From the NCBI GenBank assembly GCA_902564385.1, contig CACFAT010000007.1, forward strand, positions 1 through 49,136: a stretch of 49,136 nt of DNA, read 5' to 3'. The position numbers were made by a program, and so were the translations under genes. The DNA is from an uncultured Pelagibacteraceae bacterium (lineage in GTDB: Bacteria > Pseudomonadota > Alphaproteobacteria > Pelagibacterales > Pelagibacteraceae). Under the pieces are notes generated by a model, which saw only the letters and a program-made list of their open reading frames with translations, made no database searches and was not told the DNA's origin. Below are positions 1 to 49,136 of the stretch, piece after piece. The stretch's first letter is position 1; the number at the start of each line of letters is the position of its first letter.

Positions 1-1625
1 TGAGAATTAATTTCCAACTGCTCGTCTATTTCTTTTGAGATATAAGCAATTTCTGGCCAAATTTCTCTTATTTTCTTCATATTAACTGATTTTTGACCTA
101 AAACCTCATTTGCAGATCTACTTACTCCATCTTTTGCGATTTTTATGCCAAGATTAGCCGCCTTGGATGGTGTAATAGTTAATTTATCCATTCTAGTCTG
201 CATCTTTGATAATGCATTATATTTATCTTTATATATTCTACTTCTTTCCTTTAAAACGATACCTTTATCAATACCTCTTTGAGTTAATCTAATATCGGCA
301 TTATCAGATCTTAATGACAATCGATATTCAGCTCTAGATGTGAACATCCTGTACGGCTCTGCAACACCTTTTGTGACCAGATCATCAATCATAACGCCTA
401 TATAGGCTTCAGACCTATCTAGAATAAATGGCTCTTGTTTTTTGCAAGCAAGTGCAGCATTTGCGCCAGCGATTAATCCTTGAGCTGCAGCCTCTTCATA
501 TCCTGTGGTACCGTTGATTTGACCTGCTAAGTAAAGATTTCTAATTTTCTTTGTCTCTAGAGTTAAAAAAAGTTCTCTTGGATCAACATAATCATACTCT
601 ATAGCATATCCTGGTCTAATAATCTTGACGTCCTCTAAACCATTGATTTTACTACATATTTCTTGTTGTACCTCAGACGGTAAAGACGTTGAAATACCAT
701 TTGGATAAATTGTATTATCTTTTAAACCCTCAGGCTCTAAAAAAATTTGATGTCTTTGTTTATCAGCAAATTTTTTGATCTTATCCTCTATTGATGGACA
801 GTATCTTGGTCCGACACCCTTAATACTTCCTGAGTAAATAGCACTTCGTTTTATATTTTTAGAAATAATTTTATGAACTACTTCATTTGTATATGTCATC
901 CGACAAGAAATTTGTTTGTTATAATTTTTTTTTGTCAAAAAAGAAAAGAAGTAAGGATCATCATCTGCATGCTGCACCTCTAAGTTTTCAAAATTGATTG
1001 TACGGGAATCAAGTCTGGGTGGTGTTCCGGTTTTTAGTCTTCCTATTTTAAAATTATATTTTTCTAATTGTTCACTTAAACCTGTTGATGGTTTCTCATC
1101 AAACCTTCCAGCAGGAGTTTTTTCTTCACCAATATGTATCAAACCATTTAAAAATGTTCCTGTCGTTAAAATTATCTTGGATGATTTAACTTGCTTACCC
1201 GATTGTGTTAAAAACCCAGTTATATCATTTTTTTTGAAAATAAAACTTATTACAGGATCAGAAAAAATGCATAAATTACAATAGTTTACAAGTTTTTCTT
1301 GCATATATTTCTTGTAAAGCGATCTATCGCTTTGTGTTCTTGGCCCCCTTACTGCAGGGCCTCTACTTCTATTTAATAATCTAAATTGAATACCTGATTT
1401 ATCAGCCACTTCTCCCATAACACCATCAAGTGCATCTATCTCTCTTACCAAATGCCCCTTGCCCAAACCTCCAATTGCAGGGTTACAAGACATTTCCCCA
1501 ATGGTATCAAATTTATGTGTAAATAGGGCCGTGTTAACACCTAATCTTGCAGATGCTGTAGCTGCCTCGCAACCTGCATGACCGCCCCCTATAACTACCA
1601 CATCAAATGTTAACTCATTTTTCAT
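1..1625 (-). CDS. mnmG: tRNA uridine-5-carboxymethylaminomethyl modification enzyme MnmG (GidA), C-terminus cut by window edge
   Basis: With MnmE this FAD protein builds the carboxymethylaminomethyl group on wobble uridine 34 of several tRNAs. Reading leftward from the ATG at 1623-1625, the protein opens with a dinucleotide-binding strand ([14 protein letters not shown]), followed by [14 protein letters not shown], the family motif [12 protein letters not shown], and [18 protein letters not shown], all typical of GidA. About 541 codons are present; the family is usually about 620, so roughly the last 80 residues lie beyond base 1. It follows mnmE on the same strand after a 76-base gap, the usual alphaproteobacterial mnmE-mnmG order, and no strong Shine-Dalgarno is visible. 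Identity is secure; only the missing tail cannot be judged. Confidence 0.97.
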
Positions 1626-1701
1626 AGCTGTAATTTATTATTGATATTAAAATTTACAAGAAAACACTTAACTTAGTTTAAAAACCTACATATACTAGTG
1701 A

Positions 1702-3033
1702 TTATTTACCTATACAAAAATCGTTGAAAATTGAGCCTAATACTTCCTCTACATCAACTTTTCCAACAATATTTCCTAGGTATCTGGTTGCTAACCTTAA
1801 GTCCTCAGCAGCTTTATCAAAGTCTTCTATGAAATTTTTTTCTTCAAAGTTTGTTAAATGCTCAAGACACTTTTCAAGATTATTTCTATGCCTTTGTCTT
1901 GTAATAAATATATTTTCGTGAATAAAGAATCTATTTTTTAAATTTTGTTTAATAATATTTAAAAGTTTGTCTAAATTTTTTTCATCTTTTATTGATATCA
2001 AAACTGGATCATATTTTTTTATTTCATCTGATGTATAATCACTACCAAGATCTATTTTATTAATTACTAAAATTGATTTATCCGACCCAAAATCACTTAA
2101 AAATCTAGCAAAATCAACACTTTTAGGCTCTATTATAATTAAAATTAAATCAGCATTTTCTGCTTTTTCTAAAGCTAATTTGATACCTTTTTTTTCAATT
2201 TCATCTTTTGACTCCCTTATTCCTGCTGTGTCAGATATTACAACTGGAAAACCATTTAAATTTAAGCTTACTTCAATAACATCTCTAGTGGTTCCAGCAA
2301 TTTCAGAGACAATAGCTACCTCTCTTTTTGATAAATAATTTAATAAAGAAGATTTTCCAACATTTGTAGGTCCAATTATTGCGATTTTAAAACCTTCTCT
2401 AATTTTTTCTCCTACTTTTTGATCATTTAATATTTTATCTATTTCAATTTTTATACTTTTAATTTCTGAACGCATATTTTTCAAAATATTATTAGGTAAA
2501 TCTTCATCTGGAAAATCAATTTTTGCCTCAATGTTTGACAATAATTTTAATAATCTTTCTCTTAAAAAATTAAATTTATCTGAACTCTTGCCAGACATAA
2601 TTTTTATAGCTTGTTGCCTCTGTATTTCTGTTTCTGATGCTATTAAATCTGAAATACTTTCAGCTTTAAGTAAATTTATTTTTCCATTCTCAAATGCAAT
2701 TTTAGTGAACTCTCCTGGTTCAGCTAATCTACATCCTTCAATTTTTGAGAGACACAAGTAAATTGCTTCAATAACAGCTTTGCTTCCATGGACATGAATC
2801 TCGGCCATATCCTCACCTGTGTAGCTCTCTGGGCGTGGAAACCACAATAAAATTCCTTCATCTATTAACTCACTTGTTTCAGGATTTTTAAATTTTCTTA
2901 ATGAAGCTACTTTGGGACTAGGAATTGGTAGAAATGTTAAGTTTTTCAATACTTTTTTTGTATTTGGCCCTGAAATTCTTATTACAGCAATTCCAGATAG
3001 CCCCGGTCCCGATGAAAGAGCATAAATTGTCAT
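1702..3033 (-). CDS. mnmE: tRNA modification GTPase MnmE (TrmE)
   Basis: This is the GTPase partner of MnmG in wobble-uridine modification. The 443-residue protein has an N-terminal folate-binding region (AVIRISGP), a helical domain, and an inserted G domain. That domain shows P-loop GPTNVGKSSLL with the lysine at about residue 227, switch motif GTTRD, DTAG and NKID. The chain ends FCIGK, the conserved C-(I/L)-G-K tail whose cysteine is needed for the modification reaction. Length matches the family. The start at 3033 gives the standard MTIYALSSGPG beginning. It is divergent from the sulfotransferase gene with only 42 bases between them, so both promoters must lie in that short AT-rich gap. 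Confidence 0.98.
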   Translation of the reverse strand: MTIYALSSGPGLSGIAVIRISGPNTKKVLKNLTFLPIPSPKVASLRKFKNPETSELIDEGILLWFPRPESYTGEDMAEIHVHGSKAVIEAIYLCLSKIEGCRLAEPGEFTKIAFENGKINLLKAESISDLIASETEIQRQQAIKIMSGKSSDKFNFLRERLLKLLSNIEAKIDFPDEDLPNNILKNMRSEIKSIKIEIDKILNDQKVGEKIREGFKIAIIGPTNVGKSSLLNYLSKREVAIVSEIAGTTRDVIEVSLNLNGFPVVISDTAGIRESKDEIEKKGIKLALEKAENADLILIIIEPKSVDFARFLSDFGSDKSILVINKIDLGSDYTSDEIKKYDPVLISIKDEKNLDKLLNIIKQNLKNRFFIHENIFITRQRHRNNLEKCLEHLTNFEEKNFIEDFDKAAEDLRLATRYLGNIVGKVDVEEVLGSIFNDFCIGK

Positions 3034-3075
3034 TTTATTATAGCTACAATATGAATTTAATATAAAAATAATTCA

Positions 3076-3909
3076 ATGATTATTTGGTTGGCATCTTATC
3101 CAAAAAGTGGAAATACATATATTAGATCTTTTCTATCAGCATATTATTTCTCTAAAGACGGAGGATTTAATTTTGATCAATTGAAAAATATTCAACAATA
3201 TCCCGATACAATTTTTTTTGACAAAAAGATTAATGATTTCAATGAATTAAATAAAAATTACTTGGAATCGCAAAAAAATATTTTTGATAAGAAAAAAGGC
3301 AAGTTTTTAAAAACACATAATATACATGGGTTAATAAATGGTAATAATTTTACAAATTCAAAGTATACACTTGGAGCTATCTACATAGTTAGAGATCCAA
3401 GAAATATATTAAACTCAATGGTAAATTTCTATAATCTAACCGATGAAAAAGCATTTGATTGGATGACAGACCCAAATATGACAATTTTTCATAATAAAAA
3501 TGATTATAGCACTTACCAATTAATTAGTAGTTGGTCTAATAACTATAAATCTTGGCGAAATGCATCGCATTATGAAAGATTGTTTGTACGATATGAAGAT
3601 TTAAAGTTAAATAAATACAAAACATTTCGAGATATAATAATTTTTATTAATAAATTATTAAAAGTTAATAATAGTTTAAATGAAATTAAATTAAAAAAAG
3701 CAATAGAGACAACTAATTTTAAAAGACTAAAGAAAATGGAAGAATCACAAGGATTTGAAGAAGCGACTAGAGATAAAAAAAATGGAAAAAAAAATATATT
3801 TTTTAATCAGGGTTTTAATAATAATTGGAAAAAAAATTCAAATTTAAATATTTATAAAAAAATTGAAAACGAATTTAGTAAAGAAATGAAAGAATTAGGG
3901 TACTTATAG
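3076..3909 (+). CDS. Sulfotransferase-domain protein
   Basis: A 277-residue PAPS-dependent sulfotransferase-like protein. The N-terminus carries the 5'-phosphosulfate-binding loop YPKSGNTYIRSFL at about residues 8-20, a close match to the canonical YPKSGTTW motif with N for the first T. The 3'-phosphate-binding motif IVRDPRNILNSM is near residue 106, with Arg and the downstream Ser in place. No signal peptide or membrane segment is seen, so it probably acts in the cytosol on a soluble or lipid-linked acceptor. The acceptor cannot be read from sequence. It is 16 bases upstream of a TPR/GT41 glycosyltransferase gene on the same strand. The pair sits between mnmE and rho, genes that are neighbours in many alphaproteobacteria, so it looks like an inserted accessory cassette. 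Confidence 0.85.
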   Translation: MIIWLASYPKSGNTYIRSFLSAYYFSKDGGFNFDQLKNIQQYPDTIFFDKKINDFNELNKNYLESQKNIFDKKKGKFLKTHNIHGLINGNNFTNSKYTLGAIYIVRDPRNILNSMVNFYNLTDEKAFDWMTDPNMTIFHNKNDYSTYQLISSWSNNYKSWRNASHYERLFVRYEDLKLNKYKTFRDIIIFINKLLKVNNSLNEIKLKKAIETTNFKRLKKMEESQGFEEATRDKKNGKKNIFFNQGFNNNWKKNSNLNIYKKIENEFSKEMKELGYL

Positions 3910-3925
3910 TAAAATATTCTTAATT

Positions 3926-5863
3926 ATGATTGCTAGAAGTGAAATTTTCGATAAAGCAAAGAAGTACCATCAGAAAGGAAAACTTGATCAGGCTATTAAA
4001 ATTTACGAAAATTTAGTTACAAAAAATAAAAAAGACCATCAAATTTATTTTTTTTTAGGAACAGCTCATCTTCAAAAAAAAAATTATGAAAAAACAGTTT
4101 TTTATATTGAGAATGCTATAAAAATTAAACCCGACATACCTAATTATTATAACAACATAGGTATTGCTTTAAGTAATTTAAGTAACAGTCAAAAAGCAAT
4201 TGAAAATTATTTAAAAGCATTAAAGTTGAATGAAAAATTTTTGGATGCAAATATTAACTTAGCTATCGAGTATAAAAAATTATTAAAAATTGATGAAGCA
4301 ATAAAGTATTTTAAAATATCTCTAAAAATTTCACCAAATAATTCAATTGTATACAATAATATTGGTAACCTTTTTAAAACTTTAGGAAAAAATGATGATG
4401 CTATGGATTCTTACAATAAAGCAATTGAGTTAAACAAAAATAATGCTGAAACGTACAACAATAAAGGTGAATTACTTGTTTCGCTAAAAAAGTTTGATGA
4501 AGCAATAAAAATGTACCAAGAGGTTTTAAAAATAAACCCAGATTTTCCATATGTGTATGGAAAATTATTACATTGTAAAATGCATATATGCGATTGGCAA
4601 AGTTATAAAGAAGATAGAGAAAAAATAATTTTTGGAATAAAAAACAATTTAACAATAATTGAACCGTTTCCATTATTATCTTTATTAGATGATTTAGAGT
4701 TACAAAAAAGAAATGCAGTCTTATATTCTAAAAGTAAATTTAAAGTAGATAAAAAATATACAAAAATAAAAATAATAAAAAGTAATGAAAAAATAAAGAT
4801 AGGTTACTATGGAGCAGAATTTTACAATCATCCAGTTTTACAAATAACAAAGGATATATTTAAAAATCATGATAAATCTAAATTTGAGATTTACGCATTT
4901 TATCATGGAAAAATAAAAGACGAATTGCATTATGAAGTCAAAAATTACTTTACAAAATTTTATGATGTCACAAAAAAATCAGATAGTGAGATTATAAAAT
5001 TAAGCAATGAACTTTCTATAGATATTGCAGTAAATTTAACTGGATATACTGCAGATTCTAGAAATGAAATATTTTTGAAAAGAGTCGCTCCTATTCAAAT
5101 AAGTTATATTGGTTATTCAGGCACTATGGGATCAAAATTTATGGATTACATTATTTCAGATGATTTTCTAATTCCAAAAAAAAATTATAAATTTTATAAT
5201 GAAGAAGTTTTAAATATGCCAAACAGTTTCCTTCCAAGTCCTGAAGTTTTAAACATCTCAAAAAAAGATTACAAAAGAGATGACTTGAATATTCCAAAAG
5301 ATTGCTTTGTTTTTGGAAGCTTTAATAATAGCTATAAAATTACTCCAGAAATTTTTTATGCATGGACAGAAGTTCTTAAAAGAACTGACAATAGCATACT
5401 ATGGTTATTAAATAAAAATTCAACAGCAACAAAAAATTTACGAGAGGAAGCAAAAAGGTGTGGAATTGATAATTCAAGAATAATTTTTGCAGATAAATTA
5501 ACTTATATGGATCATTTAAAAAGATTTGAAAATATGGATTTATTTCTTGATACATTTCCTTATAACGCCCATGTAACTGCTATGGAAGCATTAAGAACAG
5601 GAGTTCCAACTCTTACAATTATAGGAGAGACATTTGCATCTAGAGTTGCGGGTAGTTTGCTTAGTGCATTAGATCTAAATTATTTAATATGCAATAACAT
5701 AGATAGTTATATTGAAGTTGCATGTGAAATGGCTTCTAACAAAAAAACTTATAAAAAGATAAAACTTAAACTTTTAAACAATATCGATATTTTATCGAAC
5801 TCAAAAAAATATACTAACGATCTCGAAGATATTTATACTAAATTGGTGTTAGAAAAACGTTAA
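3926..5863 (+). CDS. TPR-repeat O-GlcNAc-transferase-like glycosyltransferase (GT41 family)
   Basis: A 645-residue protein with two parts. Residues about 5-215 are tandem tetratricopeptide repeats (for example [19 protein letters not shown] and [18 protein letters not shown]). Residues about 285-640 match the catalytic region of SPINDLY/O-GlcNAc transferases: [30 protein letters not shown] with the conserved lysine, [37 protein letters not shown]. By family it transfers a sugar from UDP-GlcNAc or a similar donor to Ser/Thr on proteins, with the TPR part choosing the substrate; the actual target and donor here are unknown. It is probably co-transcribed with the sulfotransferase. Its TAA stop overlaps the rho stop on the other strand in a shared TTAA at 5860-5863. 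Very AT-rich, like its upstream partner. Confidence 0.88.
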
Positions 5864-7131
5864 GATGGTTTATTCATTGAGTTAAAAAAATCAGAATTAT
5901 TCTTAGTATCTTTAAGTTTTGAATTTATAAACTCTATTGCATCCATAGAACCCATTGGAGCTATAATTCTTCTTAAAACATTCATTTTCTGTAAATCATT
6001 TTTTTCAAAAATTAATTCTTCTCTTCTTGTTCCAGACTTAGTTATATCTATTGCAGGAAAAATTCTTTTCTCGGAGATTTTTCTATCTAAAATAGTTTCG
6101 CTATTACCAGTTCCTTTAAATTCCTCAAATATAACTTCATCCATTCTACTTCCAGTATCAATCAGCGCAGTAGCAATTATTGTCAGTGATCCACCTTCTT
6201 CTATATTTCTCGCGGCTCCAAAAAATCTTTTTGGTCTTTGTAACGCATTGGCATCGACACCACCTGTTAAAACTTTTCCTGAACTAGGAACGACTGCATT
6301 ATAAGCTCTTCCAAGTCTAGTAATTGAGTCTAATAAAATAACCACATCTTTTTTGTGCTCTGTTAATCTTTTTGCTTTTTCTATAACCATTTCAGCTACT
6401 GCAACGTGTCTTTGTGCTGGTTCATCAAATGTAGAACTTATAACTTCACCTTTTACAGTTCTTTGCATATCTGTAACCTCTTCAGGTCTTTCATCAATTA
6501 ATAAAACCATGAGATAACATTCTGGGTGATTAGCAGTGATCGAATTAGCAATACTTTGTAATATCATTGTTTTTCCAGCTTTTGGAGGTGATATAATTAG
6601 TGATCTTTGTCCTTTTCCAATTGGGCTTACTAAATCGATTAACCTTGGGGTTAAATCTATCTTTTTTTCAACTTTGGTAGTTTCGACCTCCATAACTAAT
6701 TGTTTATTTGGATAAAGAGGAGTTAAGTTATCAAACGCAATTTTGTGTTTAAATTTATCAGTTTCTTCAAAATTAATTTTACTCACTTGGAGTAAAGCAA
6801 AATATCTTTCACCTTCTTTTGGAGCTCTTATTGGCCCTTCTACCGTGTCCCCTGTTCTTAAGCCAAATCTTCTTATTTGATTGGGACTAACATATATATC
6901 ATCAGCTCCAGGTAAATAATTTGACTCCATTGCACGAAGGAAGCCAAACCCATCTTGCAATAACTGCAAAACACCACCGCCTGTGATCTCTTCACCTTTC
7001 TCTGCTAGCTTCTTCAAAATTGCAAAATATATTTCTTGCCTTCTTAAAGTGCTTGCATTTTCTATGCCTAAATTTTCAGCTTCGGTAATTAGCTTTTCAG
7101 AGCTTTTTTCTTTTAATTCTTGTATGTTCAT
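5860..7131 (-). CDS. rho: Transcription termination factor Rho
   Basis: A hexameric RNA-dependent ATPase that ends transcription at Rho-dependent sites. The 423-residue protein has the N-terminal Rho helical region ([15 protein letters not shown]), the RNA-binding cold-shock-like domain ([34 protein letters not shown]), then the RecA-like core with Walker [26 protein letters not shown] and [12 protein letters not shown]. It has normal length with no insertions. It is the first of several leftward-facing genes left of the probable origin, 59 bases downstream of hemJ. It is convergent with the GT41 gene and shares a 4-base stop overlap. Confidence 0.98.
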
Positions 7132-7190
7132 AAATTTGGGGAGTTGATTGAGATACTATTAATATAGTTTGTGTTTAAGATATTTCAACC

Positions 7191-7625
7191 CTATAAAGGT
7201 TTAAAAACTACAGCAAAAACTATTAAAATAAGCAATATAGTAGGTATTTCGTTAATTAGTCTATAAAATTTATGTGAATGTTGGTTTTGGTCTAATTTGA
7301 ACTGATTTAAGACTTTGCCCAGATAGAAATGATAAAAAGTAAGTAAAATTACAAATACTAATTTTAATATCATCCATGTTTGGCTTAGTTGCTGAAATCC
7401 TATGTAATGTATTAAAACTAACCCGAAAATCCACGATAAAGTCATGGCTGGTGTCATTATATAAAAATACAATTTTTTTTCCATGACTTTAAAAATTTCT
7501 ATAGTTTTGGTTTCTTTACTATTTTCTGCATGGTAAACAAATATTCTAGGAAGATACAATAGACCTGCCATCCAGGATATAACTGAGATCAAATGTAGTG
7601 ATTTAAAAAGAAAATAATAATTCAT
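7191..7625 (-). CDS. hemJ: Protoporphyrinogen IX oxidase HemJ
   Basis: A 144-residue membrane protein with about four transmembrane helices that oxidises protoporphyrinogen IX to protoporphyrin IX, replacing HemG or HemY in many alphaproteobacteria. The N-terminal LHLISVISWMAGLLYLPRIFVYH holds the conserved His near residue 11 and the WxAGLLYLPR signature. A conserved Lys lies in the third helix region (LKLVFVILLTFYHFYLG). The gene sits directly downstream of hemH (3-base gap), so the last three heme steps are grouped with hemE. Confidence 0.93.
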   Translation of the reverse strand: MNYYFLFKSLHLISVISWMAGLLYLPRIFVYHAENSKETKTIEIFKVMEKKLYFYIMTPAMTLSWIFGLVLIHYIGFQQLSQTWMILKLVFVILLTFYHFYLGKVLNQFKLDQNQHSHKFYRLINEIPTILLILIVFAVVFKPL

Positions 7626-7628
7626 AAA

Positions 7629-8621
7629 TTAAATATTTCTTTTAATTAAATGATTTAATAAATTTATGTGATCTTCTCTATCATTGAGACAAGGTATCAT
7701 GTCAAAATTTTCACCGCCAGATTCTATAAAGCTTTCTTTTCCTTGAATTAATATTTCTTCTAAAGTTTCAACACAATCCGATGCAAACCCAGGGCATATT
7801 GCTAAAACATTTTTTTTTCCTTCTTTTGGTAAATTTTCTAAAGTTTTATCAGTATATGGCTGAAGCCACTCTTGTGGTCCAAATCTAGATTGAAAAGTTG
7901 TTTTAATTTCAATTGATTTAAATTTTTCAGATATTAGCCTTGTAGTTTTATGACAATAACAATGATATGGATCGCCTTTGTCAAAGTATTTCTTTGGTAT
8001 TCCATGATAAGATGCTAAAATTAGATCAGGCTTCCAATTTAATTCACTTATTTTAGAATTAATAGAATTTACAAGTGCATCAATATATAAAGGATCTGAT
8101 TCATAATGTGGTATTATTTTTAAAGAAGGCTGCCATCTCATAGACATCAAAGTTCTATAAACCTCGTCACATACCGTTGCAGTAGTTGCTGCTGCATATT
8201 GTGGGTATAAAGGTAGAATTACGAGATTTTCGCAACCATCATCATGTAACTTTCTAATTTTGCTTTTTATACTCGGGTTCCCATATCTCATTGCAAAATC
8301 TATAATTAAATTTTCATTTGATAATAGATTTCCTACCTTTTCTGATTGTTTCTGAGTATAATATAAAAGAGGCGACATATTTTCTTTTTTCATCCATATT
8401 TCTTTGTAAGCCTTTGCAGTTTTAGACGGTCTTAAGTTAAGTATGAAAACATTTAATATAAATTGCCACAAAATCGGGTTCACCTCTATAACTCTTCTAT
8501 CTGATAGAAATTCTTTTAAATATTTTCTAATATCAAACCAGCTTGTTGAATCTGGTGTGCCAAGATTAATAATTAAAACACCTGTTTTTCCGTATTTAAC
8601 TTCAGGATGATCTACATTCAT
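7629..8621 (-). CDS. hemH: Ferrochelatase
   Basis: Inserts Fe(II) into protoporphyrin IX, the last heme step. The 330-residue protein begins near GVLIINLGTPDST, the standard ferrochelatase start, and contains LYPQYAAATTATV, ASYHGIPKKYFDKGDPYHCYCHKT with the catalytic His, and TFQSRFGPQEWLQPYT, plus the ferrochelatase signature around CPGFASDCVETLEEI. Its ATG overlaps the hemE TGA in an ATGA junction at 8618-8621, so translation is probably coupled. No membrane helix is predicted by eye. Confidence 0.97.
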   Translation of the reverse strand: MNVDHPEVKYGKTGVLIINLGTPDSTSWFDIRKYLKEFLSDRRVIEVNPILWQFILNVFILNLRPSKTAKAYKEIWMKKENMSPLLYYTQKQSEKVGNLLSNENLIIDFAMRYGNPSIKSKIRKLHDDGCENLVILPLYPQYAAATTATVCDEVYRTLMSMRWQPSLKIIPHYESDPLYIDALVNSINSKISELNWKPDLILASYHGIPKKYFDKGDPYHCYCHKTTRLISEKFKSIEIKTTFQSRFGPQEWLQPYTDKTLENLPKEGKKNVLAICPGFASDCVETLEEILIQGKESFIESGGENFDMIPCLNDREDHINLLNHLIKRNI

Positions 8622-9619
8622 TTATAATTCCTAACAATTCTTACTAATTCTTCTACCATCTCAATTTTAGTTTCTGGAAGAATACCATGTCCAAGATTAA
8701 ATACATAAGGGTGATCTCTAAAAATTTCTAAATATTTATTTACTTCTTTTTTTAAATGCACTTTATTTGTTAGTAACACCTCAGGGTGCAACCCACCTTG
8801 AATAGGTATATCTACATCTTTAAGTAAATTTTTTGGATCTACATCATAGTCTATATTAATCATGCTTGGCTTAACAATTTTACAAAATTGATTGTAATCA
8901 GTTATACCTCTCGGAAAACAAATAACAGGTACTCCTAAACTCTTAGTATAATTAACTAAAGATAAAGTTGGGCTGTATAGGTATTTATCAAAATCGGATT
9001 CAATCAATCCAGACCAGCTATCAAATATTTGGATTATAGTAGCTCCGGCATTTACTTGGTTTTTAATATGGGTTTTAATAAATTTATCTAAAATTTTTAA
9101 TAAATTATTTATTAAACTTATGTCTGAAAAAAAATTACTTACCAAACCATTTTTTGGGGAGACCTTATTTATCATATATACAAGTAAAGTCCAAGGAGCT
9201 CCTACAAAACCAATTATATCTTTTTTTTTTAAATCTTCACTTTTTTTTAAATCAGCTAAAAGTTCATATATTGGAGATAAATTTTTAACAAATTTTTCTT
9301 CATCAATTTTTTGTAATTTGTCTATTTCTAAATCTGCAAGATTAGGCCCAAAATTTTTTTTAAACTCAACTTTTTGACCAAGACCATAAGGTATCATTAA
9401 AATATCAGAAAAGATGATTGCTGCATCAAAATCGAACCTTTTAATTGGTTGAAGAGTTATTTCCCTTGATAATTTGGGATTCAAACAAAGATTTATAAAA
9501 TTTGGGTTATTTTTTCTTATTTCCCTGAATTCAGGTAAATACCTGCCCGCTTGTCTCATTAACCAAATAGGAATGAGATCCGTCTTATTATTTACTAAAC
9601 ATTCTTTTATTGGTGTCAT
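8618..9619 (-). CDS. hemE: Uroporphyrinogen decarboxylase
   Basis: Decarboxylates uroporphyrinogen III to coproporphyrinogen III in heme synthesis. The 333-residue protein carries the first UROD signature PIWLMRQAGRYLPEFRE near the N-terminus, FSDILMIPYGLG, GFVGAPWTLLVYM, IQIFDSWSGLI and NLGHGILPET at the C-terminus. Length is normal. It is the first gene left of the 281-base gap that I call the probable origin, as in Caulobacter and Rickettsia where hemE borders oriC. Confidence 0.98.
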   Translation of the reverse strand: MTPIKECLVNNKTDLIPIWLMRQAGRYLPEFREIRKNNPNFINLCLNPKLSREITLQPIKRFDFDAAIIFSDILMIPYGLGQKVEFKKNFGPNLADLEIDKLQKIDEEKFVKNLSPIYELLADLKKSEDLKKKDIIGFVGAPWTLLVYMINKVSPKNGLVSNFFSDISLINNLLKILDKFIKTHIKNQVNAGATIIQIFDSWSGLIESDFDKYLYSPTLSLVNYTKSLGVPVICFPRGITDYNQFCKIVKPSMINIDYDVDPKNLLKDVDIPIQGGLHPEVLLTNKVHLKKEVNKYLEIFRDHPYVFNLGHGILPETKIEMVEELVRIVRNYK

Positions 9620-9900
9620 TTATAATAAGATAATTATATTTAGATTTATTATTAGTATGATTTGTTGATAACGTAAATTACTCAATTTCAACACTTTATT
9701 GACTTTTTATTCATTATTATAAAAAAAAAATCCCTTAAAACAGGGATTATTTGATGAGTTATATATATGCAAAAATTGTTAATAACTTATTCACATTTAT
9801 AATAATGTTAATTAAACAATAATAAGTATCTTAAAATTAGATGCAGCAGCTAAATCAAAAGTTTTTCTTAATCTATAATTAATCTATAAACAATTTATAC
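9620..9900. other. oriC: Probable chromosomal replication origin (oriC) between hemE and ppsR
   Basis: This 281-base gap is far longer than the usual gap here and separates leftward hemE from rightward ppsR. DnaA-box-like sequences are visible. TTATTCACA at 9787-9795 fits the TTATNCACA consensus exactly. TGTTAATAA at 9777-9785 is a reverse-strand box with one mismatch, only one base from the first box. TGTTGATAA at 9663-9671 is a reverse-strand box with one mismatch to TTATCCACA. A weak IHF-like AATCAA(N4)TT lies at 9853-9864, and the region around 9755-9785 is almost pure A/T. In several alphaproteobacteria oriC is known to lie between hemE and the RP001-type gene that ppsR represents. The location is strongly supported by synteny; exact limits are not. 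Confidence 0.75.
9721..9748 (-). terminator. Leftward intrinsic-terminator-like hairpin inside the probable oriC
   Basis: A perfect 7-bp inverted repeat, AATCCCT (9729-9735) and AGGGATT (9742-9748) with a 6-base loop, is followed on the minus strand by a run of T (the A run 9721-9730). This is the form of a Rho-independent terminator for leftward transcription. No leftward gene lies between it and ppsR, so either a small leftward transcript starts within 9750-9900 or the structure shields the origin and hemE from read-through. Confidence 0.6.
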
Positions 9901-10722
9901 ATGAAAAATACACATCAAGTTTATTTAATATCAGACTCAACAGGAGAAACGCTTGATAGAATATTTATGGCTCTGAAAGCACAATTTAATAACTTTGATT
10001 ATGATTTAAACCAATATTCATTTACAAGAACTGAAAACCAAATTTCTACAATATTAAATGATGCTAAAAAGAAAGAGAGTCCAATTATTTTATATACCGT
10101 TGTTAATAGTAAATTAGCAAAGTTTCTTGCAGAAGAAGCTAATAAAAAAAATATTCCATGTTTTGGTGTTTTGGGTGATCTAATACTCAATTTCTCGAAA
10201 ATTTTAAATGAAAAAGCAACGCATCAACCTAGTGCTCAACATGTTCTAGATGAGGATTATTATAAAAGGATTGAAGCAATTCAATTTACCATGAATCATG
10301 ACGATGGTAACAATACCGAAAATATTTTAGAGTCGGATATCATTTTAGTTGGTGTCAGCAGAACGAGCAAGACACCGACTTCCATATATCTTGCAAACAA
10401 GGGATTAAAAACTTCAAACATTCCACTTGTAAATGATATGAGTATTCCAAGTGATATTGTAAATTCAAAGACTTTATGTGTCATTGGCTTAACTACAGAA
10501 GCTGAAAGGCTTTATGACATAAGAAGAAATAGATTAAATTCACTGAAAGAAAATGAAGCTTTAGATTATACAAACTTAGAAAAAATCAGACTTGAGGTAG
10601 AACAGTCTAAAAAGATATTTAAAAAAAACAAATGGCCGACTATAGATGTTACTAGAAAATCAGTTGAAGAAACTGCAGCATCAATAATTAAAATATTTGA
10701 AATACAAAATAAAAATGGTTGA
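9901..10722 (+). CDS. ppsR: Bifunctional kinase/pyrophosphorylase of the PPDK/PEP synthetase regulatory family (DUF299)
   Basis: By family this protein switches pyruvate phosphate dikinase or PEP synthase on and off by ADP-dependent phosphorylation and Pi-dependent dephosphorylation of a threonine. The 273 residues begin with VYLISDSTGETLDRI, the family hallmark, and carry the P-loop-like GVSRTSKTPTSIYLA near residue 150, then NIPLVND and the C-terminal WPTIDVTRKSVEETAA. This is the 'RP001' gene that borders oriC in other alphaproteobacteria. It starts the rightward cluster ppsR-maf-aroE. Which dikinase it controls is not visible in the window. Confidence 0.92.
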   Translation: MKNTHQVYLISDSTGETLDRIFMALKAQFNNFDYDLNQYSFTRTENQISTILNDAKKKESPIILYTVVNSKLAKFLAEEANKKNIPCFGVLGDLILNFSKILNEKATHQPSAQHVLDEDYYKRIEAIQFTMNHDDGNNTENILESDIILVGVSRTSKTPTSIYLANKGLKTSNIPLVNDMSIPSDIVNSKTLCVIGLTTEAERLYDIRRNRLNSLKENEALDYTNLEKIRLEVEQSKKIFKKNKWPTIDVTRKSVEETAASIIKIFEIQNKNG

Positions 10723-11299
10723 AATTATTTTAGCATCAAAAAGCAAAGTTAGAGAGGAAATTTTGAAAAAAAATGGAATTCAATGTGTGGTGTCTCCTTC
10801 AAATATTGATGAGGATCCCGTAAAAGAAAGTTTATTAAATGAAGGTGCATCTCCAGAAATAATTTCAAAAAATTTAGCCGAACTAAAAGCAAATAAGGTT
10901 AGCCAAAAAAATTATGATGTTTTAGTTCTTGGTGCAGATAGTGTAATAGATTTAAACGGAGAATTAATTTCAAAACCTGAAGATAGGATAGAAGCCCTTA
11001 ATATTTTAAAAAAATTAAATGGAAAAAAACATTCGTTGATAAGTTCGGTTTGTATATCTAAAAATGGATTAATGACTTGGAATTATACAGATAAAGCGTA
11101 CCTAACAATGAAAAATTTCTCAGACGAACAATTAAAAGAATATTTAGAAAAAATAACAGACGAAGCCCTGTATGCATATAATGTATATCAAATAGAAGGA
11201 GAGGGTAGAAATTTATTTACATCGATTGATGGAGACGAAAATACTATTATGGGATTGCCTATAGCAAATATTAAAGAGTATCTAGGAAATTATAAATGA
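10715..11299 (+). CDS. maf: Maf-family nucleotide pyrophosphatase
   Basis: Maf proteins hydrolyse non-canonical or modified nucleoside triphosphates to monophosphates. I start at the ATG at 10715 because it gives the typical beginning MVEIILASKSKVREEIL; an upstream in-frame TTG at 10697 would add six residues with no family counterpart. Motifs seen are ILASKSKVREEIL (usually LASxSPRR), VLGADSVIDLNGELISKP with the catalytic Asp, and LLTSIDGDENTIMGLP-like text (read here as LFTSIDGDENTIMGLP) at the C-terminus. It is 194 residues, overlaps ppsR by 8 bases, and runs into aroE by an ATGA overlap. Confidence 0.93.
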   Translation: MVEIILASKSKVREEILKKNGIQCVVSPSNIDEDPVKESLLNEGASPEIISKNLAELKANKVSQKNYDVLVLGADSVIDLNGELISKPEDRIEALNILKKLNGKKHSLISSVCISKNGLMTWNYTDKAYLTMKNFSDEQLKEYLEKITDEALYAYNVYQIEGEGRNLFTSIDGDENTIMGLPIANIKEYLGNYK

Positions 11300-12090
11300 A
11301 AAAATTTTTAGTTATTGGAAATCCAATAGATCACTCACTATCTCCAAAATTGCACAATTTCTGGATAAAAAAATACAATTTAGAAGCAATTTATGGAAAA
11401 TTGGAGACACACAAAAGCGACCTACCTGAATTGTGTGAAAACTTAAAACAAGGTCAATTAAATGGTCTTAATGTGACTGTACCTTTTAAAAAGGAAATTA
11501 TTCCCTACATCAATGTCTTAAATGGTCATGCTCTGAGGACAAAATCCATAAACACAATTTCTGTTGAAAATGGAAATTTAATAGGTCACAACACTGATAT
11601 CGATGGTTTTGAACTTAGCATAAAAAAGTTAAATTATAATGTAACTAACAAGACTATAATTATTCTTGGTGCTGGTGGTGTAGTTCCATCAATAATATAT
11701 GCTTTAAAAAGAATGAATGCTTCTAAAATAGTTGTCAGCAACAGGACTAAAAGTAAGGTTGACGAATTAAAAGATTTATTTAACGACCTAATTGTACTGG
11801 ATTGGGGCGATCTAGTAGATTTTGATATGATAATTAATGCAACCAGTATAGGACTAAAAAAAGAAGATGATTTTGAGCATAATTTCAGTCAATTCGGAAA
11901 AAATAAATTTTTCTACGATGTAATTTATGATCCATATGAGACTAAATTTTTTAAAATAGGAAATCAGAAGGGTAATAATTTTGAAAATGGATTAAATATG
12001 TTCCTTTTCCAGGCTCAAAAGGCTTTTAATATTTGGCATAATATTGAACCAGATATTGACGAAGAAACTACAAATTTATTAAAAAATTGA
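11296..12090 (+). CDS. aroE: Shikimate dehydrogenase
   Basis: Reduces 3-dehydroshikimate to shikimate with NADPH in aromatic amino acid synthesis. The 264-residue protein has the substrate-binding VIGNPIDHSLSPKLHN, GLNVTVPFKKEII with the catalytic Lys, the NTD motif at GHNTDIDGF, the nucleotide-binding loop ILGAGGVVPSII, and the NR(T)K cofactor motif VSNRTKSK. Start and length are standard. It overlaps maf by 4 bases (ATGA), and the next gene follows 3 bases after its stop. Confidence 0.96.
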   Translation: MKKFLVIGNPIDHSLSPKLHNFWIKKYNLEAIYGKLETHKSDLPELCENLKQGQLNGLNVTVPFKKEIIPYINVLNGHALRTKSINTISVENGNLIGHNTDIDGFELSIKKLNYNVTNKTIIILGAGGVVPSIIYALKRMNASKIVVSNRTKSKVDELKDLFNDLIVLDWGDLVDFDMIINATSIGLKKEDDFEHNFSQFGKNKFFYDVIYDPYETKFFKIGNQKGNNFENGLNMFLFQAQKAFNIWHNIEPDIDEETTNLLKN

Positions 12091-12093
12091 ATT

Positions 12094-12834
12094 ATGAGAT
12101 TAAAAAATAAAGTTGCAATAATAACAGGATCAGCGTCAGGTTTTGGTAAAGGAATAGCTAAAAAATTTTCAGACGAAGGGGCGAAACTAATACTAGTTGA
12201 TATTAATTTAAATTTATTGAAAAAAGTTTCAAAATCATTATCCCAAGATCACTTTGCTGCAGACGTATCAAAAGAATCAAATTTTAGATCCTTATTACAA
12301 TTTACTCTCAAAAAATATAAGACCATAGATATAATTGTAAATAATGCAGGGATTACCCATAAACCAAAAAATATGGAAGCTGTAACAGGAAAGGAATTTG
12401 ATAAAGTAATTAATGTAAATGCTAAATCTGTTTATCTAAGCGCCAAATATTTTGTGCCCAGGATGAAGAAGTTAAGAAGAGGAGTAATTTTAAATGTAGC
12501 ATCAACAGCAGGTTTATCGCCGAGGCCAAAATTAAATTGGTATAATGCTAGCAAGGGATGGATGATTACAGCAACAAAAGCTATGGCTATTGAACTTGCC
12601 CCTTTTAATGTAAGAGTAAATGCAATTGCTCCCGTTGCCGGAGTAACGCCATTATTAAAATCATTTATGGGCGGAGATACCCCCCAAAAAAAAAAAGCAT
12701 TTTTGTCAACAATTCCAATCGGTAGATTCTCTACCCCTCAAGATATGGGAAACGCAGCATGTTTTTTATGTTCAGACGAGGCAAGCATGATAACAGGGAC
12801 AATTTTAGAGGTAGATGGAGGAAGGTGCATATAA
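12094..12834 (+). CDS. Short-chain dehydrogenase/reductase (FabG/glucose-dehydrogenase-like SDR)
   Basis: A 246-residue classical SDR with the cofactor loop TGSASGFGKGIA at about residues 10-21, NNAG, and the catalytic Ser137-Tyr150-Lys154 set (NVASTAG and YNASKG). The acidic residue after the second strand (LVDIN) suggests NAD(H) preference. The C-terminus ends in TGTILEVDGGRCI, as in many FabG-like dehydrogenases. Substrate cannot be read. It sits between aroE and coaE, which are direct neighbours in the classic alphaproteobacterial cluster, so it is probably a lineage-specific insertion. Gaps are 3 bases to aroE and 6 to coaE. Confidence 0.88.
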   Translation: MRLKNKVAIITGSASGFGKGIAKKFSDEGAKLILVDINLNLLKKVSKSLSQDHFAADVSKESNFRSLLQFTLKKYKTIDIIVNNAGITHKPKNMEAVTGKEFDKVINVNAKSVYLSAKYFVPRMKKLRRGVILNVASTAGLSPRPKLNWYNASKGWMITATKAMAIELAPFNVRVNAIAPVAGVTPLLKSFMGGDTPQKKKAFLSTIPIGRFSTPQDMGNAACFLCSDEASMITGTILEVDGGRCI

Positions 12835-12840
12835 ATAACC

Positions 12841-13428
12841 ATGATTAGAGTAGGTATGATGGGTGGGATAGGTTCTGGCAAATCATTTATTGCTAAACTA
12901 TTCAAATATCCAGTTTTTAACGCAGACCAAGAGGTAAACAATGTTTATAGAAAGAATAAGAACTGTTACAACCAACTTAAAAGAAGATTACCAAAATTTA
13001 TTAAATCATTCCCAATTAAAAAATCTGAACTAATTGAAGCTGTTTCCTCAAATCGTAAAAATATTAAAATAATATCTTCGATTGTTCATCCCATAGTGAG
13101 AAAAAAAATGGGTAAATTTTTGAGTCAAAATAGAAACTCTAGAATGGTTGTATTAGATATTCCTCTTTTAATTGAAAACAAACTTAATAAAAAAGGGGAT
13201 GTTTTAGTATTCGTAAGATCAAAAAAGTCGAAAATTTTAAAAAGATTAAAGAAAAGAAAAAATTATAATTTGAAAATTATAGAGGTATTGAAACAAAACC
13301 AATCTAAGTTGTTGAAAAAAAGGAAATTGGCAAAATATACAATCGATAATAATTATTCAGCTAATATAATGAATAATAAAATAAAAATATTAAAAAAAAA
13401 AATCTTTTATGAAAGAAGTAGTCCTTGA
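12841..13428 (+). CDS. coaE: Dephospho-CoA kinase
   Basis: Phosphorylates the 3'-OH of dephospho-CoA, the final step of coenzyme A synthesis. The 195-residue protein has the P-loop GGIGSGKSFIAKLF at the start, FNADQEV (the substrate-binding Asp motif, usually DAD), and VVLDIPLLIENK. The C-terminal half is very lysine-rich, which fits the A-rich DNA. It overlaps dnaQ by 20 bases. Confidence 0.94.
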   Translation: MIRVGMMGGIGSGKSFIAKLFKYPVFNADQEVNNVYRKNKNCYNQLKRRLPKFIKSFPIKKSELIEAVSSNRKNIKIISSIVHPIVRKKMGKFLSQNRNSRMVVLDIPLLIENKLNKKGDVLVFVRSKKSKILKRLKKRKNYNLKIIEVLKQNQSKLLKKRKLAKYTIDNNYSANIMNNKIKILKKKIFYERSSP

Positions 13429-14074
13429 TACTGAAACCACCGGACTATCAGTCAAAGATGGGCACAGAATTGTTGAAATTGGTTGCATAGAGTTAGATAA
13501 CTTAATTCCTACAAAAAAAATATTTCATTGTTATTTAAATCCCGAGAGAAAAGTTTCTGAATCTGCTTTGAAAGTTCATGGATATACCGATGAATTTTTG
13601 TCTGATAAAAAAAAATTTTTAGATATAGCTGATGAATTTTTAGAATTTATCAATAATAAAAAGGTTGTAATTCATAATGCAGAATTTGATATTGGTCATC
13701 TTAATAACGAGCTTTCTTTAATTAATAGAAACACAATATCAAAAGATAACGTTGTAGACACACTTGAGATTGCTAGAAATAAGTTCCCTGGTTCAAGTAT
13801 TAGTTTGGATGCACTTTGTAAAAGATTTAGAGTGGATAATACAAAAAGAGAAAAGCATAATGCTATATTAGATTGTGAACTCTTAGCAAAAGTATATATA
13901 AATCTTCTAGAGCAAAGAGAGCCAATTTTTCAATTTAACAGCATAATAGAAAAGAAAGATGTGAATTTAAATAAAATCAAAGGATATTCAAAAAAAATTG
14001 TAAATATTTCAAAAGAGGAATTAGAAAATCATGAAAAATTTTTAAAGTCTGAGCTAAAAAAAAATTATTATTAA
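13409..14074 (+). CDS. dnaQ: DNA polymerase III epsilon subunit (3'-5' exonuclease)
   Basis: The proofreading exonuclease of the replicative polymerase. The 221-residue protein shows Exo I VVLDTETTGL with the Asp/Glu pair near residues 7-9, Exo II VIHNAEFDIGHLNNEL, and Exo III HNAILDCELLAKVY with the His and Asp of the DEDDh type. A short C-terminal tail (about residues 175-221) presumably contacts the alpha subunit. It is convergent with secB; both TAA stops lie in the TTAA at 14071-14074. Confidence 0.96.
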   Translation: MKEVVLDTETTGLSVKDGHRIVEIGCIELDNLIPTKKIFHCYLNPERKVSESALKVHGYTDEFLSDKKKFLDIADEFLEFINNKKVVIHNAEFDIGHLNNELSLINRNTISKDNVVDTLEIARNKFPGSSISLDALCKRFRVDNTKREKHNAILDCELLAKVYINLLEQREPIFQFNSIIEKKDVNLNKIKGYSKKIVNISKEELENHEKFLKSELKKNYY

Positions 14075-14499
14075 TTTAACCTTTGTTGATACAATTGTTC
14101 AAAATTAATTTTTTTTTCTAACTTTAGATCTGGAAAGCCCGAATCTCTAATTATTCCTAAAAAAATTCTTTCTAGTTCAGGATAAACCTCATTTTGTACA
14201 TCACACAGAATAACTTTTTCTAGTTCTTCTTTTTTTAAAGATTTATCGTTTATCTTAATTACAGTTGAAAATAAAATTTCAAAAAAAGATTTTTTTTTAT
14301 TTTCACTTGGATCTTTATAAGTAAGCTTTGTAATTATCTCTATCATTTCATTTTTAAGTGGATTAGTTGTTATATTTATTCCCAAAGAATATTTAGTTAT
14401 ATATTCTCTGCTAAATATGAAAGTATCAGGGTTAGGTATTTCAACGGAAAGGTCTTTTACGTATTTTAAAACAATTTCATATTTTTTTGTTGTCATCAT
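14071..14499 (-). CDS. secB: Protein-export chaperone SecB
   Basis: A tetrameric cytosolic chaperone that keeps preproteins unfolded and hands them to SecA. The 142-residue protein has YVKDLSVEIPNPDTF near the N-terminus, the clearest SecB signature, and a C-terminal part with FPDLKLEKKINFEQLYQQRLN. Three adjacent start codons are possible (GTG 14502, ATG 14499, ATG 14496); I use the first ATG. Any of them overlaps fxsA. The acidic middle region is degenerate compared with gammaproteobacterial SecB, as expected for alphaproteobacteria. Confidence 0.88.
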   Translation of the reverse strand: MMTTKKYEIVLKYVKDLSVEIPNPDTFIFSREYITKYSLGINITTNPLKNEMIEIITKLTYKDPSENKKKSFFEILFSTVIKINDKSLKKEELEKVILCDVQNEVYPELERIFLGIIRDSGFPDLKLEKKINFEQLYQQRLN

Positions 14500-14899
14500 C
14501 ACTTAAATCCTCATAGTCACCATCAATATAATTTTTATTCTCATTATATTTTTTCCTTTTTTTTACAAATCTGTTTAATATTAAATTTCGAGTAAATGGA
14601 ATAATAAGAAGTATTCCAACAAAATCTGTTGCAAATCCTGGTAAGATTAATAGCACAGCTGCAAAAGCAAGAGTTGCACCTGATATTATTTCATAAATAG
14701 GTAGCTCATTTTTAAGTAGCTGACCCATTCCTGATCTCAGATTGTTAAATCCCTCATATCTAGCATAAGCAACTCCTGCCACTGCAGTAATTAATATTAG
14801 TAAAACGGTGTTAAATGCTCCTATTTGAGAACCAATTTTGATGAATAAGTAAATTTCAATAAGAGGAATACCGATAATCAAAAATAATACTGTGTTCAT
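14477..14899 (-). CDS. fxsA: FxsA-family cytoplasmic membrane protein
   Basis: A 140-residue inner-membrane protein of the FxsA family. It has three to four hydrophobic segments: about residues 2-22, 27-46, 75-95 and 95-105. The family motifs are IPLIEIYLFIKIGSQIG and AAVLLILPGFATDFVGILLIIPFTR. The tail is charged and cytosolic. FxsA can relieve exclusion of phage T7 in E. coli; the normal role is not known. It is divergent from the Tim44-like gene, with secB following on the same strand. Confidence 0.9.
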   Translation of the reverse strand: MNTVLFLIIGIPLIEIYLFIKIGSQIGAFNTVLLILITAVAGVAYARYEGFNNLRSGMGQLLKNELPIYEIISGATLAFAAVLLILPGFATDFVGILLIIPFTRNLILNRFVKKRKKYNENKNYIDGDYEDLSDDDNKKI

Positions 14900-14956
14900 T
14901 TGTCTATAATTTAATTAGCAGGTTGAAATTATCAACATAGTAAATATTATACTCAT

Positions 14957-15544
14957 ATGAGTTATAGCTTTGAATACATCGATATTATATTACTTGCAAT
15001 GATTGCAGGCTTCATTTTTCTGAGATTAAGAGGAATTTTAGGCAAAAAAACCGGATTTGAAGAAGATATAGACTCAAGTTTTGCTCATGAAGCCCCGCCA
15101 TCTAAACCTACTGTAGATTTAAATGCAAACACGTTCGATGAAAACGCTAAAAAAGAGTTTGTTAAAGGTGCTAAGATTGCTTATGAAACAATAATCACTA
15201 ATTTTGCTAGCGGAAAGCTAAAAGAAATAAAATCATTACTTGATAAAAGTGTTTATCTACAATTTGAACAAGCAATTAAAGATAGAGATGAAAAAAAGTT
15301 TTCTTCAGAAACAACATTTATTGGAATTAACTCAGCTGAAGTCAAAGAACATCAACAAAATAAAAATATGTTAGAAGTTACAGTAGAATTCGTAAGTGAA
15401 ATTATTTCATGTGTTAAAGATAAAGATAACAAAGTTGTTTCAGGCGATCCTGAAAAAATTAAAAAAGTTCTAGATACATGGAAGTTTTCTAAAGATAGTC
15501 GATCTTCAAATCCTAATTGGCTTCTAATTGATACTCAAGCTTGA
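14957..15544 (+). CDS. Tim44-like domain protein
   Basis: A 195-residue protein with one N-terminal membrane segment (IDIILLAMIAGFIFLRLRGILG, residues about 8-30), a short linker, and a soluble Tim44-like domain from about residue 65 (FVKGAKIAYETIITNFASGKL, KDKDNKVVSGDPEKIKKVLDTWKFSKD, ending in [11 protein letters not shown]). The W-F and PNW...I pattern is typical. In alphaproteobacteria this protein lies near fxsA/secB and is thought to act in the inner membrane, related to mitochondrial Tim44. The stop overlaps the next gene's TTG start. Confidence 0.9.
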   Translation: MSYSFEYIDIILLAMIAGFIFLRLRGILGKKTGFEEDIDSSFAHEAPPSKPTVDLNANTFDENAKKEFVKGAKIAYETIITNFASGKLKEIKSLLDKSVYLQFEQAIKDRDEKKFSSETTFIGINSAEVKEHQQNKNMLEVTVEFVSEIISCVKDKDNKVVSGDPEKIKKVLDTWKFSKDSRSSNPNWLLIDTQA

Positions 15545-15954
15545 CAAATAAGCTATCAGATAAAGATAAAAAAGACTGGCAAGATTTTTTAGATAGTTCT
15601 GAAAAGCTCCAAAGCAAAGATGTAGATCAATTAAAAAATCAAATAATTTCAGAGAGATCAATTGATCTTCACGGATATACTTTGGAAGAAGCTAACAAAC
15701 AAATTTCTGAATTTATTGAGACTTGCTACGTAAATAAAGTAAAGAAAGTAAATGTTATTACTGGTAAGGGTATGAGGTCAAAAAATTTGGAAGATCCCTA
15801 TCAATCTAAAGACTTAAGTATATTAAAATATTCAGTACCTGAATATATCAAAAATAATTCTGAATTAATGAGTAAAATAATTAAAATTGACTTTGAATCA
15901 GTTAATAGCCCTTCAAAAGGAAATTTTGATATATTTTTGAAAACTATAAAATAA
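15541..15954 (+). CDS. Smr-domain protein
   Basis: A 137-residue Smr (small MutS-related) domain protein. The domain shows [19 protein letters not shown] and [12 protein letters not shown], matching the D-L-H-G and T/H-G-x-G motifs linked to nuclease activity in the family. The start is TTG at 15541, overlapping the TGA of the Tim44-like gene in a TTGA junction; no ATG is found before the domain. The last 11 bases overlap hslU convergently. Its cellular role is not established. Confidence 0.88.
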
Positions 15955-17311
15955 ACTTTGAAAGATCAGTATCTTTTACCAATTCGCCAATATTATCTTT
16001 TATATATTTACCGTCTACAGTAATTTTTTCTCCAGCCCTATCTGTTGCTGTAAAACTAATTTCATCTAAAACTCTTTCTATAATCGTATGTAACCTTCTT
16101 GCACCTATGTTTTCAACAGAGGAATTGACTTCACTAGCTATATTAGCAATAGTATTAATTCCATCTTCTGTAAATTCTAAATCCACATTTTCTGTTTTTA
16201 AAAGTGCTTTGTATTGTTTTATTAAGCTATTATCTGGTTCTTTTAATATTCTTATAAAATCTTCGCTATTTAGTGCGTCTAGCTCAACTCTTATTGGTAG
16301 TCTACCTTGCAACTCAGGTAAAAGATCCGAAGGTTTTGCTAATTGAAAAGCCCCTGAAGCAATAAATAAAATATGATCTGTTTTAACAGGTCCATATTTT
16401 GTACTTACTGTTGTTCCTTCTATTAATGGTAATAAATCTCTTTGAACACCCTCTCTTGAAACATCACCACCAACTCTATCTGTTCTTGCAGAAATTTTAT
16501 CAATTTCATCTAAAAATACGATCCCATTATTTTCTGTTGAATCTTTTGCTGATTTTATAATTTTGTCTTGTTCGATAAGTTTATCTGATTCTTCATTTAT
16601 TAAAATTTCGTGAGATTCTTTGACTGACATTTTCTTTTTCTTAGGCTTTTGACCCATGGATTTCCCAAGCATGTCAGAAATATTTATCATTCCGACATTT
16701 GCCCCTGGCATTCCAGGTATCTCAAATGATGGCATCTGATTAGATTCACTAACAGCTATTTCAATTTCATTATCATCTAAATCGCCATCTCTAAGTCTTT
16801 TTCTAAAACTTTCCCTTGTTGCAACACTTGCTTTATTACCTACCAGTGCATCTAAAACTCTGTCTTCAGCTAGTTTTTGTGCTTGAGCATGTACTTCTTT
16901 TCTTTTTTTTACTTTCTCCATAGCAATTGCAATTTCTAATAGGTCTCTTACAATTTGCTCTACATCACGTCCCACATATCCTACTTCAGTGAACCTTGTT
17001 GCCTCAACTTTTACAAACGGCGCTTCTGCTAGTTTTGAAAGTCTTCTAGAAATCTCAGTTTTTCCAACACCAGTTGGTCCAATCATTAGAATATTTTTCG
17101 GTAGAACCTCGTCTTTCATATCATCTTCTAAGGCCTGACGTCTCCATCTATTTCTAAGAGCGATGGCAACAGCTCTTTTAGCTTTATTTTGCCCAACAAC
17201 AAATCTGTCTAATTCTGAAACAATTTCTCTTGGTGATAATGAATTTGCAATTGTAGTCTTTTCTTTTGTAACTTTGCCTTTTGGAAATGATGTAACATTT
17301 GATTTTTCCAT
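15944..17311 (-). CDS. hslU: ATP-dependent protease ATPase subunit HslU
   Basis: The AAA+ unfoldase that feeds substrates into HslV. The 455-residue protein has Walker [15 protein letters not shown], the pore motif GYVGRD (residues about 106-111), the acidic I domain in the middle, Walker [12 protein letters not shown], and the sensor-2 region [11 protein letters not shown]. It ends in the hydrophobic DLSKFIL tail that docks into HslV. Its start codon overlaps the hslV stop by one base, which fits a tightly coupled two-gene operon. Confidence 0.98.
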
Positions 17312-17826
17312 TATATTTTCTCCATACTCAAATTATCGTTAGTAAAGACACAAATATCTGACGCAACTTTAATAGATTTTTTAGCAATTTCTTCTGCAGA
17401 CATATCAGTATCCATTAATACCTTTGCGGCTGCTAAAGCATAATTTCCACCTGAACCAATCCCAATAACATCTCCCTCGGGTTCAAGAACATCACCTGTT
17501 CCAGAAATTATAAAACTTTTTTCCTTATCACCTATTGCCATTAAGGCCTCTAATCTTCTTAAATATTTATCTGTACGCCAATCTTTTGCTAATTCTACAG
17601 CAGCTCTTGTTAGGTTCCCCGCATGCTTTTCAAGCTTTGACTCTAGTCTCTCAAACAGAGTAAGTGCATCTGCTGTTGATCCTGCAAAACCTGCGATCAC
17701 ATTTCTTTTCTCAATTTTACGAACTTTGTTTGCAGTTTTCTTAATTACAGTATTACCCATACTAACTTGACCGTCACTGGCCACAACTACGTCATTATTT
17801 TTTCTTACAAGTACAATTGTTGTCAT
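17311..17826 (-). CDS. hslV: ATP-dependent protease proteolytic subunit HslV
   Basis: A threonine protease related to proteasome beta subunits. After removal of Met the chain begins [23 protein letters not shown], with the catalytic Thr1 first. [14 protein letters not shown] and [17 protein letters not shown] are conserved. The 171-residue length is standard. It is divergent from hisB, with 90 bases between them. Confidence 0.98.
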
Positions 17827-17916
17827 GGACTATAGATGGATATGAATTTAAATAGTTCAAGCCCAGGTTTAGTATTATTGATATAATCAAAAATACCTAT
17901 ATACCTAATTTAAATT

Positions 17917-18507
17917 ATGAAAAGAAAAGCAAAAATAGCTAGAAAAACAAAAGAAACCAATATCAGTGTTGACCTTAATATTGATGGCAAAGGTAAGTAC
18001 AAAGTTGACACAGGAATAGGTTTTTTAGATCACATGCTCGAGCAGTTATCTAAACACTCATCTATGGATTTAACTGTTAAAGCTAAAGGTGACACACACA
18101 TTGACCTTCACCACACAACTGAAGACACTGGAATTGCTATTGGAGAATGCTTAAAGAAAGCATCAAAAAAATTTGTAGGCATTAAAAGATATGCTCACAT
18201 TCTGTTACCAATGGATGAAACATTAACAAGAGTTGCAATAGATGTTTCTAACAGACCTTATTTAATTTGGAATGTGAAATTAAAAGTTGAAAAACTTGGA
18301 GAGATGGACACAGAATTATTTAAAGAATGGTTCCAAGCATTCTCACAAGCTGCAGGAATTACATTGCACGTTGAAAATATTTACGGTGACAATAGTCACC
18401 ACATCATAGAGTCTTGCTATAAAGGCCTGGCAAGGACTTTAAGAGCTGCATTGGAATTAGATCCTAGGAATAAAAGTACAATTCCATCTACTAAAGGCTC
18501 TTTATAA
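17917..18507 (+). CDS. hisB: Imidazoleglycerol-phosphate dehydratase
   Basis: Dehydrates imidazole glycerol phosphate in histidine synthesis. The 196-residue protein has [31 protein letters not shown] (metal-binding His residues) and the second signature [17 protein letters not shown], and is of the monofunctional type. It heads the his operon next to hslV, the usual alphaproteobacterial layout. hisH follows after 5 bases. Confidence 0.97.
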
Positions 18508-18512
18508 AATTA

Positions 18513-19139
18513 ATGGACGTCACTATTGTTGACTATAAATCGGGTAATATTAGCTCTGTAATTAATTCCTTTAATGAAGTTGCTAAAGGTAAAGTAAATA
18601 TCGAAGTAACCTCAGATTTAAATAAAATTAAATCTAGTGACAAGGTAGTATTGCCAGGGCAGGGATCCTTTAAGAGCTGTATAGACGGTTTAAATGGCAT
18701 AAATGGCTTAATAGACGCTCTAAGCGAGTTTGCGTTATATAATAAAAAACCTCTCTTAGGAATTTGCGTAGGCCTTCAAATGTTTGCGGATATTGGTTAT
18801 GAAGAAGTTGAAACAAAAGGATTAGGTTGGATCTCTGGTAAGGTATCTAAAATTAATAATCAAAACGGAAAATATAAACTACCCCATATCGGCTGGAACC
18901 AAATAAATATTGTTAAAGATAGTAAAATTTTTAAAGATATAGAAAACAATTCTCATATGTATTTTGTTCACAGTTATGAATTTATTCCAAATGATAATTC
19001 AGTTACAGCCGCAACAACAGATTATGCATCAAATATAGTTTGTGCAGTAGAAAAAGAAAATATATTTGGAACTCAATTTCACCCAGAAAAAAGTGATAAG
19101 TTAGGACTTAAAATAATTAATAATTTTATAAATTTGTAA
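18513..19139 (+). CDS. hisH: Imidazole glycerol phosphate synthase, glutaminase subunit
   Basis: Supplies ammonia from glutamine to HisF. The 208-residue protein shows DYKSGNISSV at the start, VLPGQGSF, the nucleophile motif LLGICVGLQMF with its Cys, and the catalytic His/Glu in TQFHPEKSDKLG. The next ATG begins one base after its stop and opens a 43-codon lipoprotein gene rather than hisA. Confidence 0.97.
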   Translation: MDVTIVDYKSGNISSVINSFNEVAKGKVNIEVTSDLNKIKSSDKVVLPGQGSFKSCIDGLNGINGLIDALSEFALYNKKPLLGICVGLQMFADIGYEEVETKGLGWISGKVSKINNQNGKYKLPHIGWNQINIVKDSKIFKDIENNSHMYFVHSYEFIPNDNSVTAATTDYASNIVCAVEKENIFGTQFHPEKSDKLGLKIINNFINL

Positions 19140-19140
19140 A

Positions 19141-19272
19141 ATGAAAATTTACTTATTAATAATATTCTTTCTGTTATTTGCATGCCAGAACCCAAATAAT
19201 TTAAAAAAAAATAAGAAAGATAATTTAAACAATATGAATATTTCTAGTGAAGCTAAGGTAAAGTTAAAATGA
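19141..19272 (+). CDS. Small putative lipoprotein inside the his operon
   Basis: A 43-residue reading frame that exactly fills the space between hisH and hisA. It starts at the ATG one base after the hisH stop, and its TGA overlaps the hisA ATG (ATGA at 19269-19272). The peptide starts MKIYLLIIFFLLFACQNPNN, a short basic start, a hydrophobic stretch, then a lipobox-like LFAC. The rest is a lysine- and asparagine-rich tail of about 28 residues. This would give an outer- or inner-membrane lipoprotein of under 30 residues. Function unknown. The perfect fit between its neighbours and the signal-like start argue it is a real gene, though it is too short for statistics. Confidence 0.65.
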   Translation: MKIYLLIIFFLLFACQNPNNLKKNKKDNLNNMNISSEAKVKLK

Positions 19273-19988
19273 AAATTTTTCCTGCAATAGATATTAAAGA
19301 TAAAAAGTGCGTTAGATTAATCAAAGGAGATTTTGAAAATAAAACTGAATATGAAATGTCTCCTGTAGATCAAGCTGGAAAATATAAAGACAATGGATTT
19401 AAAAATTTACATATAGTCGATTTGGATGGTGCATTAACTGGGGTGCCGATTAATATTGATATTATTGAAGATATTATTGGTAAATTTGACCTTAAAATAG
19501 AAATAGGCGGAGGTGTTAGAGATTTTGAAACCATTCAAAAATATATTGATGCCGGTGTTGAAAAAGTAATCTTGGGAAGTGCTGCCATTAAAAATAGAAG
19601 ATTTTTAGAAGAAGCTTGTAATAAATTTCAAAACCAAATTGCATTAGGTTTAGATGCAAAAGATGGTAATCTTGCAATTTCAGGGTGGACAGAGGACTCT
19701 GATAAATTAACAACCGAGTATTTAAAAAAAGTTAATGATTATGGCGTCAGTAGAATTATTTACACAGATATTAACAGAGATGGAACTAAGCAAAGTCCAA
19801 ATTTTGAAGAAACACAAAAGGTTGCTGAGATTTCAAATTGCCCAGTAGTTATATCTGGTGGCGTTTCTTCTATTAATGACATTAAAAAAGCTAAAAATTT
19901 AAATAATATCGAAGGTGTGATAGTTGGAAAAGCTATATATGATGGAGATATAAAGTTAGAAGAACTTGCAAAAGAAATAGATGCTTAA
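19269..19988 (+). CDS. hisA: Phosphoribosylformimino-5-aminoimidazole carboxamide ribotide isomerase
   Basis: The (beta/alpha)8-barrel isomerase of histidine synthesis. The 239-residue protein begins [21 protein letters not shown] with the catalytic Asp in AIDIK. It has [12 protein letters not shown], the phosphate-binding IEIGGGVRD and VISGGVSS, and YTDINRDGT with the second catalytic Asp. It overlaps hisF by 8 bases. Confidence 0.97.
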
Positions 19989-20733
19989 AAATAGAATTAT
20001 ACCTTGTTTAGATGTAAAAAATGGTCGTGTTGTAAAAGGTATAAACTTTTTAGATCTAAAAGATGCAGGGGATCCTGTTGAGCAAGCAAAAATTTATAGC
20101 GATGGTGGTGCTGATGAGATTTGTTTTTTAGATATTACCGCTTCTAATGAAAATAGAGATACTATTTATGAAGTAGTAGAGAAAACATCTAAGAAATGTT
20201 TCGTACCTTTAACGGTTGGTGGTGGTGTTAGAAGTATTGATGATATTAATAAATTACTTAATTGTGGCGCTGATAAAGTTTCTATAAATACAGCTGCTGT
20301 TCAAAATTCAAAAGTTGTTGAAGATAGTTCTAAAAAATTTGGATCACAGTGTATTGTTGTTGCAATTGATGCAAAAAGAAAAGATGAAGGATGGGAAATC
20401 TTCACTCATGGTGGAAGAAATCCAACTGGCATAAATGCATTAGAATTTGCATCTAAAATGGAGAAATGTGGGGCGGGAGAGCTTCTTGTAACATCCATGG
20501 ATAAAGATGGAACTCAATCTGGATACGATATTGAATTAATGCAAAAGATATCATCCATGGTCAATATTCCAGTTATTGCATCAGGCGGAGTTGGAACTTT
20601 AGATCATCTAGTAGATGGAATAAAATCAGGTGCTAGTGCTGTTTTAGCTGCATCTATATTCCATTATGGTACTTATTCAGTAAACGAAGCTAAGCAATAT
20701 TTGGCTTCAAAACATATACCTGTTAGGATTTAG
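19981..20733 (+). CDS. hisF: Imidazole glycerol phosphate synthase, cyclase subunit
   Basis: Cyclase partner of HisH, homologous to HisA. The 250-residue protein has [16 protein letters not shown] with the catalytic Asp, [46 protein letters not shown] with the second Asp, and ASGGVG. One base separates its stop from hisE. Confidence 0.98.
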
Positions 20734-20734
20734 A

Positions 20735-21007
20735 ATGTTAAAGATTTTAGAAGATCTCGTAAACCTTGCAAGAGAGCGAAAAAGTAATCCGCTTGAAGGC
20801 TCATACACGAATAAGCTTCTAGAAGATAAAACTTTAGCAAAAGAAAAAGTCTTAGAAGAAATTAATGAACTTATAGAAGCTGTAGAGCAAGACTCTAACA
20901 AAATTCATGAAGCTGCAGATGTTTTATATCACTTAATTATGTATCTAGAAAAAAGTGGTATAAAAATTGAAGAAGTAATGGAAGAACTAGACAGAAGAAA
21001 AAAATAA
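20735..21007 (+). CDS. hisE: Phosphoribosyl-ATP pyrophosphatase
   Basis: Hydrolyses phosphoribosyl-ATP to phosphoribosyl-AMP. The 90-residue monofunctional HisE shows GSYTNKLLEDKTLAKEKVLEE, INELIEAVEQDSNKIHEAADVLYHLIMYL, the MazG-like fold with its acidic metal-binding residues. It is the last his gene in this operon; hisG, hisD, hisC and hisI are not in the window. Confidence 0.95.
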   Translation: MLKILEDLVNLARERKSNPLEGSYTNKLLEDKTLAKEKVLEEINELIEAVEQDSNKIHEAADVLYHLIMYLEKSGIKIEEVMEELDRRKK

Positions 21008-21054
21008 AAATATGAGATTAATTTTAGAATAGTTTTGTTTGGAGAAATTAATTT

Positions 21055-21318
21055 ATGAAAAAAATTACAAGTATTTTTTTTGTTTTTTTTCTAACTACTT
21101 GTTCAGTATCTGCAGAAATTAGAGTTCTTGAAAAATATTTTTTGGGAAAGAATAAAGAAATAAGAGAGATAGATAGAGAATTTTTGCCATTTTCATTATA
21201 CACAGTATGCATTGATGGATTTAAATTTTTAATTTTAGAAAGTAAAAAAGATAATAATCTTAGTTCGACACAAATATTTGGACAAAATGGTCCTGAAAAA
21301 TGCTCAACAAAAAAATAA
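21055..21318 (+). CDS. Small secreted protein of unknown function
   Basis: An 87-residue protein starting MKKITSIFFVFFLTTCSVSA, a clear signal peptide probably cut after VSA. The mature part of about 67 residues is charged, with two cysteines (in YTVCIDG and EKCSTKK) that could form a disulfide. No family recognised. A GGAG ribosome-binding sequence lies about a dozen bases before the start. The gene follows hisE by 47 bases and converges on the TRAP transporter genes. Confidence 0.7.
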   Translation: MKKITSIFFVFFLTTCSVSAEIRVLEKYFLGKNKEIREIDREFLPFSLYTVCIDGFKFLILESKKDNNLSSTQIFGQNGPEKCSTKK

Positions 21319-21320
21319 AT

Positions 21321-22586
21321 TTATAATTTACCAGGTAACCAGGTTGAGAATATTGGAAATAGTATCATTAGTATTCCATAAATTATCCCAACGATTGTAA
21401 ATAGAGGAACTTCTTTAAAAGCTTTGGCTGGATTTTCTTTGATCACTCCTGCAGCTGTATAAATACCAACACATACGGGGGGCGTTATCATTCCAATACC
21501 TGCAAATGCAACAAATACTACATAAAGATGAAGTAAGCTTTGATTGAACGATAATGTAATTGCTGCAAAAATTGGAACCGTTAAATAAAACACAGGTACT
21601 ATTTCAATAAAAGTTCCAAGTATTAAACAAATTGCTCCAAGCATTATCCAAAATAGATTTACGCTAACACCTTTGTCAGTGAAAAATGTTATAATTTTTT
21701 GAGGAGCTTGAGTGTAAGTTAAAACCACACTTAAGAATGTTGCAGTTGCTATAATTGCAAAAATTACAGCTGTTATGATTGCAGTTTCCCTTAAACAGCT
21801 CATCAAAGATGAAAAAGTAAGTTCACGGTAAATTAAAAATCCAATTAGCACTGCATAAACCCCTGCAACGGCAGCAGATTCAGATGGAGTTAATATCCCT
21901 GCATAAATTCCACCTAAAATTATCACTGGAGTGATCAATGCTGGTAGTGCAGCGATGAAAGAACTTACTCTTTCCCTCAATGATGCCTTCTCATCTGTTC
22001 TAATATGCCTGCATTTAAACAAAACTAGAAGGACCATCAAAACTAAGAGAACTAAGCCTGGGATAACACCCGCAGCAAAAGTTTTGGACACAGGCACATT
22101 AGTTAGAGCACTAAATAATATTGCAGCATTGGATGGAGGTATCAATGCCTCTAAAAGAGCAGCAGAAGCTGCAAGTACAACAACGAACGGAGTTGGGTAA
22201 CCTTGTTCAATCATCTTTGGCATCATGATTGTCCCAACAGCAGTGATTGCTGCAAGTATGGATCCACAAAAAGCTGCAAAAAAACCCATCGCAATAACCA
22301 TAGCAACACCTAATCCACCTGGCCAATGACCAACTAGTGTTGTTGTAAACTTTACTAATCTTGATGCAGCCCCACCTTTTAACATTGCCATTCCAGTAAA
22401 TATGAATAATGGAACTGCAATAAGAACATGTTTAGTTAACGCACCAAACGAAACTTGAATCAAAACTGACCACGGTAAATTTAATCCAGCAATTGCAGCT
22501 AATGAACTCCCTAAGCCAAAAACTAAAAATATTGGTACAGAAATAACTAATGTTACAAGAGAAATAATAAAAGCTAGTCCAAACAT
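21321..22586 (-). CDS. dctM: TRAP transporter large permease (DctM family)
   Basis: The large membrane subunit of a tripartite ATP-independent periplasmic transporter, which uses an ion gradient and a periplasmic binding protein. The 421 residues are hydrophobic with about 11-12 helices, including the family pattern GAASRLVKFTTTLVGHWPGGLGVAMV and the ITAVGTIMMPKMIEQGY and IPPSNAAILFSALTNVPVSKTF stretches. The gene begins directly after the DctQ stop with no gap. The substrate cannot be inferred from this subunit. Confidence 0.94.
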   Translation of the reverse strand: MFGLAFIISLVTLVISVPIFLVFGLGSSLAAIAGLNLPWSVLIQVSFGALTKHVLIAVPLFIFTGMAMLKGGAASRLVKFTTTLVGHWPGGLGVAMVIAMGFFAAFCGSILAAITAVGTIMMPKMIEQGYPTPFVVVLAASAALLEALIPPSNAAILFSALTNVPVSKTFAAGVIPGLVLLVLMVLLVLFKCRHIRTDEKASLRERVSSFIAALPALITPVIILGGIYAGILTPSESAAVAGVYAVLIGFLIYRELTFSSLMSCLRETAIITAVIFAIIATATFLSVVLTYTQAPQKIITFFTDKGVSVNLFWIMLGAICLILGTFIEIVPVFYLTVPIFAAITLSFNQSLLHLYVVFVAFAGIGMITPPVCVGIYTAAGVIKENPAKAFKEVPLFTIVGIIYGILMILFPIFSTWLPGKL

Positions 22587-23081
22587 TTATTCTTTACCTA
22601 AAAGTTTTTTTAAATTATCTAAAATAAGTTCTAAAGAAGTTAAGGCTAAAATTAAAAATCCAACTGGAAATGCTAAAAACATCCACCAGATAGGAATGTT
22701 AATTTCTAATTCCATCATTTGTCCTAAATTGTAATACATTGTTGTTGCATCAACTCCTGCCTTAAAGAAAACGCATGCGGAAATTAAAGCTATTAAATTT
22801 ACAATTGTGCCAATGATATTTTTTGATTTTTCTGACAAATAGTGACTTAGAAAATCTACTTTAATATGTTGTCCTTGTTTTAATAAAGGACCTAGTAATG
22901 GAAATACTAACCAACTAACCATTACAGGTGGTAATTCAATAAACCATGCAAATCCTGTACCTGTAATAAATCTTGTTGTGGCGCTTAAAGCTAAAGCTGC
23001 CACCATTAAAAAGACGATGAACATTGCGAGCGAAATTGCAGCTTTTGCTAGCAAATTATTAATAGCTCGCAATGCCCTCAT
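22587..23081 (-). CDS. dctQ: TRAP transporter small permease (DctQ family)
   Basis: A 164-residue protein with four transmembrane helices and the DctQ pattern. The middle region reads WFIELPPVMVSWLVFPLLGPLLKQGQHIKVDFLSHYL, where the Q-x-I-x-V-D motif is the family marker. A second hydrophobic pair follows near WWMFLAFPVGFLIL. It lies between dctP and dctM in the standard P-Q-M order. Confidence 0.92.
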   Translation of the reverse strand: MRALRAINNLLAKAAISLAMFIVFLMVAALALSATTRFITGTGFAWFIELPPVMVSWLVFPLLGPLLKQGQHIKVDFLSHYLSEKSKNIIGTIVNLIALISACVFFKAGVDATTMYYNLGQMMELEINIPIWWMFLAFPVGFLILALTSLELILDNLKKLLGKE

Positions 23082-23109
23082 AATCTTTATAGAAAAAGCT
23101 TAACTTCTT

Positions 23110-24126
23110 CTAATTACTTTTAGCATATGCTTGTGCTGCTTCTAAAGCGTCAGCATCAATCATTTTAGCCATTGCTGGCATTACTTCATCTTTCATAAGC
23201 TTATCAAACTTAGCTTTTTCAGCTCCTGAAAGCGTAGTAACAACCCCACCTCTTTCTTGGAATTTTTTAAGAGTGCTTTCTCCAGTATCCATAATTAAGT
23301 CAGTTGATCTTTTTCCTATTTCTTTACCAACATCCATTATGATTTTTTGTAAGTCTGGAGACAGACTATTAAACCAAGTTGAGTTTGCCATAATATATGC
23401 ATCAGCATAATATTGATAAGGCTTCTGAGCGTATTTCAAAAATTCCCACCAGCTATATGCCTCAATACTTCCTGGAGGACTATTAATTGTATCAATCATA
23501 CCAGTCTGTAATGAAGTATAAACTTCACCAGTTGGTAAAGATACCCTATTTGCTCCTAAAGCATCCCACATAGGCTCCTCACTTTTTAAAAGTCTTCTAG
23601 CTTTTAAACCTTTCATAGCATCTATACCTGTCAATTCCTTAGCACTTGAAAAAGTCATTACAGGTCCAACTGGGTTATACATTACTAATGTTGAATTAGT
23701 TTTTTTTGTCAATTCACCCCAAATTTCTTTTCCTTTTGGTGAGTTTTGGAAAAAACCTCTTTGTTGTTCCCATGAATTAAATAGCCCTGGAAATGAAGCA
23801 ACATTAAAGTTTTTATTGATTGGTGGAAAACTTACTACTCCAACAATTCCCCCAAGTTCAACTGCACCAGAAGTTACTGCACCCATTACTTCTCTAATTC
23901 CAAATAATTGTTTAGATGGATAAACTTCTATTTTTAATTTTCCTTTTGCTCTTTTATTAACTTCATCTGCAAAAATTTGTGCATGTTTAGCACTATGGTG
24001 CTTCGGGCTCCAGTGAACAGATAAACGTCCAACTATCTCTGAAAAAGCAGCTGTTGAAGTAAGAACAAATGAAAAAATAAATGTTAAGCTAATAATAGCT
24101 TTATAAATTGATTTAAATTTATTCAT
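23110..24126 (-). CDS. dctP: TRAP transporter periplasmic substrate-binding protein (DctP family)
   Basis: A 338-residue periplasmic solute receptor with a signal peptide (SFVLTSTAAFSE near residue 30) and the DctP fold: HHSAKHAQIFADEVNKRAKGKLKIEVYPSKQLFG, GLKARRLLKSEEP around the conserved ligand-carboxylate Arg, and QTGMIDTINSPPGSIEAYSWWEF. The RRLLKSEEP text differs from the usual IRVPxxP, so the ligand may not be a simple C4-dicarboxylate. A GAGAGG ribosome-binding site lies only 4 bases before the ATG. The promoter region contains a TTGCAT-N11-ATGCAA inverted repeat. No regulator gene is adjacent. Confidence 0.93.
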   Translation of the reverse strand: MNKFKSIYKAIISLTFIFSFVLTSTAAFSEIVGRLSVHWSPKHHSAKHAQIFADEVNKRAKGKLKIEVYPSKQLFGIREVMGAVTSGAVELGGIVGVVSFPPINKNFNVASFPGLFNSWEQQRGFFQNSPKGKEIWGELTKKTNSTLVMYNPVGPVMTFSSAKELTGIDAMKGLKARRLLKSEEPMWDALGANRVSLPTGEVYTSLQTGMIDTINSPPGSIEAYSWWEFLKYAQKPYQYYADAYIMANSTWFNSLSPDLQKIIMDVGKEIGKRSTDLIMDTGESTLKKFQERGGVVTTLSGAEKAKFDKLMKDEVMPAMAKMIDADALEAAQAYAKSN

Positions 24127-24161
24127 TTTTCCTCTCTTTTTTTAAAAATTGATCTTATTAG

Positions 24162-24184
24162 TTGCATATATTTTAACAATGCAA
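24162..24184. promoter_or_regulatory. Inverted repeat TTGCAT-N11-ATGCAA in the dctP/pilin divergent region
   Basis: Perfect 6-bp arms at 24162-24167 and 24179-24184 lie between the divergent dctP and pilin-like genes. The 17-base arm-to-arm period is near two helical turns, as in operators for dimeric repressors. It may control the TRAP operon, the pilin gene or both. Short arms make chance possible. Confidence 0.35.
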
Positions 24185-24218
24185 AAATTTAAAAAATTAA
24201 CTAAAATGTATTTTTAAT

Positions 24219-24764
24219 ATGAACCAAAAAGGTTTTACACTCATTGAACTTTTAGTTGTAGTAGCAATAATTGGTATCTTGGCAGCAGTTGGTGTTGTTG
24301 CATACAGTGGATATACTAAAGGCGCAAAGCAAAATGTATTAAAATCAAATTTTGCAAATATTGAAAAAAAAATCAAATTAGCGGCAACAGGTTGTTTTAG
24401 TGGAATTGAAATAAAATTTGGCCCATATCAAGATGGGAGATCACCAAATACTCATACATGCAATACTCCTGGCTTTTCTAGTAATATGTTAAACGCTGAT
24501 TCAATTACATATAAATTGTACTTAGAAAATTTTGGTATGAAAAACCCTATTAATAGCTCTCAACTTGGAATTAATTGGAGTAATGGAACTTGTCCACCAC
24601 AGAGTGTTGCTCAAGGTCAAATAGTTATGGGATATGCACACAAAAATAATACATGTGGAATGGCTGGCAATATGTCTTGCCTTAAAGTAAATTTAGGTGA
24701 TATCGATGGAAATGGATCAGATGATTTTATATCTGAAGAAATTAATTTTTGCGATTTTAGATAA
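24219..24764 (+). CDS. Type IV pilin-like / pseudopilin protein with prepilin leader
   Basis: A 181-residue protein with a class III prepilin signal: a 5-residue basic leader ending in Gly, then FTLIELLVVVAIIGILAAVG with the conserved Glu at position +5. The leader would be cut by a PilD-type peptidase after KG. The globular part has six cysteines (GCFSG, HTCNT, GTCPP, NTCGM, MSCLK, FCDFR) that could form three disulfides. A GDIDGNGSDD loop near the C-terminus resembles a Ca2+-binding dockerin/EF-type loop. No other pilus gene is in the window, and a small secreted protein follows after 16 bases. It could be a major pilin, a minor pilin or a DNA-uptake pseudopilin. Confidence 0.85.
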   Translation: MNQKGFTLIELLVVVAIIGILAAVGVVAYSGYTKGAKQNVLKSNFANIEKKIKLAATGCFSGIEIKFGPYQDGRSPNTHTCNTPGFSSNMLNADSITYKLYLENFGMKNPINSSQLGINWSNGTCPPQSVAQGQIVMGYAHKNNTCGMAGNMSCLKVNLGDIDGNGSDDFISEEINFCDFR

Positions 24765-24780
24765 ATTAAATGTTTAATAA

Positions 24781-25083
24781 ATGTTAAAGTTATCTTTAAT
24801 TATTGCTGCAATAATATTTAGTATACTTACTTGGGCTACTGCTAATGTATGCAGTTATAATTATGTTATTAAAAAAAAAAGTAATATAATTGAGGAATTG
24901 AGTAAAGAGATTGATATTTCATTGGGAAATACGAGAGTATATTATTTTAGAGAACTTAATTGTAAAAAAACTGATTTAAGTTTTGATATGATAAGAATGA
25001 TGCAAAATATTGAAGTTATATCTGTCATGTTTTATCAATACTTTACAACAGATATAACTGGAAGACCCTTGGGAGATAAGTGA
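24781..25083 (+). CDS. Small exported protein of unknown function
   Basis: A 100-residue protein beginning MLKLSLIIAAIIFSILTWATA, a likely signal peptide cut after ATA, or else an N-terminal anchor. The mature part has two cysteines (NVCSYN and LNCKKT). No family recognised. It lies 16 bases after the pilin-like gene and 6 bases before the HIT gene on the same strand. The link to the pilin is by position only. Confidence 0.6.
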   Translation: MLKLSLIIAAIIFSILTWATANVCSYNYVIKKKSNIIEELSKEIDISLGNTRVYYFRELNCKKTDLSFDMIRMMQNIEVISVMFYQYFTTDITGRPLGDK

Positions 25084-25089
25084 TAGTCT

Positions 25090-25455
25090 ATGAAATATGA
25101 TGAAAATAATATATTTGCTAAAATTTTAAGAGGTGAAATTCCTTGCAACAAAATATACGAAGATAAATTTGTTTTATCTTTTTATGATATTAACCCACAA
25201 AAAAAAATTCATGCTCTAGTTATTCCAAAAGGAAAATATGTTGACTTAGATGATTTCAGTGTAAATGCATCCAACGAAGAAATAATTGGATTGATGAAAG
25301 GTGTTACTACCGTTGCAAAAAAATTAGGCATCTCATCCATTGATGGTAAAGGATATAGAGCTCTCGCCAATATTAGTGATTATGGTGGTCAAGAAGTACC
25401 GCATCTGCATTTTCATTTATTTGGTGGTGAAAAAGTTGGAAAAATGGTCTCGTGA
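25090..25455 (+). CDS. HIT-family nucleotide hydrolase (HinT-like)
   Basis: A 121-residue histidine-triad protein with NIFAKILRGEIPCNKIYED at the start, the conserved core HALVIPKG, and the active-site HLHFHLFGG with His at about 105, 107 and 109. By family it hydrolyses AMP-lysine or aminoacyl-adenylate-type substrates. The GTG start of the next gene overlaps its stop (GTGA). Confidence 0.94.
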   Translation: MKYDENNIFAKILRGEIPCNKIYEDKFVLSFYDINPQKKIHALVIPKGKYVDLDDFSVNASNEEIIGLMKGVTTVAKKLGISSIDGKGYRALANISDYGGQEVPHLHFHLFGGEKVGKMVS

Positions 25456-25964
25456 TCATTAAAGTTGACAGAAAATACTTAGAAATTAATTCAATTGATG
25501 AAATTAATTTATCTAAAAAACCAAAAAGTAATTGTAAAGTAGAAAAAAAAAATCCACCAGATTTTCAAATCAATAAATTTTTTTATAAGCAGATAGGCAA
25601 AAGTTATCGTTGGATCGATAGATTAATATGGAATGACGCTAAGTGGATGGATTATACTAACAATTCAAATTTAGAGACTTATATACTTACTGAAAATGAT
25701 GATTTAATTGGTTTTTTTGAACTTTTGTTTCATCCAGAGACAAGTAAATGTGAAGTAGCTTATTTCGGTATTCTCGATCAATTTATTGGAAAAAAATATG
25801 GTGCATATCTTCTGTCTGAAGCATTAAAGTTAGGATTTAGAAAAAATACTAAAAAAGTTTGGTTGCATACTTGTTCTTTAGATCACAAACATGCTTTAAA
25901 AAATTATTTAGGAAGAGGTATGAAAATTTTTAAATCTGAAAGTATTAATTTAGATATTAGTTGA
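25452..25964 (+). CDS. GNAT-family N-acetyltransferase
   Basis: A 170-residue protein of the GCN5-related acetyltransferase fold. The segment LIGFFELLFHPETSKCEVAYFGILDQFIGKKYGAYLLSEAL, from about residue 90, gives the motif-A acetyl-CoA loop (Q-F-I-G-K-K-Y-G-A). The start is GTG at 25452 in a GTGA overlap with the HIT gene, so the two are probably translated together. Its 3' end overlaps lolA by 8 bases convergently. Substrate unknown. Confidence 0.83.
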   Translation: MIIKVDRKYLEINSIDEINLSKKPKSNCKVEKKNPPDFQINKFFYKQIGKSYRWIDRLIWNDAKWMDYTNNSNLETYILTENDDLIGFFELLFHPETSKCEVAYFGILDQFIGKKYGAYLLSEALKLGFRKNTKKVWLHTCSLDHKHALKNYLGRGMKIFKSESINLDIS

Positions 25965-26511
25965 TATAATTTTGAACTCTAAATATTCTTTCATCAATCA
26001 TTATATTTGTTTCTACATTAGATAACTTGGTTTCAACTTTGTTAAGATAAATGTCAGTTGTGGTCCATCCCTTAATTTCATAACTAATTTTATCAAAAAA
26101 AATATTTAATAAATTATTGTTATGTACAATTTTAAAATAGAAAGTTTCATCATTCTCTTCAATTGTTTCTACCTTATCTAGTTTATCTATTAGAAATTTT
26201 TTATCTAAAATTAAATCAAGAGGAGTGTCTTTAAGTTGGTATCTTAAATAATTTTTAATTTTTTTACTGTTTATCACGAGTGATCTTCCATTAGATACCA
26301 AAATTTTATTATGAATATCGTTATATTTACATAAAATTTTTTTCGAGTAAGAAATTATACATTCTCCTTCCTCAGTTTTTTTTCCGATTTTTTGAATAAA
26401 TTTAAAAGATATATTATCTGTCTCTTCTAATTTGTTTTTTATTAGCTGCTTTGATGATGCTAAAATATTTAATGGGTAAAAGAATATTAAAATAAAAATT
26501 ATATATTTCAC
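25957..26511 (-). CDS. lolA: Outer-membrane lipoprotein carrier protein LolA
   Basis: A periplasmic chaperone that carries lipoproteins to the outer membrane. The 184-residue protein has a signal peptide (IIFFYPLNILAS), then FKFIQKIGKK, a degenerate form of the LolA F-x-Q opening, and DTPLDLILDKKFLI. Sequence is divergent but the position directly after ftsK, with start and stop overlapping by one base, is the usual alphaproteobacterial order and supports the call. Confidence 0.82.
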   Translation of the reverse strand: MKYIIFILIFFYPLNILASSKQLIKNKLEETDNISFKFIQKIGKKTEEGECIISYSKKILCKYNDIHNKILVSNGRSLVINSKKIKNYLRYQLKDTPLDLILDKKFLIDKLDKVETIEENDETFYFKIVHNNNLLNIFFDKISYEIKGWTTTDIYLNKVETKLSNVETNIMIDERIFRVQNYIN

Positions 26512-28589
26512 TATTTTAAAACTTCTCTTTTTCCAACATGGTTAGCTTTACTAACCTCACCATTTGTTTCCATTTGATCAATAATTCTTGCAGCTCTGTT
26601 GTATCCAATTTGCAATTTTCTTTGCAAAAATGAGGTAGATGCTTTTCTTTCTGATTTAATTATTTCCAATGCTTCATTGTACAATTCATCGGTATCAGAA
26701 TTATCTTTCATTTTTTCACCAATTTCCTTTTCGTCAGCAAAATTCAAAATTTCATCAACATAATCTGGCTCCGCTTGATTTCTTAAAAAGTTATTTACTT
26801 TATCTATCTCTATTTCTGATACATAAGGAGCATGTATTCTCGTAATTCTATTTGCAGAAGACATGTATAACATATCTCCTTTACCTAAAAGTTGCTCGGC
26901 ACCTTGTTCACCCAAAATTGTTCTACTATCAATTTTAGAAGTTACTTGGAATGAAATACGAGTAGGAAAGTTAGCCTTTATAGTTCCAGTTATAACGTCA
27001 ACACTTGGCCTCTGAGTTGCCATTATTATATGAATACCTGCCGCCCTCGCCATTTGCGATAATTTTTGAATATAATTTTCAATTTCTTTACCAGCTACCA
27101 ACATAAGATCGGACATTTCATCAACAATTACTACAATGTAAGGCATTTTAACTTTGTGTTTTTCATTATATCCGTCAATATTCCTAACACCCACTTTTGT
27201 CATTAACCTGTACCTGCTTTCCATTTCTTTTACTACCCAACCTAAAACAGACGCAGCTTTTTTAGCTTCAGTAATAACCGGACACAATAAATGAGGTATC
27301 CCTTCATAAGTTGAAAGTTCTAACATTTTCGGATCTATTAAAATGAACTTACATATTTCAGGCGTATGTTTATAAATGAGTGACAGGATAATTGTATTTA
27401 TGCATACTGATTTTCCTGAACCAGTGGTCCCTGCAATTAATAAATGAGGCATTGATCCTAAATCACTAGTTATGGGATCGCCAGATATACTTTTACCTAG
27501 AGCAATTGGTAATTTTATTTCTCTATTTTTAAAATTTTTATCTGAAATAATTTCCCTTAAAAAAACATTTTCTCTGGATATTTTAGGTAGTTCAATACCA
27601 ACAGTATTACTTCCAGGGATTGTTGCTATTCTTGCAGACTCTGAACTTGTATTTCTAGCAATATCCTCAGCTAAATTAATAATTTTGGAAACCTTTACTC
27701 CTGCTGCAGGCTCAAATTCATTTAAAGAAACAACAGGTCCATGACTTATTTTTTTTATTTTTCCCTCAACACCAAAATCAAGAAGTATTTTTTCTAATCC
27801 TTCAGCGTCTATTTTAATATCCTCATTTTTGTTTGAACTCTTTTCTGGTTTTTTTAAAAAATCAATTAAAGGTAATTTAATTTTAACATCATTTAAATTT
27901 GACTTGTTAATTGCAAATAAATCTTCTTGAATAGGAGTTTCTTTAACCTCTTCAACAATAGCACTTTCTTTAAAAGTACTTTCTTGATTAGTAGAATTAT
28001 TTTTTTTTGAAACTAAGATTTTTTTAATTAAAGTAAAAAAATTTAAAATGTGAGAAATTTTAAAATTACTACTTAGCAAAAAAAATAATAAAATTAAAAA
28101 TATCAATAAATAATAACTTAACATTTTATTAATTTGTAAAAAGTCTGCAATTATAGTCTCAGACATTAAATCTCCTACAAAACCATTATTTCCATTTATT
28201 ATTAACCAATGTGTTTCCTTATGGAAAATACCGAAGAAAAAAGTTGCGGTAATTATGTAAAGAATTATGAAAAAAATATTTTCGATTATAAATACCAATC
28301 TTTTATTAATTGTTATTGATAAACCAGTGAATAGTAATGAAAATGGAATTAAAAGTGAAATAATACCAATTGATTGAAAAAATAGATCAGCAACGAAACT
28401 TCCTCTGAAACCAAGGAAATTATTTATGCCCTGATTTTCTGGAAATATAAAATTCGGATCTTCTGGTGAATAGCTAATTAGAGATATAAAAAGCAACACA
28501 GAGATTACGATCAGAAATATACCAACAACTTCTGCTACTCTCTTTATAATAAAATCACTGATTTTACTGATATAATTTTTAATTATCAT
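26511..28589 (-). CDS. ftsK: DNA translocase FtsK
   Basis: A membrane-anchored, ATP-driven DNA pump that clears chromosome termini at division. The 692 residues start with four hydrophobic helices (to about residue 175). A short linker leads to the motor (residues about 255-610) with Walker A GTTGSGKSVCINT (Lys about 393), Walker B-like VVIVDEMSDLM and ATQRPSVDVITGTIKANFP. A C-terminal winged-helix gamma domain (SFLQRKLQIGYNRAARIIDQME) would bind KOPS sites. The linker is short compared with E. coli FtsK, as in other small genomes. Confidence 0.97.
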   Translation of the reverse strand: MIIKNYISKISDFIIKRVAEVVGIFLIVISVLLFISLISYSPEDPNFIFPENQGINNFLGFRGSFVADLFFQSIGIISLLIPFSLLFTGLSITINKRLVFIIENIFFIILYIITATFFFGIFHKETHWLIINGNNGFVGDLMSETIIADFLQINKMLSYYLLIFLILLFFLLSSNFKISHILNFFTLIKKILVSKKNNSTNQESTFKESAIVEEVKETPIQEDLFAINKSNLNDVKIKLPLIDFLKKPEKSSNKNEDIKIDAEGLEKILLDFGVEGKIKKISHGPVVSLNEFEPAAGVKVSKIINLAEDIARNTSSESARIATIPGSNTVGIELPKISRENVFLREIISDKNFKNREIKLPIALGKSISGDPITSDLGSMPHLLIAGTTGSGKSVCINTIILSLIYKHTPEICKFILIDPKMLELSTYEGIPHLLCPVITEAKKAASVLGWVVKEMESRYRLMTKVGVRNIDGYNEKHKVKMPYIVVIVDEMSDLMLVAGKEIENYIQKLSQMARAAGIHIIMATQRPSVDVITGTIKANFPTRISFQVTSKIDSRTILGEQGAEQLLGKGDMLYMSSANRITRIHAPYVSEIEIDKVNNFLRNQAEPDYVDEILNFADEKEIGEKMKDNSDTDELYNEALEIIKSERKASTSFLQRKLQIGYNRAARIIDQMETNGEVSKANHVGKREVLK

Positions 28590-28650
28590 GAATCAAAACT
28601 GCTTTTGTCACTTTGTATCATTTAATTTTTATTGTTAAAATTATTTTGTT

Positions 28651-29733
28651 ATGAAAATTTGTCTTATAGGCCTAAATTTAACCAATTTGATTCTTGCTAA
28701 GGTCTTAGAGGAAAAAAGACTCAATGTTGACATATACCTAAATAAAAAAATTCAAAAATCAAAAACAAATAGAACTATAGCTTTATCTAGCGAGAATTTC
28801 GATTATGTAAGGTTTTTTACAAAATTGAGTGTCATACCATGGAAAAATAAAGAAATTAAAATTTTTACAGAGGATTCTAATTCTAAAGAGATAATTAATT
28901 TTAATAACAAAAAAAAAGAAGTTTTTAATTTAATGCCCTATTCTAAATTAAATGAATTTTTTTTGAATGAAACAAGAAAATCAAAGTTTATAAAATTTCT
29001 TTATACAGATACCTCTAGCTCAGTAATTTTAAAAAAAATTAAAGATTATGACTTAGTAATCAACAGTGAAAATAAAAATTTTATCTCGGGGAAATTTTTT
29101 ACAAATAAAATTAGAAAAAATTATAGAAGTAGAGCATATACTTTTTTAATAAATCACAGAAGTAAAAATAATGATACAGCTATTCAAGTATTTACAAAAT
29201 ATGGACCTTTAGCATTTTTGCCATTATCTAGCACAAAAACTTCAATAGTTTTTTCTTACAAAGGAATGAAAATAAATGACAAAAAAATTTATAATATATT
29301 TAAAGAATATAATTCTTTCTATTCATTGAAAAAGATAAGTAAAATAGAAAAATTTGATCTAAGTTTTGAGATGCTTAGAAATTATACTCACGACAATATA
29401 CTTGCTTTTGGTGATTTAATACATCGTATCCATCCTCTTGCTGGACAAGGATTTAATATGACGATCAGAGATATTAAAATAGTTTCAAAAATAGTTAATG
29501 ATAAAATATCTTTAGGTCTTCCTATTGATTCTTCTGTTGCCCAAGATTTTCAGGACTCAACTAGACATCTAAATTACCTTTATGGAAAAGCAATTGATGG
29601 AATATATGAATTTTTTAAATTTGATAGCAAAGTCAATAATTCAATTTCAAAACCAGTATTTAAAATTTTAAACAAAAATTCTTTTTTTAAAAAGTATTCT
29701 AATATTTTATCTGATAAAGGATTAAATTTATAA
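28651..29733 (+). CDS. UbiH/UbiF/UbiI-type FAD monooxygenase with a degenerate dinucleotide-binding motif
   Basis: A 360-residue protein of the ubiquinone-ring hydroxylase family. The conserved FAD/NAD motif near the C-terminus is clear: ILAFGDLIHRIHPLAGQGFNMTIRD at about residues 250-275. The N-terminal R-T-I-A-L-S motif is also present. The first motif, usually GxGxxG, reads IGLNLTNLILAK here, so the second and third glycines are replaced. It may be a divergent Ubi hydroxylase that still binds FAD by the rest of the fold. It is divergent from ftsK. Only one base separates its stop from the convergent LonN gene. Confidence 0.82.
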   Translation: MKICLIGLNLTNLILAKVLEEKRLNVDIYLNKKIQKSKTNRTIALSSENFDYVRFFTKLSVIPWKNKEIKIFTEDSNSKEIINFNNKKKEVFNLMPYSKLNEFFLNETRKSKFIKFLYTDTSSSVILKKIKDYDLVINSENKNFISGKFFTNKIRKNYRSRAYTFLINHRSKNNDTAIQVFTKYGPLAFLPLSSTKTSIVFSYKGMKINDKKIYNIFKEYNSFYSLKKISKIEKFDLSFEMLRNYTHDNILAFGDLIHRIHPLAGQGFNMTIRDIKIVSKIVNDKISLGLPIDSSVAQDFQDSTRHLNYLYGKAIDGIYEFFKFDSKVNNSISKPVFKILNKNSFFKKYSNILSDKGLNL

Positions 29734-29734
29734 A

Positions 29735-30376
29735 TTACTGAAGTGTAGTATTTTCAAAGTCGTCTTTAATATAATTATTTAAAATTTGCTCCATTTTTTC
29801 TTTTCTAATATTTATATCAAGACTTTCTAATAATATTTGTTTTTCTTCTAATGAGAATGGTGAAGCCATTGATAAATCATTAAGAGTTTGGCTCATGTCT
29901 TTCTTTTCTAAATCTTTTAGGTTTACAACATATCCTTGTTTTTTAAAAAATTTTTTCATGTTCTCCATAATTAAGCTTAAGTCAGAAAAGTTAACTTCAT
30001 TACTTTTTTGCATTATATCTTTAGAAAAATTATCGTATTGAACATTGCACTCACGGTACATTTTGTCAGAATTTAATTCTGAGTTAATTTTGTATCTGCA
30101 AATCCCATTTAAAATAATAAGTATTCTACCGTCGTCCGTTTCATTAAAACTTGTGATTTTTCCAATACACCCTATTTCATATAAATCAGGTTTTTTCAAA
30201 GACCCAGTTTTTTTTGGCTGTATCATCCCAATCATTCTATGCTTTTTCATACTATCATTCACCATTTGTAAATATCGAGGCTCAAAAATGTTTAGGGGAA
30301 CAGTTGTTCCAGGAAACATTATAAAATTTGACAAAGGAAAAATTGGTATAGTTTTTGGTAGTTCTTCAAGTTTCAT
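29735..30376 (-). CDS. LON N-terminal (substrate-binding) domain protein, no protease domain
   Basis: A 213-residue protein made only of the Lon N-terminal domain: IPIFPLSNFIMFPGTTVPLNIFEPRYLQMV at the start, IGCIGKITSFNETDDGRILIILNG in the middle, and a helical C-terminal part. There is no AAA+ or Ser-Lys protease region. Such stand-alone proteins are common in alphaproteobacteria, where their exact role is unclear. It is convergent with the Ubi-type gene and divergent from tRNA-Gly. Confidence 0.9.
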   Translation of the reverse strand: MKLEELPKTIPIFPLSNFIMFPGTTVPLNIFEPRYLQMVNDSMKKHRMIGMIQPKKTGSLKKPDLYEIGCIGKITSFNETDDGRILIILNGICRYKINSELNSDKMYRECNVQYDNFSKDIMQKSNEVNFSDLSLIMENMKKFFKKQGYVVNLKDLEKKDMSQTLNDLSMASPFSLEEKQILLESLDINIRKEKMEQILNNYIKDDFENTTLQ

Positions 30377-30499
30377 AATACAATTATAATAATTCTTTTT
30401 AAAGTTACAACTAGACAGAATTGATTTGATAGTCGCATTTAATTATTTAATCACTTGATAAATTTAAAAAAAGCTTTTAATTTTATTATATAAGAATAT

Positions 30500-30574
30500 G
30501 CGGGCATAGCTCAGTGGTAGAGCGTCTCGTTGCCAACGAGAAGGTCGTGGGTTCGAGTCCCATTGCCCGCTCCA
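30500..30574 (+). tRNA. tRNA-Gly(GCC)
   Basis: A complete cloverleaf: acceptor GCGGGCA pairs with TGCCCGC, D-arm GCTC/GAGC, anticodon stem TCTCG/CGAGA around loop TTGCCAA (anticodon GCC), T-arm GTGGG-TTCGAGT-CCCAT, and discriminator T followed by encoded CCA. The next gene starts 10 bases after the CCA. A 48-base copy of the 3' part of this tRNA lies 1.57 kb downstream. Confidence 0.97.
30527..30574 (+). repeat. Left copy of the 48-bp tRNA-Gly 3' direct repeat (attL-like)
   Basis: The stretch from the anticodon stem to the CCA of tRNA-Gly is repeated at 32101-32148 with 46 of 48 identical bases. In this copy it is part of the intact tRNA, as expected at the side of an integrated element where the tRNA is kept functional. 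Confidence 0.85.
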
Positions 30575-30584
30575 AAAATTTATT

Positions 30585-31808
30585 GTGATTATAAAAAATT
30601 TAAGACAATTAATAAAATTAATATCAAATAATTACTTTATTAAATCAGAGAGTAAGGAAATTTTCGAAGAATATGAAATAATTATTCATGAAATTCTTAA
30701 AAAAAAAAAATGTAAATTCAAATTATCTGATAGTGATACTTTAAAAGAAGACAATTTATATATCACAATAGACCCTGCGATTTACAAGAAGTATAATAAT
30801 AAATTCAAAATTTTTCTATTTGTATTTACAACCATAAAAGACAATTCAAATTTACTTCTCTTGTATGAATATAGTAAAAATTTTAACAAAAAATCTACTT
30901 TAAAGTATAATGAAAAATTATTCGAAAAATTCATTTACAAATATCAATCAAATAACAAAGTTAGCGGTATCAATTATTTTTTAAGTTTTCTCTCTTTATT
31001 TCTTTATAGAACAAATAAAAAGAAATTTGCATTTAAAATTGAAAAATTTGTAACAAAGAATGGCAGATTACTGGGTAAAGCATATCAAAATAGATTTTTA
31101 AATGTAAATCCAACAGAAAATTTTACTAAAAAATTTGCAAAAAATTTAAAGATATTAAGTAATCAAAGATCAAAAAGAATTTACCAAAGTACATTAAATG
31201 CAAAACCAAATAAAATTTGGAGAAATAGATATTTTCAATTTTATCTAAACAATCAATATTTTGATTATATCGGTTCTTTAAAAGATAAAGTTATAATTAA
31301 TCTTGGAGTTGGAAGTGGATTTGAGATACCATTATTTTTGTCTACAAAACCGAGCATAATTTTAAATATTGATCCATCAGGAGATAAGCTCTTGGAACCC
31401 TATGTAAAATATTTTATTGATTTTATGCAAGATAAAACTGAAATAATTTATGATTTAGATTATTTATATGATGATAAACTAGTTTATGTTAAAGGTTTAA
31501 ATTCAAAGTGTATTGACTTTAAAACTATTTTAAATCGGTATAATTTTAAAAGTATTGACTATATTAAAAGCGATATCGAGGGATTTGAAACAAATTTGGT
31601 TAATGAACTTGATGAAGTAATTCATAAATATAGGCCAATTTTAGCGATATCCATCTATCATTTAGATGTTAAGAATATTGATATAAATATACAGTATGTT
31701 GATTTAATGGATAATCTAGTTAAAAAGTGTAAAAATTATAATTTTTACGTAAATCATTATTCATACCACAGGTCAGAAACAATTTTATACTGCATTCCAA
31801 AAAAATAA
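30585..31808 (+). CDS. FkbM-type SAM-dependent methyltransferase with a long N-terminal extension
   Basis: A 407-residue protein. The C-terminal part (about 235-407) has the SAM-binding strand VIINLGVGSGFEIPLF and the FkbM hallmarks IKSDIEGFETNLVNELDEVI and RPILAISIYH. The first 220 residues are lysine-rich, match no domain I recognise, and may choose the substrate. The start is GTG at 30585, only 10 bases past the tRNA-Gly CCA, so it may depend on the tRNA promoter. Very high A/T content and cargo position in a tRNA-flanked element suggest transfer. FkbM proteins often methylate sugars or glycolipids, so a surface-glycan role is possible but inferred. Confidence 0.82.
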   Translation: MIIKNLRQLIKLISNNYFIKSESKEIFEEYEIIIHEILKKKKCKFKLSDSDTLKEDNLYITIDPAIYKKYNNKFKIFLFVFTTIKDNSNLLLLYEYSKNFNKKSTLKYNEKLFEKFIYKYQSNNKVSGINYFLSFLSLFLYRTNKKKFAFKIEKFVTKNGRLLGKAYQNRFLNVNPTENFTKKFAKNLKILSNQRSKRIYQSTLNAKPNKIWRNRYFQFYLNNQYFDYIGSLKDKVIINLGVGSGFEIPLFLSTKPSIILNIDPSGDKLLEPYVKYFIDFMQDKTEIIYDLDYLYDDKLVYVKGLNSKCIDFKTILNRYNFKSIDYIKSDIEGFETNLVNELDEVIHKYRPILAISIYHLDVKNIDINIQYVDLMDNLVKKCKNYNFYVNHYSYHRSETILYCIPKK

Positions 31809-32100
31809 AAATTTTTACACCTACGACTAAGTAAACTAAAGATATACAGAAAGAGTAGAAGCAACCATTCTATATATTGGAAAGGTCGAACATCCTTTAT
31901 TAATTTTCACTGCAACAGTTTCTGGTACTTCCATTGAGTCAAGCTGACTCACTACGAACACATTGAACACAAACATTCTTGATTTGTTCTTGTCTGTTTG
32001 ATAACGTAGGATTAATTTAATAATGTCCGATTAAGATAGAATTTGTTGAATAGTAGAGAGAGGATTTAAGTAGAGCACGTTGGTCTTGATTACATAATTT
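31809..32100. other. 292-base stretch without a convincing gene; possible RNA or degraded sequence
   Basis: This gap is less A/T-rich than its neighbours (about one third G+C by my hand count). Two small hairpins are visible on the plus strand: AAAGG/CCTTT (31881-31898) and GAGTCA-AGC-TGACTC at about 31936-31950. On the minus strand a 46-codon frame runs from ATG 31976 to TAG at 31836 without interruption, but it has no recognisable family and no clear ribosome-binding site. The sequence AGTAGAGC near 32070 matches the D-arm end of the nearby tRNA-Gly, so the right end may hold a decayed tRNA 5' part. Confidence 0.4.
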
Positions 32101-32148
32101 TCGTTGCCAACGAGAAGGTCGTGGGCTCAAGTCCCATTGCCCGCTCCA
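32101..32148 (+). repeat. Right copy of the tRNA-Gly 3' direct repeat (attR-like tRNA remnant)
   Basis: Matches 30527-30574 at 46 of 48 positions; the differences are T-to-C at 32126 and G-to-A at 32129, both in the T-loop (TTCGAGT becomes CTCAAGT). It keeps anticodon stem-loop, variable loop, T-stem, acceptor 3' strand and CCA, but the 5' acceptor and D-arm are not present, so it cannot make a tRNA. The two T-loop changes suggest it is free of selection. Confidence 0.85.
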
Positions 32149-32164
32149 ATAAAGGAATGATATT

Positions 32165-32503
32165 ATGAGTGATTTAGCAAGTAAAAAATGTATCCCGTGC
32201 GAAGGCAACATCCCGCCATTTAATACAGAAGAAATTCATAAATATTTAAAACAAGTTGATGGATGGGAAGTTATAGAGGATAAAATTGATGGATTTCATT
32301 TAATAAAAAATTTTAAATTTGATGATTTTTTACAAAGTCAAGAATTTGTAAATAAAGTTGGTGAGATTGCCGAAGCAGAGGGACATCATCCTGATTTATG
32401 GTTTGGTTGGGGATATGCAAGAATTAAAATATTTACTCATGCAATTAAAGGTCTTGCTGAGAGTGATTTCATTTTAGCCGCTAAAATAGATAAGATAAAT
32501 TAA
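32165..32503 (+). CDS. phhB: Pterin-4a-carbinolamine dehydratase (4a-hydroxytetrahydrobiopterin dehydratase)
   Basis: A 112-residue protein of the PCD/DCoH family. The active-site region reads EAEGHHPDLWFGWGYARIKIFTHAIKGL, with the E-x-x-H-H-P and T-H residues that bind the pterin. An N-terminal segment with a CIPC pair precedes the WEV start of the fold. By family it dehydrates 4a-hydroxytetrahydropterins after aromatic hydroxylation; no phenylalanine hydroxylase is in the window. Its start lies 16 bases after the tRNA-Gly remnant. The stop and that of purH abut with no gap. Confidence 0.92.
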   Translation: MSDLASKKCIPCEGNIPPFNTEEIHKYLKQVDGWEVIEDKIDGFHLIKNFKFDDFLQSQEFVNKVGEIAEAEGHHPDLWFGWGYARIKIFTHAIKGLAESDFILAAKIDKIN

Positions 32504-34063
32504 CTAGTGATTGAAGTGTCTTGTTTTGGAAAATACTAAAATAGTATTTGTTTGGTTAGCAAATTTGATAATCTTTTTATCATTTTTTGAACCCGACGGT
32601 TGAATGACTGCTGAAATTCCTGCTTGTACCAATTTTTCTATACCATCTACAAACGGGAAAAACGCATCAGATGCTGCTAAGATTTCCTCACTATCGCTTA
32701 TTTTCTGAAACTTTTTCATTTTATCAATTGCTATTTTGCAACTATCTAACCTACTTGGTTGACCAGAACCTATGCCTATTGTCTTGTAATCTTTTGTAAT
32801 CACTATCGCATTCGATTTTACACTTCTGCATATATTAAATGCAAAAATAAGTTTGTTTAAAGTTTTATTTGTAGGTTTTAATTTTGATACAATTTTAAAA
32901 TCTTTCTTAGAAAAATGTTGAGTATCTGGATCTTGAACTAAAATAGTATTAAATTTATTCATAAAATTAAACTTAAAATTTTTTTCAACTTTACTCGAGT
33001 CAATTAACCTCAAGTTTTTTTTCTTTTTTAAAAGTTTGATTGATTTTTTATCAAATCCATTAGCAACTATGACTTCAAAAAATATTTTACTAATTTCTTT
33101 AGCTAAACTAATATTTAGTTTAAAGTTACATGATACAATACCACCGTATGCACTAATCGGGTCACTTTCTAGTGCCTCTTTAAAAGATTTGATTTTGTTT
33201 GGATTAATAGATACTCCACAAGGATTAGCATGCTTTATTATTGCTATACCTTTATTTTTTGGTAAGTTTTTAGAAATACTTAGAGCTGAATAAAGATCGT
33301 TATAGTTGTTGTAACTTAGTTGTTTTCCTCCGATTTGAATAATTTCCTGTTTGTTATTTTGTGAATATATTGCCGCTTTTTGATGAGGGTTTTCTCCATA
33401 TCTTGTCTTCTCAACTATTTTTCCAGAAAATATATTCTTGATTGGGAAAAGGTTTTTGGACTTTTGATTGAAATAATTAAAAATTTTTGATTCATAATAT
33501 GCTGTTTCCATAAATGCTTCTTCAGCTAATTTTTCTCTAAATTCTAAATTAGTCGATCCTCTATTTTTATTTAATTCAAAACTTAAATCTTCATACTGTT
33601 TTGGGTTACTTAGAATCACCACATCATTGTAATTTTTTGCAGCAGATCTGACCATTGTTGGTCCTCCAATATCTATATTTTCAATTATATTTTTTTGACT
33701 AGATTTACTTAATAAGACCTTTTCAAACGGATAAAAATTTATAACAACTAGGTCTATATTTTCATAATTGTTGATTTTCATTTCCTTTTGATGTTTTTTG
33801 TTCTGTCTAATATTCAAAATTCCAGAATGAATTTTTGGATGTAACGTTTTTACCCTTCCATCTAGCAACTCTTTTGAATTTGTAAATTTAGATACTTCTA
33901 AGCATTCAAAACCCAAACTTTTAATTTTTTTGTATGTACCACCTGAACTTATTATTTTTACTTTATATTTTTTTAATAAATTTAATAATGGTCTTAAATT
34001 AGATTTATCTGACAATGAAATTAAAGCAGTCTTAATTTTTATTGTATTTTTTCGAATGCCCAT
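32504..34063 (-). CDS. purH: Bifunctional AICAR transformylase / IMP cyclohydrolase
   Basis: Catalyses the last two steps of IMP synthesis. The 519 residues hold the N-terminal IMP cyclohydrolase (ALISLSDKSNLRPLL, SSGGTYKKIK, DGRVKTLHPKIHSGIL, VINFYPFE) and the C-terminal AICAR transformylase with the Lys-His pair in IIKHANPCGV and DAFFPFVDGIE near the end. Length is normal. The start overlaps the upstream heparinase-like gene by 25 bases. Confidence 0.97.
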   Translation of the reverse strand: MGIRKNTIKIKTALISLSDKSNLRPLLNLLKKYKVKIISSGGTYKKIKSLGFECLEVSKFTNSKELLDGRVKTLHPKIHSGILNIRQNKKHQKEMKINNYENIDLVVINFYPFEKVLLSKSSQKNIIENIDIGGPTMVRSAAKNYNDVVILSNPKQYEDLSFELNKNRGSTNLEFREKLAEEAFMETAYYESKIFNYFNQKSKNLFPIKNIFSGKIVEKTRYGENPHQKAAIYSQNNKQEIIQIGGKQLSYNNYNDLYSALSISKNLPKNKGIAIIKHANPCGVSINPNKIKSFKEALESDPISAYGGIVSCNFKLNISLAKEISKIFFEVIVANGFDKKSIKLLKKKKNLRLIDSSKVEKNFKFNFMNKFNTILVQDPDTQHFSKKDFKIVSKLKPTNKTLNKLIFAFNICRSVKSNAIVITKDYKTIGIGSGQPSRLDSCKIAIDKMKKFQKISDSEEILAASDAFFPFVDGIEKLVQAGISAVIQPSGSKNDKKIIKFANQTNTILVFSKTRHFNH

Positions 34064-35664
34064 TTAATTTCCTGAGTTATATCTTTTATTTTGCCTGATA
34101 AACATATATTTTGGTTTTCACTAGTTACATTTTTATTACCGAAATATATACCCGATTCAATATTTATAATCTCGCAGTTAGTTGAAAATTTCCATCCAGA
34201 ATTTTCAATTTCAATTAGTATAGTTTTGTTATCTAGAGTTTTTGTTAATTTAACACCTGGTTCCATATGAAATCTGATATCATATTTTTTTGTTCCTAAC
34301 TTATTTTTTGTAATTATTTTATCGGTTCCTATTAATTTATTTTTTTCAAAGATATATTCTAAAGATCTTTCACATAAAATTCCGAATTTTTTTAAAAAGC
34401 CATTATGAGATGCTTTGATTAACCAATAGTTTTTTTCATTAACAATATTTTTATCACTAATTTTTAAACCGTTTTCTAATGTTTTATATTTTCCATTGTT
34501 TCTAAATGAACAACTTGAATGATTATCAATTATAAGTGCTGAATGAGCGGCAGTAGATTTTGAAATTAGATTTAATTTGTTTTTATAATCCTGAAAGTAA
34601 CCAGAATTTGAAATAAGTTTTTTATCTTTGTAGAAAAATTCAAATGAAAGAGCTCCACTTTGATAGTTATGCGAAAAAGTTTTTTGGGGTGAATTTCCAA
34701 CATCCATTGCAAGAATACAATTTTTGTTTTTTAAAATGGCATATCCTCCTACTTCATTATTTGAATTTTCAAACTTATATTTATAAAGCGAAAGATATTT
34801 ATTAAATTCCTTTAAATCATTTTGATGATTCCCGTTGAATAGTAAACTTTGTTCGATTTTAGAAAAAACAGAATAAGATTTTCCTAGATAGAAAATTATT
34901 TCATCAAGGTACTCAGGTATATCATTAAAAGACTCCTTTAATAATTCTCTAACAAGAACAAAATATTTTAAATAAAAATTTAATTGCCTGATACTTCTCG
35001 TTTTTGGAAAATACTCGTCGTCAAAAGAATTAATAATAATTTTTCTCAGTAATTCTAATCCGTAATGTAAAAATTTTTCATTTGCGTATGATAATCCTGT
35101 AATTATTATTGCTATACAGCCTAATAATTTATCATTAACAGATCGAGATTTGCTTATTTCATTTATTAAATGATTAATCTGTTTATTTACAGAAAAATGA
35201 AATTTATTTTTATATTTAGTATCACTTTCATCATAAGATAATTTTGAGTTTGCAATCCAAGATATTATTCTTTTTGATAAAATATCTGTTTGCCATGTTA
35301 ATGAATTATAACTTTGATTTTTTTCAATCCATTTAATAATTATTGATTGTGTAATACTTGGGGAAGATTTTAAATCAATACTAAATAACCAATAAAAATT
35401 ATTTAGTTTATTGAGGTTATTACTACTTAATAATTCACTTTCCCAAATATTATCTTTATCTAATTCTTCAATTTTAATTTTTTTTTTATCATATTTAACC
35501 AAGCAGCTTAAAATACTTAGACTTGGTCTATAGGAAATGTTGCTTATCTCAATTTTTGAAATTTTATTATTATAAAACCTTGATTTTAAGTATAAATTTC
35601 TTATTTGATTTTTAGTGTAGTAAAAAAATTCATTTATTAAAATTAAAGAATTTTTTAAATACAT
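34039..35664 (-). CDS. Heparinase II/III-like protein
   Basis: A 541-residue protein with an alpha-helical N-terminal half and a beta-rich C-terminal Hepar_II_III domain from about residue 310: GGYAILKNKNCILAMDVG, SGALSFEFFYKDKKLISNSGY and STAAHSALIIDNHSSC, which are typical. No signal peptide is seen, unlike secreted polysaccharide lyases. In alphaproteobacteria a gene of this type usually sits between rpe and purH, as here, so it is a core gene rather than an acquired degradation enzyme. Substrate unknown. It is separated from rpe by one base and overlaps purH. Confidence 0.85.
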   Translation of the reverse strand: MYLKNSLILINEFFYYTKNQIRNLYLKSRFYNNKISKIEISNISYRPSLSILSCLVKYDKKKIKIEELDKDNIWESELLSSNNLNKLNNFYWLFSIDLKSSPSITQSIIIKWIEKNQSYNSLTWQTDILSKRIISWIANSKLSYDESDTKYKNKFHFSVNKQINHLINEISKSRSVNDKLLGCIAIIITGLSYANEKFLHYGLELLRKIIINSFDDEYFPKTRSIRQLNFYLKYFVLVRELLKESFNDIPEYLDEIIFYLGKSYSVFSKIEQSLLFNGNHQNDLKEFNKYLSLYKYKFENSNNEVGGYAILKNKNCILAMDVGNSPQKTFSHNYQSGALSFEFFYKDKKLISNSGYFQDYKNKLNLISKSTAAHSALIIDNHSSCSFRNNGKYKTLENGLKISDKNIVNEKNYWLIKASHNGFLKKFGILCERSLEYIFEKNKLIGTDKIITKNKLGTKKYDIRFHMEPGVKLTKTLDNKTILIEIENSGWKFSTNCEIINIESGIYFGNKNVTSENQNICLSGKIKDITQEIKWAFEKIQ

Positions 35665-35665
35665 C

Positions 35666-36325
35666 TTACATTGATTTTAGAGTTTCTATATTTTTTTTTA
35701 TATCACCATTATTTTCTTTGAATATTGTTGTTCCAGAAACTAATATATTTGCTCCTGCTGATATAACCTCTTTTGAATTAGAGAAATTTATTCCACCGTC
35801 AACTTCAATATCAAATTTTAAGTTACTATCTTTTTTTATTTGATATAGTTTTTTAATTTTTTCAATGACTTCTGGTATAAATTTTTGACCACCAAAACCG
35901 GGATATACACTCATAATTAAAACTAAATCTATTTCTTTTAATAATTTTTCAATGACATTTACTTCCGTATTTGGATTTAAAGATATGCCTACTTTTTTCT
36001 TTAATTGTTTAATAAGTTTAATCGACTCAATCAAATTGTCGGTTGCTTCAGGGTGAATTGTTATTATATCAGATCCTGCTTCTGCAAAATTTTTTATATA
36101 TTTATGAACTGGTGAGATCATTAAATGTACATCAAAAGGTAACTTTGTATAATTTCTGAGTGTTTTTATCACTGGGGGACCAATTGTAATATTGGGAACA
36201 AAATGTCCATCCATTACATCAACATGAATTAAGTCAGCGCCACCATCTTCTAATCTTTTAATTTCCGCACCTAATTGGCTAAAATCTGCAGAAAGTATTG
36301 AAGGCGAAATTTGTATATTTTTCAT
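35666..36325 (-). CDS. rpe: Ribulose-phosphate 3-epimerase
   Basis: Interconverts ribulose-5-phosphate and xylulose-5-phosphate. The 219-residue barrel begins ISPSILSADFSQLGAEI and has HVDVMDGHFVPNITIGP, FDVHLMI, LIMSVYPGFGGQKFIPEV and DGGINFSN, matching the metal-binding and catalytic residues. It heads the rpe-heparinase-purH run. Confidence 0.97.
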   Translation of the reverse strand: MKNIQISPSILSADFSQLGAEIKRLEDGGADLIHVDVMDGHFVPNITIGPPVIKTLRNYTKLPFDVHLMISPVHKYIKNFAEAGSDIITIHPEATDNLIESIKLIKQLKKKVGISLNPNTEVNVIEKLLKEIDLVLIMSVYPGFGGQKFIPEVIEKIKKLYQIKKDSNLKFDIEVDGGINFSNSKEVISAGANILVSGTTIFKENNGDIKKNIETLKSM

Positions 36326-36372
36326 TAGTAAATAAAAACTAGTACTATCAATTTTTGAATATATTTGAATTA

Positions 36373-36708
36373 TTATTTACCAAATATTTTATAAATTTCC
36401 GCAGCTATTTCACTTTCTAATGGAAACGATAACATTCCCATAACAGAATAACCCATTAAATAAGGCATTAAATAAAATCTAAACATATAAAAAAACCACG
36501 CTACATAAAGTGGAACTAATGGTCCTATAATGAAACTAGGAGTTATGAATTTAAAAATTTTAATAATTGGATTTGTGTATTTTACAAATACTTTCATAAA
36601 AAAAAATTCAGAATCTTCTTTTTGAAAAATATTCATTGCAGATCTTCCAATTAAAGTCCACATAATGATACCTAAAATGTAGTCTATAACTAAAATATAT
36701 AAAGGCAT
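36373..36708 (-). CDS. Small integral membrane protein, possibly YggT-like
   Basis: A 111-residue protein with two to three hydrophobic segments (residues about 3-22, 58-80, 84-100). The segment KYTNPIIKIFKFITP resembles the T-(D/E)-P-x-L-x-x-x-R-R stretch of YggT proteins, but the diagnostic D-x-S-P-I of that family is absent. Function unknown. It lies between rpe and the symporter terminator on the same strand. Confidence 0.6.
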   Translation of the reverse strand: MPLYILVIDYILGIIMWTLIGRSAMNIFQKEDSEFFFMKVFVKYTNPIIKIFKFITPSFIIGPLVPLYVAWFFYMFRFYLMPYLMGYSVMGMLSFPLESEIAAEIYKIFGK

Positions 36709-36715
36709 TTATCTG

Positions 36716-36743
36716 AAAAAAATGGGGGCGGATACCGCCCCCA
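36716..36743 (-). terminator. Rho-independent terminator of the symporter operon
   Basis: On the minus strand an 8-bp G+C stem, GGGGGCGG with CCGCCCCC (36724-36742, 3-base loop, one further A-T pair), is followed by seven T (the A run 36716-36722). This is the strongest hairpin I see in the window and stands out in such AT-rich DNA. It lies just after the stop of the SSS symporter and should end that transcript before the downstream membrane-protein gene. Confidence 0.9.
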
Positions 36744-36754
36744 AAAAGTTTAAT

Positions 36755-38593
36755 TTAGTGTTGCTTACCAAGTATTGTCTTACCTGATGGAACACGAACT
36801 TCGTCTACCATTTGCTGTGTAGCTTTATCTGGTTCTTCAGTCATTAAACTTACTACAACCATTACAACTAAACAGACCGACGCTCCGATTATACCAAAAC
36901 GTAAATGGTCAATACCTAACCAAGGTGCATTACCCATAAACTTAGGATACACATAAATTAGATAAGCTGTTCCTGATGCAAGACCTGCTATCATACCTGC
37001 TATTGCTCCTTGTCTTGTTGCTCTCTTCCACCATACACCAAGTATTAATGGGAAGAACAATCCTGACATTGCAAAGTCAAATGCCCAAGCAACTGCACCA
37101 AGAATACTAGTGATTCTCATCGATGCAATGTATGCTCCAGCAGCTCCAATAACTATTAGAAGTGCTCTAGCAACTAACAATCTTTTTCTTACATCCGCTT
37201 TTGGATCAATGATTTTGTAATAGATATCATGTGATAAAGCGTTTGCGATAGCAAGAATTAGACCATCAGCTGTTGACATCGCAGCAGCCATTCCTCCTGC
37301 AGCAACTAGTCCAGAGATTACGTATGGTAATCCAGCAACTTCAGGAGTTGCTAGTACAACCACGTCACCTCTCATAAACCATTCATTTAACTGAAGAATA
37401 CCATCTCCGTTAAAGTCTGCTATGAAGGCTTGTTTTACATTAATCCAAGCATTTACCCACTCAATTTGCATAATTTCAGCAATTGGTTTTCCAATAATAC
37501 CTGTTGGTAAGTTTGGATCAATTAGTGAGATTTTGGATAATGTTGCAAGCATTGGCGCTGAAGTATAAAGCAATGCAATAAAGAATAGTGACCATGCCAC
37601 TGATTTTCTTGCAGCTTTAACACTTGGAGTAGTGAAGTATCTCATTAAAATGTGTGGTAAAGAAGCTGTTCCTACCATCATACATAGTGCTAATGAAATA
37701 AATTTCCATGCAGCCATTCCACCTTCTGGCACACCTGCGTGTGACACAGCGATAGATTTTAGACCACCTGGTACACCTGCAGCTTTAATATCTGCAGCAG
37801 CATTTTTTACTAATCCAAATTGCGATTCAAGTGCACCTAATCTAGCTACTTCCTCACCTAACATAAAGTGTGGAAAGAAACCAAATCCTGATTTGTTACT
37901 AATCCAGAATACTGGAATTAGATAAGCAATAATCAATACTATGTATTGAGCAACCTGTGTCCAAGTTACCGCTCTCATTCCGCCTAGCATTGAACAAAGT
38001 AAAATACTTACTAGTCCAACCCAAACTCCTAATTCAAATGGAATACTTAGTGCTCTTGATGCGATTGTTCCTGTTGCGTTAATTTGAGCTGTTACATAAG
38101 TGAAAGATGCCAATGTTAAAACAACTACGGCACAGAACCTTGCGAAGTTTCCGCCATATCTTGTTCCAATGAAATCTGGCACAGTATAACATCCAAATTT
38201 TCTTAAGTATGGTGCTAAAAGTGATGATACTAAAACGTATCCCCCAGTCCATCCGACTAAGAAAGCCATATAAGTATAACCACCAAAGTAAATACCACCA
38301 GCCATTGCAACGAATGAAGCACCTGACATCCAGTCAGCTGCAGTTGCCATTCCGTTAAATACTGTTGGTACCTGTCTTCCAGCAACATAATAAGCATCGA
38401 CCTGTACAGTTCTAGATAGATATCCAATTATGGCATATATACAAACTGTAAAGGCGACAAACAAAATACCAATTGTTTTTGCGGTCATACCTGCTTGCTC
38501 TGCTATTGCCATCAAAATGATGAATATAAAGAAGCCCCCAGTATATGTTCCGTAAATTTTTGGTAGGTTGTCAATAAAATTGCCTTTAAACAT
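36755..38593 (-). CDS. actP: Sodium:solute symporter (acetate-permease-like SSS family) with an internal EF-hand loop
   Basis: A 612-residue transporter with about 13 helices. The SSS features are DAYYVAGRQVPTVFNGMATAADWMSGASF, GGYVLVSSLLAPYLRKFGCYTVPDFIGTRYGG and the C-terminal GVWWKRATRQGAIAGMIAG. It pairs with a DUF4212 small subunit, as in the VC2705-type subfamily, and lies near an acs gene, so acetate or another short carboxylate is the likely substrate (inference). A loop at residues 393-404, DFNGDGILQLNE, matches the EF-hand Ca2+ pattern. A strong AAGGAGG site (38601-38607) sits 7 bases before the ATG, and the ATG overlaps the DUF4212 stop (TAATG). Confidence 0.9.
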   Translation of the reverse strand: MFKGNFIDNLPKIYGTYTGGFFIFIILMAIAEQAGMTAKTIGILFVAFTVCIYAIIGYLSRTVQVDAYYVAGRQVPTVFNGMATAADWMSGASFVAMAGGIYFGGYTYMAFLVGWTGGYVLVSSLLAPYLRKFGCYTVPDFIGTRYGGNFARFCAVVVLTLASFTYVTAQINATGTIASRALSIPFELGVWVGLVSILLCSMLGGMRAVTWTQVAQYIVLIIAYLIPVFWISNKSGFGFFPHFMLGEEVARLGALESQFGLVKNAAADIKAAGVPGGLKSIAVSHAGVPEGGMAAWKFISLALCMMVGTASLPHILMRYFTTPSVKAARKSVAWSLFFIALLYTSAPMLATLSKISLIDPNLPTGIIGKPIAEIMQIEWVNAWINVKQAFIADFNGDGILQLNEWFMRGDVVVLATPEVAGLPYVISGLVAAGGMAAAMSTADGLILAIANALSHDIYYKIIDPKADVRKRLLVARALLIVIGAAGAYIASMRITSILGAVAWAFDFAMSGLFFPLILGVWWKRATRQGAIAGMIAGLASGTAYLIYVYPKFMGNAPWLGIDHLRFGIIGASVCLVVMVVVSLMTEEPDKATQQMVDEVRVPSGKTILGKQH

Positions 38594-38850
38594 TAATCAT
38601 CCTCCTTTTCGGTAAAACCAAACTCTTCATCGATTTTTTCCTGTCTATTTGCAAACCAAAAAATTAGGACCACAAATGCAATGATGGAACCTTGCGCACA
38701 CATGTAATACGCTAATGGATATCCCATAAAACTTGAAGTGTTTAGGTCAGAACCAAACATGAAGATCAGATAACCGAAAACAAACCATATAATTAATGTA
38801 ATTATCATTAATCCTTTGGTTTTTTCCCAGTGCTTTTCTTTGTTTGACAT
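38593..38850 (-). CDS. DUF4212 small subunit of the SSS symporter
   Basis: An 85-residue protein with two transmembrane helices (MIITLIIWFVFGYLIFMFG, and AYYMCAQGSIIAFVVLIFWFANRQ) and an acidic tail. Members of this family precede VC2705-type sodium:solute symporters and are thought to be their accessory subunit. It is the first gene of the operon, with a strong GGGAGGA ribosome-binding site 8 bases before the ATG (complement of 38859-38865). Confidence 0.9.
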   Translation of the reverse strand: MSNKEKHWEKTKGLMIITLIIWFVFGYLIFMFGSDLNTSSFMGYPLAYYMCAQGSIIAFVVLIFWFANRQEKIDEEFGFTEKEDD

Positions 38851-38858
38851 TATTTTAA

Positions 38859-38865
38859 TCCTCCC
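38859..38865 (-). promoter_or_regulatory. Strong Shine-Dalgarno of the DUF4212-symporter operon
   Basis: GGGAGGA on the minus strand, 8 bases before the DUF4212 ATG. Together with AAGGAGG before the symporter it is unusually strong for this window, where most genes have no clear Shine-Dalgarno, and suggests high expression of the transporter. Confidence 0.75.
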
Positions 38866-38961
38866 TATAGGTTAAAGATATAATTCATACTCATTTAATG
38901 TGATAATTAAAGGGTAAAAAATGGCATATATTTATAGTAAAAGTAGTAATATCGGTTCTAA

Positions 38962-39591
38962 ATGGGCATTAAATACAAATTAAAGCTCAAAGATTTGAAA
39001 TTTGAGTATTTAAAGGAATATTTCATTCCATTCTTAAAATATTTCAAAAAAACAAAAAAAATCGAAAATTATTCTGATTTAAAAGAATTCATTCAAAAAA
39101 AATCTGCATGGGTAAGCCAAGTTACTCTATATGGATATCTTAAAACAAGAATGGGAGCAAAATATGTATTGATGTTTGAAGATGAGATATTTTTAGGATC
39201 TATTAACAAAGCTAAATGGAACATCTACTCAGTTGCTTTACAAGATCTTACATTTTATGCGATTTCTTTTTTAAAAAATATTAGAAATCAACATGATACT
39301 GAAAAAGCAAATGAAATATACTTTCAGATTTTGGATAATGAACTTCAAAAAAATGAAATGCCAAATGAAATATATGAAAATGCAAAAAAAAAATTTCTTG
39401 AGAGATATCAAAACATTAATTGGAATGAGTACCATGAGTCATTACCTTTTAATACTAGTGCTTTATCTTTATATGAATGGTCACCAATAGCTGAAGAGTT
39501 AAAATCTTTAGACAAAAAAATAGTTTTAAATTCTATGATTCTGAAATGGGATAATGTTAAAAAGGAATTTATTGAATTAATAAATTTTTAA
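38962..39591 (+). CDS. Conserved-looking cytosolic protein of unknown function
   Basis: A 209-residue, mainly helical protein without signal peptide or membrane segments. I recognise no family. Residues such as [16 protein letters not shown] and [17 protein letters not shown] look like conserved blocks. It lies between the divergent DUF4212-symporter operon and the convergent acs gene, sharing the TTAA stop overlap (39588-39591) with acs, so it is embedded in the acetate module by position. A role there is only a guess. Confidence 0.65.
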
Positions 39592-41612
39592 GTATTTTTT
39601 CTATTTTCAACTAAACTTTTTACAACACTTGGATCTGCCAAGGTAGTTGTATCACCTAATTGATCATGTTCATTTGCAGCAATTTTTCTAAGTATTCTTC
39701 TCATGATCTTACCCGACCTAGTTTTTGGAAGACCAGGAGAAAATTGAATTAGATCCGGAGTAGCTATTGGACCAATTTGTTTTCTAACCCACAGCTTTAA
39801 GTCTCTCTCTAAATCTAAAGTTGATTTTTCTCCCACATTCAAAGTAACATAACAATACAAACCATTACCTTTAATATCATGCGGATATCCAACCACAGCA
39901 GCCTCAGCAACTTTTGGATGAGCTACAAAAGCACTTTCTATTTCGGCAGTTCCAAGATTATGTCCTGAAACAATAATTACATCATCAACTCTTCCTGTAA
40001 TCCAGTAATATCCATCTTTATCTCTTCTGCATCCATCTCCTGTAAAATATTTTCCGTCAAATTGAGAAAAATAAGTATCAATAAATCTTTGATGATCACC
40101 GTAAACTGTCCGCATCTGACCGGGCCAAGATTGTGCAATACACAAACGACCTTCAGCTTCTCCTTTTAAAACTTTTCCATCTTTACTAACTATTACTGGT
40201 TTAATTCCATAAAATGGTTTTGTTGCTGAACCTGGTTTTAAATTTATAGCACCTGTTTGAGGACTGATTAATATTCCACCCGTTTCCGTTTGCCACCAAG
40301 TATCAACAATTGGGCAGTTCGAATCTCCAACAGTTTTATAATACCATTCCCACGCCTCTGGATTGATTGGTTCACCTACGGTTCCCAATAATTTCAACGA
40401 TTTTCTCGATGTTTTTTTAACTGGCTTATCCCCTTCTCTCATTAAAGCTCTTATTGCTGTTGGAGCAGTATAAAAAATGTTTACTTTATATTTATCAACT
40501 ATTTGCCACCATCTTGAACTATCAGGATAAGTTGGAATTCCTTCAAACATTATTGTTGTTGCCCCATTTGATAATGGTCCATAAATAATATAGCTATGAC
40601 CAGTCACCCAACCAATATCAGCTGTACACCAATATATATCTTTAGGTTTATAATTAAATATATATTGATGGGTCATTGATGCGTAAACCATGTACCCACC
40701 AGTAGTATGCATCACCCCTTTTGGTTTTCCCGTTGATCCTGAGGTATATAAAATAAATAAAGGATCTTCTGCATTCATTTCTTCGGGCTCACATTTATTT
40801 GAAACTTTTTTTGTTAACTCGTGGTACCAGACATCTCTTCGTTCATCCCAATTAATTCTATTACCTGTTCTTTTGACCACTATACATTTTTTTACATTTG
40901 GACAATTCACTAAAGCTTCATCAGCAATTGATTTTAAAGGTATAATTTTTCCACCTCTTACTCCTTCATCAGCTGTAATTAGATAATCGGATTCACAATC
41001 ATTTATTCTTCCAGAGATACTATCGGGAGAAAAGCCTCCAAAAATTATTGAATGCACCGCTCCTATTCTTGCACAAGCTAACATAGTGTAAGCTAACTCA
41101 GGTATCATGGTAAGATAAATCGTAACTCTGTCTCCTTTTTTAATTCCTAATTCCTTAAGCGCGTTTGCGGCTTTAGAAACCTCTTTGTGTAATTCTTTAT
41201 AAGAAATTTTCTTTTGAACTTTTGGATCATCTCCGACCCATATAATTGCAGTTTTATCTTTATTTTTTTTTAAATGTCTATCAATACAATTTGCAGATGC
41301 ATTAAGAGTTCCATCATAAAACCATTTTATCTTAACATCTGATTTACTGTATTTAACATCTTTAATTTTTGTATATGGCTTTATCCAATTTATTCTTTTA
41401 CCTTCTTTTTTCCAAAATCCATCGTTATCTTTGATAGATGCCTTATATTTTTTTTCGTATTGTGATTTGTTAACAAGAGCTTTGCTTATCCAATCTTTTT
41501 TAGTTTTATATATAAGTTCTTTTTCAGCTTTAGATGTAGTTTTTATCTTCTTTTTTTTCGCAACTTTTTTTGTTCTCTTTTTTATTATTTTTTTATTTTT
41601 TTTTTTAGGCAT
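39588..41612 (-). CDS. acs: Acetyl-CoA synthetase with a lysine-rich N-terminal extension
   Basis: Activates acetate to acetyl-CoA through acetyl-AMP. The 674-residue protein has the ATP loop [58 protein letters not shown], and the C-terminal catalytic [14 protein letters not shown], whose Lys is the usual acetylation switch. The family is about 650 residues; here the extra length is a start with 19 lysines in the first 39 residues, before the normal beginning. No later Met could replace the start before the conserved domain. It is probably linked in function to the nearby symporter. Confidence 0.96.
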
Positions 41613-41624
41613 GGATTTTTTTTC

Positions 41625-42038
41625 TTAGATACTACCCATCTTCAAAATAATTTTCCAGCTTTTAGTATCTATAGGCATAACAGAAAGCCTACTTTGTCTT
41701 AAAAGTGCAATATCTTTTAATTCTTTCTTTTGTTTAATATTTTCTAATGAAACAGCCGTTTTTAGTTTACTTTTATACTTAACTTTAACTGCCACAAATC
41801 GCCTTTCTTTATCTGTTATATCAATAAATGCAGTTTTAATAACCTCAACAATTCCTACAATTTCTTTTCCTATATTTGAATGATAAAAAAAACAAAGATC
41901 ACCTCTTTTCATCTTTTTAAGATTATTTGCTGCTTGATAATTTCTCACACCATCCCAATCTGCACCTTTAGTTCCAGCTTCAATTTGTTGATCGAAAGAC
42001 CAAACATTTGGTTCAGATTTTAATAACCAATAATTCAT
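41625..42038 (-). CDS. EVE-domain protein
   Basis: A 137-residue protein of the EVE/PUA-like fold, similar to thymocyte nuclear protein 1. It starts YWLLKSEPNVWSFDQQ, then DWDGVRNYQAANNLKKMKRGDLCFFYHS, and has LLRQSRLSVMPI near the C-terminus. Such proteins are thought to read modified bases in nucleic acids; the substrate here is unknown. It lies 12 bases upstream of acs and 15 bases downstream of the glycosyltransferase gene. Confidence 0.92.
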   Translation of the reverse strand: MNYWLLKSEPNVWSFDQQIEAGTKGADWDGVRNYQAANNLKKMKRGDLCFFYHSNIGKEIVGIVEVIKTAFIDITDKERRFVAVKVKYKSKLKTAVSLENIKQKKELKDIALLRQSRLSVMPIDTKSWKIILKMGSI

Positions 42039-42053
42039 ATTTTCAAATTAAAA

Positions 42054-42959
42054 TTAAACATACACGTTTTCTGTGAAGCTTTTTACTGTATATATTTTTC
42101 CTTTTTTTACTTTTAATATTTTTTTATTTTTAGCATCTATTATATATTCTTTTGAAACTTTACTATTGTTCCTCTTAATTGTGTTTTCAATTTTAAATCT
42201 TTTTTTCCCAGTTATCTTAAAAAAATTATCATTTACTCTATGAGTCATGTGTCCAGGATGATCTATAATAGGTTGTGAAAAAATCCACCAATACACTCTA
42301 CAATAGCTCTTATCTAGCCATTTAAATTTTAAATTTTTTCTTACGGTTGGTGAATAATTGAAAGTATAGTCTAATAATTGATCATCTGCTGCTTTGGGGT
42401 ATTTGATTATATTTTCTAACCATTCATTTAAAACGTTAATAGATGGAGTACTCCCTGAAAAATATGCTACACCTCCACTTGAAAAGAGCTGCCTTTCTTT
42501 ATTTGGATTATTTAAAAGTTTTACGTTTATACTATTTATATAATAAGTATTCTCAATCTCACCTCTTTCAGTATTTATTTTGAGTTTTAATGGCAGATAT
42601 CCATCATTCTCTGAATCTTCTAGCCAGTTATATATAGCAAAATCAATATTTTTTTCTTTTAGTGAATAAAATAATTTTGGCTCTTTAACTATAACTAAAT
42701 CACAATCTAAAAAAATAATTGGTATTTTAAATTGTTTTAGCATGTTTATTATTAACTTAGGCATACAATAGTTAATATCATTAGATCCTTTATTGCTTTT
42801 AGAATAATGAATGGTTGGAACTTCAAATATTTTATAATTAAGATTAAAATTATTAAGTGAATTTATTAGTCTGTCGGCTTTATCTTTATAATTTTGGGTA
42901 AAAAAACTTACTATGAGAAAATCCTCTCCTTCTAATTTATTTTCTTTATAAACTTTCAC
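42054..42959 (-). CDS. Putative glycosyltransferase (GT-A fold, DxD motif)
   Basis: A 301-residue cytosolic protein. It has an N-terminal strand (FLIVSFFTQNYKDKADRLINSL), then a hydrophobic strand ending in a DxD motif (IPIIFLDCDLVIV, about residues 78-90), and FSSGGVAYFSGS plus AADDQLLDYTF later, as in GT-A nucleotide-sugar transferases. I cannot name donor or acceptor. It sits between tsaD and the EVE gene, overlapping tsaD by 4 bases, and may be a lineage-specific insertion linked to surface glycans. Confidence 0.7.
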   Translation of the reverse strand: MKVYKENKLEGEDFLIVSFFTQNYKDKADRLINSLNNFNLNYKIFEVPTIHYSKSNKGSNDINYCMPKLIINMLKQFKIPIIFLDCDLVIVKEPKLFYSLKEKNIDFAIYNWLEDSENDGYLPLKLKINTERGEIENTYYINSINVKLLNNPNKERQLFSSGGVAYFSGSTPSINVLNEWLENIIKYPKAADDQLLDYTFNYSPTVRKNLKFKWLDKSYCRVYWWIFSQPIIDHPGHMTHRVNDNFFKITGKKRFKIENTIKRNNSKVSKEYIIDAKNKKILKVKKGKIYTVKSFTENVYV

Positions 42960-44032
42960 TTAAGTTCTACTCCAGCCCCTTTTAAAAATTTTGCATTTTT
43001 ATCTAAAGCTAATCTTGGATTTGCAATTAAATCCAAACTATCAAAATTTTTTACCTTGTATTTTTCTAGCCCTACCATTGCAATCATTGCAGCATTATCT
43101 CCACATAAACTTAGATCTGGAAATATTGGTTTAAAATTATTCTCTTCGCTGACTTTTGTTAGTTTATTTCTTATTCCACTATTTGCAGCAACACCACCAG
43201 CGACAACAAAATTATATTTATTTGTCATATTTATTTTCTTAAATTCGTTAAATGCTTTTTCGGTTTTAACATGTAATATTTCTTCTATGGTTTTTTGAAA
43301 TGAAGCAGCAAGATCAAATTTCTCTTGCTCATTTTTTATCTCTTTTGATGTTCTTAAAATAGCTGTTTTAAGTCCTGCGAAAGACAAGTTACAGCCCCCT
43401 TTGTCTAGGATAGGTTTTGGTAGTTTATATTTATATGGATTACCTCTTTTTCCAAATTCTTCTAGTTTAGGACCCCCAGGAAATTCTATACCTAAAATCT
43501 TTGCTGTTTTATCATAAGCTTCTCCTAAAGCATCATCAATGGTTGTCCCTAATCTTTTATAATCTCCTAAGCCATTTACACTTAAATATTGAGAATGACC
43601 TCCGGATATTAGTAAAAGTAAATATGGGTATTCAAGTTTTGTGTGTAATTTTGGACTAAGCGCATGTCCTTCCAAATGATTAACACCAATAAAAGGAATT
43701 TTTAAAGTAGACGCCATACCTTTTGCAAAATTTAAACCAACACTAAGACATATTATTAATCCGGGGCCAGACGTGCATGCTACTCCAGAAATTTCATTAA
43801 TCTTCACTTTACTTTCAAGAATAGCTTTATTTGCTAATAAATTTATTTTTTCTACATGCGATCGTGCAGCGAGTTCAGGCACAACTCCGCCAAATTCTTT
43901 ATGAATATCAAATTGACTAGATACTACGTTTGATAATACTTTTGGTATATCATTATCGGTATCCTGAACTAATGCAACTGCAGTTTCATCACAACTTGTT
44001 TCTATTCCTAGAATTATTGTTTTTTTGGTCAT
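42956..44032 (-). CDS. tsaD: tRNA N6-adenosine threonylcarbamoyltransferase TsaD
   Basis: Transfers threonylcarbamoyl to A37 of ANN-decoding tRNAs. The 358-residue ASKHA protein has ILGIETSCDETAVALV, the metal-binding HLEGHALSP, LLISGGHSQYL, and VVAGGVAANSGIRNKL with a later CGDNAAMIA holding the metal-binding Asp. It is divergent from hemC; the short shared region contains a perfect 10-bp inverted repeat. Confidence 0.97.
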   Translation of the reverse strand: MTKKTIILGIETSCDETAVALVQDTDNDIPKVLSNVVSSQFDIHKEFGGVVPELAARSHVEKINLLANKAILESKVKINEISGVACTSGPGLIICLSVGLNFAKGMASTLKIPFIGVNHLEGHALSPKLHTKLEYPYLLLLISGGHSQYLSVNGLGDYKRLGTTIDDALGEAYDKTAKILGIEFPGGPKLEEFGKRGNPYKYKLPKPILDKGGCNLSFAGLKTAILRTSKEIKNEQEKFDLAASFQKTIEEILHVKTEKAFNEFKKINMTNKYNFVVAGGVAANSGIRNKLTKVSEENNFKPIFPDLSLCGDNAAMIAMVGLEKYKVKNFDSLDLIANPRLALDKNAKFLKGAGVELK

Positions 44033-44048
44033 AAATTATTTTTTATAA

Positions 44049-44079
44049 TTATTACAATTAATCTATAAGATTGTAATAA
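44049..44079. promoter_or_regulatory. Perfect 10-bp inverted repeat in the tsaD/hemC divergent promoter region
   Basis: TTATTACAAT (44049-44058), an 11-base spacer, and ATTGTAATAA (44070-44079) form a perfect dyad within the 58 bases between tsaD and hemC. The spacer holds a -10-like TATAAG. The repeat is either an operator for a dimeric regulator controlling one or both genes, or a stem in the hemC leader. It ends 11 bases before the hemC ATG. Confidence 0.5.
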
Positions 44080-44090
44080 AAACAAGTTTT

Positions 44091-45002
44091 ATGAAAAAAA
44101 ATACTCTAACAATTGGAACAAGAGGTAGTAAGTTAGCATTGATTTATGCGGAAAAAGTAAAAAATGAATTAAATAAATTTTTTCCAAACGAAATAAAACT
44201 AAAAAAAATATTAACAAAAGGAGATCAAAAGCAAGATCAAAGATTGTCTGATATAGGTGGTAAAGGATTATTTGCAGAGCAAATTGAAAAAGAATTACTT
44301 AATGAGGATATTGATATTGCTGTGCATGCATTAAAAGATATGCCAACAATTGAAACAGAAAGCCTTTTGACAAACAATTTTTTAAAAAGAAATTCACCAA
44401 ATGAAATATTAATTAGCAAAAACAATATAAAATTTGAAGATTTAGCACCTAACTCTGTTATTGGAACTTCTTCCTTCAGAAGGGAATTTCAATTAAAGAA
44501 AAAAAGATCTGATTTAAAATATAAATTAATCAGAGGAAATGTAGATACAAGAATTCAAAAATTAGAAAATGGTGAATTTGATGCAATACTACTTTCTAAA
44601 GCTGGCATAGACTCTTTGAAATTACAAAATAAAATTACACAAGAATTTAGTGTTGATGAACTCATACCTTGTGCTGGACAAGGAATTATTGCAATACAGT
44701 GTAAAAAAAATGATAGTGATATTATAGATTTGCTGGAAAAAATTAATGATGTTGACTCTAGAATTGTAGCAAATGCTGAAAGAGAAGTTTTGAAAGTTCT
44801 AGAAGGAGATTGTGATACTGCAGTAGGGGTATTTGCAAAAATTACTGGTGAGAATATAGACTTGGTAACCGAGCTCTTTTCTGTAGATGGCAATATTAGA
44901 TATTTTATTAGAGAGACAGTAAAAAAAGATAAAATAGAAACTGCTAGCAGAACAATTGGAGAAAAGCTTAAATTACAATCAAAAGGTTCTTATAAAAATT
45001 AG
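44091..45002 (+). CDS. hemC: Porphobilinogen deaminase (hydroxymethylbilane synthase)
   Basis: Joins four porphobilinogen units into hydroxymethylbilane. The 303-residue protein begins TIGTRGSKLALIYAE, has IAVHALKDMPT, GTSSFRREFQLK, LIRGNVDTRIQKLENGEFDAILL, and the dipyrromethane-cofactor Cys241 in LEGDCDTAVGVF. It leads the hemC-hemD pair, which lies apart from hemE/H/J. Confidence 0.97.
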   Translation: MKKNTLTIGTRGSKLALIYAEKVKNELNKFFPNEIKLKKILTKGDQKQDQRLSDIGGKGLFAEQIEKELLNEDIDIAVHALKDMPTIETESLLTNNFLKRNSPNEILISKNNIKFEDLAPNSVIGTSSFRREFQLKKKRSDLKYKLIRGNVDTRIQKLENGEFDAILLSKAGIDSLKLQNKITQEFSVDELIPCAGQGIIAIQCKKNDSDIIDLLEKINDVDSRIVANAEREVLKVLEGDCDTAVGVFAKITGENIDLVTELFSVDGNIRYFIRETVKKDKIETASRTIGEKLKLQSKGSYKN

Positions 45003-45003
45003 T

Positions 45004-45702
45004 ATGCATATTTTATTAACAAGACCATTAGATGATAGCAAAGAATTAATATTAAAATTTAGTTCAATGAATCATAAAGTTTCACATTTACCTTTGTTGC
45101 AAATTAAAAAGAAAGAAATACCTGAAACAGATTTTAAGCAATTTAAAGCAATTATTTTTACTAGTGCTAATGCTATAAAAAATTTAGATATTTCAAAAAT
45201 TGATAAAAATATTTTTTGTTTTTGCGTTGGTCTTGCAACCGAAAGAAAAGCAAAAGAATTAGGATTTCAGAATATTTTCTGTGCAGAGGGAAATGTAAAT
45301 AATCTTAAAGAGTTAATTCTCCAAAATTTTGACCCTAAGATTGGATCAATGCTATATTTAAGTGGAGAAATAGTTTCATTCAATCTTGATAAAGATTTGA
45401 TCTCTGAAAACTATGTAGTCAAAAGAATTATAAATTATACAACTACCGCAACTGAAAATTTACACAATGATTTTTTAAGGGATATTAAATTATCCGTACC
45501 GGAAATTGTTTTTATATATTCCGAAAATAGTGCAAAGGCTTTTTATAGTTTAATAAAAAAATATAATTTAGATAATATTTGGATGGACACTAATCTTATG
45601 TGTATGGGGGAAAAAGCATCATCGGCATTAAATGACATTAAATGGAAAAAAATTTTTCTATTTAACTCTGGTGAAGAAGAGTTTTTGCTATATAAAATTT
45701 AA
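45004..45702 (+). CDS. hemD: Uroporphyrinogen-III synthase
   Basis: Closes hydroxymethylbilane to uroporphyrinogen III. I start at the ATG at 45004, one base after the hemC stop, because it gives MHILLTRPLDDSKEL, a typical HemD beginning; the open frame extends 16 codons further back into hemC. The 232 residues are divergent, as usual for HemD, but the opening TRP and the FTSANAIKNL motif are present, and the position after hemC supports the call. Confidence 0.88.
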   Translation: MHILLTRPLDDSKELILKFSSMNHKVSHLPLLQIKKKEIPETDFKQFKAIIFTSANAIKNLDISKIDKNIFCFCVGLATERKAKELGFQNIFCAEGNVNNLKELILQNFDPKIGSMLYLSGEIVSFNLDKDLISENYVVKRIINYTTTATENLHNDFLRDIKLSVPEIVFIYSENSAKAFYSLIKKYNLDNIWMDTNLMCMGEKASSALNDIKWKKIFLFNSGEEEFLLYKI

Positions 45703-45704
45703 AA

Positions 45705-46790
45705 ATGGAAGTTTTAAATAAACTAAATGAGCTATTTTTATCTGTATGGAAACAGGGAATTCTTGGAGTAGATTTTTTTCAGATTTTAATAGGTCTTGGA
45801 ATATTTGTATTATTTTTAATATTTAGAGGTCTAATTAGCAAACTTGTAATAAAAAAATTAGAATTAATTTCGAAAAGAACAACAAACAAGCTAGATGATA
45901 CTTTTGTTAAATCGATGGAAGGTCCAGCAAGATTTCTTCCAATTGTACTTGGTGTCTTTTTTGCAAGTTACTATATGTCATTCGATAATGAAACCAGAGG
46001 CTTTATAGATAATATTAATAGAACTCTAATTACAATTTTAATTTTTTGGATAATACATCAAATAATCGAACCTATATCATATGTTCTAAGCGGACTAGAT
46101 AAAGTATTAACGAAAGAATTAATTGGTTGGATTATAAAGTCTCTAAAAATTTTAATTTTTATATTAGGTGCAGCAGCCGTTCTTGAATTATGGGGTATTA
46201 AGATTGGGCCAATTATTGCTGGATTGGGGTTATTTGGTGTAGCCGTTGCCTTAGGTGCTCAAGATTTATTTAAAAATTTAATATCTGGAATTTTAGTTTT
46301 AGTTGAAAAAAGATTTAGAATTGGAGATTGGATTAAAGTTGATGGAGTGATAGAGGGAGTTGTAGAAAACATTGGATTTAGATCAACTGTTATAAGAAAA
46401 TTTGATAAGTCATTAGCAATTATTCCTAACTTCCAATTTGCTGAAAATGCCGTAATCAATAATACTAGAAAGACAAACTGGGCAATAAGTTGGGTAATAA
46501 CTCTTCAATATGACACAACAATTGATCAATTAAAAATAATAAGAGATGAAATTGAAGATCATATTAACAAGGGTGAAGAATATGACCAATCTGTTGGGGT
46601 TGCTGTAAGAGTAGATAAATTTTCTGATAGCTCAATTGATATGTACGTAAGGTGTTTTACAAAAACGAATAGTTGGACAAATTATTTAAAAGTTAAAGAA
46701 AATTTGGCTCTTGAAATAAAAAAAATTGTCGAGGGCAAAGGAGCGGCTTTTGCATTTCCAAGCCAGTCCATCTATGTTGAAAAAAAATGA
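45705..46790 (+). CDS. MscS-family mechanosensitive channel
   Basis: A 361-residue membrane channel that opens under membrane tension. It has several N-terminal helices (about residues 23-45, 80-100, 105-125, 140-165), the pore helix IIAGLGLFGVAVALGAQDLFKNLISGILVLVEKRFRIGDWIKV at about 165-210 with its glycine/alanine packing pattern, then the beta domain and C-terminal alpha/beta domain. Start two bases after hemD; stop overlaps the YggT gene (ATGA). Confidence 0.93.
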   Translation: MEVLNKLNELFLSVWKQGILGVDFFQILIGLGIFVLFLIFRGLISKLVIKKLELISKRTTNKLDDTFVKSMEGPARFLPIVLGVFFASYYMSFDNETRGFIDNINRTLITILIFWIIHQIIEPISYVLSGLDKVLTKELIGWIIKSLKILIFILGAAAVLELWGIKIGPIIAGLGLFGVAVALGAQDLFKNLISGILVLVEKRFRIGDWIKVDGVIEGVVENIGFRSTVIRKFDKSLAIIPNFQFAENAVINNTRKTNWAISWVITLQYDTTIDQLKIIRDEIEDHINKGEEYDQSVGVAVRVDKFSDSSIDMYVRCFTKTNSWTNYLKVKENLALEIKKIVEGKGAAFAFPSQSIYVEKK

Positions 46791-47077
46791 TTGCTATTTT
46801 CTATTTGGCGCTTCAAATTTTAAAACTATATTCATATGTTGTAATTGCTAATGTCGTTATCAGTTGGTTGGTCGCTTTTAATGTATTAAATACAAGCAAT
46901 CGGTTTGTATATTTAATATTAGATTTCACTTATAAAATGACAGAACCGATTTTAATGAGAATAAGAAGATTTTTACCCAACCTTGGTGCTTTTGATATTT
47001 CTCCTATCGTACTTCTTTTGTTGATATGGTTCATAGAAATGTGTATGAAACTCTACATTGCACCACTAATATTTTAA
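46787..47077 (+). CDS. YggT-family membrane protein
   Basis: A 96-residue protein with two hydrophobic regions and the family pattern YVVIANVVISWLV, TEPILMRIRRFLPNLGAFDISPIVLLLLIWF, where the T-E-P, R-R and D-x-S-P-I residues are diagnostic. YggT proteins have been linked to osmotic or envelope stress. Its ATG overlaps the MscS gene stop, and folD follows after 3 bases. Confidence 0.93.
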   Translation: MIAIFYLALQILKLYSYVVIANVVISWLVAFNVLNTSNRFVYLILDFTYKMTEPILMRIRRFLPNLGAFDISPIVLLLLIWFIEMCMKLYIAPLIF

Positions 47078-47080
47078 TAA

Positions 47081-47926
47081 ATGATTTTAATTGATGGAAA
47101 AAAAGCTGCTGCTGATTTAAGAGAAGAGCTCAAGAAAGAAGTTTTATCTTTAAAAGATAAGTATAATAAAGTACCAGGTTTAACAGTCATATTGATTGGT
47201 GATTTAGCACCTAGTCAAATTTATGTTAGAAATAAAGAGAAATCTGCCAATGAAGTGGGCCTTAAATCAGAGGTGATTAGATACCCTGACAGTGTTGAAG
47301 AAAGTGAAGTTTTAAAAAAAATCGATGAACTTAATAATGACGATTCCGTTTCAGGAATTTTAGTTCAGCTCCCACTTCCTAAACATATTGATAAACAAAA
47401 AGTTATAGAGGCAATTATGCCAGAGAAGGATGTAGATGGATTTCATCCCATGAATGTTGGTAATCTGTCGTCAGGTTATGAAAGTTCTATTCCGTGCACT
47501 CCTTTAGGTTGTTATTTATTAATAAAAAAAATTGAACCAAACCTTAATGGAAAAAAGGCTGTAATTGTTGGAAGATCAAATTTAAATGGTAAGCCAATGA
47601 CACAGTTGTTGTTGAAAGAAAATTGTACAGTCACAATTACTCATTCAAAAACAAATGATCTTAAAGGAGAATGTTTAAAAGGAGACATTATAGTCGCTGC
47701 TGTTGGGATCCCTGAGTTTATAAAAGGTGATTGGGTAAAAAAAGATGCAATTGTGATTGACGTTGGTATTAATAAAACTGAAAACGGCCTAGTTGGCGAT
47801 GTGGCATTTGATGAAGTATCAAAAGTTGCAAAAGCTTTAACTCCAGTTCCAGGTGGAGTCGGACCTATGACTATTGCATGTTTACTTAAAAATACAATTG
47901 AGTGTTTTAAGAGAGCAAATAAATAA
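47081..47926 (+). CDS. folD: Bifunctional methylenetetrahydrofolate dehydrogenase / methenyltetrahydrofolate cyclohydrolase
   Basis: Interconverts 5,10-methylene-, methenyl- and 10-formyl-tetrahydrofolate. The 281-residue protein has IYVRNKEKSANEVG (the catalytic Tyr-Lys pair), GILVQLPLPKHID, PEKDVDGFHPMNVG, VIVGRSNLNGKPM for NADP binding, and the end motif TPVPGGVGPMTIACLLKNT. Its product, 10-formyl-THF, is used by purH in this window. Confidence 0.97.
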   Translation: MILIDGKKAAADLREELKKEVLSLKDKYNKVPGLTVILIGDLAPSQIYVRNKEKSANEVGLKSEVIRYPDSVEESEVLKKIDELNNDDSVSGILVQLPLPKHIDKQKVIEAIMPEKDVDGFHPMNVGNLSSGYESSIPCTPLGCYLLIKKIEPNLNGKKAVIVGRSNLNGKPMTQLLLKENCTVTITHSKTNDLKGECLKGDIIVAAVGIPEFIKGDWVKKDAIVIDVGINKTENGLVGDVAFDEVSKVAKALTPVPGGVGPMTIACLLKNTIECFKRANK

Positions 47927-47932
47927 AATTTA

Positions 47933-49136
47933 TTACTGATTTCTAATTAAAGGATAAACTTTAGGACTTAAGTATTTAAGATTAGTTAGCATAATTAAAA
48001 TCAAGGTCACAGTTCCTATAGAGGCACCAAGGTAAATTAAAACTTTAAAATCAAATTGCCAAACTAATTCAAAAATATTCTCCATAATAAATTTTGATCC
48101 AATTACTGCAAAAAAAATTGCAATTAATATTACCGACATAAAAATTATTATAAATTCTATCAAAGACGAAAATATAATTTCTTTTTTTGAAAAACCTAAA
48201 ATTTTAAATACAAGATTTTGGTACTCTTTTACTTTTCCTTGGACCATTATAGCACTTGAAATAACAATCAATCCAATGACAATTGTTACACCAGAAATTA
48301 AGGTTACAGCTATGAAAACTTTATTTAAAACTGATGTTACTTTGTTTAAGTAATCAGCAATTTTTATCATAGATAAACTCGGTAATACTTCTAACATTTT
48401 GGTTTCATCAAAATTATCTGGATTTTTAAACTTAGCAGTTGCTAAATATTCATGAGGAATTTTTTTTGCAAATTGTGGATTAAATAGCATGGCAAAATTA
48501 ATACTTAGATCACGATAATCAACTTCTCTAAAATTAACTATTTCTCCATCAATTTCTCGACCATAAATGTTTAAAGTAAAAATATCTCCCAACTCAATAT
48601 TAAAATCTTTAGCCACTTTTGCATCAAGTGATATCTGAAGTTGGTTAGGTTTAGATAAATCCCACCATTCTCCTTTTAAAATTGGGTTATCTTTAGGAAT
48701 ATTTTCAACCCAAGAAGATCTTCTTTCACTTCCAATTACCCAATAACTATCATTATCTGGTTTAATATAGCTATTTGGATTCACACCATTAATTTTTACT
48801 ATTCCGGAAGAAACCATAGGTACTATTTCAATGTCCGCATCAGGGTCCATTTTGTAAACACCTTGTTCAAATTTTTTCTTTTCACCCTTTTGAATTCCAA
48901 CAAAAAAATAATCAGGTGCAATATCTGGAATAGATCTTGCAATTTCTCTCTTAAAATTTGTTCCAACCAAAGCTAAAGTTAATAATAAAGTTACACCTAA
49001 GCCTAAAGACATGATTGTGATAGGAGTGATACTTTTTGTTTGAGTTATATTTTTAATCGATACTTTTAAAGAGATATTTGAAATAAAATTAAACTTTTTT
49101 AGTAAATAAATTATAATCTTTGAAAGTAAAAAAAAT
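47933..49136 (-). CDS. ABC transporter permease (FtsX-like, YbbP type), N-terminus cut by window edge
   Basis: The frame stays open to the right edge, so the gene runs on beyond 49136; an internal ATG at 49012 is not the true start because the upstream codons (ending SIKNITQTKSITPITI) continue the same conserved domain. About 401 C-terminal residues are present: a helix (MSLGLGVTLLLTLALVG), a periplasmic MacB_PCD-like region, and a final FtsX domain with three helices from about residue 235 of this ATG. It resembles the YbbP group of predicted permeases. The substrate and its ATPase partner are not visible. Confidence 0.8.
   Translation of the reverse strand, partial: FFLLSKIIIYLLKKFNFISNISLKVSIKNITQTKSITPITIMSLGLGVTLLLTLALVGTNFKREIARSIPDIAPDYFFVGIQKGEKKKFEQGVYKMDPDADIEIVPMVSSGIVKINGVNPNSYIKPDNDSYWVIGSERRSSWVENIPKDNPILKGEWWDLSKPNQLQISLDAKVAKDFNIELGDIFTLNIYGREIDGEIVNFREVDYRDLSINFAMLFNPQFAKKIPHEYLATAKFKNPDNFDETKMLEVLPSLSMIKIADYLNKVTSVLNKVFIAVTLISGVTIVIGLIVISSAIMVQGKVKEYQNLVFKILGFSKKEIIFSSLIEFIIIFMSVILIAIFFAVIGSKFIMENIFELVWQFDFKVLIYLGASIGTVTLILIMLTNLKYLSPKVYPLIRNQ

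Follow-up and report, generated by a model that had tools for sequence, protein, structure and literature searches.

A single FkbM-like gene between a tRNA-Gly(GCC) and a second copy of its 3' end in a SAR11 genome: a probable integrative cassette in which no integrase was found

How a single gene could come to lie between a transfer RNA gene and a repeat of that gene's own 3' end is the question raised by a locus in the 49,136-nucleotide stretch of DNA analysed here (the window), which comes from an uncultured Pelagibacteraceae bacterium. Cells of the SAR11 group count among the most numerous in the ocean, and their genomes are very small. The original prediction saw in this arrangement the mark of site-specific integration at a tRNA. 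The features concerned are the following:

29735-30376, minus strand: gene for a LON substrate-binding-domain protein (LON), left flank of the hot spot (PF02190, 122.9 bits)
30500-30574, plus strand: functional tRNA-Gly(GCC) (ARAGORN; Rfam, 75.3 bits), its 3' half read as insert-borne by allele comparison
30527-30574, plus strand: first copy of the 48-bp direct repeat, attL-like, anticodon stem to CCA
30585-31808, plus strand: cargo ORF for a putative FkbM-like SAM methyltransferase, 407 aa, GTG start (ORF call; PF05050, 22.4 bits)
31809-32100, plus strand: noncoding distal part of the cassette, 292 bases (no Rfam match; no integrase remnant by tblastn)
31945-31962, plus strand: weak pair similar to the arm repeats of integrases (score 9.2; shuffle p 0.10)
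32101-32148, plus strand: distal copy of the direct repeat, attR-like, read from its alleles as the displaced native tRNA-Gly 3' end
32165-32503, plus strand: gene for pterin-4a-carbinolamine dehydratase (PCD), right flank (PF01329, 93.4 bits)

The tRNA-Gly(GCC) is the sole tRNA in the window and its sole Rfam match at the gathering threshold. Its positions 28 to 75, from within the anticodon stem to the CCA, reappear at a spacing of 1574 bp with 2 mismatches in 48, located at tRNA positions 53 (T to C; 30552/32126) and 56 (G to A; 30555/32129), which confirms the repeated 3' end with two T-loop changes described in the original prediction. The repeat is real, and chance is excluded as its origin because the runner-up site for the 48-mer, on either strand of the window, has 23/48 mismatches. 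No further piece of tRNA-Gly(GCC) was found at E 0.001 in the window's own genome (84% complete), the two other matches to tRNA-Gly there being a tRNA-Asp and a tRNA-Val. The order of the insert is also as it had been described, with a gene that starts at a GTG 10 bases downstream of the CCA, followed by a noncoding stretch, and the PCD gene starts 16 bases past the end of the distal copy.

An empty site or different cargo in relatives was the check set beforehand, and both were found, which favours integration. Of 201 genomes of the genus searched for the PCD protein, 168 have it. The closest relatives by PCD among the 201 (L006-L019; 96-99% identical) all have an empty junction (14/14), the tRNA standing directly ahead of PCD with the same 16 bases between them, and the space between tRNA and PCD is likewise empty in L231, L232, L240 and L251 (PCD at least 95% identical).

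The alleles of the two copies can be traced against these relatives. The T loop reads TTCAAG in all 15 relatives printed (L006-L019 and L022). The PCD-side copy of the window reads TCAAG, its single new change (T to C) hitting a T-loop T that is T in all listed tRNA-Gly(GCC) variants, and the DNA downstream of this copy is like the relatives'. In the functional tRNA of the window the loop reads TTCGAG, tRNA position 56 being a G as opposed to the A of those 15 relatives; this tRNA sequence is otherwise found in 14 other loci, belonging to more distant lineages. Because its T-loop base and downstream DNA match those of the relatives, the distal copy reads as the native 3' end, displaced and left as a scar, and because its position-56 base differs from theirs, the 3' half of the working tRNA probably arrived with the insert. 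On these alleles the crossover would lie between tRNA positions 28 and 56. A plain A-to-G mutation in the functional copy may also have produced the difference, which would alter which half reads as foreign but not the structure. It is extremely improbable that the arrangement is an artefact of assembly or a chance repeat: it comes from the assembly of a single genome and the repeat is just 48 bp long, but the next best 48-mer has 23 mismatches, both junctions fit the native flanks, the copies bear different alleles of which one is native, and comparable cassettes recur in other genomes.

With the target segment at both junctions and both flanks continuous, the locus fits the insertion of a circle (a Campbell-type product). 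In the reading that we hold to be probable, the unit of 1574 bp is an integrative cassette, non-autonomous and with a single gene, introduced when a circle recombined inside the native tRNA-Gly. Besides the FkbM-like gene, such a circle would have brought a tRNA-Gly 3' half of its own, and would have joined the native tRNA-Gly by a single crossover inside the tRNA, at positions 28-56, with the near-palindromic anticodon stem-loop as the putative crossover core. A tyrosine recombinase would have been supplied in trans, for instance by a phage satellite. The product would be a hybrid working tRNA (native 5' half, imported 3' half) with the gene just downstream, the native 3' end being left as a scar ahead of the dehydratase gene. 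Williams reportedly described, in 2002, an integrase sublocation in the tRNA anticodon loop, and Zhao and Williams are said to have described, also in 2002, integration with reversed tRNA orientation. Several lines of evidence argue for an integrative cassette: the empty site, the duplication of the target segment, the allele difference between the copies, the failure to find an integrase between them, and the hot spot, where further cassettes without an integrase sit at the same tRNA. Site-specific integration, as first proposed, thus has behind it the empty sites of the 14 closest of 201, the varied cargo found elsewhere and the tracing of alleles. Mobilisation of this cassette in trans is what we infer; loss of an integrase of its own, or transformation, is possible.

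Other loci show how often this site is filled. Around it 176 stretches were available, of which 15 were set aside as missing LON, tRNA or PCD, leaving 161 complete loci; the interval count left out seven short stretches (their loci being represented by a longer stretch or by the window) and L140, which is without a PCD gene. If a locus counts as occupied once LON and tRNA lie over 400 bases apart, or tRNA and PCD over 200, then 98/161 are occupied on one or both sides: 1) 56 between LON and tRNA; 2) 13 between tRNA and PCD, the window included; 3) 28 in both places; 4) one in both with the tRNA inverted. The remaining 63 are empty on both sides. A first batch of 133 cargo ORFs fell in 22 clusters, two of them large (53 and 40 members) and the rest smaller. 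Pfam searches on single cluster members identified PF13469 (TPR/sulfotransferase), PF00685 (sulfotransferase), PF05050 (FkbM), PF00534 (glycosyltransferase), PF13578 (methyltransferase) and PF07963 (pilin-type N-terminal motif), and a porin-like member had no Pfam match. The predicted hot spot with exchangeable surface-glycan genes therefore stands as regards occupancy and variety of genes, while the glycan role of the cargo is an inferred one. A satellite-family integrase lies between LON and PCD in 2/176 stretches, satellite-family members alone having served as queries; the places listed by the general integrase search, and those only, were compared by eye with the dehydratase contigs.

Old 3' scars were sought wherever more than 200 bases separate tRNA and PCD, and none of 31 other stretches, which represent 29 distinct loci since L025/L044 and L026/L045 are the same places, scored above the 95% value of 100 shuffles. 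Five more stretches were searched as well: L242, L254, L236 and L237 fell below that value, and the candidate scar in L180 (17 against a shuffle value of 16) was unconvincing. In L242 and L254 (PCD 93% and 88% identical) a sulfotransferase-like gene lies between tRNA and PCD without a scar, so that the slot also gets filled with no repeat left behind; this observation counts against a cassette in the window, and scar-less filled loci leave room for ordinary recombination. It is thus conceivable that no site-specific recombinase was at work, and that SAR11 DNA with a TTCGAG tRNA and the gene downstream of it was taken up and joined homologously in the tRNA and illegitimately at the other end. 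Consistent with such uptake are the scar-less filled loci (the 29 distinct ones, L242 and L254) and the 14 other loci with the window's exact tRNA sequence, 11 of which have more than 800 bases between tRNA and PCD and one more an inverted tRNA. However, the native segment from tRNA position 28 stands at both junctions with continuous flanks, for which a linear exchange would need a target duplication, and the FkbM-like gene has matches in just three genomes of the genus. We regard uptake of this kind as quite unlikely. As an integrative cassette, the window's unit may represent a young stage in the filling of the tRNA-PCD slot or a rare event of its own kind.

The cargo ORF reaches 22.4 bits with PF05050, marginally below the cut-off of 22.7, and 20.4 bits with NCBIfam TIGR01444, well below the cut-off of 37.7, and it weakly matches PDB 2py6 'Methyltransferase FkbM' (E 0.0027, 50 residues). 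Since the scores for PF05050 and TIGR01444 lie under the curated cut-offs, the putative product is to be named FkbM-like only, and the FkbM-type methyltransferase of the original prediction holds in this reduced form. It is a real gene, because a homologue 37-38% identical in genome G050, of the same genus, shares with it the stretches INLGV..GFEIP and IKSDIEG. The gene is rare, with matches in 3/399 genomes of the genus, namely its own, G050 (37%) and a spurious one (22%, nine stops), and there is no tRNA in the 16 kb of G050 examined around the homologue. A search of viral contigs for close relatives of the gene found none, which is a further observation against the cassette reading; the viral contigs hold no exact copy of the distal junction, phages gave no match to the gene, and among the matches listed for GTDB r220 genomes the only record was AG-919-I10, an already known relative. 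FkbM-like enzymes in variable loci usually methylate surface glycans, and the family together with the neighbouring genes suggests that this one may alter (methylate) a surface glycan. The tRNA-Gly promoter may drive its expression.

The noncoding part downstream of the gene (31809-32100) wholly contains no ORF of at least 60 aa and matches no known RNA in Rfam. A structured RNA was considered for it and rejected (z 0.68; 146/200 shuffles fold equally well or better). Compared with 200 other SAR11 genomes it gave merely short matches, of 19-63 bases, in 16/200.

To place the window among other elements at the same tRNA, the 14-mer core of the anticodon arm was counted in sets of 201, 80, 80 and 147 genomes, 13 of the last having been counted already, which makes 495 distinct genomes; 120/495 belong to other genera, where the exact core is mostly absent, and the genomes are mostly incomplete. 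The core is present in 311/495, and 16 genomes, the window's among them, have two exact copies, a lower bound as the scan detects exact cores only. In 15 of these 16 the repeated part is the promoter and 5' half of the tRNA. The window's unit alone repeats the 3' half and has no sibling of the same geometry, an observation that speaks against its being a cassette. Two more cassettes, with mutated cores, were found by blastn in G041 and G194; that of G041 (locus L102) is a small cassette at the same tRNA with FkbM cargo (PF05050, 63.2 bits).

The 5'-half elements fall in two size ranges. Two of the 15, in G180 (6.1 kb) and G124 (8.4 kb), bear a tyrosine integrase gene beside the left end, and G180 additionally encodes a primase-like protein. 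The other 13 measure 0.86-2.3 kb and have no integrase ORF, as judged from ORFs called individually in G010, G047, G120, G152, G172, G291 and G357 and, for the other six 1647-bp cassettes, from near identity. The minimal cargo cassette of the original prediction thus has 13 integrase-less counterparts at the same tRNA, but those are its mirror image (5' half), and arm sites of the kind they carry are not demonstrable in the window's unit.

A cassette of exactly 1647 bp, whose gene encodes a choice-of-anchor-I protein (PF22494), is present in nine genomes. Eight of the copies form two subgroups, with 2-7 differences within and 58-63 between them, and the ninth, in G120, differs at its left end and aligns with the others at 95-98% identity. 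In these cassettes the upstream fragment has host-specific promoter DNA, and the complete tRNA has a cassette-specific promoter and 5' half and a host-specific 3' half. Across the 13 within-subgroup pairs the downstream flanks are 68-92% identical, with at most 72% in 7/13, and the upstream flanks, some of these stretches being short, could be aligned in 6/13 pairs at 67-85% identity.

All 15 of the 5'-half elements also carry arm repeats (pairs of 7 bases), about 71-84 bases past the left core and, on the right, about 120 bases ahead of the right core in the cassettes and about 157 (157-158) in the integrase-bearing elements. Arm repeats are likewise present in the circular satellite L160, and L084 and L238 have a right arm without a second exact core. 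The consensus, GGNCACA, was read by eye, and the scoring matrix was made by eye from the very elements that it scores; with it the scores are 14.8-25.8 for right arms (the 15 elements and L160) and 18.7-25.8 for left arms in elements. At the left offset of 176 distinct tRNA cores, which is the fairer control number, the maximum is 5.7, bar the core of G124's own element at 18.7. Because arm sites are kept without the enzyme and near-identical copies occur across diverged genomes, the integrase-less 5'-half cassettes seem best explained by mobilisation in trans. The best arm-like pair in the window scores 9.2 at -156 from the distal core, a position noticed afterwards, and is not significant (shuffle p 0.10 on the plus strand, 0.86 on the minus strand), which is again an observation against the cassette reading.

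That pair bears on a further explanation, according to which a larger satellite or prophage entered by its own integrase and has since decayed to the present unit, with nothing left but the att copies and a single cargo gene. The spacing of the pair is near the 157-158 bases of G180 and G124, elements of this larger kind at the same tRNA, and a 292-bp noncoding tail in a small genome resembles a leftover. We nevertheless think such a remnant unlikely, as no trace of an integrase was detected in 31701-32165 or 30575-31808 by tblastn with eight satellite-family integrases (best E 1.8), and as 13 other integrase-less cassettes exist, of which the 1647-bp one seems to spread. An integrase ORF is likewise lacking within 30575-32100, in agreement with the claim that the unit of about 1.57 kb has none.

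Where might an enzyme acting in trans come from? A search of viral contigs for the joined 5'-half sequence gave nine matches, of which L160 alone contains the tRNA half. L160 is 5998 bp long with a terminal redundancy of 123 bp, and so is probably a circle of about 5875 bp. It has the same att sequence, the promoter region of tRNA-Gly and the 5' half of the tRNA leading into GTAGTCC. Besides an AAA-ATPase and a small-terminase protein it encodes an integrase that matches the one of G180, in its two pieces, at 73-80% identity. When viral contigs were scanned for relatives of the satellite integrase, a single sequence as query gave none, and an alignment gave L160 and seven distant ones. Satellite-family integrases are present in 17/399 genomes of the genus at E 1e-30, and several of the others adjoin tRNA-Met, a tRNA half with a CAT anticodon (read by eye) or tmRNA. 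None was detected at E 1e-30 in the window's own genome, at 84% completeness, and this too is an observation against a cassette there; the one integrase-family protein among the matches listed for that genome is 325 aa long, the length also found in many other genomes of the genus, and we read it as Xer-like.

All of these satellite elements at tRNA-Gly involve its 5' half, and no integrase-bearing 3'-half element was found at tRNA-Gly in SAR11. The 3' segment is used as an att site elsewhere: L039, a viral contig unrelated to these, has a tRNA-Gly represented by its 3' half only, and about 180 bases from it a gene for a tyrosine integrase (PF00589, 63.5 bits). Five other viral contigs proposed as 3'-half carriers were rejected: L038, L040, L041 and L042 have whole tRNA genes, and L188 a whole tRNA-Gly of SAR11 type.

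Comparable elements are known from other marine bacteria. Passages of two papers describe small tRNA-anchored cassettes with repeats of tRNA fragments, in an envelope-sugar island of Ca. Actinomarinales (PMC7771536) and in the flexible genomic island fGI-2 of Methylophilaceae (PMC10872708). As is the case for such additive flexible genomic islands, the window has a partial tRNA repeat at the far end of its insert (48 bp with 2 mismatches, the distal copy with the native allele), and the site holds varied cargo (98/161 loci) and is empty in the 14/14 closest relatives among 201 genomes. Beyond what is described for Actinomarinales and Methylophilaceae are the allele-traced crossover, the empty site in close relatives, the single fixed SAR11 site (tRNA-Gly between LON and PCD), and neighbouring elements that keep arm sites without an integrase. 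Tycheposons and VEIMEs, satellite-like tRNA elements of the sea (PMC10872708, PMC10803314, PMC11389934), share with the window the tRNA target and the exchange of cargo in ocean bacteria, and the integrase-bearing, satellite-like L160, G124 and G180 use the same tRNA. Unlike these elements and phage satellites, the window's unit has no tyrosine recombinase of its own by ORF call or tblastn, and it consists of 1574 bp and one gene, as opposed to several kb with replication or packaging genes; for tycheposons, 4-200 kb are stated (PMC10872708).

CIMEs, CALINs and MITEs have lost the recombinase, keep its sites and depend on another element (PMC5704250, PMC11389934). The window's unit, with an att-like repeat and no integrase found by tblastn, may be alike in these respects, dependence on another element included. 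It is not visibly derived from an ICE, an integron or an IS; it has a single gene, and the tRNA itself serves as its core site. It resembles the SAR11 5'-half cassettes in using the same tRNA, in carrying one or few genes and no integrase, and in a repeat boundary within the anticodon arm; it differs from them, with their repeated 5' half and promoter and their arm repeats, in repeating the 3' half (positions 28-75) and in having no demonstrable arms. A SAR11 prophage in a tRNA-Val is mentioned in PMC7542561, and among the matches listed from open-licence papers there was no report of the SAR11 tRNA-Gly site or of its integrase-less cassettes.

A broader proposal, on which we are evenly divided, is that SAR11 harbours a class of integrase-free one-gene cassettes with no mobility parts but half a tRNA-Gly and short arm repeats. 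Integrases of small phage satellites with the same sites would move them between species. The window's cassette would be a mirrored form that enters by the 3' half of the same near-palindromic anticodon stem-loop, its methyltransferase gene coming to lie directly behind a tRNA and perhaps using the promoter of that tRNA. According to a passage of PMC7771536, prophages are rare in SAR11. A fixed tRNA site that takes up single genes for surface sugars or secreted proteins without an integrase would be a concrete route for the trade of single genes among small genomes, and half a tRNA together with arm repeats would provide a DNA signature by which such trade could be counted in any SAR11 genome. 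Mobilisation in trans can be tested directly on the 1647-bp cassette, whose copies show 2-7 differences and have flanks 68-92% identical.

A 1647-bp cassette, one of the small integrase-less units found at tRNA-Gly, carries a gene for a secreted choice-of-anchor-I protein and recurs in nine genomes:

1647-bp cassette: stretches L083, L213-L215, L217, L218, L235 and others; genomes G010, G047, G120, G256, G279, G284, G303, G315 and G388.

Inside subgroups its copies differ from each other at 2-7 positions, and the aligned downstream flanks of the host genomes are 68-92% identical. The cassettes of G120 (stretch L078) and G357 (L219) have nearly the same left att arm and different cargo, the body of the G120 cassette matching the 1647-bp type. 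This combination is a sign of recombination between cassettes.

The 5' half of the SAR11 tRNA-Gly is also the att sequence of L160, a viral contig of 5998 bp with genes for an integrase, an AAA-ATPase and a small terminase, which is probably a circular phage satellite. In genome G258, an integrase of the satellite family has a BpuSI-type restriction protein and two methylases (C-5 cytosine and N-6) as its neighbours (L221, 12996-18973); together they are possibly a satellite-borne defence island. In the 2273-bp tRNA-Gly cassette of G291 (L216), a 626-aa protein with a GHKL/HSP90-type ATPase domain (PF02518) is encoded 268-2148 after the left core; this is perhaps a defence gene.

The 43-kb viral contig L188 carries a whole tRNA-Gly(GCC) gene of SAR11 type (603-677) as well as SbcCD-like recombination genes. 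In L097 (G102) the tRNA-Gly of the hot spot lies about 1 kb before the pterin-4a-carbinolamine dehydratase gene, in inverted orientation with respect to that gene.

In the viral contig L234 (1-1967), a homologue of the choice-of-anchor-I gene of the 1647-bp cassette, 87% identical, is immediately followed by a gene for a PstS-like periplasmic binding protein (PF12849). This arrangement hints at a role in phosphorus uptake.
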